NCBI RefSeq assembly: GCF_011057685.1
Contig: NZ_LNFY01000010.1
Location: 1 to 64,000, forward strand
Reading direction: 5' to 3'
DNA: 64,000 nucleotides
Source of the DNA: Thermotoga sp. Ku-13t
Lineage (GTDB): Bacteria; Thermotogota; Thermotogae; Thermotogales; DSM-5069
Shown here one piece after another: positions 1 through 64,000 of the stretch. A program made the position numbers and the translations under genes. Each line of letters opens with the position of its first letter. Within the stretch, counting starts at the first letter, position 1. Under the pieces are notes generated by a model that did not search any database, had not been told where the DNA came from, and saw only the letters and a program-made list of their open reading frames with translations.

Positions 1-1
1 G

Positions 2-280
2 AGTCAGTTTGGAAAGATAGCAGAGCAGATAAACGCTATGGTGAGTCAGATAGAGAGTTTAGCGGCGAGTGCAGAAGAACAAAGTGCAGCAGCGGAAGAG
101 ATGAGCAGTGCGATGGACACAGCGACAAAGTCGATCATGATGATAGCACAGCAAATGGAGGAGATGACGAAAGCTGTGAAAGAGCAGGCGAATGTGAGTC
201 AGAATGTGAGCAGTTTGTCTGAAGAGATGTCTTCAATTGCGGAAAGTCTGGTGCAGCAAGTGAGAAGGTTCAAAATATGA
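2..280 (+). CDS. methyl-accepting chemotaxis protein, C-terminal part
   Basis: This is the 3' end of a chemoreceptor whose start lies before the window. The frame is open from the first bases. The sequence is the distal cytoplasmic signalling helix: heptad-patterned Ser/Ala/Glu/Gln-rich coiled coil with SLAASAEEQSAAAEEM, a typical adaptation-helix pattern whose Glu/Gln sites are methylated or deamidated by CheR/CheB. The family passes ligand information to CheA/CheW at the inner membrane. The protein ends in VQQVRRFKI with no CheR-binding pentapeptide visible. The sensor domain and membrane segments are outside the window, so the ligand cannot be inferred. Confidence 0.9.
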   Translation, partial: SQFGKIAEQINAMVSQIESLAASAEEQSAAAEEMSSAMDTATKSIMMIAQQMEEMTKAVKEQANVSQNVSSLSEEMSSIAESLVQQVRRFKI

Positions 281-299
281 ATGGCATTGAAAAAACGAA

Positions 300-319
300 A
301 GGGGCGCAGATGCGCCCCT
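300..319. terminator. bidirectional intrinsic terminator between convergent genes
   Basis: GGGGCGC and GCGCCCC form a stem with an AGAT loop, flanked by A-rich sequence on the left and TTCATT on the right. It sits between the chemoreceptor stop and the pullulanase stop, so it can end both transcripts. The T-tract on the plus side is short. Confidence 0.7.
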
Positions 320-323
320 TCAT

Positions 324-2858
324 TCATTGTCTGTACATCACCATCGTACACAGTGGAGGAACGGTGAGTGAACCGCTCACTCTGTAGAGTGTTTCGCAAC
401 CTGCTCTTTCTTTGTCGACGACAACGTTCCATTCACCTTCAGGCAGTGTGAGCTGTTTTTCAACGGTATCACCGTTGTAGATCACGAGTATGTCCTTCCA
501 GTCATCTTTGTTCGCGTGACCTTCGATCAGGAACATCACGGTCTTTCTTGGAGATTCAAGGAATTTCAAATGCCTTCTTATCTCTTCGGCGATCTTCATC
601 CTGAAGGCGGGATGTTCTTTTCTGAGCCTTATCAAGCCCTTATGGTACTCGAACACGTCGATGAATTCAGCCTTCCTTTCGTAATCGAGCGCGTTTACGG
701 ACAGAGGCGCGTTGTAAGAGTTGTCGTTGAAGTTCTTCGTTCTGCAAAAGTCCTGACCCGCGTGCAGGAATGGGACCCCCTGGGACGTGAGCAGGATCGC
801 TGCCGCCAGTTTCTGTGCTGATTTCAACTCTTCTTCGGTCCATTTGCGCCTGTCAGCCTTCGCCGCCAGGAAGTTCTTGTCCCAAAGCGTATGGTTGTCG
901 TGACATGCCACGTAGTTTATGGTTTGCTCTGGGCTTTCTGCGAAGTCTACGATGATTCTGTTGTCGTAATTGATGCTACCCACGACGCCACGTTTCACCA
1001 GGTTTTCTTTACCCAGTGCGCCCATGAGGAAGCCTTTCGCGGTCGCATTGAACACCGAGCCTCTCAGTGCGTCCCTGAAGCTGTCGTTGAACGCCGCTAT
1101 TCTGAGATCCATGAGCTGAGATTTGCCAAACCTGATTTTCGCGCCCCATCCTCCCCAGGGCTCGCCGTAGAGGATGACACTTGGATTCAGCTGTCTCAGC
1201 GTTTTTTCCACCAGCACCATGGTTTCTCTGTCCATGAGACCCATCTGGTCGAAGCGGAACCCGTCGACGTGGTACTCTATGACCCAATGTGTGAGTACGT
1301 CGATGATGTAGCGCCTCATCATCAACCTCTCGGAATTGGTGGTGTTGCCACAGCCCGTTTCGTCCAGATAATCCCCACTCTTGGTAATTCTGTAATAGTA
1401 GTAAGGCACCGCGGTGTCGAGAACCGAGCCTTCCCCGACAGCGTAGGTGTGAGGAAAGACCACATCCAGGATCACACCGATGTTGTTCCTGTGGAAGGTC
1501 TGAACCATCTTCTTGACTTCGTAGATCCTCGCATAGGGATCTTCTGGATTCAGGCTGTAACAGCCTTCCGGGACCATGTAGTGGTACGGATCGTAACCCC
1601 AGTTGTAGCGCCTTTCGAAGTCTTTGTCTTCTTCATCGCCAGTATAGAAGTCGAGTATCGGAAGAATGTGGACGTGCGTGACTCCGAGTTCCTTTATGTG
1701 TTCGAGCCCCGTGGTGACACCGTTTGGCCCTCTCGTACCTTCCTCGGTCAAACCGAGGTAGGAACATTTGTTTTTGACGTTGCTCGTGACGGAGCCTGTC
1801 ATATCGGCGACGTGGATCTCGTAGATGATCGCATCCACGTACGAATCGAGCTTGACAAAGCTGTCTTCTTCCCATCCTTCCGGGTTCGTTTTCGAAAGAT
1901 CCACGATCGCTCCGAATTTTCCTTTCAGAGACAGCGCCTTCGCGTAAGGATCGACGCCTTCACGAACCTTCCCGTAGCTGTGGTAGTGGTACCTGTAGAA
2001 CCAGCCTTCCAGGTTCTGCTCCACCCTCGCGTGCCAGACGCCCTTTTCTCTGCGCTGCATCTCAACGATTTTCGATGGTTCTGTTTGTGTGTAATCTTCA
2101 TAGAGCAGCAGCTCTACACGTTTGCTCACGGGCGACCAGACGTAGAACTCGGTATGTTCGGTTGTGTGGAAGGCTCCCAGTGGCCCATCGTAGTACAGCT
2201 GATCGAGCACCTCTATGGCAAAAACACGGCTCTGTTTGAACCCATCCACGCTGAGAAAGAGGTCTTTGCAGAGATCTTCTTCCTTCAAAGGTTCGGCGAG
2301 CCTGACTCTGAAGTGGTTGGTTCTCTTCAGATCTGTCGCGACCGCTTTTTCAACGCTCTCAATCTTTTTCAGTTCACCGTCCACAGAGAAACTCACCTTC
2401 GTCGCATCCTTTTCCACATCGATGGGATGCGTCGCGTAAGCCTCAATGGTGTAAAAGTCGATCAACCTTGCGAACAGGATCCTCGGGCTCGTGTCCGGTT
2501 TCGTTCTGAATATTTCCTCCACCCCCTGCATGAGCCAGACTTCGGCATAGCCGTTTTCGATCTCTATGAACCTATCTTTCGCCACATCCTTCATTTCCCA
2601 TTCTCTCAGTCTGACGATTATACCAACCTTGGTTAAATCCATCGGCAAAACGATCGTTGCTTTGACACCAAAATCGTCCTTGTCATCGAATTCGTACGCC
2701 GAACCTTCCTGGGAAATGGGTTCAACGGGCCAGATCCACAGGTTCCAGCCTTCGTAGTTTCCGTCGTAGCGGTGGTAGTGCACCACGATCGTCGTTTCTG
2801 CGAAGCAGAGCAGCGACAGAAGCAACAACATCAACACGAGTGGAAGAATCCTTTTCAC
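324..2858 (-). CDS. pulA: type I pullulanase, exported (GH13)
   Basis: Cleaves alpha-1,6 branch linkages in pullulan and starch-type glucans. After a hydrophobic signal peptide (about residues 3-20) come N-terminal beta-sandwich regions and then the GH13 barrel. The pullulanase signature YNWGYDP is present, as are region II (GFRFDQMG, nucleophile Asp), region III ([10 protein letters not shown], acid/base Glu) and region IV (ACHDNHT). I chose the GTG start because it lies 5 nt after GGGGGTGG; an ATG eight codons upstream would put that ribosome site inside the gene. The 844 residues match the length I recall for Thermotoga maritima PulA. It is last in a leftward run behind a hexosaminidase and a sugar symporter with no terminator between them, suggesting a shared carbohydrate operon. 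Confidence 0.93.
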
Positions 2859-2903
2859 AGTACCACCCCCTATGTAATGCAATGGTTGAAGCTTTGTCGT
2901 GGT

Positions 2904-4718
2904 TTAAACCCTCAATTTTAGCAATTTTGTCAGTTTTTCCACGCTCTGGTTCAGCCCACCTGATCTGTTCACCTCGAGCCACAGTTTTCTGTACTCGTCG
3001 ACCATTCTGGTGAACTCGGCTTTGAACTCGCTCCAGCTTGACTCGTCGATCAGATCGATCTGACCATATTTTTTCGCCATCAAAATCCACTCCATCGAGA
3101 GTTTGAGCATTTCAGCGTTGTTCAGGATCTGATCGATGACGAGTCTGCTCGATTCGTTTCGAAGGCTGAGAAGGCGATGGGAGATGTTCTCCACCTGCTC
3201 GAGATCCCTTTCGATGGTCCTGACATCTTCCTCGCTCAGTGCGTCAAGATTTTCCAGAAATCTCTCCGGGTGCACCAGCGCAATGAAATAGACACTCGCG
3301 TTCGGTAGCCTGACGCTGAGATTTCTGTAGGAGCTGCCTAGCGTGTAAAGTTTTTCTGACAATGGCTCACCTTTGAACACATGAACGTCGGTTTCTCTCA
3401 GCAGTTCAGCCGCACTCAGTTCTTTCGAACTGTTCCAGCCAAGTGCGGCGGCGTACACGATCGAAAGGATCGAAACTGGAAGATGCTGAGGGTGACCGTT
3501 GTCACCCCAGTCGGTGAGCAGAAAGCCGGATGCACCGAACCTTTCACCGTTGAGGATGGCGTTCTTTATGTTTCCCAGCGCGTTGTCGATCCTTCCGACG
3601 AACGAGTTCCAGCTCGATGTGCCTGGACAGACGTAGAAGCTGATGCCTTTGTTCGCGAACAGTTCACACTCGCTCTCATACGGATGGTCTTCTTCATAAC
3701 CCCAAAGCAACGCGATCACGTCGCGCGGCAGTTCTTCGATGAGTTCTGGATAGTTCTTTATGATATCACCCCAGAACATCATTGTCCTGCCATGTTTCTT
3801 AACGATCCTGTACAGATCGAGGAGAAAGTTGAGATAGACCTTTCCTTTTCCCAGCTTTTCACATAGCTCTCTGGAACGGCCCAAACCCAGATCGAAGGTC
3901 TCATCGGCTCCGACGTTCACTTTGGAACTCGAAAAATGTGGCAGAAGCTCGTCCAAAAGCGATTCGACGAACTTCAGCGCCTCTGGCACCGCGGGTGATA
4001 GGGAGAATGGACCCGACGGCGTGCCCCACGGAAAGACGAAACCCTCGGGACATTCTGCAAGGTGTCTGTACTCATCGTGTGAGAGCCATTTCTCCAGATG
4101 TCCAAAACAGTTCTGGTTCGGCACCAGCTCGATGAAGTGCTCTTTACAGTACTCGTCGAGCTCCAAGACTTCTTCGTGCGTGAGAGGAGAATAATCCTTC
4201 CAGACAGTTTTGTGAGCTTCGTAAGCGAAAGTGTGTTCCATATACAGCTGGAGCTGGTTGTACTTGAGTTCGGACAAAAGATCGACGAGTTTCTTCAATG
4301 TTTCCATCTTGGGGACTCTGTCCCTGCTGATGTCCAGCATGAACGCTCTGTTTTCGAAATCTGGTTCGTCCTCTATGACGACACACTCGAGCGGGTTCTG
4401 TTCTTTCAAAAGCTGTCTGAACGTTTGGAACGCGTAGAACAGTCCCTGGTTCGTCGCGGCAACGAACCTGATTTTGGAAGGGGACACGATCAGCCTGTAG
4501 CCCTGCGGATGGTTGATCAGGTTGCTGTCGATCAACAGTTCGAACGTTGAATCACTCGGTGAATGCGAGACGATGTGATAATCCATTGATCTGTTGATCA
4601 GTTCACGCTTCAAAAGTCTTGCCATTTGTAGTGACTCGATCCTGGAGAAGATCTTTCCTTTTTCAGGGAGCTCGAAAGTTCCTTCGAGTTTGATCGATCG
4701 CTTCACGCTCGGTATCAC
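2904..4718 (-). CDS. beta-N-acetylhexosaminidase-like glycosidase, GH20
   Basis: GH20 enzymes remove terminal GlcNAc/GalNAc by substrate-assisted catalysis using an Asp-Glu pair; here the pair is D272-E273 in VNVGADETFDLG. The N-terminal ~115 residues resemble the GH20 alpha/beta domain, followed by NRAFMLDISRDRVP, the usual first barrel strand. The C-terminal ~180 residues are helical and I do not recognise them. No signal peptide is seen, so it should be cytoplasmic. The start is GTG, overlapping the symporter stop (GTGA) with GAGGGAG upstream. Translational coupling to a GPH symporter suggests hydrolysis of imported oligosaccharides such as chitobiose (inference). The exact sugar cannot be read from sequence. 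Confidence 0.85.
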   Translation of the reverse strand: MIPSVKRSIKLEGTFELPEKGKIFSRIESLQMARLLKRELINRSMDYHIVSHSPSDSTFELLIDSNLINHPQGYRLIVSPSKIRFVAATNQGLFYAFQTFRQLLKEQNPLECVVIEDEPDFENRAFMLDISRDRVPKMETLKKLVDLLSELKYNQLQLYMEHTFAYEAHKTVWKDYSPLTHEEVLELDEYCKEHFIELVPNQNCFGHLEKWLSHDEYRHLAECPEGFVFPWGTPSGPFSLSPAVPEALKFVESLLDELLPHFSSSKVNVGADETFDLGLGRSRELCEKLGKGKVYLNFLLDLYRIVKKHGRTMMFWGDIIKNYPELIEELPRDVIALLWGYEEDHPYESECELFANKGISFYVCPGTSSWNSFVGRIDNALGNIKNAILNGERFGASGFLLTDWGDNGHPQHLPVSILSIVYAAALGWNSSKELSAAELLRETDVHVFKGEPLSEKLYTLGSSYRNLSVRLPNASVYFIALVHPERFLENLDALSEEDVRTIERDLEQVENISHRLLSLRNESSRLVIDQILNNAEMLKLSMEWILMAKKYGQIDLIDESSWSEFKAEFTRMVDEYRKLWLEVNRSGGLNQSVEKLTKLLKLRV

Positions 4719-6043
4719 GATCTCACTCCCTCATTCTCAGAACCGAGAAGTTTGAGCTGTTCCTTAACGTTTTTCAGATAGCTTCCGTCCAGGGGGTAAA
4801 ATTTCAAAACCAGCAATCCTACAAGAGTTGCAACGATCGGAATGAGACTGCACAGGCTTCTGAAACCTGTGAGTGCGCTCTGAGGTTGCGCTTCGACCGG
4901 AAAGTTTGCGTTGTAACCACTCTTTGAAAGAACAAGTCCGACGATCAGGGAGTTGACCGATATGCCAAGCCTGATGATCAGTGCGTTCATTCCGAAGAAC
5001 ATGCCTTCCCTTCTCCGCTTCGTCCTCAATTGATCCTCGTCGGCGATGTCGGCGATCATTATGTCCAGCACGATGAGTGCGGGTGCCAACGCGAAGGCGA
5101 GCAAGCATGCAAGAACGATGCCCTCAAAAAAGCTTTTGATGAACCAAAAACCACTCAAAAAGCTTGCCCAGAGCAGCATTGCTAAAGTGAGCGTTTTCTT
5201 CGTACCGATCTTCGCGACGATCTTTTGCCACAATGGGAGCAGGAAAAACGCGACTACGAAGATCGTTGCCAGCATGATCGTGGTGCTCATCTCGCTGAGC
5301 CTTAGAACGTACTTGGTGTAGAAGGGTAGTGACGTTAGAAGCATCGTGTAGGTGAGTTGAAGCAGGAAGGATGATGTGACGTACGTGAGGAAGGATCTGT
5401 TCAGCAGTGTGAACCTGATCGCCTCTGAGAATTTCAAGCTCTCCATTTGAGAGTACTTCGGATTCTCCCTGATTCCCAGAAGAGAAAGGTACATGCACGC
5501 ACCACCGATCAGGGCGAAGAGTATCCCCATACCGCCCCACCCTATCTTCGATGCCAGAAACGGTGGAACCGCTATGCCGAGCAGCAATCCGGGTATGGCG
5601 AGGATCTGTCTCAGCGCAGACACCCTTGCCCTTTCTTCGAGCGTCTGGTACATCTCTGGAAAGAGCGCCGTCCAGTTCAGTATGACGATCGTGAAGAATG
5701 TGTCGAACAGGAAGATGAGAACGGCGTAGTAGAGAACCAGCAGCAAAGGTCTCGAAGAACTGAAAGGTGGATTCCAGAAAAGTGCGAAGCTGAGAGCGAA
5801 CGGAGCAGAGAAGAAAATAATATAAGGTTTTCTTCTGCCCCACCTGGTTCTCGTTCTGTCCGACACGTATCCGAACAGAGGATCGTTCAATGCGTTCCAG
5901 ATTCCGTAAAGTACCATCACGATGCTGATCCACGCAGGATTGACTTTGAGCATGTCCACATAATAAAAAATCGCGAACGTGGAGACCGCGTTGGACAGCA
6001 GGGCAGAACTGAACGATCCCAGGCTGTAGAGAAAATCCTTCAT
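4715..6043 (-). CDS. GPH-family sodium:sugar symporter (MelB-like MFS)
   Basis: Twelve-helix inner-membrane carrier of the glycoside-pentoside-hexuronide family. The N-terminal half carries the MelB-like stretch NDPLFGYVSDRTRTRWGRRKPYI, of which the loop DRTRTRWGRRKPY is the diagnostic part. The start is the ATG 9 nt after GGAGGG, giving MKDFLYSLG; the frame is open 37 codons further up, but that extension overlaps the divergent protease promoter region. It is the first gene of the leftward operon, and its stop overlaps the GH20 start. Likely role: uptake of a glycoside that GH20 then hydrolyses (inference). Confidence 0.88.
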   Translation of the reverse strand: MKDFLYSLGSFSSALLSNAVSTFAIFYYVDMLKVNPAWISIVMVLYGIWNALNDPLFGYVSDRTRTRWGRRKPYIIFFSAPFALSFALFWNPPFSSSRPLLLVLYYAVLIFLFDTFFTIVILNWTALFPEMYQTLEERARVSALRQILAIPGLLLGIAVPPFLASKIGWGGMGILFALIGGACMYLSLLGIRENPKYSQMESLKFSEAIRFTLLNRSFLTYVTSSFLLQLTYTMLLTSLPFYTKYVLRLSEMSTTIMLATIFVVAFFLLPLWQKIVAKIGTKKTLTLAMLLWASFLSGFWFIKSFFEGIVLACLLAFALAPALIVLDIMIADIADEDQLRTKRRREGMFFGMNALIIRLGISVNSLIVGLVLSKSGYNANFPVEAQPQSALTGFRSLCSLIPIVATLVGLLVLKFYPLDGSYLKNVKEQLKLLGSENEGVRS

Positions 6044-6129
6044 CCTGAGCATCCCTCCAGACAAAATTCTACAATCGTACGCACTGAAAAGGTCAGCTTC
6101 GTTCGTGCTATCATGTTTCTGGTGATACA

Positions 6130-7806
6130 GTGGCAAAGTCGAAAATATTTTCAACGATCCGGCTCGTGCTCTTTACAACGTTCATCCTGATTCTGACCAG
6201 CTGTGGAGTCCCGGTGCCACCGAACTTTTCTGCGACGGTGCACGGGAAAATTTCCGCGTACGCTGGCGATGTCACCCGGGTGAAAAATCTCCCGGCATCT
6301 TCCTTCATCAGAAAATCGAATGCACCTGAGTTCATCGAGGATCAAGTCGTGGTCGGATGCAAAGCAGGGGTGAGTACGACAGTTCGTCGTTCGATCGAGA
6401 AATTCGGCACCGTTCTCGACGAACTCTCTGCAGGAGATGAAACTTACTTCCTCGTTCGAACAGATTCTGAACTATCACAGATCCGTGAAGAACTGTCGAA
6501 AATCCCGGGCTTTCTGAGCGTAGAACCGAACCGGGTTGTAACCATTTCTGCTTACGTACGTCCAAACGATCCATACTTCGTCGAACAGTGGAACCTGTCT
6601 CTGATCAAACTTCCTTATGCTTGGGACTTAACGACCGGCAGCGATATCGTCACGATCGCTGTCATCGACTCGGGCGTTGATCTTTCACACGAAGACCTTG
6701 CGGGGATCTTCGTTCCTGGTTACGACTTTGTTCGCAACGATCCTACTCCGGACGACGAGAACGGCCATGGAACGCACGTCACGGGCATCATTGCAGCTCT
6801 GACGAACAACTCGAAGGGTGTTGCGGGCGTGGCCTGGGGTCAGAGAGTCAAGATCATGCCGCTGAAAGTTATGGATGAAACAGGAAAAGGCAGCATCTTC
6901 AATTTCGCGAAAGCAATTGTTCGTGCGGTGGATCACGGTGTGAAGATCATCAACGCCTCTCTCGGTGCGAGTCAGTATTCTTCTGTTGAATACAGTGCTG
7001 TGAAGTACGCTTATATGAACGATGTGATCATGGTTTGCGCTGCAGGGAACGATGGAAGCTACGGCATAGATTATCCTGCGGCCTATCTCGAAACGATCGC
7101 AGTTGGAGCGGTGACGATCAACGCTGTGAGAGCAAGCTATTCCGATTACGGCCCAGAACTCGACGTCGTCGCTCCCGGTGGGGACGAGTACGCCGGAATC
7201 TTCAGCACTTACTTGGGAAACACTTACAAGCCTTTGTTCGGGACCTCTATGGCCGCGCCGCACGTCACGGGCCTCGTGGCGCTGATGGTCTCTCAGGGCA
7301 TCGTTGGAGTTGAGAACGTGAGAAATGTGCTGAGACAGACCGCTGTAGATCTTGGCCCTGTGGGATACGATATAGAATACGGTGCGGGTCTGGTGGATGC
7401 CTACGCGGCGCTGACCTGGCAGGGTGGATGGGAGCCTCTTGTTGTGTTCAGTGTGGATGAGAATGGAAATGTGGACAGTTACACCGTGGCAGACGGGTTG
7501 GGATACTTTCAGCTCACGGTTCGAAAGCCGAGGGTGAAAATCTACGCGTGGATGGACTTCGATGGCGACGGTACGATGGGTGTAGGAGATCTTTACGGTT
7601 ATTACGGCTACGCGGGAGGAAATCCCGAAGCTGGCTCACCGATCGTTCTGAGCATTGGAATGAACGAAGTTCGTGAAATCAGTTTCAACATCGCTCCGAT
7701 CGTTGATACGACTTACAGACCTGTTCTGACTGCGAAAGCTGCCCGTATCCTGAGCGATTACAAGAAGGATGTCATAGAGCAACATTATCGCTCGTTGAGA
7801 AAATGA
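6130..7806 (+). CDS. subtilisin-like serine protease (S8), predicted lipoprotein
   Basis: Secreted S8 protease of 558 residues. A signal peptide ends in lipobox LTSC with Cys25, so it is probably lipid-anchored outside the cell membrane. Residues about 68-140 resemble an I9 inhibitor propeptide (EFIEDQVVVGCKAG...SVEPN). The catalytic triad is D180 (VIDSG), H213 (NGHGTH) and S373 (GTSMAAPH), with oxyanion Asn307 in AAGND. The last ~130 residues are a separate beta-rich domain with DFDGDGTMGVGD, an EF-hand-like calcium loop. The start is GTG with GGTGAT just upstream. Gene order is divergent from the symporter operon and it is followed closely by the creatininase-family gene. Confidence 0.92.
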   Translation: MAKSKIFSTIRLVLFTTFILILTSCGVPVPPNFSATVHGKISAYAGDVTRVKNLPASSFIRKSNAPEFIEDQVVVGCKAGVSTTVRRSIEKFGTVLDELSAGDETYFLVRTDSELSQIREELSKIPGFLSVEPNRVVTISAYVRPNDPYFVEQWNLSLIKLPYAWDLTTGSDIVTIAVIDSGVDLSHEDLAGIFVPGYDFVRNDPTPDDENGHGTHVTGIIAALTNNSKGVAGVAWGQRVKIMPLKVMDETGKGSIFNFAKAIVRAVDHGVKIINASLGASQYSSVEYSAVKYAYMNDVIMVCAAGNDGSYGIDYPAAYLETIAVGAVTINAVRASYSDYGPELDVVAPGGDEYAGIFSTYLGNTYKPLFGTSMAAPHVTGLVALMVSQGIVGVENVRNVLRQTAVDLGPVGYDIEYGAGLVDAYAALTWQGGWEPLVVFSVDENGNVDSYTVADGLGYFQLTVRKPRVKIYAWMDFDGDGTMGVGDLYGYYGYAGGNPEAGSPIVLSIGMNEVREISFNIAPIVDTTYRPVLTAKAARILSDYKKDVIEQHYRSLRK

Positions 7807-7818
7807 AGGAGGTAGAGT

Positions 7819-8667
7819 GTGAAGGAATACCTTCTTCTGACGGGTGAAGAAGTATCCAAGCTGGACAGAGAAAAGACGGTCTTTGTCTCCGTGATGTCTC
7901 CCATAGAAACTCATGGCACGCACCTTCCCCTGGGAACGGACGTGTTCATCGCACGAAGGGTGATGGAAGAGACCTGTCACTTTCTCGAAAAAGGCCACGA
8001 AGTTGTGAAGCTGTTCGAACTTCCTTTAGGCAGCGATGCACAACCTGTCTTTGGCTCGATCAGTTTGAGCTATGGAACGTTCAGGAGGATCGTCTACGAG
8101 ATCGGAGCCCAGCTCGCAGAGATGAACTTCAAATACTGGATCGTTTTTGACAACCACGGTGGTCCGAGGCACCAGCTCGCGCTGGCAGAAGCCTCAACGA
8201 AGCTCAAAAGAAAATACGGTTTCAACCTCGTTGTGCCGTTCCTGCACATCTTTCAGGACATGCTGAACGATTCGGCGGATATCGGCATTGCCCCTGGCAT
8301 GAACGGTGATGCGAACGATCTGCACGCCGGCACCAACGAGACTTCGCTGATGCTCTATGTCGATTCCCAGCAGGTGAGAAGGACAGATCTACCGAGGTAC
8401 TTTCCCAGAAAGAAGAGCGCCCTCGGAAAACTTTTGAGGTTTCTCGGTGCAGAAAGTCTGGCAGTCACGGTCGAATGGATCAACGATCCGGAGAATCCTT
8501 ACTATCTCGGTGATCCTTCGCTGGCGGATCCTGAAAGAGGAAAAAAGATGATCGAATACCATGTGAGGAGATCTCTGGAGCTGTTCGAAAAGGCCAAAAG
8601 TGGCTCTTACCAACCACCAAAGTTGTTCAATCCAGTCGTGAGAACGTTGCTCAGACTGGTCAAATAA
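7819..8667 (+). CDS. creatininase-family amidohydrolase
   Basis: Member of the creatininase/mycofactocin-peptidase MftE fold, metal-dependent amidases acting on C-N bonds of small molecules or peptides. Metal ligands are visible at E30 and H32 (IETHGTHLPLGTD), D41, and the later motifs FDNHGG and HAGTNETS. The 282 residues are a little longer than the usual 240-260. It starts at GTG with GGAGG 8 nt upstream and begins 12 nt after the protease stop, so the two are probably co-transcribed. The substrate cannot be told from sequence; no mycofactocin genes are nearby. Confidence 0.85.
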   Translation: MKEYLLLTGEEVSKLDREKTVFVSVMSPIETHGTHLPLGTDVFIARRVMEETCHFLEKGHEVVKLFELPLGSDAQPVFGSISLSYGTFRRIVYEIGAQLAEMNFKYWIVFDNHGGPRHQLALAEASTKLKRKYGFNLVVPFLHIFQDMLNDSADIGIAPGMNGDANDLHAGTNETSLMLYVDSQQVRRTDLPRYFPRKKSALGKLLRFLGAESLAVTVEWINDPENPYYLGDPSLADPERGKKMIEYHVRRSLELFEKAKSGSYQPPKLFNPVVRTLLRLVK

Positions 8668-8695
8668 AAAAGCGAAAGGCCCCGCTTCAGGGCCT
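8664..8695 (-). terminator. intrinsic terminator reading on the minus strand
   Basis: On the minus strand AGGCCC and GGGCCT pair around a 7-nt loop and are followed by TTTCGCTTTTTT. On the plus strand no T-tract follows the hairpin. It therefore serves minus-strand transcription entering from beyond 8.9 kb, and may only weakly stop the creatininase transcript. Confidence 0.65.
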
Positions 8696-8890
8696 CACCT
8701 TCCTTGGACTTCCGAATCAGCAGTTCTGCTCGAATTCGTCGCCCGACTGAGAATTCGAACGATCCTGTTAAAATTCACATCTTCTCAGGGAGCGCTTTTT
8801 TCAAATTTCAAAAAGGATCCGACGAATTGGACTTCACCCAACACCCTAGGCCCACCGTGCACACGACGGTTTCTTTCAAGGAGCGCTCCC
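8664..8890 (-). ncRNA. candidate structured small RNA of unknown family
   Basis: A gene-free stretch between convergent genes that folds well as minus-strand RNA. From 5' to 3' there is a long-range stem GGGAGCGCT (8890-8882) with AGCGCTCCC (8796-8788) enclosing a smaller hairpin ACCGT/ACGGT. Next is a hairpin TCGAATTC/GAATTCGA capped by GTC-GGGC-GAC, then AGCAG-AA-CTGCT, and finally the terminator with its T-tract. TCTAAT (5 of 6 to a -10 box) lies 4-5 nt before the 5' stem, but no convincing -35 is seen, so it could be processed from the 3' end of the GT4-UPF0104 transcript. I found no signature of RNase P, 6S, tmRNA or SRP RNA in it. Boundaries are inferred from folding only. Confidence 0.4.
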
Positions 8891-8986
8891 CGTACATTAG
8901 ATACGCGGGAAAGCTTTGAGTTCCGGTAACGGGATGGTATCGAGAAGATGAATCAGGATGAGAATGCGCGTTTCAGCTGGGCCAGA

Positions 8987-10003
8987 TCAGGTTTTTTCGG
9001 CTGCCACTCTTTGTAATTCGTGTGCCGTAGCGACGCCGCCGACGATGATGTTGAGATAGTACGTGAAGAAACGCCACACCAGGAGCGCGGCGACCGTTTT
9101 AGGGCCGAGCAGATACTTGAAAAAGAGCGTGTAGACCCCTTCGGATGCACCCGTGGCACCTGGAGTCGGAACGAAAGAAGCAATCAAGAAGACGACAAGC
9201 TGCGTCACGACGATGTCAAGGTATGGAACATAAACACCGAGAGATCTTCCCACGAAGTACGTTATGGAGATCTTTGCCCAGACTTCGAGGAAAGCTATGA
9301 AGAATGCTGCAACCATAACCAGGGGACTCTTCGCGGACTGTTTCATGCAATCATGGAACAATCTGGTTTGTTCGAGCAATCTTTGCTGAAGAATCTCTTT
9401 CCTCTTCACGATTTTCATCGAGACGAGGAACTTCGATACCTTTGAAACCGTTTTCTCGGCCAGCGCTCTGTTCAGGCCGAAGAGCAGGATCAAAAAGAGC
9501 ACGAAACCGTTCAGCGCAAAGCCGAAGAACGCGAGTAAGGCGAGGTTGGAAATCTTTTTTGCAAACAAAGAATACGCTCTGACGAGTCCGAACACACTTG
9601 CGCTGGTCACGACGATCTGATAGAAGAGAAACCTCGACATGAGCATCGCCGCGGCCTGTCCGTATTCAACCCCGCGCTTTCCGAGGAAGGCTATCTGCAT
9701 GGGTTGACCGCCGGTTGAGAACGGTGTTATCGCGGAGAAAAACCTGCCCACGAGCGTGTTTTTGAAAAGATAGATGAGCGAGATGTTCGTTTTGTACGAG
9801 TGTGCAAACATCCACACTGTGAGAGTTTCTGTGAACCAGTCTGAGAACACGATCAAAAACGTGACAAGAAGCCATTCGAGAGAAATTTTTTTCAGCGCGT
9901 TTATTGTAGCCCTGATGTCTGTGATACCCGCGATCAACAGGACTAAAACCAGGCTGATCAGAACGATCAGGAGTGCCTTCGCTAAATTACTTGCCTTTGC
10001 CAT
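8987..10003 (-). CDS. UPF0104 / LPG-synthase-type integral membrane protein
   Basis: Polytopic protein (about 8 hydrophobic segments, 338 residues) of the YbhN/AglD/lysylphosphatidylglycerol-flippase membrane superfamily. Family hallmarks are the polar intramembrane stretches FFSAITPFSTGGQPMQ and FVPTPGATGASEG. There is no attached aminoacyltransferase domain, so it is the stand-alone type, often linked to lipid or glycolipid translocation. It overlaps the end of a GT4 glycosyltransferase by 17 nt, which suggests the pair makes or moves a glycolipid or envelope glycan (inference). Confidence 0.85.
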   Translation of the reverse strand: MAKASNLAKALLIVLISLVLVLLIAGITDIRATINALKKISLEWLLVTFLIVFSDWFTETLTVWMFAHSYKTNISLIYLFKNTLVGRFFSAITPFSTGGQPMQIAFLGKRGVEYGQAAAMLMSRFLFYQIVVTSASVFGLVRAYSLFAKKISNLALLAFFGFALNGFVLFLILLFGLNRALAEKTVSKVSKFLVSMKIVKRKEILQQRLLEQTRLFHDCMKQSAKSPLVMVAAFFIAFLEVWAKISITYFVGRSLGVYVPYLDIVVTQLVVFLIASFVPTPGATGASEGVYTLFFKYLLGPKTVAALLVWRFFTYYLNIIVGGVATAHELQRVAAEKT

Positions 10004-11006
10004 GGTTCTTCAACACTTCCTCGTAAACGAGTTTGAGCTTCTGCCCAATGATGGTCAGATCCCTTTCGAGGGCAACCTTTCTGGCGTTTTGCCCGAGTCT
10101 TTTTGCTAAATCTCTATCTTCAACGAGTTTCTTTATAAATTTCTCGAAATCTTCGTTGCTTTTTCCCTTCAAACAGTTCACACCATTCTGAAGCCAACCT
10201 TTGTAAACAGGTATGTCCCTCAGAACAATAGCACATTCGCACGATGAAGCTTCCAGCACCGCTATGCCTTCGTTCTCTTCGTAAGATGGGAAGAAAAAGA
10301 CATCGGCCGCAGAATAGGCACCGATCAGTTCATCCTGTGGCATGAATCCAGGAAAGACCACGTTCGGTGGGGGATTCTTCAGGATCTGTCTCACGTCCTT
10401 CGGAAGCAACGATACTATGTTCTTGAAGCCTATCCATATGAAGTGATAATCCTTCAACCTTCGTGCGACTTCGACGAAATCGTGAATCCCTTTCCTTTTG
10501 AACGGCAGTGCCACGCACAGAACCACTGGCCCGGTCAGATTGAACTTCTCTCTGAAATTCTTCGCCTTCTCTTCGTCCCTTTTGAAGAAATTGGTGTCAA
10601 CACCGTTCGAAATCACTCTCCCTGGCACGGTCACTCCATAACTTCTCACGACGCTCTCCGTGTACGGTGTTGGGAAGAGCAAAAAGTCAGCTTTCGAATA
10701 GAGTCGACGCAGAATGTAACGTGCGTACTTAGAGTACATGTTGCTGAAGATGAAGCTCTGCCTTATGTCTTCAGCCGTGGTGTGAACGTGCCAGACGATC
10801 GGAATGTTTTTCGATCGACAGCTGCTCGCCACAAATCTCGCGCCCGGTCCGATCGTGTTGATGTGCGCCAGGTCGTACTCGTCATCTACGCTGAGTGTGA
10901 AATCCACCTGCACCCTTTTCAGCGCCTCCATTTGATGTTTCAGAGCGACACCGATCCCGGATCTGGATAGTATCCTCTTTGCCTCAGCGTAGAGCAGAAC
11001 TTTCAT
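9987..11006 (-). CDS. glycosyltransferase family 4 (GT-B fold)
   Basis: Retaining NDP-sugar glycosyltransferase of 339 residues. Visible are the N-terminal acceptor-side Rossmann half, GRVISNGVDTNFF (GT4 inter-domain motif) and the C-terminal donor-binding EX7E motif in FFPSYEENEGIAVLEAS. There is no membrane segment, so it is likely a cytosolic enzyme acting at the membrane. ATG start with GGGGAGG upstream. It is translationally coupled to the downstream UPF0104 protein, fitting glycolipid synthesis; donor and acceptor are unknown. Confidence 0.87.
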   Translation of the reverse strand: MKVLLYAEAKRILSRSGIGVALKHQMEALKRVQVDFTLSVDDEYDLAHINTIGPGARFVASSCRSKNIPIVWHVHTTAEDIRQSFIFSNMYSKYARYILRRLYSKADFLLFPTPYTESVVRSYGVTVPGRVISNGVDTNFFKRDEEKAKNFREKFNLTGPVVLCVALPFKRKGIHDFVEVARRLKDYHFIWIGFKNIVSLLPKDVRQILKNPPPNVVFPGFMPQDELIGAYSAADVFFFPSYEENEGIAVLEASSCECAIVLRDIPVYKGWLQNGVNCLKGKSNEDFEKFIKKLVEDRDLAKRLGQNARKVALERDLTIIGQKLKLVYEEVLKNHGKGK

Positions 11007-11018
11007 GCTTACCTCCCC

Positions 11019-11047
11019 TTGAAATACTTCGGGACAAATGGTACAAT
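11019..11047 (+). promoter_or_regulatory. promoter of tRNA-Val
   Basis: TTGAAA, a 17-nt spacer, then TACAAT, with the tRNA 5' end 15 nt further on. The match to a housekeeping sigma promoter is good. Confidence 0.8.
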
Positions 11048-11062
11048 TCTTTTTGCGAGGTT

Positions 11063-11137
11063 GGGTGCGTAGCTCAGAGGGAGAGCGCTTCCCTCACGAG
11101 GAAGAGGCCGCAGGTTCGATTCCTGCCGCACCCACCA
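11063..11137 (+). tRNA. tRNA-Val (anticodon CAC)
   Basis: Full cloverleaf: acceptor GGGTGCG/CGCACCC, D-stem GCTC/GAGC, anticodon stem CTTCC/GGAAG with loop CTCACGA (anticodon CAC, reads GTG), T-stem GCAGG/CCTGC with TTCGATT loop. The discriminator A and an encoded CCA follow. It has its own promoter and lies tail-to-tail with recG, only 2 nt from the recG stop. Confidence 0.96.
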
Positions 11138-11139
11138 TT

Positions 11140-13521
11140 TTATCCTACTTTCACCAGCTTCAACCTTTCACCGTACATTCTCTCCACCTTTTGGATCAGC
11201 TCTCTGAACCTGTCCATATTTTTCACCACAAACTCGGCGTCTTCTCTCGCTTTGAGGAGTAACTGCCTATCTCTCGATAAATCGGCCACCTTCAGATCTG
11301 GCAGGCCATGCTGTCTCAGACCGAGTATTTCTCCAGGCCCTCTGATCTGCATGTCGTACTCCGCAACTTCGAAACCGTTCTTCGTGTTTGCAAAATATCT
11401 GAGCCTTTCCAAAGCCTCTTCATCGACGTTGCCAACCACCAGAAAGCAGTACCCCTGTCTGCTACCTCTGCCGATCCTTCCACGCAGCTGGTGCAGCTGC
11501 GCCAGGCCGAACCTCTCCGGATTTTCTATGATCATCACGGTCGCGTTCGGAATGTCTATACCCACCTCTATGACAGTTGTGGAGACCAGTATGTCAAAAT
11601 CGCCGCGGGCGAACTGTTCCATCACAGCGTCCTTTTCCTGCTGGCTCATCCTTCCGTGCAACAGACCCACTCTCAAATCTTTGAAAACTTCCTGGGACAG
11701 TTTCTCGTACATCTGCGTCGCTGCCTTCACTTGCAGTTTGTCCGATTCCTCGATGAGTGGGTACACTATGAACGCCTGACCACCTTCAGCAACCTCTTTT
11801 CTGACGAATTCGAACACCTGGTCGAGCTTCGTCACACTCACCAGGATCGTTTTCACGTCTTTTCTTCCAGGTGGCATCTCGTCGATGATCGTTAAATCGA
11901 GGTCACCATAAACGGCCAATGCGAGCGTTCTCGGTATAGGTGTTGCGGTCATGACGAGCGTGTCCACAGCCGCGCCTTTGCTGATCAGTGCCTCTCTCTG
12001 CCTGACACCGAATCGATGCTGCTCATCTATGATCACGAGTCCCAAATTGCTGAATTCAACGTCTTCCTGGATGAGCGCGTGCGTACCTATGACAACGGCG
12101 ATCTGTCCGGATTTGAGAAATCTCTTGATTTTCTCCTTTTCAGACCTGCTCGTGTCACCCAGCAGCAACGCCGTCTTGATTCCGAGGTTTTCGAAGGCTG
12201 GAGCCATCCTCCTGTAATGCTGCGTTGCGAGTATAGAGGTTGGTGCCATCACAGCTGTCTGAAAGCCCGCTTCGAAGTTGTCCACTATGGCAAGCTGCGC
12301 CACGACTGTTTTTCCACACCCCACATCGCCCTGGAGCAACCTGCTCATGGGACGCAGCGAACGCATGTCTTCCCTTATTTCTTCATGAGCCCTCTTCTGA
12401 GCACCCGTCAATTCGAAAGGAAGGCTTTTCAGAAATTCCTGTGCCAGCTTCCCTTCGATCTTTTTCGCTATGCCCCCTATGGATTCGAGCGTGTGTCTGG
12501 AGAGTAGCATGGCCAGTTGCAGATACAGCAGTTCTTCGTAGGCGAGTCTTTCTCTGGATTTTTCGAGCTGGTGCATCGTCTTTGGAAAATGCATCCCGTA
12601 CAGTGCCGTGGCGAGGTCTATCAACTTTCTTTTCTGGGTGAGTTCGGCGGGCAGTTCATCCTGAACTCCCACAACGCAGTGTATGTTCTGCCTCACAAGT
12701 TTTCGAAACTCTTTCTGGCTTATGCCTTCGGTCAGCGGATAGATCGGAAGTATCTCGAGGACGTTGGAGTTTTCAACCGGCTCCACTTCGGGATTGACGA
12801 TCTCCAGACCCCCAAAGGCGCCTTTCTTCACCGTGCCTGTGACGAAGACCTCTCTGCCCTTCAACGTTTGGAGCTGCTTGTAGAGGAATTCCTGGTTGAA
12901 CCATTTGAGGAGTAGATGGTGTATACCGTCTGCGAGCACCGCAGCCACGATCTTCATGGTTGGAAGTTCTTTGATCTCCACGTTCGTTATCTTTCCCTTC
13001 GTGGTGACCTTCTCACCGATCAGAACATCTTTGATTGGAAGCACTCTGCGCCGGTCCTCATAGTCTCGTGGAAAGTACGTCGCAAGGTCTTTCAGCGTGT
13101 TTATCCCGAGCTTCTGCAAGATCTTTTCCCTTTTCGGTCCCACACCACGTGCGTACTTTATCTCGAGTGATAGTTGCCTAGCCTGCGATGGATCGGGCCT
13201 GGAAAAGAAATACCAGGATCTGTACCTTTCGATCATGCCCAGCGCGTGGTTTAAGCGGTTGAGAGCTCGTTCTTTCGGAAGTTCCACGATCGGTTCAAGG
13301 TAGCTCATCAGCTGTTCCAATCTTTCACGTGCACTGGAATCCTCGAGGAGAGGATCTTGAAGGAACTCTTTGTTTCGATGGATCCAGTCAGTGATCTGCA
13401 GGAAGGAGACCTGTTTGTCGAGGACTTTGAGGATGAGTTCTTCGAGCTGGTCGAAGAACTCTTCAACGAGAATGGGTCTCGCCGATGAAAATTCTTGTCT
13501 GGCCTTCATAGACCACACCAA
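11140..13521 (-). CDS. recG: ATP-dependent DNA helicase RecG
   Basis: Branch-migration helicase that remodels stalled replication forks and Holliday junctions. It shows an extended N-terminal helical region (Thermotoga-type, about residues 1-110), a wedge/OB domain (YARGVGPKREKILQKLGI, then a DYEDRR stretch), Walker A GDVGCGKT near residue 400, DEQH box (IIDEQHRFGVRQRE), TATPIPRT, and the C-terminal QLRGRIGRG motif with the TRG-like tail IRGPGEILGLRQHGLP. Its 793 residues fit Thermotoga RecG, which I recall at 780. The TTG start listed is uncertain; an ATG four codons in is equally possible. Either way the start overlaps the small membrane gene upstream by tens of bases. Confidence 0.95.
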   Translation of the reverse strand: MVWSMKARQEFSSARPILVEEFFDQLEELILKVLDKQVSFLQITDWIHRNKEFLQDPLLEDSSARERLEQLMSYLEPIVELPKERALNRLNHALGMIERYRSWYFFSRPDPSQARQLSLEIKYARGVGPKREKILQKLGINTLKDLATYFPRDYEDRRRVLPIKDVLIGEKVTTKGKITNVEIKELPTMKIVAAVLADGIHHLLLKWFNQEFLYKQLQTLKGREVFVTGTVKKGAFGGLEIVNPEVEPVENSNVLEILPIYPLTEGISQKEFRKLVRQNIHCVVGVQDELPAELTQKRKLIDLATALYGMHFPKTMHQLEKSRERLAYEELLYLQLAMLLSRHTLESIGGIAKKIEGKLAQEFLKSLPFELTGAQKRAHEEIREDMRSLRPMSRLLQGDVGCGKTVVAQLAIVDNFEAGFQTAVMAPTSILATQHYRRMAPAFENLGIKTALLLGDTSRSEKEKIKRFLKSGQIAVVIGTHALIQEDVEFSNLGLVIIDEQHRFGVRQREALISKGAAVDTLVMTATPIPRTLALAVYGDLDLTIIDEMPPGRKDVKTILVSVTKLDQVFEFVRKEVAEGGQAFIVYPLIEESDKLQVKAATQMYEKLSQEVFKDLRVGLLHGRMSQQEKDAVMEQFARGDFDILVSTTVIEVGIDIPNATVMIIENPERFGLAQLHQLRGRIGRGSRQGYCFLVVGNVDEEALERLRYFANTKNGFEVAEYDMQIRGPGEILGLRQHGLPDLKVADLSRDRQLLLKAREDAEFVVKNMDRFRELIQKVERMYGERLKLVKVG

Positions 13522-13615
13522 TTCTCGCTCTGATCAGCTGATCAAGGCAGATGAGGAGGATCGAAACGATCAGAGCCACCATTATGCTGGCAACGATCAT
13601 GAATCCTTTTTTCAT
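13463..13615 (-). CDS. small single-span membrane protein (50 aa)
   Basis: A short gene not likely to be called by length filters. It begins with an ATG that overlaps the hpt stop (ATGA) and encodes MKKGFMIVASIMVALIVSILL, a clean transmembrane or signal-anchor segment at residues about 4-24, then a 26-residue soluble tail ending THSR. The last ~60 nt overlap the start of recG in another frame, so the two are translationally coupled. The tight stop-start coupling on both sides argues that it is translated. Function is not recognised. Confidence 0.6.
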   Translation of the reverse strand: MKKGFMIVASIMVALIVSILLICLDQLIRARIGVVYEGQTRIFIGETHSR

Positions 13616-14133
13616 GTGTCGTTCTTCAGATACCCTATGAAGGGAAGATTCCTGTACCTTTCGTCGTAATCCAGGCCGTAACCGATCAAAAAGACGTCCT
13701 GCACCTTGAATCCGACGAAGTCTATCGGGATGCCGTGCTGATACTTCTCTTTTTCGATCAGCGTGGCTACCTTGAGGTCTGCCGGCTTGTACTTTCTCAG
13801 ATAGTTCAGAATGTACCTCAGCGTGTTGCCCGTGTCGACGATGTCCTCGACAACAAGCACGTACTTTCCCTGAAGTGGCTCGTCCACCCAGGATTTGACC
13901 CTTATTCTTCCAGTGGACTCAGTCCCCGCGTAGCTCGATACGTGCACGAAAGAATAGTTGACGTTCATGTTCAGATTCAACACGAGTTCGCTGAAAAAGT
14001 GGATCGAACCCTTCAGCACACAAATAGCGTGCAGGGTATCTGTCTTGCCTTTGTAGTAGTTTTCGATCTCCCTGGCAAGCTGTTTGATGCGCTCTTTGAT
14101 GGTCTTCTCCTCGAGCAGGACTTCTACAGCCAC
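13612..14133 (-). CDS. hpt: hypoxanthine phosphoribosyltransferase
   Basis: Purine salvage enzyme that joins hypoxanthine or guanine to PRPP. The PRPP loop YVLVVEDIVDTGNTL is intact, and the C-terminal VGYGLDYDERYRNLPFIGYL is typical of HPRT base binding. The start is GTG 6 nt after AAAGGAGG, giving 173 residues, normal for bacterial Hpt; an upstream in-frame codon would place the ribosome site inside the gene. It sits between a UPF0173 hydrolase and the 50-aa membrane protein in a leftward operon with recG. Confidence 0.93.
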   Translation of the reverse strand: MAVEVLLEEKTIKERIKQLAREIENYYKGKTDTLHAICVLKGSIHFFSELVLNLNMNVNYSFVHVSSYAGTESTGRIRVKSWVDEPLQGKYVLVVEDIVDTGNTLRYILNYLRKYKPADLKVATLIEKEKYQHGIPIDFVGFKVQDVFLIGYGLDYDERYRNLPFIGYLKNDT

Positions 14134-14146
14134 ATGCTGCCTCCTT

Positions 14147-14779
14147 TCAGATGGCAGGAACATACACTGCTGCTCGCTGAGATTTTACATCTTCCGTCAG
14201 TTCGAACGAACTTTCGGACAGTCTTTTAACGTTCGTGAAGAATTTGAGAAAATCCTCCACAGGCCTGAGATCGAACTTGATGTACTTCGTCCTGTAATGC
14301 ATGGGGACGACGACGTTCGGCTGGAGCTGTTCCACGACCTTTTTCGCTTCTTCCGGGCCCACCGTGAACGTGCCGCCGACGGGGATCAAAAGGACGTTCG
14401 GTTGATCGATCTGTTGAACCTGATGCTGATCGAGCACATGGCCAAGGTCTCCAAGATGTACTATTCTCCAGTCTGGAAATTCGAACACGAACACGATGTT
14501 CGTACCTCTTTTGGCGCCCCCGGTTTCGTCGTGGAAGGTTTCCACACCCCTGATCTTGAGATTCTTGAAGCTGTGCTCGCCCGGTTCTCTGATCAGCTGA
14601 AATTCTCCCCTGAGCAGCCGATGCGCGTTGTGATCGAAGTGCTGATGACTTTCGGTGACGATGTCCACAGAAACGTTTGGAACCTTGTAACCAACGGAAC
14701 TGTCGAAAGGATCCGTCAGGATGCTGATGCCACCGTGCTGGATGAGAAAACACGCATGCCCGTACCACGTGAGTTTCAC
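14147..14779 (-). CDS. UPF0173-type metal-dependent hydrolase (metallo-beta-lactamase fold)
   Basis: 210-residue hydrolase with the metallo-beta-lactamase motif HQHFDHNA (SHQHFDH), an upstream WYGHACF strand, HLGDLGH and a final VPMHY. These supply the expected His/Asp ligands. The family is widespread in thermophiles without an agreed substrate. The start is GTG behind GGGGGATC. TATAAT occurs on the minus strand about 20 nt upstream (14805-14800), a plausible -10 for the operon with hpt, the small membrane protein and recG, although no clear -35 is seen. Confidence 0.88.
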   Translation of the reverse strand: MKLTWYGHACFLIQHGGISILTDPFDSSVGYKVPNVSVDIVTESHQHFDHNAHRLLRGEFQLIREPGEHSFKNLKIRGVETFHDETGGAKRGTNIVFVFEFPDWRIVHLGDLGHVLDQHQVQQIDQPNVLLIPVGGTFTVGPEEAKKVVEQLQPNVVVPMHYRTKYIKFDLRPVEDFLKFFTNVKRLSESSFELTEDVKSQRAAVYVPAI

Positions 14780-14852
14780 ATTCGATCCCCCTGTGAGAAA
14801 TTATAGCAAGCTGTCGAGGATTCTTTGCGGTGAGGTCTGACTGTGAGATTAA

Positions 14853-14879
14853 TTGTCAGTCGTAGGTAACGAGTGCTAT
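14853..14879. promoter_or_regulatory. degenerate CIRCE-like element
   Basis: TTGTCAGTC, nine bases, then GAGTGCTAT. The right arm matches 8 of 9 of the HrcA CIRCE right arm (GAGTGCTAA) and the spacer is exactly 9; the left arm matches only 6 of 9. It lies between divergent operons, about 85 nt above the dnaK -35, which is farther than usual. Weak candidate. Confidence 0.3.
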
Positions 14880-14963
14880 ACAGTTTAATAACATAGAAAT
14901 TATGCTAGAGATAATTCCAAGAAAAAGGCACTTTTAGAGACATACAAAATCATCGACTCCCCC

Positions 14964-14992
14964 TTGACAGGCCGTTGACACCTCAATATAAT
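14964..14992 (+). promoter_or_regulatory. consensus promoter of dnaK-hsp20
   Basis: Perfect TTGACA, 17-nt spacer and perfect TATAAT, 31 nt before the dnaK start. Such a full-consensus promoter implies strong basal expression. Confidence 0.88.
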
Positions 14993-15023
14993 GAAGGTGG
15001 GAATGCTTCGGGAGGTGAAAGAA

Positions 15024-16799
15024 ATGAGCGACAGGGAATTCGTTGTGGGTATCGACCTGGGTACCACGAACTCCGTGATAGCTTGGATGAAACCAGACGG
15101 TTCCATAGAGGTCATACCAAACGCTGAGGGTAGCAGGTTGACGCCTTCCATTGTCGCGTTCACAAAAACGGGTGAGATACTCGTCGGAGAACCTGCCAAG
15201 AGGCAGATGATCCTCAACGCCGAGAGGACCATCAAATCCATCAAGCGCAAGATGGGTACGGACTACAAAGTCAGAATAGACGACAAAGAATACACACCCC
15301 AGCAGATCAGCGCGTTCATATTGATGAAGATGAAGAAGGACGCTGAACAGTACCTCGGCGGCAGGATCAGGAAAGCGGTCATCACCTGTCCTGCGTACTT
15401 CAACGATGCCCAGAGGCAGGCAACCAAAGAAGCTGGTCAGATAGCTGGCTTCGAGGTGTTGAGGATCATCAACGAACCCACTGCTGCGGCGCTCGCGTAC
15501 GGACTCGACAAGAAAAAGGAGCAGAAAGTGCTGGTGTACGACCTCGGTGGCGGAACGTTCGACGTTTCGATCCTCGAGATCAGCGAAGGCGTTATACAGG
15601 TCATAGCCACGAGCGGTAACAACCACCTCGGTGGAGACGATTTCGACCAGAGGATCATCGACTGGCTCGCTGAAGAATTCAAGAAACAGCATGGCATAGA
15701 CCTGAGAGAGGACAAGCAAGCGCTGCAGAGACTCAGGGATGCGGCTGAAAAGGCGAAGATAGAGCTTTCGACGAAGCTCGAGACCGACATCAGCCTGCCG
15801 TACATCGCGGCAACGAGTTCTGGTCCGTTGCATCTGGAAGCCAAACTGACCAGGTCACTGTACGAATCTCTGGTGAAGGACCTCGTCGAGATGACGAGAG
15901 GTCCAATCGAAAGGGCCCTGAACGATGCGAAACTCTCACCGAGAGACATAGACGAAATCATACTCGTCGGTGGAATGACCAGGACCCCGATGGTTCAGAG
16001 ATTCATCCACGAAATCTTTGGAAAAGAACCGAACAAGAGTGTGAATCCAGACGAAGCAGTTGCGGTCGGTGCCGCGATACAGGCAGCCATACTCGCAGGC
16101 AGCGCCAAGGATAAGGACATCGTGCTGGTGGATGTCACACCGCTCACGCTCGGAATAGAAGTGAAAGGAGGGCTCATGGAACCGATCATACCGCGCAACA
16201 CGACCATACCCGTGAGAAAGAGCAAGATCTTCACGACGGCTGAAGATTACCAGAACGAGGTCGAGATCAGAGTTTATCAAGGCGAACGCGCAATGGCGAG
16301 AGACAACATATTCCTCGGAAGCTTCAGGCTCGTGGACATACCACCGGCGCCGAGAGGAGTGCCGCAGATAGAAGTGACCTTCGACATAGATAGCGATGGA
16401 ATCGTTCACGTCTCGGCAAAGGACCTGGCAACCAACAAAGAACAGTCCATGGTCGTGACCGGCAGACACAAGCTCAGGGAAGACGAGATCAGAAGGATGA
16501 TCGAAGAAGCTCAGAAGTACAAAGAGCAGGACAGAAGGAAACGTGAAGAAGTCGAACTCAAGAACAGAGCAGACGATCTTGCTTACCACGTGAACAAGAC
16601 ACTGAAAGAACACGGCGACAAACTTCCGCAGGATCTGAAGGACAGACTGGAAAACCTCATCAGAGACCTGAGGGATGCCATCAACCGCGACGACATAGCG
16701 AAAGTCAAGCTGCTCTTCGACGATCTCCAGCGCGAGAGCGTGAAAATAGGCCAGTACCTGTACGAAAGTGTGCGCAAACAAGAGCCTGGTGCACAATGA
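15024..16799 (+). CDS. dnaK: molecular chaperone DnaK (Hsp70)
   Basis: Cytosolic ATP-driven chaperone working with DnaJ and GrpE (neither is in this window). The nucleotide-binding domain is shown by GIDLGTTNS at residues 9-17, [11 protein letters not shown] and [10 protein letters not shown]; the substrate-binding domain begins after [10 protein letters not shown]. The 591 residues are short for DnaK because the C-terminal lid ends soon after the helical part (VRKQEPGAQ). The ATG follows GGGAGGTG by 7 nt; an upstream in-frame ATG overlaps the promoter and is rejected. Expressed together with hsp20 from the promoter above. Confidence 0.97.
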
Positions 16800-16842
16800 A
16801 AAAATAAAATAAAAAACCCGACCCGTGAAAGGAGGGATGTGT

Positions 16843-17289
16843 ATGTTGCTCGAAAGACGCGAGGACTTCTTCAGGCCATTCAGAGAACTGCAGAGGGAGA
16901 TCGACAGACTCTTCGAAGACTTCTTCGCTCCGAGTGTCAGAAGAAGGTCTGAAGTCTTCGGTTTCACACCGGACATCGACGTGTACGAGACCGACAAAGA
17001 AGTAGTCATCGAGGCTGAAGTTCCAGGAATGGACAAAAAAGACATCACCGTGAAGATCGAGGACAACGTGCTCAAGATCTCCGGTGAGAAGAAGCTCGAG
17101 CGCGAACACAAGGACAGGAACTACAGAGTCTACGAAAGGTCTTACGGCAAATTCGAAAGGTGCCTTGCCTTGCCTGACTACGTGGACACGGAAAAGATCA
17201 AAGCAAAATACGAAAACGGAGTTCTTACCATCACGATCCCGAAACGTGAGGAAGTGAAGGCGAAGGTTGTCGACGTGAAGATCGAGTGA
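16843..17289 (+). CDS. small heat-shock protein, Hsp20 family
   Basis: 148-residue alpha-crystallin-type holdase that keeps unfolding proteins soluble. The alpha-crystallin domain runs about residues 38-130 (TPDIDVYETDKEVVIEAEVPGMDKKDI and ENGVLTITIPK, of which the I-x-I-like tail is KVVDVKIE). The N-terminal arm is amphipathic and Arg/Phe-rich. I chose the ATG 6 nt after AAAGGAGGG. It follows dnaK by 43 nt with no terminator, so it is in the same transcript, and a terminator separates it from the Clp gene. Confidence 0.95.
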   Translation: MLLERREDFFRPFRELQREIDRLFEDFFAPSVRRRSEVFGFTPDIDVYETDKEVVIEAEVPGMDKKDITVKIEDNVLKISGEKKLEREHKDRNYRVYERSYGKFERCLALPDYVDTEKIKAKYENGVLTITIPKREEVKAKVVDVKIE

Positions 17290-17294
17290 AACAC

Positions 17295-17322
17295 TGAGGG
17301 GCGGGCAACCGCCCCTCAATTT
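17295..17322 (+). terminator. intrinsic terminator or attenuator after hsp20
   Basis: TGAGGGGCGG and CCGCCCCTCA form a 10-bp stem with a GCAA loop, followed by ATTTT. The T-tract is short, so some read-through into the Clp gene 20 nt away is likely. Confidence 0.7.
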
Positions 17323-17341
17323 TCGAAGGAGGTGAAACACG

Positions 17342-19558
17342 ATGATCGATTTCAAGGACTACACAGAGAGCGCACAGAGAGTGCTCGGAGCGGTCCAGGA
17401 TATACTGAACCGCTACGGTCAGAACCAGATGTCCTCTGAACACATACTTCTGGCCATACTCGAAGACGGCGATAACGCCGCTGTCGATATCCTGAGAAAG
17501 ATAGGTGTTAACATAGATGTTCTCAGGGATGAGACGTCTTCCTTTGTGAGCAAGTACGGCATGAGATCGTACAATCCTCACAGTCAAGTTGGGCAGATCT
17601 ACCTGACACCCGACGCGAGACATGTCCTCGAAGAGGCAAAACGCGAAGCCAGAAGGATGGGAGACGAGAAGGTCGGAACTGATCATTTGTTGCTCGGAAT
17701 GATCCTCTCGCCCGGTTCGATGACTTACAGGTTGCTGACCCGCTACGGTGTCACTCCGGATAAGGTGTACGAAGCAATAAGAGATTTGAGAACAAGCGGT
17801 AAGACCGCAGAGGATGAAAATGTGGATATTCTCTTCAAGTTCGCAGAAGATCTGACGCGCATGGTAAAAGATGGAAAGCTTCTGCCGGTGATAGGCAGAG
17901 AGAAGGAAATACAGCGCGTCATTCAGATACTCGGTAGAAAGTTCAAGAACAATCCCGTTCTCATAGGCGATCCGGGCGTTGGTAAGACTGCCATAGTCGA
18001 AGGCCTGGCGCAGAAGATCGTGAAAGGTGAAGTGCCAGACTTTCTGAAAAACAAGAAAATCCTCAAGCTGGATATGGGAAGGATCATCGCGGGAACGAAG
18101 TTTCGTGGTGAGTTCGAAGAAAGGATGAAGAAACTGATAGATGCTCTCAAGAGAAACGCCTACCAGTACATCCTCTTCATCGATGAGCTTCACACTGTCG
18201 TCGGAGCTGGGGCGGCCGAGGGTGCGGTGGATGCTGCGAACCTGCTCAAACCAGAGCTGGCACGTGGAGAAATGCAGGTCATCGGGGCAACCACGATCAA
18301 CGAATACAGAAAGTACATCGAAAAAGACAAAGCCCTCGCGCGAAGGTTCCAGCCCGTGATGGTGCCTGAACCCAGCGTTGAGGAGACGATAGAGATCCTC
18401 AAGGGAGTCAGAAAAGAGTTCGAGAAGCACCACGGAGTGACCATAACAGATGAAGCACTCGTGGCTGCGGCGAAGTTGAGCACCCGGTACATCACCGACA
18501 GGTTCCTGCCGGACAAGGCGATCGACCTCATAGACGAAGCCGCTGTCACGAAAAGGCTCTCGAATGGGCAGAAAATTGTTGATGAAAACGACATAGCGAA
18601 GATCGTTGAACAGTGGACGAACATACCGGTTTCAAAAATGCTGGAATCTGAGCGTGAGAAGCTCATGCACCTCGAAGAACTGCTCCACCAGAGAGTGGTC
18701 GATCAGGAAGATGCGGTTTCGACGATCGCCAGAACGATAAGAAAAGCCCGTGCCGGCCTGAAAGACCCAAGGAGACCCGCAGGAGTGTTCTTGTTTTTGG
18801 GTCCGACGGGTGTTGGTAAAACCGAGCTCGCCAAAGCGCTCGCCTGGGTGCTGTTCGGAACCGAGGACGCATTGATCAGGATAGACATGAGCGAGTACAC
18901 GGAGAAATATTCGGTTAGCAGGCTGATCGGTGCGCCTCCAGGATACGTCGGTTACGAAGAAGGCGGTCAATTGACTGAAGCAGTACGCAGGAGGCCTTAC
19001 AGCGTCATCCTGCTCGATGAGATAGAAAAGGCGCATCCGGAAGTCTTCAACGTGCTACTGCAGGTCTTCGATGACGGAAGGCTCACCGACGGTAAGGGTA
19101 ACACCGTGGATTTCAGGAACACGATCATAATCATGACGAGCAACATCGCAAGCCAGCAGATACTCGATGCACTCGAAGAGGGCATAACCGACTTGACACC
19201 TTTGGTGGAGGAGGAGATGAGGAGATACTTCAAACCGGAGTTCATAAACAGGATAGATGCGGCCATAATATTCAAACCGCTCACGTTTGAGCACATGAAG
19301 AAGATAGTCGAGCTGCAGTTGAAGAGACTGGAAGAAAGACTCAAAGAGCAGAAGAGAAATGTCGTTTTCACCGAGGCAGCAAAAGAATACCTCGCGAACA
19401 GGGGTTATCTACCTGCCATGGGTGCGAGGCCGTTGAGGAGAGTTATAGAGAACGAGGTGGAAACAGTCCTGGCAGACAAGATCATCTCGGAAGAGTTCCA
19501 AGAGGGAGAAACGATCACGGTCGATGCGGACGAGTTCGGCTTGATATTCAAAAAATGA
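17342..19558 (+). CDS. Clp/Hsp100 AAA+ ATPase without middle domain
   Basis: Two-ring unfoldase of 738 residues. The Clp_N double repeat spans about 1-150. NBD1 carries Walker A GDPGVGKT at 209-216, and NBD2 carries GPTGVGKT at 487-494 with the [12 protein letters not shown] region. After [11 protein letters not shown] (391-401) the chain runs straight into the NBD2 linker (QWTNIPV), so the coiled-coil middle domain of ClpB and the short one of ClpC are absent. In NBD2 the segment after MTSNIA lacks the IGF/IGL/VGF tripeptide that docks ClpA, ClpC or ClpX on ClpP. Neither ClpC nor ClpB naming is therefore secure. GGAGGTG ribosome site, ATG start. Its position beside dnaK-hsp20 suggests heat-stress proteostasis. 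Confidence 0.9.
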
Positions 19559-19586
19559 GGGGCACAGAGCCCCTCATTATTTTTTT
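19556..19586. terminator. intrinsic terminator between Clp and lacI-type gene
   Basis: TGAGGGGC and GCCCCTCA pair around ACAGA and are followed by TTATTTTTTT. It overlaps the Clp stop codon and lies at the 3' end of the convergent regulator gene. Confidence 0.9.
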
Positions 19587-20592
19587 ATCCTATCTGCTTC
19601 ACTGATGCTCTCTCAATGAAGTGAGCTTTCAAGATCGTTTTGGTGGGTTTCGAACCGCCTTGAAGCAGATCCATCATCATCGTCGCCGCGATTAAACCCA
19701 TCTGTTCTGGTTCCTGCGCAACGCACGTGATGGGAGGATCGAATATCTCGTTCCAGTACGAATCGTCGAACGAGACGATGGAAATGTCTTCCGGCACCTT
19801 CACGTTCAGTTCTTTGATGGCCTTCATCACGCCGAGCATCATCAGATTGTTGGATACGAGCAAGGCTGTCGGTCGATCTCTGAGCTGGAAAAACTTCTTG
19901 GCTGCTTGGTACGCACCCTCCTGGGTGGAGCGGCCGTCCAGGATCCATTCTTCTTTCACAAGAATCCCCAGTTCATCGCAGGTTTTGAGCACACCTAAAA
20001 GCCTCATTTTGCCCGTGTAAGAACGCGATCTGAGGGTGATGATCCCGAGGCTCCTGTGTCCCTTCCCGTAAAGATAGCGTACGAGCTCTGCGACTCCTCC
20101 CTCGTTGTCCGTTATCACGTAGCTGGCCTCCAGGCCGGGAATGATCCTGTCGAAGAAGACTAAGGGAATCTGCATGTCCAGAATCTTTTTGTAAGTTGAC
20201 CTGTTGCCTCCAGAGTCTGTGGGCGCCGAGAGGACGCCGGCAACTCTTTGACTCAAAAGTGTTTTCAAATTTTCCTCTTCTTTTTCCACGTTTTCATCCG
20301 TTGAGCACAGGAGTACGTGGTATCCAAGAGGATAGAAAACTCTCTCCATGCCGTGCAGAATTTGCGCAAAGAATGGGTTGGAAATGTCCGGTATCAGGAC
20401 ACCGATGATTTTGGTCTTGCCCTTCCTGAGACCCACGGCGGCAAGGTCCGGTGAATAACCTTTCATCTTCGCAAACTCCAGAATTTTTTTGCGTAGTTCC
20501 TCGCTGACACCGGGCTTTCCGTTGATCGCTCTCGATACCGTGGAGACGTTGACCCCAAGTTCCCTCGCGATATCCTTCAGAGTGATCTTCAA
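19585..20592 (-). CDS. LacI-family transcriptional repressor
   Basis: 335-residue sugar-responsive repressor. The N-terminal LacI HTH is at residues 3-25 (ITLKDIARELGVNVSTVSRA) followed by the hinge helix; the rest is a periplasmic-binding-protein-like effector domain (IGVLIPDISNPFFAQ, SIVSFDD). It is divergent from an isomerase/TRAP/aldolase operon and nearly identical ACGCAAACG-type operator sequences lie before both transcription units, so it probably represses the operon and itself. The inducer is unknown. Confidence 0.94.
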   Translation of the reverse strand: MKITLKDIARELGVNVSTVSRAINGKPGVSEELRKKILEFAKMKGYSPDLAAVGLRKGKTKIIGVLIPDISNPFFAQILHGMERVFYPLGYHVLLCSTDENVEKEEENLKTLLSQRVAGVLSAPTDSGGNRSTYKKILDMQIPLVFFDRIIPGLEASYVITDNEGGVAELVRYLYGKGHRSLGIITLRSRSYTGKMRLLGVLKTCDELGILVKEEWILDGRSTQEGAYQAAKKFFQLRDRPTALLVSNNLMMLGVMKAIKELNVKVPEDISIVSFDDSYWNEIFDPPITCVAQEPEQMGLIAATMMMDLLQGGSKPTKTILKAHFIERASVKQIG

Positions 20593-20604
20593 GTTCCTTC
20601 ACCC

Positions 20605-20617
20605 CATACGTTTGCGT
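20605..20617 (-). promoter_or_regulatory. LacI-type operator in the regulator's own promoter region
   Basis: Read on the minus strand this is ACGCAAACGTATG, 12 of 13 identical to the start of the operator at 21034 (ACGCAAACGAATG). It lies 13 nt above the regulator start and just downstream of a plausible minus-strand promoter (TTCACA, 16 nt, TATTCT at 20647-20620). Implies autorepression. Confidence 0.65.
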
Positions 20618-20649
20618 TCAGAATAATTCTACATCATTATCTGTGAAGG

Positions 20650-20990
20650 TTCGCAATTTTCCATCATCCTGTCAAAGCAGAATTGGCGCGGTAAACCTGT
20701 GCGTTGAATCAAAAGGCAGATCTGGCACGGCCCCTATCATGAGCAGAGAACAACGACTGAAGCTGTCAGCAAAGATTTATTCCCATTCGTTCAGTACCAT
20801 GGATGCAGTTCCTGATCGAGCAGAAATGAGAGGAGAAAAATCGAGTCCCACCTTCATGCAGGTCTTCCATGACAATCCACGATTGTTTGTGACTAAACCC
20901 AGCTGGAGCGTGTTTTCGTCCTGTTTTTCCGGGAAAGATGGGATATTTCCACGTTTCTCGCTCTAACTTTTGATTTTTCGTTTTTTCCGC
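20650..20990. other. gene-free divergent spacer, nothing recognised
   Basis: About 340 nt between the regulator promoter and the operon promoter. Short open frames exist on both strands but have no ribosome site, no recognisable family and no codon pattern like the neighbours. I see no strong hairpin. Confidence 0.5.
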
Positions 20991-20992
20991 AC

Positions 20993-21022
20993 TTGACTTC
21001 AAAGTTCAGAAACGATTATACT
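20993..21022 (+). promoter_or_regulatory. promoter of the isomerase-TRAP-aldolase operon
   Basis: TTGACT, 18-nt spacer, TATACT. The operator starts 12 nt after the -10, so a bound repressor would cover the transcription start. Confidence 0.75.
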
Positions 21023-21033
21023 ATGTTTTGGTT

Positions 21034-21054
21034 ACGCAAACGAATGCGTTGCGT
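21034..21054 (+). promoter_or_regulatory. LacI-type operator at the operon start
   Basis: ACGCAAACGAATGCGT followed by TGCGT. ACGCA and TGCGT are inverted arms around AACGAA, and a second downstream TTGCGT offers an alternative half-site. The placement over +1 and the copy in front of the LacI gene support function. Confidence 0.7.
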
Positions 21055-21075
21055 TGCATCTAAGGAGGCGTTAAC

Positions 21076-22491
21076 ATGAAGAGAAAAGTGGGACTCTTGA
21101 CCTTTTCAGATGGACGAGACTACGTGAGCAAAGAACTCGTGGAGATAAACAAAAAGTTCGAGCAAGCCGTTGTGGAGGCTCTACAGTCAACCAATGAGAT
21201 CGAAGTCATCAAGGCGGACAGGATCGTCGACAAACCTTCGGTGGCGAAAGAGGAAGCTTTGAAGCTGAGAGACAGAGGGGCTCAGATGACCATCTTTCAT
21301 TACGCAGTTTGGGCGTTTCCACACTTCAGTGTCATCGCGAGCAAGTTCGCACCTGGTCCGTTTCTGCTCTTTGGTAACGTCAATCCAAAGTATCCCGGCA
21401 TGGTGGGTATGCTGGCCGCGGCGGGCGCGCTGGAGCAGGATGGCACACCCACGTACAGGGTCTGGGGTGATCCAAAGGATCCAAAGGTGTTGAAAAGACT
21501 CATCAGTTTTATAAGGGCCGCGACGGCGAAGAACATGCTGAAGGGTCAGCGCTACGGATTGTTCGGTGGCCGTTCTATGGGTATGTACACGGCTGTGCCG
21601 AACGTTGACCTGTGGAACAAGCTCTTCGGCATCGATATCGAGCACATCGACCAGCTCGAGATAATCGAAAAGAGCAAGAAGGTCCCCGATTCAGATGCGA
21701 AACGCGCCAGAGAATGGCTCGAAAAATACGCGAAGAAGATCCACTACGATGGAAAACAGCTCACACCGGAAAAATTGGAATTGCAGATCAAAAGTTACTA
21801 CGCACTTAAAAGGATGGCCGAGGACCTCGAGCTGGATTTCATCGGTGTCAAGGCTCAACCTGAACTCACTGAATATTTTGTGACCATGGACGTTGCCGAG
21901 GCTTTCCTGAACGATCCGTACGACTGGGATGGCCCGAAAGAACCTTTGGTCTGCGCGACGGAGGCAGATTCTGATGGGGCGTTGACGATGCAGATCTTCA
22001 AGCTCGTCTCGAATCAGCCAGTGCTGTTCGCGGACGTCAGACACTACGATGCTGAAGATGACTTCTTCGATCTATGCAATTCCGGCCAGCACGCAACGTT
22101 TTTCGCTGCCAGATCGTACGACCCACTGGTCAACCTGGCGAAGGTTGAGTTCTATCCAGAAAGCTTTTATTTCCCGGCGGGAGGAGCTTCGGTGCGCCAC
22201 ATCGCAGCACCTGGTGAAGTCACCCTTGCCAGGTTGACGAGGAGAGACGGCCGTTACGTGATGAAGATCATCAAGGGGGAATTTCTGGACTTTGGGGAGA
22301 AGAAGAACGAGGAAAAAGCTCGCGCCACACAGATCGAATGGCCGCACGCCTTCGCAAGATTGAAGGTTTCAGTTGAGGAATTCCTATCGAACTACAGTTC
22401 GAACCACATACACGGCGTGTACGGGGACTATGTGGAAGAACTCGTGCACTTCTGCAAGCTCGCCGGTATAGATTTCGTCGTTTATGCATGA
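21076..22491 (+). CDS. L-fucose/L-arabinose isomerase-superfamily protein
   Basis: 471-residue member of the fucose isomerase-like group (COG2407 type), which convert aldoses to ketoses in a Mn-dependent way or have unassigned roles. Candidate active-site residues resembling the FucI Glu/Asp/His set are the Glu of VCATEADSDGALT, the Asp of LFADVRHYD and the His of NSGQHATFF. ATG start after TAAGGAGG. First gene of the operon under the LacI-type operator, overlapping the dctP leader. The actual sugar is not inferable; an isomerase with aldolases and a TRAP carrier is not a standard pathway set. Confidence 0.8.
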   Translation: MKRKVGLLTFSDGRDYVSKELVEINKKFEQAVVEALQSTNEIEVIKADRIVDKPSVAKEEALKLRDRGAQMTIFHYAVWAFPHFSVIASKFAPGPFLLFGNVNPKYPGMVGMLAAAGALEQDGTPTYRVWGDPKDPKVLKRLISFIRAATAKNMLKGQRYGLFGGRSMGMYTAVPNVDLWNKLFGIDIEHIDQLEIIEKSKKVPDSDAKRAREWLEKYAKKIHYDGKQLTPEKLELQIKSYYALKRMAEDLELDFIGVKAQPELTEYFVTMDVAEAFLNDPYDWDGPKEPLVCATEADSDGALTMQIFKLVSNQPVLFADVRHYDAEDDFFDLCNSGQHATFFAARSYDPLVNLAKVEFYPESFYFPAGGASVRHIAAPGEVTLARLTRRDGRYVMKIIKGEFLDFGEKKNEEKARATQIEWPHAFARLKVSVEEFLSNYSSNHIHGVYGDYVEELVHFCKLAGIDFVVYA

Positions 22492-22519
22492 AACACTTTT
22501 CTCAAGGGGAGGGGTTTTC

Positions 22520-23506
22520 ATGAGAAAGTTGCTGCTGTTGTCGGTCCTGTTTGTCGCTCTCGTGGCTTTCTCGACGCCGAAGTACGTGCTCAGGTTCAAC
22601 ACAGTCGCTGCTCCAACGCAGCCGCAGGTTCTGGCAATGCAGAAGTTTGCCGAGATAGTCGAAGAACTCAGCGGTGGAAACATCAAGGTCGAAGTGTACC
22701 ACTCCGGCCAGCTCGGCGATCAGAAGACGTCTCTGCTCGCAGTGATGCGCGGAGATTTGGAGATGGCTGGGGATGGTGCGCCATCCTGGTTCGCCGATCT
22801 CGGTGCGATGCCTGAATTTGGAGTCTTCGAAGCAGCGTACGTATTCAAGGATCTGGACCATATGTACAGGGTCATGACGAGCAAGATGGTTCAGGAGATG
22901 TTCGACAAGCTCGCTCAGAAAACGGGGCTCAGGGTGCTTGATGTGTGGTACCTCGGCACGAGACAGCTCAATCTTGTCGAGAAGGTCGGACTGGTGAGAA
23001 GGCCGGAGGACCTGAAGGGTGTGAAACTGAGAATGCCGAACAACAAGACGTTCCTCGATATGGGACGTGCCCTCGGTGCCACACCAACACCCATGGCCTT
23101 CGGAGAAGTCTACATGGCTCTGAAAACTGGCACGATCGATGGACAAGATAACCCGCTTCCTACAGATCTCGCCGCCAAGTTCGTTGAGGTCACCAAGTAC
23201 ATAGTTCTTACGGATCACCAGATCGGCATGATCTGTCCTGTGATCAATGAAAAGTTGTGGCAGAGCATGCCCGAAGAGTACAGAGTTTACATCAAGAAAG
23301 CGATGGAAGTTGCCAGGAATTTCATGAATTACACGGTACTCGAGCAGGAAGCCAAGCTGCTCAAACTCTTTGTCGATCAGTACAGGATGGAAATCATAGT
23401 GCCGGACAAGGCGGCGTTCATGGAGAACGCCAGGAAGTTCTACAGTCAACCCGAATTCGACAAACTCTGGGGTCCCGGCATGTACGAGAAGATCCAGAAC
23501 ATGTGA
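22520..23506 (+). CDS. TRAP transporter substrate-binding protein, DctP family
   Basis: 328-residue periplasmic-type solute receptor. A signal peptide covers residues 1-22 or so (MRKLLLLSVLFVALVAFS). The DctP fold is shown by KYVLRFNT at the mature N-terminus, the YHSGQLG segment, GVKLRMPNN with the ligand-carboxylate Arg, and GTIDGQDNPLP. TRAP receptors usually bind organic acids or sugar acids. The start is the ATG 6 nt after GGGGAGGGG; the frame continues upstream into the isomerase. Followed by a hairpin and the membrane subunits. Confidence 0.92.
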   Translation: MRKLLLLSVLFVALVAFSTPKYVLRFNTVAAPTQPQVLAMQKFAEIVEELSGGNIKVEVYHSGQLGDQKTSLLAVMRGDLEMAGDGAPSWFADLGAMPEFGVFEAAYVFKDLDHMYRVMTSKMVQEMFDKLAQKTGLRVLDVWYLGTRQLNLVEKVGLVRRPEDLKGVKLRMPNNKTFLDMGRALGATPTPMAFGEVYMALKTGTIDGQDNPLPTDLAAKFVEVTKYIVLTDHQIGMICPVINEKLWQSMPEEYRVYIKKAMEVARNFMNYTVLEQEAKLLKLFVDQYRMEIIVPDKAAFMENARKFYSQPEFDKLWGPGMYEKIQNM

Positions 23507-23512
23507 TTCCGG

Positions 23513-23534
23513 CCGCTGGGCGGATGCCCAGCGG
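23513..23534 (+). promoter_or_regulatory. intercistronic hairpin between dctP and dctQ
   Basis: CCGCTGGG and CCCAGCGG pair around CGGATG. Only TTCTTT follows, so it is probably an RNA stabiliser or partial attenuator that keeps receptor mRNA in excess over membrane-subunit mRNA. Confidence 0.6.
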
Positions 23535-23551
23535 TTCTTTGAGGTGACATC

Positions 23552-24058
23552 ATGAAGGCGCTCAGAAAGATCAAAAACATCGTTCAGATACATCTACCTG
23601 CGGTGTGTGTTTTCATTCTGTTTCTGAGCATGTTCGCACAGGTTCTTCTGCGCTACGTTTTCCGCCATCCTTCACCGGAAGCGTTCGAGATCTCGTCTTA
23701 TTCCTTCGTCTGGAGTGTTCTGCTTGGAGCTGCCCTAGCGAACAGGTACAGAAACCACATAAAATTCGACATACTGTACAACAAGTTTCCCAGAAGAGTT
23801 CAGCTCGTCATAGATATATTCTTCGACGCATTCTTCAGCACATTGTTGATCATCTCGTTGAAGCCCATAGTTTCGCAGGTGATGTGGTACAGGATCATAA
23901 GTTCCGAAGTGCTCGGTATTCCCTGGGCGTATTTGACACTCTGTCTTCCCATCGCGATGGTGCTCATCGTCATCGACAACTGTCGTTTCATTTATCTCAA
24001 TTTGAAGGAGCTTTTCTTCAAAAAACCTTGCAAACTGGAGGAGAGGCTGTGGCGCTGA
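23552..24058 (+). CDS. TRAP transporter small permease, DctQ family
   Basis: 168-residue, four-helix membrane subunit. Hydrophobic segments lie near residues 12-35, 48-66, 88-108 and 130-150. GAALANRYRNHIKFDIL is the usual DctQ loop after helix 2. It pairs with the large DctM channel subunit, whose GTG start lies 10 nt inside the end of this gene. ATG start after GAGGTGAC. Confidence 0.9.
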   Translation: MKALRKIKNIVQIHLPAVCVFILFLSMFAQVLLRYVFRHPSPEAFEISSYSFVWSVLLGAALANRYRNHIKFDILYNKFPRRVQLVIDIFFDAFFSTLLIISLKPIVSQVMWYRIISSEVLGIPWAYLTLCLPIAMVLIVIDNCRFIYLNLKELFFKKPCKLEERLWR

Positions 24059-25344
24059 CACTGTTTCTCGTCATTTTCGCTGGTACTTTTGCGCTGGGCT
24101 ATCCGATCGCCTTCGGTATGCTGGCCGGGGGCATCGTTTATTTGCTGGTCAAAGGTCTGAGCCTTGCGAACGTGCTGGACATGATGACGATTGGATTTGC
24201 CAACCAGACGACACTCATAGCCGTTCCTCTGTTCATTCTGGCCGCCAACATCATGAACGACACAGACATAACTCAGAGGCTTTTCGATTTCGTGAAGAAA
24301 GCCTTCGGCAGGTTCAGAGGTTCCTTAGGTTACGCGAACATAGCTGCGAGTGTGATATTCGCTGGCATGACAGGTTCACAGCTCGCTGACGTTGCTGGTC
24401 TTGGAAAAATAGAGATCAAAGCCATGATGGATGCCGGTTACGATGGTCCATTCACCTGCGCGGTCACGGCAGCTTCTGCAACCATAGGTCCTATCATTCC
24501 ACCGAGCATTCCCATGGTGCTCTATTCTATGATTTCGGGTGCTTCGCTTGGTTATCTCTTCCTGGCTGGTATCATTCCAGGACTCTTACTCGCAGCGCTG
24601 GAGATGGTTTTGGTCTACATCCTTTCGCGTGTCAGAAACTATCCTGTGGAAGGCAAGGTACCGGCAGTAGAACTTGCAAAATCCTTCCTGATGGCGTTGC
24701 CAGCGATGTTCGCCCCTGTAGTGTTGCTGCTAGGCATGTACACAGGTGTGTTCACCGCGACGGAAGCTGCTGCTATCGTGGTTGCGTACTCTATACTCGT
24801 CAGCGTTCTGATCTATCGTACACTGGGCTGGAAAAAGCTCTACAGGATACTTATCAGGAGCGCAGAAGATATAGGTTATGTGAGCATCATGGTTGCAGCA
24901 GCCCAGCTGGTGAGCTACGTAGTCACGAGAGAAAGGCTGGCGATCAAGCTCACAGAAACTCTTGTGAGTGCGGGTTTGGCATCAAAACCGCTGTTGCTTC
25001 TTGCAATCATAAACGTTCTCTATTACATTCTTGGCATGTTCATAGACGCTTCGGTGACGATTCTCGTGGTCATTCCGCTGCTACTTCCAGTCGTGCAAGC
25101 GGCTGGAATAGATCTCGTCCATTTCGGTGTGATGAGCGTGTTCAACATCATGATCGGTCTCGATACACCACCTTACGCGCAGACCGCGTTCATCACGAGT
25201 GCAATCAGTGGAACACCTGTGAAGGATGTTTTCAAAGAGATGTTGAAGTACTGGATACCTGTCGAAGTTCTCGCCCTGATAATAATAACCTACTTTCCAG
25301 ACACTGTTCTGTTCTTGCCAAGATTACTCGGCTATGGGAAGTGA
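24049..25344 (+). CDS. TRAP transporter large permease, DctM family
   Basis: 431-residue ion-coupled channel subunit with about 12 hydrophobic segments. DctM hallmarks are present: FAGMTGSQLADVAGLG, the IGPIIPPSIPMV re-entrant motif and NIMIGLDTPPYAQTAF. The frame is open 148 codons upstream, but that stretch is out-of-frame sequence over dctQ; the GTG after CTGGAGGAGAGGCT gives the standard family length and N-terminus (MALTLFLVIFAGTFALGYPIAFG). With DctP and DctQ it forms a complete TRAP system. Confidence 0.93.
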   Translation: MALTLFLVIFAGTFALGYPIAFGMLAGGIVYLLVKGLSLANVLDMMTIGFANQTTLIAVPLFILAANIMNDTDITQRLFDFVKKAFGRFRGSLGYANIAASVIFAGMTGSQLADVAGLGKIEIKAMMDAGYDGPFTCAVTAASATIGPIIPPSIPMVLYSMISGASLGYLFLAGIIPGLLLAALEMVLVYILSRVRNYPVEGKVPAVELAKSFLMALPAMFAPVVLLLGMYTGVFTATEAAAIVVAYSILVSVLIYRTLGWKKLYRILIRSAEDIGYVSIMVAAAQLVSYVVTRERLAIKLTETLVSAGLASKPLLLLAIINVLYYILGMFIDASVTILVVIPLLLPVVQAAGIDLVHFGVMSVFNIMIGLDTPPYAQTAFITSAISGTPVKDVFKEMLKYWIPVEVLALIIITYFPDTVLFLPRLLGYGK

Positions 25345-25350
25345 TTCAGG

Positions 25351-26256
25351 GTGAGGGACTTCAAAAGATTTGGTCGGATACTCATTCCCATGATCACACC
25401 TTTCAGCAGGAACGATCAGTCAGTCGACTACAGAACCGCCAGAAAGGTTGCGAGGTATCTCAAGGAGCACAATTTGTGTGATTCCATCATCGTTGCGGGC
25501 ACCACGGGTGAATTCCATTCGTTGACGAAAGAAGAGCGTATCAGGCTGTTCGAGGAGATAAAAGATGAAATGGGCAACGAATTAGCTTTGATCGCGGGAG
25601 TGGGCGCCGTCTCCACGAAAGAAGTCCTCGAATATGTGAAAGAAGCTGAAAAACTCGGCTACGACGCCGTGATGGTGGTGGCACCTTACTACTGCAAGCC
25701 CGAACAGGATGGTATCTTTGAGCATTATGCAACGATCGCTAAAAATACGCATCTTCCCGTCATGGTGTACAACATACCGCTGTTCACGGGTGTGAATATC
25801 ACTCCAGAAACGCTCGCCAGACTCGCCGCTTTTGAGAACATCTTTTCCATAAAAGACGAAGCGGCGTTGAATCCTTTGCAGGCCACAGATTACATGCTGA
25901 CCACGGAGGGGAAGCTGGCAGTTTATTCTGGTGACGATACGATGGTTCTTCAGATCCTGCTTCAAGGTGGGGTCGGCGTTGTGAGTGGGGGTTCACACGT
26001 CATCGGTGATTTGATGAGAAAATCGATCGATGCTTTTCTTGCAGGTGACATAGAAACGGCGAGAAGTGTCTTTGTTGAAATGTACGAATTCTTCAAGGTG
26101 CTCAGAACCAGGGTGAATCCAACCCCGCTCGTGAAGGCTGCGTTCGAGCTCGTTTCGGGCCTTGTTGTTTCCACACCGAGGCTCCCCTTGAAACCGGCCA
26201 CAAAGCAGGAGCTGGAGAGTCTCAAAAAAGTGTTGAAGAAACTTGGAAAGATGTGA
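25351..26256 (+). CDS. DapA-superfamily lyase/aldolase (first of two)
   Basis: 301-residue class I aldolase-type TIM barrel related to dihydrodipicolinate synthase, N-acetylneuraminate lyase and 2-keto-3-deoxy sugar-acid aldolases. GTTGE at residues 50-54, Tyr140 (VMVYNIP) and Schiff-base Lys168 (FSIKDE) are all in place. GTG start 6 nt after the dctM stop. As part of a LacI-controlled TRAP operon it more probably splits a keto-deoxy sugar acid or sialic-acid-like compound than makes lysine (inference). Confidence 0.88.
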   Translation: MRDFKRFGRILIPMITPFSRNDQSVDYRTARKVARYLKEHNLCDSIIVAGTTGEFHSLTKEERIRLFEEIKDEMGNELALIAGVGAVSTKEVLEYVKEAEKLGYDAVMVVAPYYCKPEQDGIFEHYATIAKNTHLPVMVYNIPLFTGVNITPETLARLAAFENIFSIKDEAALNPLQATDYMLTTEGKLAVYSGDDTMVLQILLQGGVGVVSGGSHVIGDLMRKSIDAFLAGDIETARSVFVEMYEFFKVLRTRVNPTPLVKAAFELVSGLVVSTPRLPLKPATKQELESLKKVLKKLGKM

Positions 26257-26269
26257 AGGGGGAAAAAGT

Positions 26270-27175
26270 ATGAAACGCCTTTATGGGGTGACGGTGGCAG
26301 CGCTCACACCGATGAGCGAGGATGGTTCGAAAGTGGATCACGGAATGATCAAGGAATACGTGGACTTTCTCGTGGACAAAGGTGTGAACGGCATATTTGC
26401 GCTCGGCACCACGGGTGAAGGTCTGTTGCTGAGCATCGAGGAGAGAAAAGAGACGCTCGAAAGTTTCGTTAAAGCCGTCGATGGTCGTGTGAACTTGATA
26501 GCACACTGTGGGGCGCTCAGGATCGAAGAGGTGAGAGAGCTCCTCCTGCACGCAAGATTTTCTGGTGCCAATGGTGCGGCGATCGTTTCGCCCTTCTATT
26601 ACAGATACAGACAGGAAGAACTGGTGGAATTTTTCCTGAAATGTACGGAAGGCATCAATGATTTTCCCATATACCTCTACAACATTCCTGCACTGACCAG
26701 CAACTGGATCACACCGGAAGTTGCGAAAGAGGTACACTCACAAAGACCGAACGTTGTTGGGATAAAGGACAGCTCGCAGGATCTCTTGCACGTGCTTTCG
26801 CTGATCAACGACACGCCTGAAAGTTTCGATGTGGTTGTCGGATCCGATAGGGCCTTTCTGACGGTCCTTCAGATGGGTGCGAAGGGTTGTGTTTCAGGCC
26901 CGGGGGCAGTCTTTCCAGAGTTTTTCGTGGAACTGTACAGACAGTTCCGAAGCGGTCAGATAGATCTCGCGAGACAGACTCAAAGAAAACTCACAAAGGT
27001 CTCGCTTGCAATCCTGGACGGTTCAAGCATCCCGGTGCTGAAGATGGTTTTGAACTGGCGCGGGATAAAAGCTGGGGGCTGTCGTGCCCCGTTGCAGTTA
27101 CCATCAAAGGATCAGGCGCAGCAACTGAGACAGCGTCTGGAAAAAGTTCTGAGCGAAGTTGGACTCAGCCTATGA
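26270..27175 (+). CDS. DapA-superfamily lyase/aldolase (second of two)
   Basis: 301 residues, same fold as its upstream neighbour but clearly diverged. GTTGE at 46-50, Tyr137 (YLYNIP) and Schiff-base Lys166 (VGIKDSSQ) are intact, so both copies should be catalytic. ATG start after AAGGGGG. Two different DapA-type enzymes side by side suggest successive or alternative substrates in one pathway. Last gene of the rightward operon and convergent with a cupin gene only 9 nt away. Confidence 0.88.
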   Translation: MKRLYGVTVAALTPMSEDGSKVDHGMIKEYVDFLVDKGVNGIFALGTTGEGLLLSIEERKETLESFVKAVDGRVNLIAHCGALRIEEVRELLLHARFSGANGAAIVSPFYYRYRQEELVEFFLKCTEGINDFPIYLYNIPALTSNWITPEVAKEVHSQRPNVVGIKDSSQDLLHVLSLINDTPESFDVVVGSDRAFLTVLQMGAKGCVSGPGAVFPEFFVELYRQFRSGQIDLARQTQRKLTKVSLAILDGSSIPVLKMVLNWRGIKAGGCRAPLQLPSKDQAQQLRQRLEKVLSEVGLSL

Positions 27176-27184
27176 AAGTTCGCT

Positions 27185-27535
27185 TCATCTTAGCGCGGGT
27201 ATTTTGAACACCCATTCTGAGTAGAATTCTTCCACGATCGTTCTGTGACCCACACCTGCCGGGATCAACAGAATGTCTCCTTCTGCCAGCTCTATTTCAT
27301 GTCGTATCTTCATCTCGTTGCTCCTCAGCTCGCCCGGTGAGATCTCTTCGACGTTACCCATCAGTTCGCCGAACTGAACCTTTGCCTTGCCTCCGAGGAC
27401 CACGAAAAGATCGTGCCAGTCTCTGTGCACCTCTGCCTTGCCGTACGAAGGAGCGTTGAACTGTATCTTTCTTGCCTGCAATCCTTCAATCAAAGCTGTT
27501 AATTTCTCCGCCGAGCTCATCTTGATGGGTTGCAT
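27185..27535 (-). CDS. single-domain cupin protein
   Basis: 116-residue cupin fold. The metal-binding motif 1 is HRDWHDLFVVLGGKAKVQFG and motif 2 is GDILLIPAGVGHRT, with two His plus one Glu/Asp-like position in the first motif. Small stand-alone cupins may be isomerases, dioxygenases or sugar-binding proteins. It is at the end of, and convergent with, the LacI-controlled catabolic operon, so a role on the same substrate is possible but not shown. GGAGGTG ribosome site. Confidence 0.8.
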   Translation of the reverse strand: MQPIKMSSAEKLTALIEGLQARKIQFNAPSYGKAEVHRDWHDLFVVLGGKAKVQFGELMGNVEEISPGELRSNEMKIRHEIELAEGDILLIPAGVGHRTIVEEFYSEWVFKIPALR

Positions 27536-27559
27536 ATTTTCACCTCCAGATCTGAAACA

Positions 27560-27583
27560 ATTCTATCATTCGTTTGATAGAAT
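27560..27583. promoter_or_regulatory. inverted repeat with symmetric -10-like boxes
   Basis: ATTCTATCA and TGATAGAAT are perfect 9-nt arms around TTCGTT, centred between the divergent cupin and lipoprotein genes. Each arm contains TAGAAT as a possible -10 on its own strand, so it may be a divergent promoter, an operator, or both. No good -35 boxes are seen. Confidence 0.45.
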
Positions 27584-27612
27584 CTGATTGAAACCACATG
27601 GGGGTGATCGAT

Positions 27613-28539
27613 TTGAAGGGAAAAAGCTGGCTGTTCCTCTGCCTCGTTACAGTAGCTTCTGTATTACTCAGCTCGTGCGCCTTTAATCTCTTCGCGAATT
27701 CTGAACTGAGAGATCTTTTGATGCAGGGAACTACTGAGCAGAGACTCCAGGCAGCATCGAACGCGCTCTCCGGCTCTAATTACGATGCTGCGATCGCCCT
27801 GGCTGCATCAGTGATGAATGAACTGCTTGGGCTCAATCTGACGAATGAACAGCTCGAAAGATTGCTCGATTCGACTTCGACGGTCTACGAGATAACCCAG
27901 GCGTTTGAAGATGCAACAGCCACGAATGAACTGGTCAATGCGCTCAAGATTCTGGTGGAAGCTGTCGCGCGAAAGACGAACAAGGATGTGACGAGCCTCG
28001 CGGAAGAAATCTTTGAAATTTTCCAGGAACTGGGCATCGACCTTGGACTTTCGAAATCTGTTTCGAAGCAGAACACAGATTTCTGGGATGTGCTCGAAAC
28101 CCATGCCGGAACACTCGTCGCGCAGCTTGCGAACACGTTCAACACTAGACACGTTCTGAAGTTGCTCACCAGCGGTTATTACTTCATCACAAAGAACTCA
28201 ACCGATAACACGCTTTCGGTAGCGCTATGCATCTTCTACGACACTGGCTACATGTTCAATTTGTTGATCGACGTTAACGACGATGGTGAGATTACGGACG
28301 AACAGTTTGTCAAAGACGTGATGAGTGATCCAGCATCGATCGTGGGGTTTTCTCAGGAGGCAACGAGTGGTTTGTACAAAGATTTTGAAGATTGCTATGA
28401 GTTCGTGTGGGCTTACGATGTTTTGAAAGAGATGCTGGATGTTCTATCCATCGAAGCGACCTTCGCGACACTCGACGCAACGAGCCTCTCGCAGGAAAAA
28501 AATATCTACGGAGTTTTCACACTGCTGTTTGGAGAGTGA
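27613..28539 (+). CDS. predicted lipoprotein of unknown function
   Basis: 308 residues beginning MKGKSWLFLC, with a signal peptide and lipobox LLSSC (Cys22). The body is helical and acidic with many Leu/Ala heptads, and carries one calcium-loop-like stretch DVNDDGEITDEQF near residue 220. No family is recognised. The TTG start is chosen because GGGGGTGAT precedes it by 5 nt; the ATG five codons upstream lies inside that ribosome site. It is followed after 6 nt by a beta-barrel-like exported protein, suggesting the two form an envelope pair. Confidence 0.7.
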   Translation: MKGKSWLFLCLVTVASVLLSSCAFNLFANSELRDLLMQGTTEQRLQAASNALSGSNYDAAIALAASVMNELLGLNLTNEQLERLLDSTSTVYEITQAFEDATATNELVNALKILVEAVARKTNKDVTSLAEEIFEIFQELGIDLGLSKSVSKQNTDFWDVLETHAGTLVAQLANTFNTRHVLKLLTSGYYFITKNSTDNTLSVALCIFYDTGYMFNLLIDVNDDGEITDEQFVKDVMSDPASIVGFSQEATSGLYKDFEDCYEFVWAYDVLKEMLDVLSIEATFATLDATSLSQEKNIYGVFTLLFGE

Positions 28540-28545
28540 TGAGAG

Positions 28546-29607
28546 ATGAGAAGAGTTTTCTTATGGATCTTCGTCACGATTGCTCTGATCACTTTCTCCT
28601 ACCAGTGGGAAACGTTTCCAGGTTTCTTCAAACCTTTGAGGAACCTGGCGATGGGTGGAACATATGTGACGAGCGCACAGGGCGTGGAATCGCTGATGCT
28701 CAACCCGGCACTCTTTGAAGCAAAAGGTTTGATCAGCTTGGATTTGCATCTTTCCAACAACGTTGCTACGATCGCACCGAAGCTTCTTGAACTACTGAAG
28801 AATCCGGAAAACATAAGTCAACTTGCCACGGACACCCAGTTCCTCAACGCGGTCCAGGGCGTTCACACGTACGGTGTGAATGTCTACGGTGGTTACGGTT
28901 CAAAAATCGTGTGGGCGAACGTGGGCGGTCTTGGAGGATTTCAATCTGAGCTGTTCTGGAACCTTTCACTCATGAACCTGAACGAGGTCGAACTCGGTGC
29001 TTGGGCGGCCTACTTCGGTGTGATCGGAGGATCGCTGAACGTTACGAAGGATCTGAAGGTTGGAGTTTCCGTCGGTGGTGGTATGGCGGGAACGATCGTG
29101 CCGGCCACGGGAACATCGTATCCAGCAAAAGTTGATATGATGAACGAAAATTCGTTGAAATCTGTGCTTCCAGATGTTTCGAAACTTCTCAGTTACATCA
29201 ACACGCCGTTCTTCGTTTTCAACGCCGGAGCAGTTTACACGTGGAACGATCTCTCTGTAGGTGTAGCATTCCATTACAACTCGAACAACGTGCTCGAAGG
29301 CACTTCTTCGCAGATCCTATCGGTTGGGATTTCGTACGATCTGAAGATCTTAAAGATCGTGTTCGAGCTGGAAGATCTTCTGAATCAGGAAAAATCGTTC
29401 TACAGGAAGACCAATCTTGGACTTCAATCCGATTTTGGCTTCCTCAAACTCTACGGAGGCCTGCACGCCGGCTGGCTCACGGGTGGAATAGAACTAGATG
29501 TACCCTTCTTCAACGTCGTCTTCAGCGCACACGTGGTTGAGTTCTCACCCAGAGCGGGACTGATGGGAGAGCCGAAGTACAGTCTGAGCTTCCAGGCAAG
29601 ATTCTGA
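28546..29607 (+). CDS. exported beta-barrel-like protein (PorV/UPF0164-like)
   Basis: 353 residues with a signal peptide (to about residue 18). The N-terminal motif RNLAMGGTYVTSAQG...LMLNPAL resembles PorV/FadL-like outer-membrane proteins. Alternating-hydrophobic strands run to the C-terminus, which ends in an aromatic (LSFQARF), typical of outer-membrane insertion. In Thermotogales this would be the toga. A strong terminator follows, so the lipoprotein-barrel pair is one transcription unit. Family assignment is by motif only. Confidence 0.7.
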   Translation: MRRVFLWIFVTIALITFSYQWETFPGFFKPLRNLAMGGTYVTSAQGVESLMLNPALFEAKGLISLDLHLSNNVATIAPKLLELLKNPENISQLATDTQFLNAVQGVHTYGVNVYGGYGSKIVWANVGGLGGFQSELFWNLSLMNLNEVELGAWAAYFGVIGGSLNVTKDLKVGVSVGGGMAGTIVPATGTSYPAKVDMMNENSLKSVLPDVSKLLSYINTPFFVFNAGAVYTWNDLSVGVAFHYNSNNVLEGTSSQILSVGISYDLKILKIVFELEDLLNQEKSFYRKTNLGLQSDFGFLKLYGGLHAGWLTGGIELDVPFFNVVFSAHVVEFSPRAGLMGEPKYSLSFQARF

Positions 29608-29610
29608 AAG

Positions 29611-29635
29611 AAAAGGGGCCATTCGGCCCCTTTTT
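29611..29635. terminator. bidirectional intrinsic terminator
   Basis: AAAAGGGGCC and GGCCCCTTTT pair around ATTC with T-runs on both strands. It separates the barrel gene from the convergent M18 aminopeptidase. Confidence 0.92.
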
Positions 29636-30993
29636 CAATCGAGCTTTTCAAGCAAAGCTTTGTAAGCTCTGTAGGTCTCGAACAGATCGGCCTTCGAGAC
29701 CAGCTCGAATGGGGAATGCATTCCGAGCAGTGCCGGGCCCATGTCAAGCACGCACGCACCTTTTTCCGCGAGGAATTTCGCCACCGTTCCGCCGCCACCA
29801 CGATCCACTTTCCCGAGCGTTGCGACCTGCCAGGCGATTTTTTCCTCGTTCAGAACCTTCCTCACTTTGGCAACGAATTCTGCGTGCGCTTCACTCGCAC
29901 CGGATTTTCCTCTGCTCCCGGTGTATCTGACGAGTCCCACACCGTAACCGAGTTTAGCTGCGTTCTGTACATCGTGAACGTCTTTGAACATGGGATCCAC
30001 ACCCGGACAAACGTCCGCCGAGATCACGTTGCTCCTGGAGAAGAGTTCATCCACCGCGAGTGCTGTGTCGTCGTACCCTTGCAGCTTCAAAATCTTTTTG
30101 AAGAACAGAACATAGAAGCTGGCTTTCGCTGCCGCGTTACCTTCGCTTCCGATTTCTTCTCTGTCGAAGAGAATCACGCCGCAGGATCGCTTCGGTTCTT
30201 TCACGTCGAGCAGGGCCTTGAGAGCCGTGTAAGCACAAACACGATCGTCATGGCCGTAGGCACCGAGAAGGCTCTCGTCCAGCCCAACGCTTCGGGCTTT
30301 GAGGGCCGGAACCAGCTGAAATTCTGCACTCACGAAGTCTTCTTCTTCGATGTTGTAACGCTCTTTAAGAATCTTCAGCACGTACATCTTCACCGCTTCT
30401 TTTTCCTGTCCCGCCAGGGGAATCGTTCCGAGGATGACAGAAAGCTTTTCTGCATCGAACTTCTGGCTCACCGGTGCGTCCTCTCTGTCGAGATGTGGTA
30501 AAAGATCCGGTATGACAAACACCGGATCTTCACCGCACTGACCCAGATGGATCTCGACTTTTTCGCCGCTGGTTTTCACCACAAAACCGTGCAGCTCCAG
30601 AGGCAAACTGAACCACTGATACTTCTTCACTCCACCGTAGTAATGCGTGCGTGCGAGTGCGACGCTCTCTTCTTCGAAGATCGGTTGAGGCTTTAGATCT
30701 AGCCTGGGCGAATCTATGTGTGCCACCACGAGATTCAAGCCGTCCAGGAGTTTTCCTACAAGCTTCACCGCAACAAGTGATTTACCCCTGTTCGTAAGAT
30801 AGACTTTGTCCTGCGTTCCGCCGAACTGTTCAAGGCTCACGAAACCAGCCTCTTTCAGCATCTTTTCAACCTCGCTGATCACCATGCGCTCCGTCCTGGC
30901 TGTGTTCATGAAATCTGCGTACTGCCTCGCGAACTGTTCGATCTGAGTCCTGTCCCTCATATGCCAGACGTTCTTCATATTGAACTTCAACAC
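29635..30993 (-). CDS. apeA: M18-family aminopeptidase (aspartyl aminopeptidase)
   Basis: 452-residue cytosolic dinuclear-zinc aminopeptidase that trims N-terminal residues, forming large dodecameric cages in this family. Motifs include NLVVAHIDSPRLDLKP (first His/Asp), GHDDRVCAYTAL (bridging Asp), FDREEIGSEGNAAAKAS (catalytic Glu pair) and the C-terminal MHSPFE. The length matches the Thermotoga enzyme I recall (~451). GTG start 7 nt after GGGAGGTGG; earlier in-frame codons are rejected because they run into the divergent flagellin-like gene. Confidence 0.92.
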   Translation of the reverse strand: MLKFNMKNVWHMRDRTQIEQFARQYADFMNTARTERMVISEVEKMLKEAGFVSLEQFGGTQDKVYLTNRGKSLVAVKLVGKLLDGLNLVVAHIDSPRLDLKPQPIFEEESVALARTHYYGGVKKYQWFSLPLELHGFVVKTSGEKVEIHLGQCGEDPVFVIPDLLPHLDREDAPVSQKFDAEKLSVILGTIPLAGQEKEAVKMYVLKILKERYNIEEEDFVSAEFQLVPALKARSVGLDESLLGAYGHDDRVCAYTALKALLDVKEPKRSCGVILFDREEIGSEGNAAAKASFYVLFFKKILKLQGYDDTALAVDELFSRSNVISADVCPGVDPMFKDVHDVQNAAKLGYGVGLVRYTGSRGKSGASEAHAEFVAKVRKVLNEEKIAWQVATLGKVDRGGGGTVAKFLAEKGACVLDMGPALLGMHSPFELVSKADLFETYRAYKALLEKLD

Positions 30994-31063
30994 GTTTCCA
31001 CCTCCCGTTTTTTGTGACATTAAAATTGTACAACATGGTAAAATCTTCCTGGGAGGAAACATC

Positions 31064-31867
31064 ATGAGGATAAACGATGTTACTGGTGTGTGGCTGATAC
31101 GTTATCTGCAACAGCTTTCAAACCAGCAGTCCGGCCTGATCAACCAGCTTTCGCGTGCTACCATTCCGTTCAACCAGGATGTGTCTTCCTCCGCGATCGC
31201 AGAAAAGCTCAGATCGCAGATAGGTGGTTATCAGCGTGCGATGTACGAATCGCACAACGCCATAGGCATGCTGTCCACGGCCGAGGCGGGTCTTAGTTCG
31301 ATACAGTCTGCCCTGAACAGACTGAGAGAACTTGCCGTTCAGGCCTCCAGCGACACGCTCAGTGCTTCTGAGAGATCTGCTTTACAGGAGGAATACTCAC
31401 AGCTTCTTCAGCAGATAAATTCGGTTTCGCAGAACCTCAGTTACAACAATATCAGGGTTCTGGTGGGGGAAGTTAGCAACTTCGTCGTTCAGACAGGGCC
31501 GAACGAAGGGCAAAAGCTCACCATCAACATCCCTGCCACGGACGTGGAGAGGCTGGGTCTCTCCAACACGAACGTTACAAGCGTCGAGAACGCTCAGAAC
31601 GCACTCAGAACGATCGATCTTGCAACGGAAACTGTTTCCAGAACGCGCTCTTACATCGGGGCCACCACGAGCAGATTGATCTCTGCTATCAACGAGATGA
31701 GTGGGACCACGATCAATCTCATCTCGAGTGTCAGCAGATTGACAGATACGGACTTTGCTAGAAGCGTCATGGAATTTTACAGAGTGCAGCTCCTGCAACA
31801 ATCGTCCCTGATGAATCTGATCCATTCGAACCTGTCTCGACAGAACATTCTGAGAATCCTGCAATGA
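31064..31867 (+). CDS. short flagellin-like protein
   Basis: 267 residues that are almost only the flagellin D0/D1 core. The N-terminal helices show SSAIAEKLRSQIGGYQRA and GMLSTAEAGLSSIQSALNRLRELAVQASSDTLSASERSALQEE (typical flagellin D1); the C-terminal helix ends with LMNLIHSNLSRQNILRILQ. A short middle part of about 55 residues replaces the variable outer domains. It could be a minor filament flagellin or a hook-filament junction-like protein (FlgL is related). ATG start after GGGAGGAA. It is upstream of and probably co-transcribed with an M24-like gene; no other flagellar gene is adjacent. Confidence 0.85.
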   Translation: MRINDVTGVWLIRYLQQLSNQQSGLINQLSRATIPFNQDVSSSAIAEKLRSQIGGYQRAMYESHNAIGMLSTAEAGLSSIQSALNRLRELAVQASSDTLSASERSALQEEYSQLLQQINSVSQNLSYNNIRVLVGEVSNFVVQTGPNEGQKLTINIPATDVERLGLSNTNVTSVENAQNALRTIDLATETVSRTRSYIGATTSRLISAINEMSGTTINLISSVSRLTDTDFARSVMEFYRVQLLQQSSLMNLIHSNLSRQNILRILQ

Positions 31868-31878
31868 GGTGATGAAAC

Positions 31879-32997
31879 TTGCTCAGAGAGGCGTTCAGGG
31901 AAAGAATCAAAACTTTGAAAAAGCTCATCGAAGATGAGCATGCTGAGGCGTTGCTCATCTCACGCTGCGACAACTTTGCCTGGGTAACGTTTGGTGCGAG
32001 GAACTACGTGACGATCAACAGCGAAGTGGGAAGCGTTCATTTTCTGATCGTAGAAGATTTCGTCTACATCCTCACAGACAATATCGAGAGGAAAAGGATC
32101 GAACAGGAGGAACTGAGCGAAGATATCGCAAACGAGGTCGAATTCGCCGAGTACATGTGGTCGAAAGGACTCTGGGACGTGCTCAAGTCTTTCGTTCAAG
32201 GGAAAAGATTGCTGTCGGACACTGGCTGGTTCGATTCGAGAAACGTCTCGGACAAACTGAAACAGTTGAGACTGGTTCTGGCCGAACCAGAGATCGAGAC
32301 CTACAGATGGATCGGTAAAAACTGTGATGAAATTTTTTCCAACCTGATGCCGAAGTTCTCGCCAGAAATGACGGAGTGGGAGGTTCAGTCGCAGATTACA
32401 CAGGCGTTCGTTGAAAGGGGCATCGAACCGGTACTCGTGTTGGTGTTCGGCGAAGAGAGCGCTCAACTGTACAGGCACAACCTTCCGAGGAGCGTGAAGG
32501 TTGGAAGCAAGCTCTTTGTGAGCGTGTGCGTCAGAAAGAAAGGTTTGATTCTTTCTTCGACGAGATCAGTGCTGTTCACTCGAAACGAAACTTGGATCAA
32601 ACAGCACAGAGACAACTGCTACGTGGAAGCCATCGCACTGGCGAATTCGAGACCTGGCAAGAAGCTGAACGAGGTCTTTGAAGAAATCAAGAAGGCTTAC
32701 GCTTCGGTGAACAGGCCACACGAGTGGTTCTTACACCATCAGGGTGGGCTTGCAGGTTACAACGCGCGAGAAGTCGTCGCCAACGAAAAAACCGATTACA
32801 CGCTCAGGAGTGGAAACGTCGTGGCGTGGAATCCGACCATAACGGGTACCAAATCGGAAGACACGTTCCTGATCCTCGAAGACGGCCTGGAATGTTTATC
32901 TTATCCGGAGACGAGTGAATGGCCTGGTGTCGAACTGCAGGTTGGTTCGATAACGTTGAGAAGACCAGACATCGTTCTCCTGAGAGGTGGTGGATGA
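31879..32997 (+). CDS. M24 (Xaa-Pro peptidase) fold protein, likely non-catalytic
   Basis: 372 residues with the creatinase N-domain and a C-terminal pita-bread fold. Of the five metal ligands of M24 peptidases, two Asp positions are Ser (LFVSVCV, Ser215; LILSSTRS, about Ser227) and the first Glu is Asn (AWNPTITG, Asn318). The His (HHQGG, His286/287) and the last Glu (KSEDTF, Glu327) remain. Metallopeptidase activity is therefore doubtful. The conserved HHQGG-x-GY-x-x-RE and WNP-x-ITG-x-KSEDT pattern suggests a distinct subfamily rather than random decay. TTG start after GAGGTGATG. Overlaps the next gene by 4 nt. Confidence 0.85.
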   Translation: MLREAFRERIKTLKKLIEDEHAEALLISRCDNFAWVTFGARNYVTINSEVGSVHFLIVEDFVYILTDNIERKRIEQEELSEDIANEVEFAEYMWSKGLWDVLKSFVQGKRLLSDTGWFDSRNVSDKLKQLRLVLAEPEIETYRWIGKNCDEIFSNLMPKFSPEMTEWEVQSQITQAFVERGIEPVLVLVFGEESAQLYRHNLPRSVKVGSKLFVSVCVRKKGLILSSTRSVLFTRNETWIKQHRDNCYVEAIALANSRPGKKLNEVFEEIKKAYASVNRPHEWFLHHQGGLAGYNAREVVANEKTDYTLRSGNVVAWNPTITGTKSEDTFLILEDGLECLSYPETSEWPGVELQVGSITLRRPDIVLLRGGG

Positions 32998-33857
32998 TGT
33001 CTTCTTTCATATTCGAACTTTTCTGGATAATTTTCATCCTCAGTATGTTCATTCCCTTCTGGCGTGCTTACAGCCAGAGGGTCGCAAGGGAAGCGTTGAT
33101 AAGACAGCTGGAGGAGAAACGTAAGAGCAGGGTCATAACGCTGATCCACAGGCAGGAATCGATGAGTTTCTTTGGCCTCACCTTTGGTAGGTACATAACT
33201 ATAGAAGATTCGGAGGAAATCCTGAGGGCGATACAGCTTACGCCTTCAGACATGCCGATCGATCTGATCATACACACCCCCGGCGGTCTCGTACTCGCGG
33301 CGGAGCAGATCGCTCGTGCGCTGATAAAACACAAAGGTAAGGTGACGGTGTTTGTTCCGCACTACGCTATGTCTGGCGGAACGATGATAGCCCTGGCCGC
33401 AGACGAGATAGTGATGGATTCTAACGCAGTGCTGGGTCCACTCGATCCGCAACTTGGTGGTTATCCCGCTCCTTCAATACTGAGCGTGCTCGAGAAGAAA
33501 GATATCAACCAAATCGACGATCAGACCCTCATCCTTGCGGACATGGCCAGAAAAGCCTTGGACCAGGTTAAGGATTTCGTCACCTGCCTTTTGAAAGAAA
33601 AGATTGGAGAAGAGAAAGCGAAAGAACTTGCAGAAACCCTCTGCAGTGGTAAATGGACGCATGATTATCCCATCACCGTAGATATGCTCAAGCAGATGGG
33701 TCTGCCAGTTTCTGAAAACATGCCACAGGAAGTGTACGAGCTCATGAACCTCTATAGACAGACAGAACAGAGAAGACCCTCTGTTCAGTACATACCAGTT
33801 CCTTACAGGAGCAGTGAGAGAAGCGCTGGTCGTGGAGCGTCCAGCGAGGTTTCCTGA
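32994..33857 (+). CDS. membrane-anchored ClpP-class serine protease (SDH_sah/DUF114)
   Basis: 287 residues. A single N-terminal membrane segment (about 3-22) is followed by a crotonase-fold protease domain like SppA/ClpP. The catalytic Ser is probably S127 in YAMSGGTMIALAADEIVMD; LIIHTPGG forms the oxyanion region. Homologues are called serine dehydrogenase proteinase and are thought to act in membrane-protein quality control. The start ATG overlaps the stop of the M24-like gene (ATGATG). Tail residues are Arg/Ser-rich and disordered. A strong terminator follows. Confidence 0.88.
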   Translation: MMSSFIFELFWIIFILSMFIPFWRAYSQRVAREALIRQLEEKRKSRVITLIHRQESMSFFGLTFGRYITIEDSEEILRAIQLTPSDMPIDLIIHTPGGLVLAAEQIARALIKHKGKVTVFVPHYAMSGGTMIALAADEIVMDSNAVLGPLDPQLGGYPAPSILSVLEKKDINQIDDQTLILADMARKALDQVKDFVTCLLKEKIGEEKAKELAETLCSGKWTHDYPITVDMLKQMGLPVSENMPQEVYELMNLYRQTEQRRPSVQYIPVPYRSSERSAGRGASSEVS

Positions 33858-33880
33858 GAGAGCAAGTGAATCGACAAAGT

Positions 33881-33909
33881 AAGCCGGCGTAAGCCGGCTT
33901 TTTTGTTTT
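33881..33909 (+). terminator. intrinsic terminator after the SDH protease gene
   Basis: AAGCCGGC and GCCGGCTT pair around GTAA, followed by TTTTGTTTT. Further on (33921-33945) a second, weaker hairpin TTTCTCT/AGAGAAA is present with no T-run. Confidence 0.9.
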
Positions 33910-34026
33910 GCAGAAGGGCCTTTCTCTTTACACAGAGAAACAGGATACATTCCGGAAAGGCTGGTCAGAAAAGTTTAGAAAGTGAATGTCAACGACTGGA
34001 GGCATGTATAACTCCTGATCGATCGC

Positions 34027-34055
34027 TTGACAGCGTTTCAAAACGCTGATAAAAT
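34027..34055 (+). promoter_or_regulatory. promoter with embedded near-palindrome for the peptide ABC operon
   Basis: TTGACA, 17-nt spacer, TAAAAT. The spacer holds AGCGTTT-CA-AAACGCT (34032-34047), a perfect inverted repeat with 7-nt arms. A dimeric repressor bound there would block RNA polymerase. The regulator is not identified in the window; the half-site is unlike the ACGCAAACG operator of the LacI gene at 20 kb. Confidence 0.75.
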
Positions 34056-34092
34056 AAGTGCCAAATAACTTCTACAAGGAGGTGAGGTGTGA

Positions 34093-35640
34093 GTGCGTAG
34101 GTTTGTGGCGCTGTTTCTGGCTCTTTTCTGTGTGGTTGGGCTCTCGGCGAAGTACGGAGGAACGCTAAGGTTTCTCATCGGAGTGGACGTCACCACGTTG
34201 CTGCCTGGAAACATTCCTGATTCCATCAGCACGATTGTGGGAATGCACATCTTCGAAGGGCTCGTCGATATCGATGAGAACCTCAAAATCATTCCCGCTC
34301 TCGCCGAGAGATGGGAAATCCTCGACGGTGGTACCGCCTACGTGTTTCATCTTCGTAAGAACGTGAAGTTCCACGACGGAACAGATTTCAACGCCTACGC
34401 TGTGAAGAAAAACTTTGACTATCTCTTCTCTGCCAATCTCAGAAACGTCGGAGTGTACAAAGGCATCATCAAGGAAGTTCAGGTTATCGATGATTACACG
34501 GTGAAATTCGTGCTCTTCCGGCCGAACTCTTCGTTCCTCTACAGGCTCGCTCAGTCTACTGGATGGATCGTCTCGCCTCAGGCCATCGACAAATTCGGAA
34601 ACGATCCTGCGGCAATGTCGAAAAATCCTGTCGGTACAGGTCCGTTCATGTTCAAGGAATGGAAGGCTGGAGAGAGTGTCGAACTTGTGAAGAATCCCAA
34701 CTACTGGCGCGAAGGGTTACCCTATCTCGACAGGATCGTCTTCAAGGTCGTCGCGGAAGACGTCTCGCGTGTCAATCAGGTCAGGGCGGGCGATGCGGAT
34801 CTGATGTACAATCCTCCACCAGCTCTCTTCGCTGCGCTCGAGCAGGACAAATCACTGCAGGTCAAGGTAATTCCCACCGTCAGGACGATATTCATAGGCT
34901 TGAACACTTCGAAGCCTCCTCTGAACGATGTGAGAGTCAGGCAGGCTCTCAATTACGCGATCGACAAAGAAAAGCTCTGCAGAGTCCTCATGAAAGGCCT
35001 TGCAAAACCATCCGATTCACCACTCTCAAGCATGACCTACGGTTATTCTCCCACAGGAGGTTATCCGTACAATCCAGAGAAAGCGAGGCAACTGCTCAAG
35101 GAAGCCGGTTATGAGAATCTAAAACTCGAGCTCATAACGCCGAAGGGGAGATACCTGAACGACTACGAAACCGCAGTGGCCATTCAGGGTATGCTCAAAG
35201 AAGTGGGTGTGACACTGGACGTCAAACCCATGGAGTGGGGCGCCTACGTGAGCAAGATACTTTCAAGGAAACCAGAAGATTGGGACTATCAGTTGTTCTT
35301 GCTTGGCTGGGCCCCAGGGACCGCGGAGGTTCATCAGGTGCTGTTCCCCCTGTTCTATTCTTCGAACCGCATGGATAGTCCCAACGCGACGATGCCGTAC
35401 AACAATTACTTCTACAGCAATCCCAAGGTGGATGAACTCATAGACAAGATTGCAGTGGAGATAGACGAGAAGAAACTGCTGGAATACTCTGCGGAAGCTC
35501 AGAAGCTCATCGTTCAGGATGCTCCGTGGATCTTCCTCTACGAAATGAACATCGCTGCAGTGATGCGCAAAGAAGTGCACGGTGTGAAGATCTATCCCAC
35601 CGAGCGAGTCAGTCTAGCAGAAGCCTGGATCGATCGTTGA
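34093..35640 (+). CDS. ABC transporter substrate-binding protein, peptide/oligosaccharide type (SBP_bac_5)
   Basis: 515 residues with a signal peptide ending near GLSA-KYGG. SBP family 5 motifs: GMHIFEGLVDIDENLKIIPALAERWE, KFHDGTDFNAYAVKKNFDYL and DVRVRQALNYAIDKE. In Thermotogales many DppA-like proteins bind oligosaccharides instead of peptides, so the ligand is uncertain. GTG start 6 nt after AAGGAGGTGA. First gene of a complete five-gene operon; a strong hairpin separates it from the permeases. Confidence 0.93.
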   Translation: MRRFVALFLALFCVVGLSAKYGGTLRFLIGVDVTTLLPGNIPDSISTIVGMHIFEGLVDIDENLKIIPALAERWEILDGGTAYVFHLRKNVKFHDGTDFNAYAVKKNFDYLFSANLRNVGVYKGIIKEVQVIDDYTVKFVLFRPNSSFLYRLAQSTGWIVSPQAIDKFGNDPAAMSKNPVGTGPFMFKEWKAGESVELVKNPNYWREGLPYLDRIVFKVVAEDVSRVNQVRAGDADLMYNPPPALFAALEQDKSLQVKVIPTVRTIFIGLNTSKPPLNDVRVRQALNYAIDKEKLCRVLMKGLAKPSDSPLSSMTYGYSPTGGYPYNPEKARQLLKEAGYENLKLELITPKGRYLNDYETAVAIQGMLKEVGVTLDVKPMEWGAYVSKILSRKPEDWDYQLFLLGWAPGTAEVHQVLFPLFYSSNRMDSPNATMPYNNYFYSNPKVDELIDKIAVEIDEKKLLEYSAEAQKLIVQDAPWIFLYEMNIAAVMRKEVHGVKIYPTERVSLAEAWIDR

Positions 35641-35644
35641 TAGC

Positions 35645-35666
35645 GAGGGTGGCGCTCGCCACCCTC
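35645..35666 (+). promoter_or_regulatory. intercistronic hairpin after the binding-protein gene
   Basis: GAGGGTGGCG and CGCCACCCTC pair around a 2-nt centre, with no T-tract. As in the TRAP operon it lies exactly between receptor and permease genes, consistent with 3'-end protection of the receptor mRNA. Confidence 0.7.
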
Positions 35667-35687
35667 ATCGAAGGAAGGTGATCTGCC

Positions 35688-36605
35688 TTGCTCAGGTTCA
35701 TCGTCAGAAGACTTCTGCTCCTCATACCCGTGGTTATAGGTGTCTCCATAGTTTCTTTTTCGATCATGCACATGATACCAGGCGATCCGGCACGTATCAT
35801 CGCGGGTGAAGGTGCAACGGCCGAAGACATCATGTCGATCAGGATAAAGTACGGTCTCGATAGACCCTTGATCGAGCAATACTTCAGGTTCATGAAAGGC
35901 GTGCTCACCAACGATCTGAGATCGATTCGAACGGAGCGTCCAATACTGAGTGAGATACTTCCGAGGTTTGCCAACACGGCACAGCTCGCGTTCGTGAGCA
36001 TAATCATTTCTTCCGTGATTGGTGTCACACTCGGCATTGTGTCTGCTGTGAAGAGGAACAGCTGGGTGGATACCTTTTCGATGATTTTCTCGCTGGTAGG
36101 AGTTTCGATGCCCATATTCTGGCTTGGGATTCTGCTGATCATCCTCTTTGCTGTGACGCTGAGATGGCTTCCTTCAGGTGGAAAAGGGGGCATAGAACAT
36201 CTGATCTTGCCGGCGCTCACACTCGGGCTCGCCACCTCGGCGATCATAGCGCGCATGACGAGGGCCAGTATGCTCGAGGTGTTGAACCAGGATTATGTTC
36301 GAACCGTGGTGGCGTTCGGATTACCCAGGAGGAAGATCATATACAAGTACGTTCTGAGGAACGCGCTCATACCTATCGTGACTGTGATAGGGCTTCAGTT
36401 CGGTTACCTTCTGGGTGGTGCGGTGCTCACCGAAAGCGTGTTCGGCTGGCCAGGCCTTGGAAGGTTCGTGGTCGATTCCATCTTCAGCAGAGACTACATA
36501 GCGGTTCAGGTTGGAATCATGCTGATCGCAACCACGTTTGTGCTCGTGAACCTTGCTGTGGACCTGGTTTACGCGTTCATAGATCCAAGGTTGAGGCGAG
36601 GTTGA
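35688..36605 (+). CDS. ABC transporter permease, DppB/OppB type
   Basis: 305 residues, six helices. The N-terminal MLRFIVRRLLLLIPVVIGVSIVSF and the periplasmic loop PGDPARIIAG are diagnostic. The EAA-like cytoplasmic loop is RTVVAFGLPRRKIIYKYVLRNALIP. TTG start after GGAAGGTGATC. Overlaps the next permease by one base of the stop (ATGA). Confidence 0.93.
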   Translation: MLRFIVRRLLLLIPVVIGVSIVSFSIMHMIPGDPARIIAGEGATAEDIMSIRIKYGLDRPLIEQYFRFMKGVLTNDLRSIRTERPILSEILPRFANTAQLAFVSIIISSVIGVTLGIVSAVKRNSWVDTFSMIFSLVGVSMPIFWLGILLIILFAVTLRWLPSGGKGGIEHLILPALTLGLATSAIIARMTRASMLEVLNQDYVRTVVAFGLPRRKIIYKYVLRNALIPIVTVIGLQFGYLLGGAVLTESVFGWPGLGRFVVDSIFSRDYIAVQVGIMLIATTFVLVNLAVDLVYAFIDPRLRRG

Positions 36606-37462
36606 TGCGAATGAAGAGGAGAACATCCACCCTGATCATACTGAAGCGCATGGCGAGGAACAGAGGCGCGATCTTTGGCCTGTTCGTTGTCTTTCTCGTT
36701 GTTTTCATGGCGATCTTTGCTCCCATCGTTGCACCGCACGATCCTTACAAGCAAGACCTTCTGGCGAGTCTGGAACCACCATCTTTGAAACATCCTTTCG
36801 GCACGGACGTGTTCGGCAGAGACGTTTTAAGCAGGGTCATATACGGTGCGAGAACATCGCTTTCGATCTCCTCGCTCGCGGTTCTCATAGCCTTCGTGCT
36901 TGGTGCCATCGTCGGTACCATCGCAGGGTACTTCGGCGGTGTGCTGGATGAGATCTTGATGAGGGTCCTCGACGTGCTCATGGCGTTCCCAGACATACTC
37001 CTCGCGATCGCGATAGTTGCCGCGCTTGGTCCTGGAAAGATCAACCTCGTTGTTGCGATCGCCATATACTCTTTTCCACAGTTCGCAAGGGTCATGCGTG
37101 CATCGGCACTGACGATAAAAAACCTCGAGTACATCGAGGCGGCGAAGGCGATAGGTGAATCCAACTTTTCGATAATGGTCAGATACGTTTTTCCCAACGC
37201 CTTGGCACCGTTGCTGGTTCAGGCAACGCTGAGGATGGCGACCGCCGTGCTCACCATCTCAGGCCTGAGCTTCCTCGGACTTGGAGTGAAACCGCCAGAA
37301 GCGGAATGGGGCACCGACCTTGCGATGGCCAGGGTTTATCTCGAGATAGCACCTCATCTGGGCATTTTCCCGGGACTGGCTCTGTTTCTGACCGTGCTCG
37401 GATTCAACCTCTTCGGTGACGGTTTGAACGACGCATTGAACCCTCGCTTGAAGGACAGGTGA
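36605..37462 (+). CDS. ABC transporter permease, DppC/OppC type
   Basis: 285 residues with N-terminal OppC_N motif and six helices. FGTDVFGRDVLSRVIYGARTSL is the standard OppC segment (FGTDVFGRDVLSR), and the EAA loop is YIEAAKAIGESNFSIMVRYVFPNALAPLL. The ATG overlaps the DppB stop; another ATG two codons later is possible. An upstream open stretch in this frame lies over the DppB gene and is not part of it. Confidence 0.93.
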   Translation: MRMKRRTSTLIILKRMARNRGAIFGLFVVFLVVFMAIFAPIVAPHDPYKQDLLASLEPPSLKHPFGTDVFGRDVLSRVIYGARTSLSISSLAVLIAFVLGAIVGTIAGYFGGVLDEILMRVLDVLMAFPDILLAIAIVAALGPGKINLVVAIAIYSFPQFARVMRASALTIKNLEYIEAAKAIGESNFSIMVRYVFPNALAPLLVQATLRMATAVLTISGLSFLGLGVKPPEAEWGTDLAMARVYLEIAPHLGIFPGLALFLTVLGFNLFGDGLNDALNPRLKDR

Positions 37463-37467
37463 TGAGA

Positions 37468-38448
37468 ATGAAGGAAGTTCTGAGGATAGAAAATTTGAGA
37501 CTCTATTTCGACACCGAGGAAGGAACGGTGAAGGCGCTGGAGGATGTGAATCTGACCGTGAACGAAGGAGAAATCGTCGGTGTGGTCGGCGAAACCGGAA
37601 GTGGCAAGTCCATAACCGCGATGAGCATACTCAAGCTCGTACCAACACCACCGGCGAGGTTGCTTTCTGGCAAGATATGGTTCGAGGGAGAAGAGATAAG
37701 TTCTTTCGACGAAGAGAAAATGAGGGAAATTCGTGGCGAGAAGATCGCCATGATCTTTCAAGAACCGATGACCTCGCTCAATCCTACCTTCACCGTTGGA
37801 GAGCAACTGTGCGATGTGCTCATGACGCACGAGAAACTCGAAAAGAAAAAGGCGATCGAGAAGATACTTGAGGTGTTCAAGCTGGTGAGGATGCAAGATC
37901 CAGAAGCGCTCCTGAACAAATATCCGCACCAGCTTTCAGGTGGAATGAGGCAGCGTGTGATGATCGCTATGGCGCTGCTGTGCAATCCGAAATTACTCAT
38001 TGCGGACGAGGCGACCACCGCGCTCGACGTCACGATTCAGGCGCAGATCCTTGGCCTGATCGAGAGGATGAATGAACAGCTTAAATTGAGCGTCCTGATC
38101 ATCACTCACAACTTCGGTGTTGTTGCACAGATCTGTGACAGGGTCGCGGTGATGTACGCTGGCTATGTGGTGGAGATCGCTGATATAAAGGAGATATTCA
38201 CACGTCCTATGCATCCGTACACGCGGGGCTTGCTGAGCGCGATACCGCCTGTGGGGAAAAAGGTGGAAAGGTTGAGAATCATAGAGGGAAGCGTGCCGAA
38301 CCTCATCGATCCACCGACCGGCTGTCGTTTTCATCCCAGGTGCGAAAGGTTCGTACAGGGCGTCTGCGATGTGGAGGCACCGAAGCTTGTGGGTGAAAGA
38401 CATTTGGTGGCGTGCTTCAACCCCTACAACGGTGGTGGTAGCAGGTGA
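37468..38448 (+). CDS. ABC transporter ATPase, DppD/OppD type
   Basis: 326 residues. Walker [10 protein letters not shown]-loop, signature LSGGMRQRV, Walker [13 protein letters not shown] and the OppD C-terminal extension with the Cys cluster ([15 protein letters not shown]) that in relatives binds an Fe-S cluster. ATG chosen 8 nt after AGGTGA; GTG and ATG codons a little upstream overlap the DppC stop. Forms a heterodimer with the next gene product. Confidence 0.92.
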
Positions 38449-39419
38449 AGATTTTGAGGGTGGAAAGACTCGTCAAGGACTTTTCCATCAAACTTGGGTT
38501 TTTCGGTGGCAGGCACTCGATAAGACCCATCAACGATGTTTCTTTCGAAATAGAAGAGGGCGAAACACTCGGAGTTGTGGGAGAATCTGGCTGTGGGAAG
38601 ACCACGCTCGGACGAACTGTGATAAGGTTGTACGAACCGAGCGGCGGGAAGATCTACTTCAACGACGTGGACATCACACACCTGAAGGAAAAAGAATTGA
38701 GGCCACTCAGGAGGAACATGCAGATCGTTTTTCAGGATCCATTTTCTTCCCTCAATCCAAGGATGACAGTGTACGACATTCTCTCGAGGCCTCTGCGCAT
38801 ACACAGAATCGTACCGAGATCTGAAGAAAGGGACCTGATCGTCTCGACCCTTGAAAGTGTTGGGCTCAAATCGGAGCATCTCGGAAGGTTCCCGCACGAA
38901 TTTTCTGGAGGACAGAGACAGAGGATCGCCATAGCGAGGGCGATAATAACCAGACCGAAGTTCATCGTGCTGGACGAACCGACGAGTGCGCTCGATGTTT
39001 CTGTTCAGGCACAGATTGCGAATCTGCTGAAGGAACTCAAAGAGAAGTTGAAGCTGACCTACCTTTTCATCTCACACGATCTCTCCATTATCCAGTTCCT
39101 GAGCGACAAAATTGCCGTGATGTACCTGGGTCAGATCGTCGAGATGGGAAGAACAGATTCTGTGATCGAAGATACGCTCCATCCTTACACGAAACTTCTC
39201 TTCAGCTCCATCCCCATCCCGGATCCGGAAAAGAGAATGAAGTTTTTGATCGACGTGAGTGAAGTTCCTTCGCTGGCCAACATCAACAAGGGCTGCCCCT
39301 TCTTCGACAGGTGCCCTTCAAGGTTGAGAGAATGCAAAGAATTCAGGCCGAAACTGGTAAGCGTGAAAGAAGATCATTCTGTATCGTGTTTTCTGTACCA
39401 CAAAGAGGTCCACGAATGA
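38445..39419 (+). CDS. ABC transporter ATPase, DppF/OppF type
   Basis: 324 residues. Walker A GESGCGKT, signature [14 protein letters not shown], Walker [19 protein letters not shown], and the C-terminal Cys-rich [14 protein letters not shown] tail. GTG start overlapping the DppD stop (GTGA). Ends the operon; its stop codon is inside a short hairpin. Confidence 0.92.
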
Positions 39420-39435
39420 GCGGCGTGAGCCGCTC
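39418..39435 (+). terminator. hairpin at the end of the peptide ABC operon
   Basis: GAGCGGC and GCCGCTC pair around GTGA, starting inside the last stop codon. Only TTCATT follows, so termination efficiency is uncertain; it faces the 3' end of the SRP RNA gene. Confidence 0.55.
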
Positions 39436-39451
39436 TTCATTCAACAAAAAT

Positions 39452-39724
39452 GGTGCCACGGACCCACCTTCGACCAGTCCAAACCGAGGCATAACTGAGC
39501 TTCCAGCTCCAGTCAGGCACCCCTGCGGCACACGGTGCTACCGCTTATGGCTGCTTCCTTCCGGACCTGACCAGGTTCACAGCGCACCGTTGCACAGGAC
39601 CCGACCTTCATCGCCTTCCGCTCAGTCTGTGTCTCGACATGGACCGCCTCGGGTGGGAATTCGGCCTCGCGTACGGCGGATTTCGAGTACAGGGGACCGC
39701 CAGCCCCCCGCCTACCGTGGCACC
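39452..39724 (-). ncRNA. ffs: signal recognition particle RNA, long (Alu-containing) bacterial type
   Basis: About 273 nt. The universal SRP RNA hairpin is present on the minus strand (GTCAGGTCCGGAAGGAAGCA, with the GGAA tetraloop). The 5' and 3' ends pair perfectly (GGTGCCACGG with CCGTGGCACC), forming the helix that closes the molecule, and TTTTTG follows the 3' end. The length places it in the Bacillus/Thermotoga long class with an Alu-like domain, not the ~110-nt 4.5S class. It works with Ffh in co-translational membrane targeting. Ends were set from the terminal helix. Confidence 0.93.
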
Positions 39725-39731
39725 GAGTAGT

Positions 39732-39737
39732 ATTATA
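39732..39737 (-). promoter_or_regulatory. -10 box of the SRP RNA gene
   Basis: TATAAT on the minus strand ending 7 nt before the RNA 5' end, exactly as expected for initiation at GGTGCC. I see no good -35. Confidence 0.7.
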
Positions 39738-39803
39738 CACCAAGGTGGTGTGATCGTTGCGATTTAGAGTGGTATAATGAAACCAATCAAGGGGGTGAAA
39801 GTT

Positions 39804-40334
39804 GTGAAACAGGCTGGTCTACTGGCAGGTCTGGGATTGTTGTTCTCTTACCTTCTCGCCATGATACCCGCTGCGGGATGGGTTTTCGCAATCGTCGGAG
39901 TGGTGCTTTTCCTGGTTGGGGTCCACAAGATCTCACAGTTGACGGGACAGAGAGAGATCTTTAACCTCTTTCTATTGCCTGTGATCCTCGGATTTGTAGG
40001 CATGGTGATGGGTTCGATCATGGTGGTAGGAACCGTGATGGGTAGCATGATGAGGGGTGGAGGATTCGGACTTTCTGCGCTTGGGGCTGTCACGATCATC
40101 CTCCTTGTCGTATCTGTCGTGTTTTTAATCATCAGCCTGGTGTCCTATGTGAAGGCGTACAGATTGCTCGCTGCGGTCACGAATATGAGCATATTCAACA
40201 CCGTGGCGAACCTGTACAAATGGGGTGCGATCCTTCTCATCGTCTTCGGTATCGGTGCGATACTGATGTTCGCGGGCGTCATAGTGGCCATGGTGGGGTT
40301 CTTCTCCATGGAAGAAAAACCTGCGGCACAGTAG
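39804..40334 (+). CDS. DUF996-like integral membrane protein
   Basis: 176 residues with four to five hydrophobic segments (about 5-40, 55-85, 95-115, 140-165) and little polar sequence. Function unknown. I set the start at the GTG 6 nt after AGGGGGTGAAA. The ATG nine codons earlier is inside GGTATAATG, whose TATAAT looks like the -10 of this gene, so it should not be in the mRNA. The next downstream sequence is an IS remnant. Confidence 0.75.
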   Translation: MKQAGLLAGLGLLFSYLLAMIPAAGWVFAIVGVVLFLVGVHKISQLTGQREIFNLFLLPVILGFVGMVMGSIMVVGTVMGSMMRGGGFGLSALGAVTIILLVVSVVFLIISLVSYVKAYRLLAAVTNMSIFNTVANLYKWGAILLIVFGIGAILMFAGVIVAMVGFFSMEEKPAAQ

Positions 40335-40371
40335 CGATGGATTCAGCTTTGTTTTAGAAAAACGGGGGTCC

Positions 40372-40569
40372 GAGGGGACAGCAATCGCCAAGGTACTAAA
40401 AGATTCCACAGCCCGCACCCTTTTTGTGAGACATCTGGAACTCAAAAAGAAGATCTCGGGCGATTATTTGTGGAATCCAAGCTACTACGTGGGCACGGCT
40501 GGACAGGTTTCCAATGATGCTATCAGGCAGTACATCGAAGCTCAAAAAACAGAGAAAGAAAGTGATTCA
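40372..40569 (+). pseudogene. IS200/IS605 tnpA remnant (C-terminal end)
   Basis: Conceptual translation gives a stretch with STARTLFVRHLELKKKISG and LWNPSYYVGTAGQVS, then DAIRQYIEAQK. This is the C-terminal quarter of a Y1 (HUH) transposase of the IS200/IS605 family, including the helix after the catalytic Tyr region. The catalytic His-hydrophobe-His motif is missing and there is no start codon, so it is a fragment. The tnpB remnant follows in the same frame. Confidence 0.8.
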
Positions 40570-41065
40570 GTGCCTCTAATCACTCTTGAGGTGCAAGTTC
40601 GTGCAGATCCGCAGGCTGAAGCCATACTTGAAGACGCCATGTTCTGTGCCACCAGAGTGTACAACATTTTGAAAAAGCTACCCAGGGCCGAAGGATACTA
40701 ATCAATGTCAGTCCAGCTCACCCGGGATGAAGTACCACAAGCGTATGAGTCTTTCTTCGCCCTCAAGAGAAAATGACTCACACAGCACAAAGCTTCCGGG
40801 TTCCAGCGTTAAAGGCTATCTCTCCCCATTAAAGTACGTGCAGAGCGGCTTCAAAGTGGAAGGAGACAAAGTTGCGTTGAGCTTGGACACCAAGCAAAAA
40901 GACGGTGTAAGACAAGTCGGCTTCCAGGTATCTCATCGCCCTGACGTAGAGGAGAAGCAGGTGCGGGAACTCTCCATCACCTACGACAAGGTATCCGGGC
41001 GAACAGAAGCCCGTCTGGTGGTGGAGATGAAGGCCCGTGAAATTTCTTCCAAGATCAGAGTTTGA
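40570..41065 (+). pseudogene. IS605-type tnpB remnant, N-terminal part, decayed
   Basis: It starts at a GTG (VPLITLEVQVRADPQAEAIL) and reads like a TnpB N-terminus, but stops occur at 40699, 40774 and 40810 in that frame. From about 40811 the frame shifts and continues as KGYLSPLKYVQSGFKVEGD to SITYDKVSGRTEARLVVEMK before ending where the next gene begins. From memory of relatives, a piece of about 30 residues is also missing after ATRVYN. The RuvC-like nuclease core and zinc finger are absent, so neither transposition nor RNA-guided cleavage is possible. No intact left or right end is recognised. Confidence 0.8.
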
Positions 41066-42377
41066 GTGCCCTCATGTAGCCCATCGATGTGGCATACTGG
41101 ATCGATCTGGTCCAGCCGCTGCAGTCTCCTATCACGTGCAGATGTTCAACGACATCGTTACAAAACTTGTTCGAGTAGAATTTGACTTCCACCGCGTAGA
41201 GTAAATTGTCAAAGTACGCAACACCCTTGATGACGCGATCCAGGTTTTCTATGAAATCCACGAGCGATTCTCTAATTTTCGACGGAAAGACCAGGTTCGC
41301 GTCTCCTAAGATGAAACTGTTCTCGTCGAGTGTCGGGTGCACCCTTCCGAGGCGCTTGGTCCTCCTGTACTCTTTGAAGTCTCCATAGGTTTGAAGAATG
41401 ACCTTTTCCTTATCACCGGCGAGTATGTTTGCGAGCTTTGCAAGATTTTTCCCATACCCTGTCGGATCTTTGAACGGTTCGGTGAACCTCGTGGTAACCA
41501 GAACGGCGAAGTTCGTGTTCTGAGTCTTGTGGTAGGTATCGGAATAACCGTTCACCGTCGTGAAATCTTCGTACTTTTCCAGCGTCACCTTTCCTGCCGG
41601 GTTCTGACAGAAGAGCCTGCACACATATCCAGTTCTTGTTTTGTAGCGTACCTTCACTTCGTACATGTCGAAGAGATCTTCCATCACGTGGTTGGGAAGT
41701 TCGTACCTGACACCTATATCCACGTAGTAGTTTTCCTTCACGAGCTGGGGGTACTTCGCCTTGAGACGGTCCATCAATCTGTGACCGCTTCTTCCAACGG
41801 CAATCACGAGTTCGTCGAATTCGAACTCACCTTTGCTCGTGATGATCCTGTGCTTTGAACCGAGCTCGACGTCCTCAACGGTGGTATCGAAGAGAAAATG
41901 CACGTTCTTGAAGGAAGAGAAGCGTTGAAACAGGTTGTTGTTCGTTTCCCTGAGTACGTCGGTACCCAGATGGAAAAAGTAAGCCTTGATCGGTTCAAAA
42001 CCATTATCGTAGAACTTCCTGTAAGTTTCTTCGTCCGCGAACGATTCTCCGAACTCGATCTTCTTACCATTCTTCTCGAAAGATTTCAAATATTCTATCG
42101 GATCAGTCCTGTCCCGGGTGGGCCTGTAACCGGAGTGGGTCAAATACAGCTCGACGACTCTGTACTGAACGTCGAGCGGTACATCCAGTTCACCACCCAT
42201 GCTCCTGCTGATGAAAATCTTCCCATCCATGCGCACACCTGAAATGGTGTTGTGTGCATGGTCCTTCCCCTTTTCGAACACGAATATTTCGTAATCTTGG
42301 ATCTTCTTTGATTCGATCAAACCTTCCAGAAAACCGATCGCAGCTGCTCCGAAACCCACGATTCCAAGCTTCTTCAC
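41055..42377 (-). CDS. FAD-dependent dehydrogenase (COG2509-like)
   Basis: 440 residues. The N-terminal dinucleotide-binding strand is KKLGIVGFGAAAIGFLEG, and a second FAD-contact region is FDELVIAVGRSGHR. The C-terminal VIGDCSGWTRSIQYATSMG is the flavoprotein ATG-like motif. This group is related to GidA/HI0933-type flavoproteins and is uncharacterised. GTG start 8 nt after GGAGGG; 59 further codons upstream in frame cross a terminator and are rejected. A weak promoter may be present (TTGACT at 42449-42444, TACACT at 42428-42423, spacer 15). The 3' end overlaps the tnpB remnant by 11 nt, so the insertion ended at or within this gene's tail. Confidence 0.83.
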   Translation of the reverse strand: MKKLGIVGFGAAAIGFLEGLIESKKIQDYEIFVFEKGKDHAHNTISGVRMDGKIFISRSMGGELDVPLDVQYRVVELYLTHSGYRPTRDRTDPIEYLKSFEKNGKKIEFGESFADEETYRKFYDNGFEPIKAYFFHLGTDVLRETNNNLFQRFSSFKNVHFLFDTTVEDVELGSKHRIITSKGEFEFDELVIAVGRSGHRLMDRLKAKYPQLVKENYYVDIGVRYELPNHVMEDLFDMYEVKVRYKTRTGYVCRLFCQNPAGKVTLEKYEDFTTVNGYSDTYHKTQNTNFAVLVTTRFTEPFKDPTGYGKNLAKLANILAGDKEKVILQTYGDFKEYRRTKRLGRVHPTLDENSFILGDANLVFPSKIRESLVDFIENLDRVIKGVAYFDNLLYAVEVKFYSNKFCNDVVEHLHVIGDCSGWTRSIQYATSMGYMRALKL

Positions 42378-42468
42378 GATTCGGATCCCTCCAATTCGAA
42401 CCTGTAAAATTTCTCCAGTACAAGTGTACCTTAAGATGGGAGAAGTCAAAATGCGAGCGTTGTGGCAG

Positions 42469-42528
42469 GAAAAGAAAAACCTGGCCGTTAGCTTCTTGAG
42501 AAGGCTTTCGCTGAGATACCGGCCAGGT
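42469..42528 (-). terminator. minus-strand intrinsic terminator with branched hairpin
   Basis: ACCTGGCCG and CGGCCAGGT form a 9-bp stem enclosing an inner CTTCT/AGAAG hairpin, followed on the minus strand by TTTTTCTTT. It ends the transcript of the broken exported-protein gene. Confidence 0.75.
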
Positions 42529-42577
42529 CTGTCAAAATGTTTCTCGAGCAGCACTAAATTTCGTCGGTTTTCATGCT

Positions 42578-44198
42578 TCAGAACCTGTAAGTACCGCTCG
42601 CGAGCGTCCAGGATTTTTCCCAGAAGGTGTACTCAACGCTTGGAATGCTGTCGCACAGATTTTTGAACCAGCCGGACATCTGTACACCACCCGAAGCGGT
42701 CAGGCCACCCGTTAAGGAATAACCAGCCTGATTTTGCGTTCCCACAGAGGCCGACGTTTGTCCCTTGACCCATGGAGTGAGCCTCAAAAATGGACCTGCG
42801 ACGTAGTAAACGCAGGCAGCCAGCGTGAACGGTAATTTACCGGTTGCCTCAGCACCGATCTTTGCGTTCGCTTCGAAGTACACCCCAGAGTAATTCGCAG
42901 AGTAACTCACACTCTTGCTTCAGCCGTTCTGGTAAGTCACCCTGACTGAGGTGTTGAGCGTGTAAGTGGCCAGATCTTGAAGCCGATCGAACCGTATATC
43001 TTCGCAGTCGCTTCGGCATCCAGTTCGGCCACCGCTGTAACACTGCGGGAACACAGTTCACCCAGAAAGTCACGGTACTCGCCCTTTTGAACAGATCGTC
43101 CCTGGTCCACGATTTTTTCGATACTGCCATCTGACGAAACTTCCAACGATGGTGTGATGGACGGGCTGAGCGAAATGAGCGTTTCGAACTTGTCGAGCCT
43201 ATAGCTCCAGCTGAACCAACCTGTCTTCACCCAGTGGTGGTTCCACGTCAGGGCGACGCTGAAATTCACGTGACCGTGATCTTCGGCGCGACCGACAGAG
43301 TCTGACAGGTAAAGGTGCACGAGAACAATTCATCCGATGAAACGCTGAAACTCCACGTGCCGGAGAAATCGTCAGCGATCTTGTGCGGCACGGGTTTTGA
43401 AAGTTTTTCTGGCACCATTTCTTTGTTAGCGAAATGTATCGCGAAGGCTGTGTAGTCCCTCAGAGAATCGAGGGCTTTGATGCTTGTCTCTTTATCTAGC
43501 AGGTTCTTCGGTGCCCCACCGTTGGTAACTGTGTTTTCATTCAGAACCACACCACGCTCTGTCGTTTCAAGTTGAGCCTTGTACGTTGTCACACCGCCCG
43601 TATCGACATACCACGAACGTGGTTCTTTTTTGGTGAAAAACGTATTTGCGATTTTGAAGTCGGAACCCTTTGGCAGGATGATTTCGATCTTTCGCTCTGT
43701 AACGAGTGTGTTCTTTTCAGACTGGAGAAACATCGATTCGAAGAACTTCCCATCGATCTCGTTTTCGAAGTACTTCGGCATCAACTTCTCAGCTATCTTT
43801 TCGTTTTCAAAACCTTTCCTTATGATCTGAAACAGTCCGTCCACGTACCTGACGATGCCGGGAACTTTCATCTTGATCGTTATCGTAATGCCCTTGGAAT
43901 CCTCCGTGACGTTCACATCGTTGAGACTGAACGTCGGAGTCGTACCGTAGAGAAAATAGTAATGCTTGCTGAGTTCCAGAGCAAAGTTTTCGAATGCCGC
44001 TTTGTTCTTTCTAATGTTGTCGTAATGCATCATGTAGACTTTGTAAAGATCGGAGTGAGGTACGAACTCCATTCTGGTGATGATCGCAGAACCGTCCAGA
44101 AGCACTTCGATGGTTTCATTTATCGACCTTGTGAACTGTGCCGCCAGCATGGTTATAGCCAGTATCAAAAACAGTACCACAAGGAATTTTCTGTACAT
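42578..44198 (-). pseudogene. exported protein of unknown function, disrupted by two frameshifts and a stop
   Basis: The start region is intact: AGGGGGATAGGG, ATG and signal peptide MYRKFLVVLFLILAITMLAA. The N-terminal frame runs about 310 codons to a stop at 43266. Coding sense continues in another frame from about 43268 (VNFSVALTWNHHWVKTG) as if one base were lost in CACGTGA. It shifts again near 42975 (GFKIW to ATYTLNTSVRVTYQNG) and meets an in-frame TGA at 42922 before SKSVSYSANYSGVYFEA and the final beta-rich part. The repaired product would be about 540 residues, a beta-rich envelope protein. I do not recognise the family. It neighbours an IS605 remnant, consistent with local decay; sequencing error is possible but three lesions are unlikely by that route. 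Confidence 0.75.
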
Positions 44199-44363
44199 CC
44201 CTATCCCCCTGAAGAATATCGTCCGTCTAAATGATAGTGCGTGTGGCATTAGAAAACAATTAGAGCCACGAAGGGATCGAGTTGATAAGACAGATTTTCG
44301 CAAAACTTTCGCAACCGAAGTTGAATAAACTTTACTTGAGCAGTCTTCGGGGGTGATGATGCA

Positions 44364-46991
44364 TTGAAAGAGTTCTACAGACTCAGTGTGGAAGAAGTGT
44401 GCCGCGAGCTTGGTGTGGATCCTCAGAAAGGTCTTTCCAGCAAAGAAGCGAAGAAGAGGTTAGAGAAGTACGGACCAAACGAGCTCGCTGAGAGAAAGAG
44501 GCGAACAATCCTTCAGATGTTTCTCTCACAGTTCACGGACTTTCTCATCATCATTCTCCTCGCCGCGGCGGCTATATCCATCGTTGTTGGGGAAGCGGTA
44601 GATGCCATACTGATCATGATCATCGTCGTTCTGAACGCCACGCTCAGCACGATACAGGAAGCCAAAGCCGAAAAATCTTTACAGTTGCTCAAAAAGATGG
44701 CCGCACCGAGTGCGCGTGTTTTGAGAGACGGGATCATTCAGACGGTTCCTTCCCGCGAGATCGTACCAGGGGATGTGGTCATCCTTGAAGCGGGAAACTA
44801 CGTTCCTGCGGACGGCAGGTTGATCGAATCGGTGAACCTCTCCGTCAGCGAAGCCGCACTCACGGGAGAATCTCAGCCTGTGGAGAAATCCACCGAAGCC
44901 ATAGACAAACCGAACATGCCCATAGGTGATCGAACGAACATGGTCTATTCCGGCACGATCGTGAGCAGAGGCCGTGGCAAGGCTGTCGTGACGGCCACCG
45001 GGAACGAGACTGAGATCGGAAAGATCGCGAAAATGCTCACGGAGATGGAGGAAGAAGAAACACCGCTCCAGAAGAACCTTGAAAAGCTTGGAAAACAGAT
45101 AGGCCTCATCGTCTTGGTCATATGTGCGATCGTTTTCGCAGTTGGAATACTCGAAGGAAACCCCATTTTGGAAATGTTCCTCACGGCTGTGAGTCTCGCG
45201 GTTGCGGCGGTGCCGGAAGGACTGCCGGCGGTCGTGACGATCGTGCTCGCCTTAGGCATGTACAACATGGTCAAAAGGCATGCGATCATCAGAAAGTTAC
45301 AGGCTGTTGAGGCGCTCGGTTCGGTCAATGTGATCTGTTCGGACAAGACGGGCACGCTCACTAGAAACGAGATGACGGTGGTGAAGTATTACCTTCATCC
45401 GGAGAACTGGTTGAAACACGAATCGTCCAGCCAGATTCCCGACACCTTGAAAGAAGCGCTCATGGGCGCCACACTGTGCAACGATGCCTTCGTGACGTTC
45501 AAAGACAACACGAGAGCGACTTCGGGTGATCCGACCGAGATCGCGCTGACCCTCGCCGCGTGGGACTTCGGGTTGAAGAAGCCGGAACTGGAAGAAAGAA
45601 TGCCGCGCGTTCACGAAATACCATTCGATTCAGACAGAAAAATGATGACGACCGTTCACAGGAAAGAAAACACCTTCGTCTCGTACACGAAAGGTGCCCC
45701 CGATGTTGTGCTTTCGAGATGCTCCAGGTACGTTTCGTCTTCAGGAGAGATACGGGAGCTGACGGAAAAAGACAGAGAACAGATCCTGCAGGCCAACCAG
45801 CAGATGGCGCAGGATGGTTTACGTGTGCTCGCTGTGGCTTACAAAAACGTTGAAGAAGGTCGATACGAAAATCTCGAACAGGACATGATCTTTCTCGCCC
45901 TGATAGGCATGATCGATCCTCCGAGACCCGAAGTGAAAAAGGCACTCGAAAGGTGCAAGACCGCAGGTATAAAGGTCATCATGATCACGGGTGACCACAA
46001 AGCGACCGCGCAGACTATAGCGAAGGAGATCGGCATACTCGATCCGGCTGGTAAGACGCTCACTGGAAACGAGCTCATAGAGATGGACGTCGACGACCTG
46101 GCTGAAGTGGTTGAGGACGTTAAGGTCTATGCGAGAGTTTCACCGAGCGACAAACTGAAGATCGTCGAGGCGCTCAAGAAGAAAGGTAAGATCGTGGCCA
46201 TGACGGGCGATGGGGTCAACGATGCGCCAGCGCTGAAGAGGGCGGACATAGGAGTGGCGATGGGCATCACTGGCACCGATGTTTCAAAAGATGCCGCGGA
46301 CATGGTATTGACGGACGACAACTTCGCGAGCATCGTGGCTGCTGTGGAAGAAGGAAGGAAGATCTTCGACAACATAAGGAAGGTCGTTTATTATCTGCTT
46401 TCCTGCAACATCAGCGAGGTCGCGACCATATTCATCTCGATCCTGCTTCGATTACCGCTGCCTCTGATACCCGTGCAGATACTCTGGATGAACCTGGTCA
46501 CGGATGGGCTTCCCGCACTCGCGCTGGGTGTCGAGCCCGCAGAACCTGACGTGATGACGAGACCTCCAAGGGATCCGAAGGAAGGCATCATGAGCAGAGA
46601 CGTGATAAAAAAGATTTTCATCGGAGGACTTTTGCTCTCTGTTTTGACCCTCTTCGTGTACGGCTGGGCGCTGATGGAACACGACGAAATAAGGCTTCTC
46701 AGAACGATGGTTTTCTTCACTCTGTGCACGGGTCAGCTGTTCCACGCCTTCAACTCCAAATCTCTGAAGCACTCTTTGTTCAAGGTGGGTATAAGGAACA
46801 ACCCGCGCCTGATCTTGGCGTGCGTCGTGTCCTTCCTGCTGCTGCTCGCGGTGATATACGTTCCAGGCTTGCAGAACGTCTTCGGTACCACCACCCTCGC
46901 GGGGCACCAGCTTCTAGTCAGCTTGATCGCGGCGTTCATGATCGTTCCGCTGTTTGAACTTGTCAAGTGGTTCGATAGAAGGAAAGCTTGA
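44364..46991 (+). CDS. P-type cation ATPase, P2A (SERCA-like calcium pump) type
   Basis: 875-residue ATP-driven cation pump. The phosphorylated Asp is D327 in CSDKTGTLT; TGES (actuator) and the hinge MTGDGVNDAPALKRADIGVAMG are intact. Membrane helix M4 has AAVPEGLPAVVTIVLA, the calcium-site PEGLP signature. The N-terminal cation ATPase domain (EVCRELGVDPQKGLSSKEAKKRL) and a C-terminal four-helix domain are present. Calcium is the most likely ion, but manganese or others remain possible. TTG start 5 nt after GGGGGTGATGATG; no ATG is in frame nearby. Monocistronic, closed by a strong terminator. Confidence 0.93.
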   Translation: MKEFYRLSVEEVCRELGVDPQKGLSSKEAKKRLEKYGPNELAERKRRTILQMFLSQFTDFLIIILLAAAAISIVVGEAVDAILIMIIVVLNATLSTIQEAKAEKSLQLLKKMAAPSARVLRDGIIQTVPSREIVPGDVVILEAGNYVPADGRLIESVNLSVSEAALTGESQPVEKSTEAIDKPNMPIGDRTNMVYSGTIVSRGRGKAVVTATGNETEIGKIAKMLTEMEEEETPLQKNLEKLGKQIGLIVLVICAIVFAVGILEGNPILEMFLTAVSLAVAAVPEGLPAVVTIVLALGMYNMVKRHAIIRKLQAVEALGSVNVICSDKTGTLTRNEMTVVKYYLHPENWLKHESSSQIPDTLKEALMGATLCNDAFVTFKDNTRATSGDPTEIALTLAAWDFGLKKPELEERMPRVHEIPFDSDRKMMTTVHRKENTFVSYTKGAPDVVLSRCSRYVSSSGEIRELTEKDREQILQANQQMAQDGLRVLAVAYKNVEEGRYENLEQDMIFLALIGMIDPPRPEVKKALERCKTAGIKVIMITGDHKATAQTIAKEIGILDPAGKTLTGNELIEMDVDDLAEVVEDVKVYARVSPSDKLKIVEALKKKGKIVAMTGDGVNDAPALKRADIGVAMGITGTDVSKDAADMVLTDDNFASIVAAVEEGRKIFDNIRKVVYYLLSCNISEVATIFISILLRLPLPLIPVQILWMNLVTDGLPALALGVEPAEPDVMTRPPRDPKEGIMSRDVIKKIFIGGLLLSVLTLFVYGWALMEHDEIRLLRTMVFFTLCTGQLFHAFNSKSLKHSLFKVGIRNNPRLILACVVSFLLLLAVIYVPGLQNVFGTTTLAGHQLLVSLIAAFMIVPLFELVKWFDRRKA

Positions 46992-46998
46992 AGGATCG

Positions 46999-47022
46999 CC
47001 CGGTCGAAAGACCGGGTTTTTT
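46999..47022 (+). terminator. intrinsic terminator after the P-type ATPase
   Basis: CCCGGTC-GAAA-GACCGGG followed by TTTTTT. Textbook form with a GAAA tetraloop. Confidence 0.95.
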
Positions 47023-47078
47023 ATGATCCCCTCAAGGATAATCCGGATCGTTCGTAGAAATAGTTAAACGGTGAAGGT

Positions 47079-47738
47079 ATGAAAGGAATCCTGACGGTCT
47101 TGCTGCTGCTGTTCACAGTTTTCACCTTCACTAACGATCTGTTCTTTGGGGCGATAGGGAAATTCGCCAGGGATAACTTTGGACCAGAGGCCACGATCGT
47201 TTCGCTTCAGGTCAAAAGTTCACCAGGTGAATTTGATGAAGTCGAGTTGATCTCGCACAGCCGTTCCAGAAGCCTGTTCAGTTTTCTCTTCAAAGCCTTC
47301 AAAGAAAAAAGGTTCTGTGGTTATGCTCGGGTTCAGGCCGAGATCGCGGTCTTCAGAGAAGTGATCGTCGCGGCGAGAACGATCAGGTCCGGTGAACTAC
47401 TGAACGAGGAAGATGTGCAGTTGCAGAGGGTGAACCTGCTGGATCTGAACGTGGAACACTGTTCGGAGTTGAGTCAAGTTGTTGGGAAGATCTCGCGCAG
47501 GATGTTCAAGCAGAATGAACCAATCGATGCGAGGTATTTGCTGAGACCTCCGGATGTTAAGGCTGGCCAGTTGCTCACCGCGGTGGTTCAGATTGGTTCG
47601 GTCTTTGCGACCGCACAGGTGCGTGCCATGAAGGATGCCTACGTTGGTGAGAGAATTCAGGTGAGGAACGTTTCAAGCGGTACGCTGATAGAAGGTCTAT
47701 TGCAGAGAGATCTGACGGTTCTGGTGATCGGAGGTTGA
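47079..47738 (+). CDS. flgA: flagellar P-ring assembly chaperone FlgA
   Basis: 219 residues with a signal peptide (to about residue 18). The C-terminal half is a SAF/AFP-like domain: VIVAARTIRSGELLNEEDVQLQRVN at about 90, then LLTAVVQIGSVFATAQVRAMKDAYVGERIQVRN and a final GLLQRDLTVLVIGG. FlgA helps FlgI assemble into the P-ring in the periplasm. First gene of a rightward flagellar operon; ATG start after GGTGAAGGT. Confidence 0.88.
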   Translation: MKGILTVLLLLFTVFTFTNDLFFGAIGKFARDNFGPEATIVSLQVKSSPGEFDEVELISHSRSRSLFSFLFKAFKEKRFCGYARVQAEIAVFREVIVAARTIRSGELLNEEDVQLQRVNLLDLNVEHCSELSQVVGKISRRMFKQNEPIDARYLLRPPDVKAGQLLTAVVQIGSVFATAQVRAMKDAYVGERIQVRNVSSGTLIEGLLQRDLTVLVIGG

Positions 47739-47742
47739 TACC

Positions 47743-48336
47743 TTGAGGAAAGCTTTTCTGCTCGCATTTTTCCTGTTTGCAGGTATTCTGTGTGCCACCT
47801 CGCTGTGGAACAGTTCGAGCAACCCGCAATTCAGATACATCGTCTCGGACAGAAAAGCGAGCCGTGTTGGCGACATCGTCACGATCGTGGTGCGCGAAAA
47901 TCCACAGTTCAGCACCTCGACGAGTACAGAATCCTTGGAGAAGGCTCTCATGAATCTGCTCACGGGCACCGTGAAGAACATCACTAACTTCGATTTATCG
48001 AAGTTCATACCCATAAACAACAACACGAACGTCGACAAGAGTGCGAAGACGAGCACGAACGTCATCATGACCATGTCGGCCGTGGTCGTGGCGATAGAGA
48101 ATGGAAATCTGGTCATCGAAGGGAGCCGGCAGCTCAAGGTGGGCAACCAGCTCAGCGAGGTGATCATCAGAGGAACGGTGAGACCAGACGATATTGCCGC
48201 GAACAACACTGTGGATTCTTCCAAGATCGCCAACTGCCAGATATGGGTCAACGGTCAGCTCGTGTTCAGGCAGAAGCCTGACGAACAATCATGGCTCGAT
48301 CTGTTCCTCTCCACGATCGCCCGGTTCCTGCTGTGA
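47743..48336 (+). CDS. flgH: flagellar L-ring protein FlgH
   Basis: 197 residues. The signal region MRKAFLLAFFLFAGILC could be cleaved as a lipoprotein at Cys17, although the residue before Cys is Leu, not the usual small residue. The FlgH core is visible: SLWNSSSNP, RVGDIVTIVVRENPQ, and INGNLVIEG-like AIENGNLVIEGSRQLKVG with VRPDDIAANNTV. FlgH forms the outer-membrane ring of the basal body, which in Thermotogales would sit in the toga. TTG start after GGAGGTTGATACC. Confidence 0.92.
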   Translation: MRKAFLLAFFLFAGILCATSLWNSSSNPQFRYIVSDRKASRVGDIVTIVVRENPQFSTSTSTESLEKALMNLLTGTVKNITNFDLSKFIPINNNTNVDKSAKTSTNVIMTMSAVVVAIENGNLVIEGSRQLKVGNQLSEVIIRGTVRPDDIAANNTVDSSKIANCQIWVNGQLVFRQKPDEQSWLDLFLSTIARFLL

Positions 48337-48346
48337 GGTGATCTGC

Positions 48347-49339
48347 GTGAAGAAGATGTTGTTGTTGATGATAATAGTTTTAACTGTCACGATTTTCGCA
48401 TCGGCACGGATCAAAGACATCGCCAGGTTCAGAGGCGTCAGGGACAACCAGCTCTTCGGTATAGGTATCGTGGTGGGGTTGAACGGTACGGGAGATTCTG
48501 GCAAGATAAATTCCACCATGCTGAGCAACATCGCAAAAACACTCGGAGTGACGATGAATCCGGAGGACTTGAAAACGAGAAACAGCGCCATGGTGATGGT
48601 CGTGGCGGATATTCCCCCATTTTTCAAAGAAGGCATGAGGCTTGACGTGGTCGTCGCATCCATAGGCGATGCGAAGTCCCTCGAAGGCGGCATCCTGCTC
48701 CAGACGCCCCTGTTTGGTGCGGACGGTAACGTGTACGCGGTAGCGCAAGGCAGCGTGAGCACGGGCGGAGCGGAGGTAAAGGTCTCGGCAAACCTGCAGT
48801 CCAAGTACAAGGTTGTCGGCTTCATCCCGGCGGGCGCCATAGTCGAACGGGAGATACCTTTCGAGTTCGCTCAAGCGAGCACGGTGACACTTTTGCTGAA
48901 CCGGCCAGATTTCACAACTGCGGCGAGGGTCGCGCAGGCAATAAACTCCACTTTCGACAGGAAGATCGCCAAAGCGATCGATGCTTCCACCATAAAGATA
49001 GATGTGCCTTCAGCGTTCGAAGACGATGTGATATCTTTCCTGGCGCTTGTGGAGGAGATCGAGGTTTCCGTCGATACGCCAGCAAAGGTTGTTGTCAACG
49101 AGAAAACAGGAACCATCGTGTTCGGTGGTAACGTGAAGGTCCTCGACTTCACGCTGTCTTACGGTGTTTTCAACGTGACGATCAGGAATGGAAAGCTGGC
49201 CGAAGACGGAACAGAAGCCACGGTCGGTGCACTCGTTTCAGCTCTGAAGAGTCTCGGTGCCACACCACAGGACATCATCGCGATACTGCAATCCATGCAC
49301 AAAGCTGGCGTGCTGCTCGCGGAACTGGTGGTGATGTGA
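48347..49339 (+). CDS. flgI: flagellar P-ring protein FlgI
   Basis: 330 residues, slightly shorter than the usual 350-365. Signal peptide to about ASA (residue 18), then the highly conserved ARIKDIARFRGVRDNQLFGIGIVVGLNGTGDSG. The conserved C-terminal end is GATPQDIIAILQSMHKAGVLLAELVVM. GTG start 6 nt after GAGGTGATC; the open frame upstream lies over flgH. Forms the ring around the rod in the peptidoglycan layer with FlgA as chaperone. Confidence 0.95.
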   Translation: MKKMLLLMIIVLTVTIFASARIKDIARFRGVRDNQLFGIGIVVGLNGTGDSGKINSTMLSNIAKTLGVTMNPEDLKTRNSAMVMVVADIPPFFKEGMRLDVVVASIGDAKSLEGGILLQTPLFGADGNVYAVAQGSVSTGGAEVKVSANLQSKYKVVGFIPAGAIVEREIPFEFAQASTVTLLLNRPDFTTAARVAQAINSTFDRKIAKAIDASTIKIDVPSAFEDDVISFLALVEEIEVSVDTPAKVVVNEKTGTIVFGGNVKVLDFTLSYGVFNVTIRNGKLAEDGTEATVGALVSALKSLGATPQDIIAILQSMHKAGVLLAELVVM

Positions 49340-49618
49340 ATGGTTGGCCCAGTTTCATCGGTCGGCAGAAGTTCGGACAAGCTGTGGAACGCGTGCGCGG
49401 ATTTCACCGCGACGATCTTTTACGATGTGCTCAAGAGGATGTACCAATCGATTCCAAAATCCAGCCTGTTCAGACGAACACTCGCGGAGGACTGGTTCAT
49501 GAACATGGCCCTCTACGAGTATTCGAGGATAGCCACAAGGCAGGAACTCTCTTCGCTCACGGACATGATTTACGAGGCGCTGGCAAAGAAAGCATACAAG
49601 AACAATCTTTCTGTGTGA
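49340..49618 (+). CDS. flgJ: FlgJ N-terminal-type rod-binding protein
   Basis: 92 residues corresponding to only the rod-cap domain of FlgJ (LWNACADFTATIFYDVLKRMYQSIPKSS, then LAEDWFMNMALYEYSRIATR). The muramidase domain of enterobacterial FlgJ is absent, so a separate peptidoglycan hydrolase must open the wall for the rod. ATG start immediately after the flgI stop, with GGTGGTGATG as ribosome site inside flgI's end. Confidence 0.85.
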   Translation: MVGPVSSVGRSSDKLWNACADFTATIFYDVLKRMYQSIPKSSLFRRTLAEDWFMNMALYEYSRIATRQELSSLTDMIYEALAKKAYKNNLSV

Positions 49619-49627
49619 GGTGATCGT

Positions 49628-50113
49628 ATGAACATCGAAGTGGTCCAGGTGAACATACCGGAAGGCGCGAACGTGATTTTGGGTCACTCACACTTCATCA
49701 AGACGGTGGAAGATCTGTACGAAATTGTGGTGACAACGAATCCGAACATGAAATTCGGACTCGCGTTCAACGAGGCGAGTGGCCCCTGCTTGGTCAGGTA
49801 CGAGGGCAACGATCAGGAACTCATCGATGTCGCGATCGATAATGCAAAAAGGATCGGAGCGGGACATTTGTTCGTGCTGGTCATCAAAAACGGTTATCCC
49901 ATCAACATCCTCAACCAGATCAAAAATGTTCAGGAAGTCTGCAGGATCTTCGCCGCCACCGCGAACCCGCTTCAGGTGCTCGTGGTGCAGACCGATCAGG
50001 GAAGGGCCGTCATAGGTGTCGTGGACGGTTACGCAGTGAAAGGTGTCGAGACGGACAAAGATAGAGAATGGAGACACAACTTCTTGAGGCAGATCACGAA
50101 GTACAAGAAGTGA
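49628..50113 (+). CDS. adenosine-specific kinase (DUF355)
   Basis: 161 residues matching the small archaeal/thermophile family with the conserved [57 protein letters not shown] and [16 protein letters not shown] segments. Members bind and phosphorylate adenosine by structural and biochemical reports on archaeal homologues (recalled). It is downstream of flgJ by 9 nt and read from the flagellar transcript, though a role in flagella is not implied. GAGGTGATCGT ribosome site. Confidence 0.9.
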
Positions 50114-50134
50114 AACGATGTGAACGACATCTTC

Positions 50135-50165
50135 AACCCGCCCGCGAGGCGGGTTTTATTTTTGT
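50135..50165 (+). terminator. intrinsic terminator of the flagellar operon
   Basis: AACCCGCC and GGCGGGTT pair around CGCGA and are followed by TTATTTTTG. Confidence 0.93.
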
Positions 50166-50177
50166 GACCTTCAACTC

Positions 50178-50230
50178 ATATATCTTGATAATGAATTCGA
50201 TAACATGAGATATATTCATGTGATATATCA
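50178..50230. repeat. three copies of the heptamer GATATAT upstream of a small gene
   Basis: ATATATC at 50178, GATATAT at 50209 and GATATAT at 50222, the last within the perfect palindrome TGATATATCA. The surrounding 70 nt are AT-rich in an otherwise ~50% GC region. They lie 20-70 nt above a consensus promoter and may be operators or an UP-like element. Confidence 0.5.
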
Positions 50231-50248
50231 ATATTTGCTAATACTCTC

Positions 50249-50277
50249 TTGACAAAAATTGAGGAACATGATAAACT
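50249..50277 (+). promoter_or_regulatory. promoter of the 54-aa protein gene
   Basis: TTGACA, 17-nt spacer, TAAACT, 20 nt before the start codon. The start codon of a longer open frame coincides with this -35, so the longer version is excluded. Confidence 0.8.
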
Positions 50278-50296
50278 TTTTCTCGGAGGTGAGAAC

Positions 50297-50461
50297 ATGC
50301 TGGAGTACATGCTCGCAAAGATCAGGCACGAAGAACTTTTGAAAGAGGCAGAGAAGGAAAGGTTGATAAGGGAAGCCCAAAAGCAGTTCAAAGTCCTGTA
50401 CGGTTCTAACGCTCAACAGGATCAGGTGAGCGAAAAGAAGAAAGAAACGCTCAAGGTCTGA
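50297..50461 (+). CDS. small charged helical protein of unknown function (54 aa)
   Basis: MLEYMLAKIRHEELL followed by a Lys/Glu-rich amphipathic helix and a polar tail ending KKKETLKV. A perfect GGAGGTGAGAAC ribosome site and its own strong promoter with upstream repeats argue for a real, regulated and possibly abundant protein. No Cys, no membrane segment and no recognised family. The helix could be a coiled coil or a nucleic-acid-binding tail; there is no further clue. Confidence 0.7.
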   Translation: MLEYMLAKIRHEELLKEAEKERLIREAQKQFKVLYGSNAQQDQVSEKKKETLKV

Positions 50462-50477
50462 GTTCGCGGAACACACC

Positions 50478-50507
50478 TTGCAGACGTCGCAGCCAGAGTT
50501 TTATAAT
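50478..50507 (+). promoter_or_regulatory. promoter of the MFS gene
   Basis: TTGCAG, 18-nt spacer, TATAAT. The -10 ends only 8 nt before the ATG of the MFS gene, implying a leaderless or nearly leaderless mRNA. Confidence 0.7.
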
Positions 50508-50515
50508 CTCTCTGT

Positions 50516-51637
50516 ATGGTGCGACAGCGTTTGATTTCGTTCTCGATAGAATTTTTCGCTTACGCATCACTCGCATGCATGACTCTGTTGAGCCATTATT
50601 TCGTTCGCATCGGTCTATCTCCGTCCATCGTTGGTTTGCTCATGGCTTTACCTTCCATCAACGCGTTGTGGGCAAACCAGCTTTATTTCTTTCTGGCCTA
50701 CAAGCTGAGTGTGAAAAGGGTGGTTCTTTACTCCTCCCTTCTGGGAATTGTTTCCGTATGGTCTCTCTTTGCTTCCAGAAATGTAGCTCTCATCTTCACT
50801 TTTAGCTTTCTTTTGATGTTCTCGCAGGGCGCACTGGTTCCACTTCTGGAATCTTCCTTGGTTGAATTCGCGAGTCAATCGAACTTCGCCTACGGTAAAA
50901 TTAGGCTCTTCGGCACACTCGGCTACGCCTTCGCTTCTTTCGTGATAGCCAGGCTGGTCAGCAGAGGTTTCAACTCGCTGTTCGTGCTCTACTCACTTCT
51001 GTTATTCTTGATAGGGTTCGTGGTGCAAACGAGTGAGCTTGAGGCGCGATTTCACCGCAGGCCTTCGGTGCGAGCGGTTGATAAAAGATTCTTTCTGCTT
51101 TTCACAGTTGTGACCTCTTCTGTGGGTTTCAACCTTTTCAACAGCGTTTTCTTGCCTGTTTTGATCGAATCGAAACGTTTCCGTCCTGAGAGTGTCGGCT
51201 TGAGCCTTGCGCTCATGGCGATGAGCGAAGTTCCCTTTTTATTGCTCGCCGAGCGGATCGTCAAAAAGCTTGGAAGTCTCAGACTGCTTCTCAGTGCGTT
51301 CTTCGTCGTAGGACTAAGGTTGGTTTTGACCCCTTTAGCAGTTAACGAGGCTCAGTTGATACTCATCCAACTCTTGCACGGCTGGACTTACATAGTGATC
51401 TACTATTCGGTGCTGTTCTTGATGAGGCAGATGCTTTCGGGTCACGTTCTGGAAGGCACGCAGATAGTTTTCTGGATGTCCCTTCAGGGTGTGGGACCTC
51501 TGCTGGGTTCGAGTGTCGGGGGAGTGGTTGTAGAGCACCTCGGAGCAGAGGCAACGTATCTGACCTTTGGCTTCATCGCCATCTTTCTTGTACTGGCAGG
51601 CTGGTTCATCAAGAAAAACTATTTTGAAGGGGAGTGA
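50516..51637 (+). CDS. MFS transporter (LacY/MFS_1-like)
   Basis: 373 residues with about 12 hydrophobic segments; the first membrane helix begins at residue 7, so the start cannot move far downstream. The MFS cytoplasmic loop between helices 2 and 3 is YKLSVKRVVLYSS, and YGKIRLFGTLGYAFASF is the conserved part of helix 4-5 in the LacY-like group. Substrate unknown. There is no Shine-Dalgarno sequence before ATG. It is 4 nt upstream of the PIG-L deacetylase start, so the pair is co-transcribed and may handle an N-acetylated sugar (inference). Confidence 0.85.
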   Translation: MVRQRLISFSIEFFAYASLACMTLLSHYFVRIGLSPSIVGLLMALPSINALWANQLYFFLAYKLSVKRVVLYSSLLGIVSVWSLFASRNVALIFTFSFLLMFSQGALVPLLESSLVEFASQSNFAYGKIRLFGTLGYAFASFVIARLVSRGFNSLFVLYSLLLFLIGFVVQTSELEARFHRRPSVRAVDKRFFLLFTVVTSSVGFNLFNSVFLPVLIESKRFRPESVGLSLALMAMSEVPFLLLAERIVKKLGSLRLLLSAFFVVGLRLVLTPLAVNEAQLILIQLLHGWTYIVIYYSVLFLMRQMLSGHVLEGTQIVFWMSLQGVGPLLGSSVGGVVVEHLGAEATYLTFGFIAIFLVLAGWFIKKNYFEGE

Positions 51638-51641
51638 GAGC

Positions 51642-52397
51642 TTGGAACAGTTCGTGCGAAAGCTCAAGGGTATGATGAGGCTTCCAGATTTCGATTCGCT
51701 GGGTAAAGTGCTGTGTGTACAGCCACATCCGGACGATGCCGACATTTCCATGGGTGCCACGGTCGCCAAACTCTCGAAAAAAGGTGTCAGGGTCTACTAC
51801 GTAACGGTGACGGACGGCTCGGCGGGGACGCTCGACGAATCGCTGATGGGTGAAAGGCTCGCTGAGATCAGGAAAAAGGAACAGGAAAAGGCTGCGGAAA
51901 TACTGGGTGTGCACGAGCTGATCTGGCTCGGTTTCGAAGATCTTGGAGATTATTCCGTCGAACAGGTGCGTGTGAAACTAGTTGAAGTTTTGAGAAAAGT
52001 TGAACCAGACGTGGTCTTCACGGTCGATCCCTTCACACCTTACGAGGTGCACCCAGACCATATCAGGTGCGGTATGTCCGCTTCGCAAGCGGTGAGTCTG
52101 TACAGACTGCCGAAGTTACTGCCAGGAACTTCGAAGCACGAGGTGGCTGCGATTTCCTTCTTCAACACGGCGTTTCCAAACACTTTTTACCCGATCGATC
52201 AGGAGCATTTGAACGAGAAATTCCAGGCCATTTCACAGCACAAAAGCCAGTTCGATGAGAAATCCTTGCAGACACTATTCTTCTATCTGACCGAGAAGAG
52301 CAAAGCGTACTCACCAGTGGAGGGTCAGCTCGTAGAACCTTTCAAAACTCTTCCACCTGCGGCACTCCATGTGATCAGCGAAGCGTACAGGCTTTGA
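51642..52397 (+). CDS. PIG-L/LmbE-family N-deacetylase
   Basis: 251-residue zinc-dependent deacetylase. The metal motif QPHPDDADISMGAT and the second motif VHPDHIRCG are intact, supplying His/Asp/His ligands. Family members remove acetyl groups from GlcNAc-containing lipids, mycothiol precursors or chitooligosaccharides. TTG start 6 nt after GGGGAGTGAG; the earlier ATG frame extends into the transporter gene. No signal peptide, so cytosolic. Downstream is tmRNA with its own -10. Confidence 0.9.
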   Translation: MEQFVRKLKGMMRLPDFDSLGKVLCVQPHPDDADISMGATVAKLSKKGVRVYYVTVTDGSAGTLDESLMGERLAEIRKKEQEKAAEILGVHELIWLGFEDLGDYSVEQVRVKLVEVLRKVEPDVVFTVDPFTPYEVHPDHIRCGMSASQAVSLYRLPKLLPGTSKHEVAAISFFNTAFPNTFYPIDQEHLNEKFQAISQHKSQFDEKSLQTLFFYLTEKSKAYSPVEGQLVEPFKTLPPAALHVISEAYRL

Positions 52398-52441
52398 ACT
52401 TTTCGAGCGTTCTTCAGTCCATAGAGATGGAAGAGATGGAG

Positions 52442-52447
52442 TATAAT
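52442..52447 (+). promoter_or_regulatory. -10 box of tmRNA
   Basis: TATAAT 11 nt before the mature tmRNA 5' end. The -35 region is poor. Confidence 0.6.
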
Positions 52448-52458
52448 AAATAGTTGCT

Positions 52459-52816
52459 GGGGGCGAATGGGTTCGACGGGTGTGAGATCCCCCAGGAAGC
52501 GAGCCGAGGTTTCCACCTCCTCGTAAAAAAGGTGGAACAAAAAAGAAGTGCCAACTACGAAATGGCTCTCGCTGCCTAATAGAGAATAGGCAGCCGTCCC
52601 CCGCGAGGTCTGACCGGTGCCCGCGGACGGGGCGTGACCCAACCGGTCCACCGCTGGAAGGGTTGCCCCGACCTTTCGGCGGGTTTCACAGGGGCTGTGA
52701 CTTGCGAAAGCCTGCCTGTGGGCTTTTGCAAGTCGAAAGCTAAACACAGGCTGCGCTCGGAGAAGCCTGGGGGTGCTCACATTCGGACGGGGGTTCGATT
52801 CCCCCCGCCTCCACCA
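52459..52816 (+). ncRNA. ssrA: transfer-messenger RNA (tmRNA)
   Basis: The tRNA-like ends are GGGGGCG at the 5' end and CGCCTCC-ACCA at the 3' end, with T-arm GGGGGTTCGATTCCCCCC. The 5' part GGGGGCGAATGGGTTCGAC is the usual conserved tmRNA start. The open frame at 52550 encodes the tag ANYEMALAA followed by TAATAG, giving the proteolysis tag A-ANYEMALAA after trans-translation. Several pseudoknot-like GC-rich stems lie between the tag and the 3' domain. About 358 nt. Works with SmpB to free stalled ribosomes. Confidence 0.96.
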
Positions 52817-52819
52817 GGA

Positions 52820-53473
52820 TTATTTCTTTCTCCACATCGCTACGTAGATCGCCCCGCAGTTTCCGGCTCTCACACCCGCGAGGTTTGCTTCTTCGTAAGG
52901 TGGAGAGGCGTTTGGGGAGAGGAAAACTGCCTCCGCTTCGGATTCACACGGTCCGAGGAGTTCGATGAGATCTTCTTTCGTGTAAAATCGAGCGTGAGAC
53001 CAGGGTTTGACGCCTCTATCTGAAAGCTTGCGATACAGCGCCACCCAGGGGGATAAGCCGTTCAGAATGCCGACCACCAAGGCTCCATTTTGTTTCAGTA
53101 CCCTCAGCGATTCATTCAGAACTTTTTGAGGATCCTGAACGAACTCGAGGGTTGTGAAGATGAGGACAACGTCGAAGCTTTCGTCGTGCAGGGGTAATTC
53201 TTCACCCTTGGCACAGATCCACTGGGCCGAAGGTACGTTCTTCCTTCCGATTTCGAGCATGATCGTGGACGGTTCCACGGCGACCATGACCGGATAGTTC
53301 AGCCTTCTCAACCACCAACCAGTTCCAGCACCAATTTCGAGGAGTCTTTCGCCCGCAGGAATCAGCTTCTTCAACGCTTTCTCTTCTTCCTTTATAACGA
53401 AGGAACCTAAGGGAGTTTCGTACCAGCTTTCGTAGTCGTGGGCAATTTCGGCGAAAACGTCTTTGAAGCTCAT
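52820..53473 (-). CDS. SAM-dependent methyltransferase (class I)
   Basis: 217 residues. Motif I is LLEIGAGTGWWLRRL, motif II/III VAVEPSTIMLEIG, and post-motif LPLHDESFDVVLIFTTLEFV places it with UbiE/BioC-like small-molecule methyltransferases (Methyltransf_11). The ATG overlaps the stop of the MacB-like permease by 4 nt, so it is the last gene of the efflux operon. It may modify the exported compound or be unrelated. Confidence 0.88.
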   Translation of the reverse strand: MSFKDVFAEIAHDYESWYETPLGSFVIKEEEKALKKLIPAGERLLEIGAGTGWWLRRLNYPVMVAVEPSTIMLEIGRKNVPSAQWICAKGEELPLHDESFDVVLIFTTLEFVQDPQKVLNESLRVLKQNGALVVGILNGLSPWVALYRKLSDRGVKPWSHARFYTKEDLIELLGPCESEAEAVFLSPNASPPYEEANLAGVRAGNCGAIYVAMWRKK

Positions 53474-54672
53474 TCGTACCTGAGAGCCTCCACTGGATCG
53501 AGTTTTGACGCCCTCACGGCAGGCCAGACACCGAAGAACAGACCCACCAGGATAGAGACGGAAACAGCTATGAGAACCACACCGGGTGTCACGGCGGTTT
53601 GTATCGAGCCGATGCTCGCTATGAGCTTGGATAGGCCAAAACCCGCTGCGATGCCCAGCAATCCTGCGACGAAGGTGAGCACGATCGATTCGAGCAGGAA
53701 CTGAAGCAGAATGTGCCTTCGACTGGCTCCAATCGCTTTTCGAATGCCAATCTCTCTGGTTCTTTCCGTCACCGTAACGAGCATTATGTTCATTATGCCT
53801 ATGCCACCCACGAGCAGCGAGATGCCCGCGATACTACCCAGCATGAAGCTCAGCATGGCCATCGTCTGGTTCACAGTCTCCAAAAGTGCGTCCTGGCTCA
53901 CTATTCTGTATCTCTCTTCATCCTTGAACTTCTCGAACAGAACGGAGTCTATTTCCGAGACCGCCTGGTTCGCCAGATTTTCTGAGATGGCCTGGGCAAC
54001 TATCATCGAGACGTTTCTTCGTCTGAAGAGCCTGTTCTCGGCGGACGAGAAGGGCACTATGATGGATCTATCCGGATTGAGAAACAGGAGATTTCCACTT
54101 TTCTCGAGCACACCTATGATCGTGTAGGTCTGCCTGATGGAGCCGCTCGTGATCCTTATGGTCTGTCCCAGAGCGTTGCCGTCAGGGAAAAGCTCGTCTG
54201 CAACTTCCTTCCCTATGACTGCCACACGACGTCTTTCATCCGAGCTGTCAAAGAATTCTCCGTGGGCGAGTTTGACGTTCATCATGTCGAACAACACCGC
54301 TCTTGCGGCCAGAACAGTTGCCATGCTGTTCTGTCTTTCGTACTGAACGATGAAGTTTCCCTGCTGGATTGGCGTCACGTGCCTGACGGAGGGACAGAGC
54401 TGGGCTATCATGTCAGCATCTTCCTTTTCGAGAGTTTCTGTGAGCGCCGTGGCGGCGCGTCCGCCTCCACCCCTCGTGAACCCGGCAGTGACGAGTATGA
54501 GGTTCGAACCTATGGACGTCAGAGACCGTCTGATGCTCCTGCTCGTACCCTCGGCGACCGAAACGACACCTATAACGGCCGCCACACCTATGATGATCCC
54601 TATCATGGACAGGGCAGTGCGCAATTTGTTGTGCGCGATGGAACGAAAAGCTTCTTTCAGCATCTCAAGCAT
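53470..54672 (-). CDS. MacB-type ABC transporter permease
   Basis: 400 residues with the four-helix MacB/FtsX architecture: an N-terminal helix (IAHNKLRTALSMIGIIIGVAAVIGV), a large extracytoplasmic MacB_PCD domain, and three C-terminal helices with GIMNIMLVTVTERTREIGIRKAIGASRR. Works as a mechanotransmission pump: ATP hydrolysis inside drives substrate through a periplasmic adaptor and outer-membrane duct. Overlaps the ATPase gene by 8 nt. Confidence 0.92.
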   Translation of the reverse strand: MLEMLKEAFRSIAHNKLRTALSMIGIIIGVAAVIGVVSVAEGTSRSIRRSLTSIGSNLILVTAGFTRGGGGRAATALTETLEKEDADMIAQLCPSVRHVTPIQQGNFIVQYERQNSMATVLAARAVLFDMMNVKLAHGEFFDSSDERRRVAVIGKEVADELFPDGNALGQTIRITSGSIRQTYTIIGVLEKSGNLLFLNPDRSIIVPFSSAENRLFRRRNVSMIVAQAISENLANQAVSEIDSVLFEKFKDEERYRIVSQDALLETVNQTMAMLSFMLGSIAGISLLVGGIGIMNIMLVTVTERTREIGIRKAIGASRRHILLQFLLESIVLTFVAGLLGIAAGFGLSKLIASIGSIQTAVTPGVVLIAVSVSILVGLFFGVWPAVRASKLDPVEALRYE

Positions 54673-55357
54673 GTGTGTTCACCTCTTCGGCCACGATCTT
54701 GCCGTCGCGCATGCGAATTATCCGATCTCCCTGTTTGGCAACTTCGGGATCGTGTGTGACTATGACCACGGTCTGGCCCCTCTCGTTCAATTCGGAGAAG
54801 ATCTTCAATATTTCTTCTCCGCTCTTTGAATCCAGGTTCCCGGTCGGTTCATCTGCGAGCAGCACGACAGGATCGTTCGCGAGCGCCCTCGCTATGGCAA
54901 CTCTTTGCATCTGGCCTCCGGACAGCTGTGTCGGTCTGTGGTGCAATCTGTCTCCAAGTCCAACCAGTTCGAGCAACTCTTTAGCCCTTTTGCGCCTCAG
55001 TGACTTCGGAACGCCCGCGTAGATCATCGGCAGTTCAACGTTCTCGAGGGCAGTCAGACGGGAGAGCAAATTAAACTGCTGAAAGACGAACCCGATCATT
55101 TTGTTCCTCACCTTTGCAAGCTGTGCATCGCTGAGTTTTGATACAGGTGTCGAAGCGATGTATATCTCACCTTCGGTGGGTTTATCGAGACAGCCCATCA
55201 GATGGAGCAGGGTGGTCTTGCCACTTCCAGACGGTCCCATCACGATCAAGAACTCACCTTCTTCAACCGTCAGGCTCACACCGTCCAGTGCTCTGACTTC
55301 GGTTTCACCCATTCTGTATATCTTCCTGACGTTCTCGACCCTTATGATCTCGGCCAC
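54665..55357 (-). CDS. MacB/LolD-type ABC ATPase
   Basis: 230 residues. Walker A GPSGSGKTT, Q-loop (GFVFQQFNLL), signature LSGGQMQRVAIARALAND, Walker B VVLLADEPTGNLDSKSG and the His switch VTHDPEVA. The GTG after GAGGTGAACACC is chosen over the GTG three codons upstream, which is part of the ribosome site. In MacB the ATPase and permease are fused; here they are separate, as in LolCDE. Confidence 0.92.
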   Translation of the reverse strand: MAEIIRVENVRKIYRMGETEVRALDGVSLTVEEGEFLIVMGPSGSGKTTLLHLMGCLDKPTEGEIYIASTPVSKLSDAQLAKVRNKMIGFVFQQFNLLSRLTALENVELPMIYAGVPKSLRRKRAKELLELVGLGDRLHHRPTQLSGGQMQRVAIARALANDPVVLLADEPTGNLDSKSGEEILKIFSELNERGQTVVIVTHDPEVAKQGDRIIRMRDGKIVAEEVNTHA

Positions 55358-55367
55358 GGTGTTCACC

Positions 55368-56498
55368 TCACGGTCTGAAGAAGACGTTGGGAGGAACGTT
55401 CTGTGTTCGATTAGTCGTTGTTCTGCCGGTCACGAGCACGACCTCGCCTTCCTGAAGGCCTTCCACAACTTCGTAGAAGTTGCTCGTTCTCACACCCAGA
55501 ACGATCTCTCTTTCCTCCGTTGTACCGTCAGATTTCTTGACGGTGACATAGGCCTTTCCAGAAGAAAATTTGACGGCGTTGACCGGCACAGCCAGCACGT
55601 TTTCTTTGCTCATCGTGATGATGTTGACTTCGCAGGAAAGTCCGGGAATAATCTTGGAGTTTTGAGTTTGAGCGGTACTTTGCTGCTGCCTCTGAGGTAT
55701 CTGCTGACCTGTAGCGATCTGTGTTCTCAGCTGCTGTAATCTCTGCTGCAATTGCGTTCGTTCTTCTTCGCTCATCTGACTGAGTCTGCTACCGAGTTGT
55801 GAAACATTCACGCCCATCAGATCCAGTTCGATGGGGACAACCACGATTCCCTGCGAGGTCTCTGCCACACTCGAGATGTAAGTCACCCTCGCACCGACAT
55901 TCAAACCTTCTATCGCGTCGAAACTGACCGTTGCGATCTGTCCCAGAGCGATCTTCGAATAATCGACTTCATCCACGGAGGCCGAGACGTAAAGCTTTTC
56001 TAGATTCACAACCCTGCCGATGATCTTTCCGGAACTGATCAGATCGCCTTCCTTGATGTCGATCGAAGTGATCACACCGCTTATTGGACTGACGATTTTG
56101 CAGTTTTCGATGTCCCTCTTCGCCAGTTCGAGTTCTATCTCGCGCTGCTGGATCAAAAGCTTTGAGCCAGAATTCTTCGCCGTCTCATAGTTCTGGAGGG
56201 CCTTTATGTACGCGAGCCTGTATTCAGTATCGTCCAGTTCGGCTATCACATCACCAGCTTTGACGCTGTCGCCTTTGGACACATACACTTTTTTCACTAT
56301 GCCGGACACGAATGGTTTGATGTCTACGTATTCTCTCGCCTGGACGGTGCCAGAGAGCGTTACAGTATCGGTCAAATTCGTTTTCGAAACCACGTACTCG
56401 CTCACCTGAACTGTGCTCGTCTGTGTGGTGTTTTTGTTGCAGGATACGAACACCAAAGAGACGAAGAGGATCAGAACGATCCAGCGTACTCTGCGCAC
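55368..56498 (-). CDS. MacA/HlyD-type periplasmic adaptor, predicted lipoprotein
   Basis: 376 residues with a signal peptide ending in FVSC (possible lipobox, Cys about 20). The biotinyl-lipoyl-like domain (VDIKPFVSGIVKKVYVSKGDSVKAGDVIAELD), a helical hairpin of only about 35 residues, a beta-barrel domain and a C-terminal membrane-proximal domain are recognisable. Within the barrel region there is a Gln-rich insert (QLQQRLQQLRTQIATGQQIPQRQQQ) of about 55 residues. GTG start 7 nt after GGGAGGTG. It bridges the ABC pump and a TolC-type duct. Confidence 0.92.
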   Translation of the reverse strand: MRRVRWIVLILFVSLVFVSCNKNTTQTSTVQVSEYVVSKTNLTDTVTLSGTVQAREYVDIKPFVSGIVKKVYVSKGDSVKAGDVIAELDDTEYRLAYIKALQNYETAKNSGSKLLIQQREIELELAKRDIENCKIVSPISGVITSIDIKEGDLISSGKIIGRVVNLEKLYVSASVDEVDYSKIALGQIATVSFDAIEGLNVGARVTYISSVAETSQGIVVVPIELDLMGVNVSQLGSRLSQMSEEERTQLQQRLQQLRTQIATGQQIPQRQQQSTAQTQNSKIIPGLSCEVNIITMSKENVLAVPVNAVKFSSGKAYVTVKKSDGTTEEREIVLGVRTSNFYEVVEGLQEGEVVLVTGRTTTNRTQNVPPNVFFRP

Positions 56499-56500
56499 GC

Positions 56501-57805
56501 TCAAGCACCTCCCAAAAGCTCAATCAGGTCTAACCCCAGGACCGTCAAAAGGTTCACCTTGCTCATCAACAGGTCGAACTCCGCCTTGAAGAGTTCGAGT
56601 TCAGCCTCTTCGACGTCGAGTAAGGCCGATTCGAGATCCTGCTCTGAGACGAACTCTTTCTTTTTGTTCAATCTGTCCAGATTCATTTTCTTCAGTTCCA
56701 GATCGAGCCCACTGACCTGTTTCGAAATCTCCGCGATCCTCATCGAAGCGTACGCGTCCTTCACCGCTTTTTCTAAACTTTGCAGTTTTTCTTCGTAACT
56801 GGCATTCTGCAGGTTGAGCTTGTACTGGGTTATTCTGTAAGTCTGTGATCTTTCACCCCTGTCGATGAGATCGTAGCTGAACGAAAAGCCGAGCGATACG
56901 GAATAGCCTTCTTCCTTCAGTTTCAATCCTGCGCTCAGAGTCGGGTTCGGTAGCCAGGTCTGGTAAGACCTTTCACTCTGTTTTTTAGCGATCTGCAGTG
57001 AAATGTAAGAAGCCTGGGCGTCGTATCGTGATTTGACAGTTTCGAGTGCCTCTTGTTCATCTGGAAGCTCAAATGTGAGCCGGCGCAGCTGGTTCATCAT
57101 AGTACCCAGAACGGTCTGTGAATAATCTTTCGATACGCCGGATCTGATCTGTTTTATCTTTTCAAGTTGCAGAACGAGATTCTGCAGCTGCTTTTGGGTG
57201 CTGAGTATATCTTCATAGGCGACGCTCCCAGTCTCGTAAGCTTTTCTCAATTCTTCCATCTGCTCGTTCAGGAGCTGGAGCCTTTTCGAGGTGATTTCGA
57301 GTTTCTTCGCATAATAGTAGCTGTTGAAAACATCGTTTGCGGTGTTCACAAAGACATTGTTCTTCACAGACAGAAGCTTCCAGCTCGCATCGAAAAGATT
57401 CTTCTGCTTTTCAAGCTGGTCCAGATCGAAGTTTGAAAACAAACTCCTGGAGACGGAAAACGTCCAGCCAGAATCTCTCCATTCTTTTCTCGAAGAAGAA
57501 TACACCCAGCTGTTTGAGATGGAAAAGTTGAACCCTGCGATGTTCAAAAAGGTTATCGAGAGCGGCACGTTCACCGTGTAGGTCAGATCGCTGTCGGAAA
57601 TCGATGCGCTGACAGTGAATCTATCCAACCCAACGTAAGGTATGAGTATGTTTTTGTCTTTCTGAACCTGAAAAACAGCTTCTTCGTAAGAAAGCTTTGC
57701 AGAAAGATAGTTCACATCGTTCTGCAGATTCTTCTGAACTTCGTCCAGGAAGGAAGCCAGCGCAAGGCCTGGCAACAACAACAGCAGAAGGACCTTTTTG
57801 ATCAT
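56501..57805 (-). CDS. TolC-family outer-membrane efflux protein
   Basis: 434 residues. Signal peptide MIKKVLLLLLLPGLALA, then two helix-strand repeats. Beta-strand pairs of the barrel appear at about 55-115 (VGLDRFTVSASISDSDLTYTV and following) and 285-310 (LSAGLKLKEEGYSVSLGFSF, of the YDL type). Long coiled-coil helices lie between (TSKRLQLLNEQMEELRKAYETGSVAYEDIL). In Thermotogales it should insert in the toga. It is the second gene of the operon and its stop lies just before the adaptor start. Confidence 0.9.
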   Translation of the reverse strand: MIKKVLLLLLLPGLALASFLDEVQKNLQNDVNYLSAKLSYEEAVFQVQKDKNILIPYVGLDRFTVSASISDSDLTYTVNVPLSITFLNIAGFNFSISNSWVYSSSRKEWRDSGWTFSVSRSLFSNFDLDQLEKQKNLFDASWKLLSVKNNVFVNTANDVFNSYYYAKKLEITSKRLQLLNEQMEELRKAYETGSVAYEDILSTQKQLQNLVLQLEKIKQIRSGVSKDYSQTVLGTMMNQLRRLTFELPDEQEALETVKSRYDAQASYISLQIAKKQSERSYQTWLPNPTLSAGLKLKEEGYSVSLGFSFSYDLIDRGERSQTYRITQYKLNLQNASYEEKLQSLEKAVKDAYASMRIAEISKQVSGLDLELKKMNLDRLNKKKEFVSEQDLESALLDVEEAELELFKAEFDLLMSKVNLLTVLGLDLIELLGGA

Positions 57806-57811
57806 GGTCCA

Positions 57812-58819
57812 TCACTCTCCAAGGATCGTCGAAAGGACCTTGGAGAAATCGAGTTCCGCATCGATGTACACATCGCACACGTTCTTTAAAAGAGATTTCA
57901 ACTGCGAAAGGAATGTTCTTCTTGCATTCGTATAAGAAAGCTTTGCGTTCAGCACGTCCCGTTCAGATGCTACACCTGCGGAGAAATTCTTTTGAACGGT
58001 GTCGAGCTGCAGTTTCGCAACCTCGATCTTTTCCATCTGCGCCTGGATAGACTTGATAGCATTTCGAACGGTTTGAAGTTGATTTTCGTACGATTTTCTC
58101 AACGACAACAGATACGCCTGAACGTCAGCCTGGGCTTTTTTCAAATTCCTCTCGTACTGATTCTTCGTGTACTGCGACGGATTCACTAAACCTTCAAGGT
58201 CCATCTGTGCGATCTGAACGTTCAGCCTGGCCATGGCGAGCGTGAGCGATCTGTCCATGAGTTCATCGACTGTGGGCAGAGAGAAGTTCAGGTTCAACTT
58301 CGCCGGTTCTTTCACTTCGAACTTTTCTCCCACGAGCGCCTGAAAGTCTCTTTTCGCCTGTTCCACAGATAGTTTTGCGGCATCAACATCCTTTTCCGCC
58401 TCTATGAGCGTGGCGTTCGCATTTTTGAGATCCTGGAGTGTTCCGACACCTCTGTCATAAAGGTCTTTCTTTTCTTTGTAATCAATCTGTGCGATCTGCA
58501 GATTCAGCTGGGCTATCTCGAGCGCCAGCTGCGAGTCGAGCACGCCAAAATACGTGTCAAGAAAATCGCTCACGAAATTCTTCAAAGATTCTCTGTATGT
58601 GTTGTCGGCCCTCATTTTCGAAAGCTGGGCTGAAAGTTCCTGCCTCTTGTTCCTCGCTTCCAGCAACGCCTTCTGGTAATCGTCCTCGGCCTGTTCGCGG
58701 TCCAGTGTGAGTTTCAAATACGCTGGACTGCTGTTCTTGGCAGCTTCCAGAGCATCGACGATGCCTGCGAACATCGAGCAAACGAACACCACGAGCAATA
58801 GAACAGTGAGCCGCTTCAT
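57812..58819 (-). CDS. TolC-like coiled-coil protein apparently lacking barrel strands
   Basis: 335 residues. Signal peptide to about FAG (residue 19), then an internal duplication of long helices typical of TolC (LEIAQLNLQIAQIDYKEKKDLYDRGVGTLQDLKNANATLIEAEKDV in the first, VAKLQLDTVQKNFSAGVASERDVLNAKLSYTNARRTFL in the second). Where TolC proteins insert pairs of transmembrane strands, this one has short helical linkers (SKMRADNTYRESLKN and NPSQYTKNQYER). It therefore looks like the periplasmic tunnel part alone. First gene of the efflux operon, 6 nt before the true TolC. Possible role: extra tunnel or adaptor segment. Confidence 0.8.
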   Translation of the reverse strand: MKRLTVLLLVVFVCSMFAGIVDALEAAKNSSPAYLKLTLDREQAEDDYQKALLEARNKRQELSAQLSKMRADNTYRESLKNFVSDFLDTYFGVLDSQLALEIAQLNLQIAQIDYKEKKDLYDRGVGTLQDLKNANATLIEAEKDVDAAKLSVEQAKRDFQALVGEKFEVKEPAKLNLNFSLPTVDELMDRSLTLAMARLNVQIAQMDLEGLVNPSQYTKNQYERNLKKAQADVQAYLLSLRKSYENQLQTVRNAIKSIQAQMEKIEVAKLQLDTVQKNFSAGVASERDVLNAKLSYTNARRTFLSQLKSLLKNVCDVYIDAELDFSKVLSTILGE

Positions 58820-58908
58820 CTGAACCCCTCCTGGTTCAGTGACTGTCTACGAGTATTCTAAGCACCAGATTTGAAAAGAGATAGAATCTTTAATGAATCT
58901 CTAATGAT

Positions 58909-60657
58909 TCATCCTGCACCGATCCTGCTTCCTCCCGCGCCGGAACCTATGCTTCCTCCTTTGAAGCCGCCCGAGGAGGATGAGGAGGTCTTCGAAACGG
59001 TCTGCGATGCGGTTCTGATCGTTGCTGGTATCGTATCGAGCATGGCAGGCTGTACAACGACGACGCTCGCCACTCGAGATTCACCTGGGGGATTCAGCTT
59101 TTTGAAATTCTCAGCCACAGTTTTGGCTATGCCCAGCGCGGCAGCATAGACGATGTATTCGTCCCAGATGGCCACCGACGCTGGTGGATACGAAGAGAGC
59201 GCAGAGAAATCGAGCAGGAACTTCTCAAAATTTTTCCATCTCAAATAATAAAGGAGCCCTTCCTTCGTCCATCGTGAAAAGACATCCTTCCTCATCGACA
59301 GGACGGTTATTCCCGCAGAGATGCAAAGAAACATGCACATGCGAACATAGTCAAGGAGCGTTCTGAACGCTGGATCGAGTCTGTTCGTGAGGATCAGAAC
59401 AAGTATCGGAACGAAGAGAGCGAATAATGTCACGAAAGACTTCGCAATTCTGTTGCCCCTTTCGTCCATGAGTTTTCTTTCCTTTATTTCGTTGAAGACT
59501 GCTTGCTGCCACTTTCTGTAATTCGTCAGGAATTTTCTCGCATTCGGTTCTCTCTGAACAGCCTTCTTGAAGGTGTCGAAATCCAGCTTTCCATCGTGGA
59601 TGAACCCATCGAAGATTTTCGGCAGTGGATCATCAGAATTCGTGGCGAAGCTGACTCCCACGACCTGTCCATTCTGAGAAGTTATGAACTCTGCCCTCTT
59701 TTCCTTCACCGCATTGAGCAGAAGGGCGTTCAGGCCATCTTCGTCCGGAAGGGAACACAACCGTTTCACAACACCGTTCACGACGTCGGGAGGATCCCTG
59801 TATGGTATCTCCCTTTCGTACTCGGCATCGTACGTTACTGAGAATTCCCTGCCGAATTTTCTGTAGAGATACAGGGGGAAGAAAACCACGAACAGCGCGT
59901 AAGTTGCGGTCAGTACAAGGCCAAGCGCGTTCTTCAATGTGTAATCGTGCTCGTATTTCAAAACTTCCTGCAGTGAGACGTCCTGGTATCTAACATCCTG
60001 GATCGAACTCAGTTTTGGAAAGACGTATCTGCCCTCAACGAAACTGTTCAGAGGGACGTTCCTGAAGATGAACTCCTTGATCCTGCCGTCTCTGTTAGAG
60101 CTCACTTGAAGACCCCAGGGATGGTGATAAACCCTCGCTTCACCGAACTCCAGGGGAAAAACCATCCTCACGTTGAGTTTCTTCACGATGGTCGGAGCTT
60201 CTTGCAGATACTTTATGAACAGCTGGGTGAAGTCCTTCCCATGAATGAGCAAGCTCTTAACAGTATAGCTGAACTTCAGCTGAACGGTGAGCCCACCAGG
60301 CGGTGTTTGAACGTACTCTTCCATGGAGCGGCTGAACTGGAAAAGCAGATCGACACTGTTTTGACCGATCCTGTTCAGCCGAACACCGCCCATCAGGGGC
60401 GGACCCTGGATCAGCTCGTAGCGAAAGTCTTCTATTGAGACACCCTCGGGCATGTCCAGGGCCCAGGTGACGTAGCGGAAGGGTTTTTTGAATTTCATCG
60501 TGAAGACTTCCGTGACATCCGCGGCTCCATCCGACCGCATGAACAGCGTGTAGTCCATCTGTTCAAGTTCGAAAAGATCTGTTCGAGGAAGGCTCGTGAA
60601 GAACATCAAAACGGAGAACAGAACCGCTCCGAGGACGAACGGAAAGATTCTTCTCAT
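58909..60657 (-). CDS. DUF2207-type membrane protein with Gly/Ser-rich tail
   Basis: 582 residues. Signal anchor at 5-23, an extracytoplasmic beta-rich domain to about residue 230 (DUF2207 pattern DYTLFMRSDGAADVTEVFTMKF), a membrane helix near 245-265, a soluble region, then two close helices (about 410-460) and a final cytoplasmic part ending in a Ser run and GGFKGGSIGSGAGGSRIGAG. Such Gly/Ser-rich ends are common in the family. Function unknown. It is the last gene of a leftward operon with DUF4097, a small membrane protein and DUF2089. Confidence 0.82.
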   Translation of the reverse strand: MRRIFPFVLGAVLFSVLMFFTSLPRTDLFELEQMDYTLFMRSDGAADVTEVFTMKFKKPFRYVTWALDMPEGVSIEDFRYELIQGPPLMGGVRLNRIGQNSVDLLFQFSRSMEEYVQTPPGGLTVQLKFSYTVKSLLIHGKDFTQLFIKYLQEAPTIVKKLNVRMVFPLEFGEARVYHHPWGLQVSSNRDGRIKEFIFRNVPLNSFVEGRYVFPKLSSIQDVRYQDVSLQEVLKYEHDYTLKNALGLVLTATYALFVVFFPLYLYRKFGREFSVTYDAEYEREIPYRDPPDVVNGVVKRLCSLPDEDGLNALLLNAVKEKRAEFITSQNGQVVGVSFATNSDDPLPKIFDGFIHDGKLDFDTFKKAVQREPNARKFLTNYRKWQQAVFNEIKERKLMDERGNRIAKSFVTLFALFVPILVLILTNRLDPAFRTLLDYVRMCMFLCISAGITVLSMRKDVFSRWTKEGLLYYLRWKNFEKFLLDFSALSSYPPASVAIWDEYIVYAAALGIAKTVAENFKKLNPPGESRVASVVVVQPAMLDTIPATIRTASQTVSKTSSSSSGGFKGGSIGSGAGGSRIGAG

Positions 60658-60658
60658 A

Positions 60659-61462
60659 TCAGCTCAACTCCTGAAGCATCTGTTTCGCATCTTCGTAGCT
60701 CAATTTCCCTTCTGCGACCAGCCTGAGGATCCTTTTTTCGATCTCTTCCACTCTTTCTTTTTTGCTCATCACCTTCACGAGCACGTCGCCCGAGACAGTC
60801 GAAACCACGATCCTCATCCTGCCGTCTCCGAAAACGTACTCGTTCCCGCGCCTGCTGTAGCCCACGTTGGATGAAAGATCCCCGCCTGCACTCCTCAAAA
60901 TGATTCTCAGACTTGGAAGGCCCACTACGTTCAGAATGACATCTCCGCTCACCGTGTTGATCAACCAGTCGTACTCTTTGCATTCGAGCCTGTCGACGTT
61001 CACATCCCCACTCGCGCTGGTGATGACAAGCTTTTCCATATCAGCGTTCGATAGTTCAGCATCACCAGAGATCGTTTTGATCTCAACATTCCGAGCCTTA
61101 CAATCATCGATCTTTATTTCACCCGAGACGGTCTTCAAAATTCCGTGCTCGAATTCGATGGACGAAACCTCCACATCACCGGAGATGGAGCTGATCTGTA
61201 GCGATCTCAATTCCTTAGGAACTTGCAGTTCGAGGTCTTCCGGGGAACCTGAACCGAAACTGATCAGACCGAACAGGCTCTTTTCGTACTCCTTCGCATT
61301 TATCGTGAGCACATCGTCTTCAACACGAACGTCTGGCACTTCTTCTTCAAAAAAGAGCACGAAAGAGTTGTCACGACTCTTCGTGATTTTAAAGTTACCG
61401 CTAGCCAATCTGACACGCACTTCGTTCACATGTTTCTCTATGAAGATTGATTTTCTCTCCAT
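60659..61462 (-). CDS. DUF4097 beta-helix protein with helical C-terminal tail
   Basis: 267 residues. Repeats of the form SISGDVEVSS, TVSGEIKID, TISGDAELSN, SASGDVNVD, TVSGDVILN, TVSGDVLVK mark the right-handed beta-helix-like DUF4097 (adhesin-like/YvlB) fold. No signal peptide is seen, so it is probably cytosolic or membrane-associated. The last 35 residues (EEIEKRILRLVAEGKLSYEDAKQMLQEL) form a two-helix hairpin like SHOCT/YvlB-N modules. It ends 1 nt before the DUF2207 start. Confidence 0.85.
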   Translation of the reverse strand: MERKSIFIEKHVNEVRVRLASGNFKITKSRDNSFVLFFEEEVPDVRVEDDVLTINAKEYEKSLFGLISFGSGSPEDLELQVPKELRSLQISSISGDVEVSSIEFEHGILKTVSGEIKIDDCKARNVEIKTISGDAELSNADMEKLVITSASGDVNVDRLECKEYDWLINTVSGDVILNVVGLPSLRIILRSAGGDLSSNVGYSRRGNEYVFGDGRMRIVVSTVSGDVLVKVMSKKERVEEIEKRILRLVAEGKLSYEDAKQMLQELS

Positions 61463-61474
61463 CGTTCTTCCCTC

Positions 61475-61699
61475 CTAAAAACCCATGAACATGACGATCA
61501 CCCAGATTACAACAATTTCGCCAGCTATGTAGATGAGTATAGGTACAATGTTGCCGAGGAACAGAAGGAAAATGTACAAAACCACAAAGAAAGAGTAAGT
61601 CAGAGCGATCGATTTCACCTTTATTTGTAGCAGCTTGTAACCTATGTAAGCCAGCAGCAGTGCCCCAACGATGGCACTGAGAACCTTGAAGAACAGCAC
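61475..61699 (-). CDS. small two-to-three-span membrane protein (74 aa)
   Basis: Starts MLFFKVLSAIVGALLLAYIGY, then two further hydrophobic segments with few charged residues. GTG start 8 nt after GGAGGGTG, directly after the stop of the DUF2089 gene. The reading frame is open 26 codons upstream, but that lies inside DUF2089. It resembles the small LiaI/PspC-like membrane proteins found with DUF4097 in other bacteria only in size and context; no family is recognised. Confidence 0.7.
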   Translation of the reverse strand: MLFFKVLSAIVGALLLAYIGYKLLQIKVKSIALTYSFFVVLYIFLLFLGNIVPILIYIAGEIVVIWVIVMFMGF

Positions 61700-61700
61700 T

Positions 61701-62078
61701 TCACACACCCTCCTTGAGTTTTCTGATCTTTTCGAGCGCTTCCTGGGCAGATATTTCTCCTTTTTCAAGGCTTTCAAGGATCTCGTTCACCTGCTTCTCC
61801 TGCTGCACCTCTTCGGCTTCGTAGCCGAGTGTCTTAACGATTGCTTCGAGTCTGGATCTGGCGGTTGGATAGGAAATACCGAGTTCTTTCTGTACCTCGC
61901 TGAGGTTCCCTCGAGCCTTTATGAAGATCCTCAGAAAACTCAATTGCTCTGGTGAGAGTCTGAAGAATTCCTCGAGCTCGAACTTGCCCCTGATCGTTGT
62001 TCCGCAGGAGGGACACGTGAGTTCGGTTATGATGAGCTGGTTGTCACACACGGGACACCTTGAGATCACACGCGCCAT
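61701..62078 (-). CDS. DUF2089-family zinc-ribbon HTH regulator
   Basis: 125 residues. A zinc ribbon with C8, C11, C22, C25 (CPVCDNQL and CPSCG), then a sigma-like helix-turn-helix (SPEQLSFLRIFIKARGNLSEVQKELGISYPTARSRLEAIV), and a C-terminal helical hairpin (ILESLEKGEISAQEALEKIRKL). ATG 6 nt after GAGGTGAT. First gene of the leftward envelope module; an inverted repeat overlaps its promoter, so autoregulation is likely. Confidence 0.88.
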   Translation of the reverse strand: MARVISRCPVCDNQLIITELTCPSCGTTIRGKFELEEFFRLSPEQLSFLRIFIKARGNLSEVQKELGISYPTARSRLEAIVKTLGYEAEEVQQEKQVNEILESLEKGEISAQEALEKIRKLKEGV

Positions 62079-62109
62079 TGAAATCACCTCTTCCATTTTG
62101 TTCATACTC

Positions 62110-62148
62110 AACTAAAAATATCTTAGTTCCGAGTTCAAATTCTGTCAA
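62110..62148 (-). promoter_or_regulatory. promoter with inverted repeat for the DUF2089 operon
   Basis: On the minus strand: TTGACA (62148-62143), 17-nt spacer, TAAGAT (62125-62120). AACTAA and TTAGTT are perfect arms spaced by 7 nt (62128-62110), starting inside the -10 and running over the expected transcription start. Good position for a repressor. Confidence 0.7.
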
Positions 62149-62224
62149 GTACACGTCGATTTAACATCGAAGACGTTCCGACTGCCAAAGCAGTTGATAG
62201 AATCCTTGAGGAGGGGATCGGAGA

Positions 62225-62926
62225 GTGTACAGGAGGGTGCTCATAAAACTGAGTGGAGAGGTCATGTGCGGTGAAGGTGCCAGGGGTTTCGATAGAGAAA
62301 ACATCGAATTTCTTGTCAAACAGCTGTCACAGGTCATAGAGTACGGCGTGAACGTGGGCATCGTCATAGGTGCGGGCAACATATTCCGAGGGGAAGAGCT
62401 CGTGGATCTTCCGCATTCGCTCGCCGATCAGATAGGTATGCTCGGCACAGTGATAAATGCACTGTATCTCAAAGGTGCCCTGCAAAAGGTGGGTATAAAG
62501 AGCGTTGTGGTGTCTCAGATCAGCTCCTTACCATCTATAAGACCTATTCACTACGACGATATAAACCTTTACTTCGATGCCGGTTACGTGGTCATTTTCG
62601 CGGGTGGCACGAGCAACCCATTCTTCACGACGGACACCGCCGCGGCGTTGAGGGCTGTGGAGATGGGTGCAGAGCTTTTGATCAAAGCGACCAAGGTTGA
62701 TGGAGTGTACGACAGCGACCCGAGGAAGAACAAAAATGCAAGGAAATTTGAGAAGCTGTCTTACCAGGATGCGATAAAATTAGGCTTGAAGGTCATGGAC
62801 ACGGAAGCGTTCTCGATCTGTGGCAGGTACAAGCTGCCCATAGTTGTGTTGAACTTCTTTGAGGAAGGTGCGCTGTTGAAGGCCGTGAAGGGAGAGCCAG
62901 TTGGTAGCTATATCTCACCCGAATGA
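62225..62926 (+). CDS. pyrH: UMP kinase
   Basis: 233 residues, the hexameric bacterial UMP kinase of pyrimidine nucleotide synthesis. YRRVLIKLSGEVMCGEG (phosphate loop), GIVIGAGNIFRGEE, and FAGGTSNPFFTTDTAAALRAVEMGAELLIKATKVDGVYDSDP are all intact. GTG start about 10 nt after GGAGGGGATC; the second in-frame GTG would cut the first beta-strand. Followed after 12 nt by enolase. Confidence 0.95.
   Translation: MYRRVLIKLSGEVMCGEGARGFDRENIEFLVKQLSQVIEYGVNVGIVIGAGNIFRGEELVDLPHSLADQIGMLGTVINALYLKGALQKVGIKSVVVSQISSLPSIRPIHYDDINLYFDAGYVVIFAGGTSNPFFTTDTAAALRAVEMGAELLIKATKVDGVYDSDPRKNKNARKFEKLSYQDAIKLGLKVMDTEAFSICGRYKLPIVVLNFFEEGALLKAVKGEPVGSYISPE

Positions 62927-64000
<1,074 letters not shown>

Follow-up and report, generated by a model that had tools for sequence, protein, structure and literature searches.

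A predicted barrel-less TolC homologue encoded beside a barrel-bearing TolC in a MacAB-like operon of Thermotogota

In the window, i.e., the whole analysed stretch of 64,000 nucleotides of Thermotoga sp. Ku-13t DNA, the operon of a MacAB-like exporter starts with two genes of the TolC family. To our knowledge, the route of every described MacAB-type pump to the outer membrane consists of one adaptor plus one fixed-length TolC. What the first of the two proteins might contribute to such a pump was the question raised by this locus.

The operon and the predicted fold of its first product

The first gene (57812..58819, minus strand) is an open reading frame coding for a barrel-less TolC-like protein of 335 aa, named here T0. 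After a gap of 6 bp, it is followed downstream by the gene of P0002 (56501..57805, minus strand), a TolC-family protein of 434 aa with predicted beta strands (Pfam OEP, 4e-16; Z 21.2 for its AlphaFold2 model compared with TolC). The remaining genes, on the same strand, encode a HlyD/MacA-like periplasmic adaptor of 378 aa (55368..56504; HlyD_D23, 6e-21; RND_mfp, 2e-42), a MacB/LolD-type ATPase of 233 aa (54665..55366; ABC_tran, 3e-34; MacB, 5e-84) and a MacB-like permease of 400 aa with MacB_PCD and FtsX domains (53470..54672; 2e-42 and 3e-22, respectively). From P0002 to the permease, the consecutive genes overlap or abut. A lipobox scan revealed a lipobox-like FVSC near the N-terminus of the adaptor, and the N-terminus of T0, judged by eye, was signal-like, with the remainder of the chain all-helical. 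On balance, the operon probably encodes a MacAB-like exporter with four parts, T0 included.

T0 matched the Pfam OEP (TolC) family with an E-value of 3e-14, its score of 53.7 bits clearing the cut-off of 22. The match fell into two stretches, the best of which began only at profile position 79. In an alignment of a 26-row T0 profile with the solved structure of OprM, T0 positions 50 and 68 stood opposite OprM 77 and 141, and the first beta-hairpin, of about 46 residues, was missing from T0. The AlphaFold2 model, obtained from an alignment of 7 rows (6 rows for P0002), consisted of helices only, with zero strands, at a pLDDT of 91.5 and a pTM of 0.83. The first helix pair comprised residues 32-54, a 3-residue turn (55-57) and residues 58-122, and the second one residues 192-209, a 6-residue turn (210-215) and residues 216-280. 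Compared with E. coli TolC (residues 1-418), the model gave Z 21.9 and rmsd 3.9 over 318 aligned residues, with unrelated helical rows of the same comparison scoring Z about 8.6 and below. A PDB search with the T0 sequence alone yielded weak TolC matches and apolipoprotein coiled-coil noise.

The doubled coiled-coil pattern of TolC noticed in the initial annotation was thus borne out by the two OEP stretches, the long helices and the structural match. Its description of the barrel positions held with a small correction: the model contained no strands there, and the supposed short helical linkers proved to be tight helix-helix turns and not helices of their own. According to these data, T0 is a TolC homologue predicted to lack both beta-hairpins cleanly and to keep the full-length helices of the alpha-barrel. 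Without either beta-hairpin, an outer-membrane barrel could not form from T0. Assignment of T0 to the adaptor family was also considered and rejected, as neither a Pfam match to the lipoyl and beta-barrel domains of HlyD/MFP adaptors nor any predicted strand was found in T0.

Strands were predicted in just one of the two AlphaFold monomers, as had been anticipated. In P0002, the first barrel insert (residues 53-121; 57443..57649, minus strand) contained four predicted strands (64-70, 73-89, 92-103 and 108-121) and the second one (residues 285-312; 56870..56953, minus strand) two (287-297 and 300-310), with pLDDT of about 50-80 in these parts. P0002 may therefore possess six strands per chain versus four in TolC, as far as this model of modest confidence can tell, in which case the barrel of its trimer would be 18-stranded. 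The long helices of P0002 (126-191 and 316-381, 66 aa) are nearly as long as those of T0 (58-122 and 216-280, 65 aa), which indicates that only the barrel is gone from T0. At least one tip by which an adaptor might dock directly is kept in P0002.

The common fold and helix length, the adjacent genes and the probably similar expression would also suit a single mixed barrel assembled from neighbouring T0 and TolC subunits. Such co-assembly is highly improbable, because a closed outer-membrane barrel requires the full set of strands, beyond what T0 can supply, and because it leaves the short adaptor hairpins, described below, without explanation.

The two turns of T0 that replace the barrel were characterized using the model, conservation and hydropathy. 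The H2-H3 turn (residues 48-66; 58622..58678, minus strand), at the site of the first TolC beta-hairpin, exceeded all other regions of T0 in conservation (0.507 versus a mean of 0.424) and was polar, with a hydropathy of -1.02. The H6-H7 turn (residues 205-225; 58145..58207, minus strand), at the site of the second hairpin, carried the conserved residues E209, S215, Y217 and E223 and had a hydropathy of -1.54. Such polarity makes both turns unsuited to a membrane. At the opposite end, the alignments identified two TolC-like periplasmic tips, tip 1 at residues 116-133 (YDRGVGTLQDL; 58421..58474, minus strand) and tip 2 at residues 274-291 (GVASERDVL, with G282 invariant; 57947..58000, minus strand), whose loops carry GVGT and GVAS, respectively. 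Mean conservation was 0.478 for the two upper turns, 0.467 for the tips and 0.417 for the rest of the chain, and the value of the turns was reached by 15 of 301 circular shifts. The upper turns are among the best-conserved parts of T0, modestly above background, which is a suggestive and not a strong signal.

Occurrence of the T0-TolC pair in Thermotogota and Bacillota

Among 41 near relatives, T0 was detected in 22 and its TolC in 23, the additional TolC-bearing genome (G035) having this gene at a contig end. Across the phylum, T0 was present in 54 of 103 Thermotogota genomes and in 11 families, and the order T0-TolC-adaptor-ATPase-permease was kept wherever the contig was long enough, with the exception of G050. 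Every complete operon of the T0 type, in Thermotogota and Bacillota alike, contained two TolC-family genes, and the TolC of the operon was found in none of the 18 tested Thermotogota genomes devoid of T0. The recurrent five-gene order in 11 families confirmed that the pair is conserved. Most genomes of family f3 of the order have no such operon. In the draft assembly of G050, T0 (L116:1640-2647, plus strand) is followed by a gene of the opposite strand and the genome gave no TolC match; its sister genomes carry the whole operon, so this case reflects either an assembly break or a real loss.

These searches relied on proteins and alignments, since a Pfam OEP search across the whole genome of origin missed both T0 and P0002 even though both clear the hmmscan cut-off, which makes absence calls by that route unsafe.

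Two other kinds of OEP-like or T0-like genes were noticed in Thermotogota. Family f7 possesses a second T0-like protein, about 344 aa long and standing alone (L117:4240-5271, minus strand; L118:2598-3635, plus strand; L119:1107-2141, minus strand), encoded between prmA or radical-SAM genes, with no adjoining pump genes and no Pfam match. In another locus (L121:4717-5343, minus strand), a gene for a half-size OEP protein of 208 aa with one repeat adjoins that of a HerA-like ATPase.

The lengths of all Thermotogota T0s (319-368 aa) and all their TolCs (416-465 aa) fell into separate ranges, and so did the connectors at the barrel positions, of 32-36 and 29-30 residues in T0s versus 95-132 and 55-68 in the neighbouring TolCs, with no overlap. 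The barrel-less connectors were common to 41 Thermotogota T0s, well beyond what chance would give. The dN/dS ratio was 0.056-0.074 for T0 and 0.058-0.135 for TolC, and T0 is under purifying selection.

The strict co-occurrence with TolC and the conserved turns would also fit a dedicated partner, i.e., a plug, chaperone or regulator capping the entrance of TolC and not serving as a conduit. Dedicated caps usually lose the helices that form the lumen. T0, in contrast, keeps the complete two-repeat fold that forms a tube, and a capping role appears distinctly unlikely.

The search was extended to Bacillota by a contig scan with a 10-row alignment. In a sample of 299 Bacillota genomes, the 27 genomes with the best T0 matches (E below 1e-26) all belonged to the 77 Omp85-positive ones. 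The metagenome-assembled genome of Peptococcaceae bacterium 1109 (L128) carries all five genes arranged as in Thermotogota, and this order was observed in most of the larger loci from 16 Omp85-positive Bacillota genomes, where T0 measures about 350-370 aa (at most 460) and TolC about 440-560 aa. Relatives from Omp85-negative Bacillota were also barrel-less, with connectors of 32-62 and 25-32 aa in all but one outlier. They stand with adaptor and pump genes and without TolC (L164, L166, L170 and L172), and T0 proper differs from these monoderm proteins in its Omp85-positive genomes and in the TolC beside it. In two further Omp85-negative loci (L173 and L176), lone barrel-less relatives lie beside an MFP gene and a gene for about 1045 aa, of RND size.

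In a quick tree with long branches, well supported at some forks only, all Thermotogota T0s formed one clade beside the T0s of Omp85-positive Bacillota, followed by the lone relatives and apart from the TolCs. The T0 and TolC subtrees agreed with each other. In two loci (L042 and L043, from G018 and G030) of family f3, which otherwise has no operon, T0 and TolC both grouped with family f10. The operon thus appears, as judged from sequence, to have moved there as a unit in a joint transfer of T0 and TolC.

These data bear on the explanation that T0 is a decayed and non-functional copy of TolC. T0 is indeed about 100 residues shorter than its neighbour P0002; its length is nevertheless uniform in 41 Thermotogota members and it constitutes a separate old lineage in two phyla. 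The decayed or truncated duplicate was rejected on the basis of dN/dS, the connectors and the tree, and its probability is practically nil. A sporadic truncated duplicate, one of two outcomes that would have undone the initial annotation, is excluded by the recurrent gene order, the dN/dS of about 0.07 and the separate lineage; the other, four transmembrane strands per T0 monomer, disagrees with the strandless model.

A short adaptor hairpin and a possible two-piece duct

The helical hairpin insert of the adaptor (residues 85-145; 56070..56252, minus strand) is shortened to 61 aa in the alignment. Compared with A. actinomycetemcomitans MacA (4dk0), the hairpin has lost about 47 aa, corresponding to about 23 residues, or 3.5 nm, in each helix. 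The insert was 54-62 aa long in all Thermotogota relatives, and in the Omp85-positive Bacillota set (window included) 16 of 18 rows had a length of exactly 61 aa. Beside most of the lone relatives in Omp85-negative genomes, it measured 106-146 aa (the adaptor of L172 aligned badly). The short adaptor hairpin goes with T0, which suggests that T0 takes the place of the hairpin tube and extends it.

The adaptors also help to weigh the possibility that T0 and TolC alternate on one adaptor, a short T0 duct releasing its substrate into the periplasm or wall and the TolC complexes exporting it outside. Omp85-negative Bacillota possess relatives of T0 with adaptor, ATPase and permease and no TolC, and in cells lacking an outer membrane such barrel-less proteins must work in this manner; the TolC-like tips kept in T0 agree with this as well. 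However, the adaptors of the lone relatives have mostly long hairpins and those of the five-gene operons short ones, which implies different modes of action, and T0 proper is confined to Omp85-bearing genomes, strictly paired with TolC. Alternation is accordingly held to be rather unlikely.

The two-piece duct, in which T0 would be stacked under TolC, fits best to the short adaptor hairpin and the strict co-occurrence of T0 and TolC. The conserved upper turns point the same way, modest as their excess over background is; the tip kept in P0002 and the unpaired T0 of G050 speak against it. T0 trimers would form an alpha-barrel of about 10 nm between the short adaptor and TolC in a four-part MacAB-like duct, an arrangement towards which we cautiously lean. 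T0 would trimerise into an open helical tube of about 10 nm, and its TolC-like tips would dock on the ring of the short-hairpin adaptor. The six upper turns of the trimer, two per chain at the barrel site, would make a six-fold ring of helical hairpins resembling that of an adaptor, on which the tips of the barrel-bearing TolC could dock in turn. The presumed trimer would display six turns resembling TolC tips at its lower end and six resembling an adaptor ring at its upper end, a geometry that would permit placing it between adaptor and TolC. The substrate would travel from the adaptor through T0 and TolC to the outside, driven by the MacB-like ATPase and permease, and the hairpin tube of the adaptor would be replaced and lengthened by T0.

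According to the initial annotation, such a duct would suit the wide gap between cell and toga. In T. maritima, the toga and the cytoplasmic membrane lie about 50 nm apart (PMC3387000), and the whole MacAB-TolC is about 32 nm long (PMC5985334). At 65 residues x 0.15 nm, T0 would add about 9.8 nm; with about 3.5 nm lost through the shortened hairpin, the net gain would be about 6 nm and the total about 38 nm. With one T0, the gap would therefore have to be narrower at the pump sites, or multiple T0 would have to be stacked. The occurrence of five-gene operons in Bacillota means that a toga is not needed for the T0-TolC pair. As the reason for the pair, the toga found partial support at most, since Omp85-positive Bacillota have the operon, most of family f3 does not and about 38 nm falls short of about 50 nm. 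A duct of variable length, with T0 trimers stacked tip-on-top on one another and on TolC across the toga gap, is a long shot; if true, T0-on-T0 stacking would span a gap beyond the reach of any single known pump.

Relation to known systems

The literature search, covering sources other than subscription papers and preprints, revealed no description of the T0-TolC pair. According to the available text of PMC8809574, TolC-like proteins occur in Thermotogae and monoderm Firmicutes, the beta-barrel domain of the C. difficile protein shows an omission, and a site in the S-layer was proposed; one of its legends mentions, without interpreting it, an L. gingivalis operon that contains two TolC-like genes. 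The partnership of a barrel-less protein with a barrel-bearing TolC in diderms is not described in that part of the paper. The earlier statement that no such system was known thus stands for the pair; it does not stand for barrel-reduced TolC-like proteins as such, which have been published there. The monoderm Firmicutes proteins, as far as that text presents them, resemble T0 in the barrel omission, and the Omp85-negative barrel-less relatives group near T0; they differ in having no barrel-bearing TolC partner and mostly long-hairpin adaptors. Placed between adaptor and TolC, T0 would link the outer-membrane TolC to these barrel-less relatives from cells that have no outer membrane, and it would bear on how ducts changed as Bacillota lost or gained outer membranes.

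The OmpA1/Omp-alpha spacer of Thermotoga (PMC3387000) is likewise an envelope part bridging the wide gap of about 50 nm under the toga, but it is a coiled-coil tether and not a tube, and it has no kinship with TolC. With the TolC/outer membrane factor family (OEP, PF02321), T0 shares the duplicated OEP repeat and the helix lengths, and it differs from the family in the predicted lack of both beta-hairpins.

The closest known system is represented by MacAB-TolC, which the window operon resembles in combining a MacB_PCD/FtsX permease, a MacB-type ATPase, a HlyD/MacA-type adaptor and a barrel-bearing TolC. It differs from MacAB-TolC in starting with an extra gene for a barrel-less TolC, in encoding ATPase and permease by separate genes and in the adaptor hairpin, which is about 47 aa short of that of A. 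actinomycetemcomitans MacA and so lacks the length typical of tip-to-tip docking with TolC in MacAB-TolC; two tube proteins, and not one, would follow the adaptor in T0 operons. A conserved barrel-less TolC between adaptor and TolC would constitute a modular lengthening of a trans-envelope duct, and its direct structural and genetic testing is feasible in culturable organisms.
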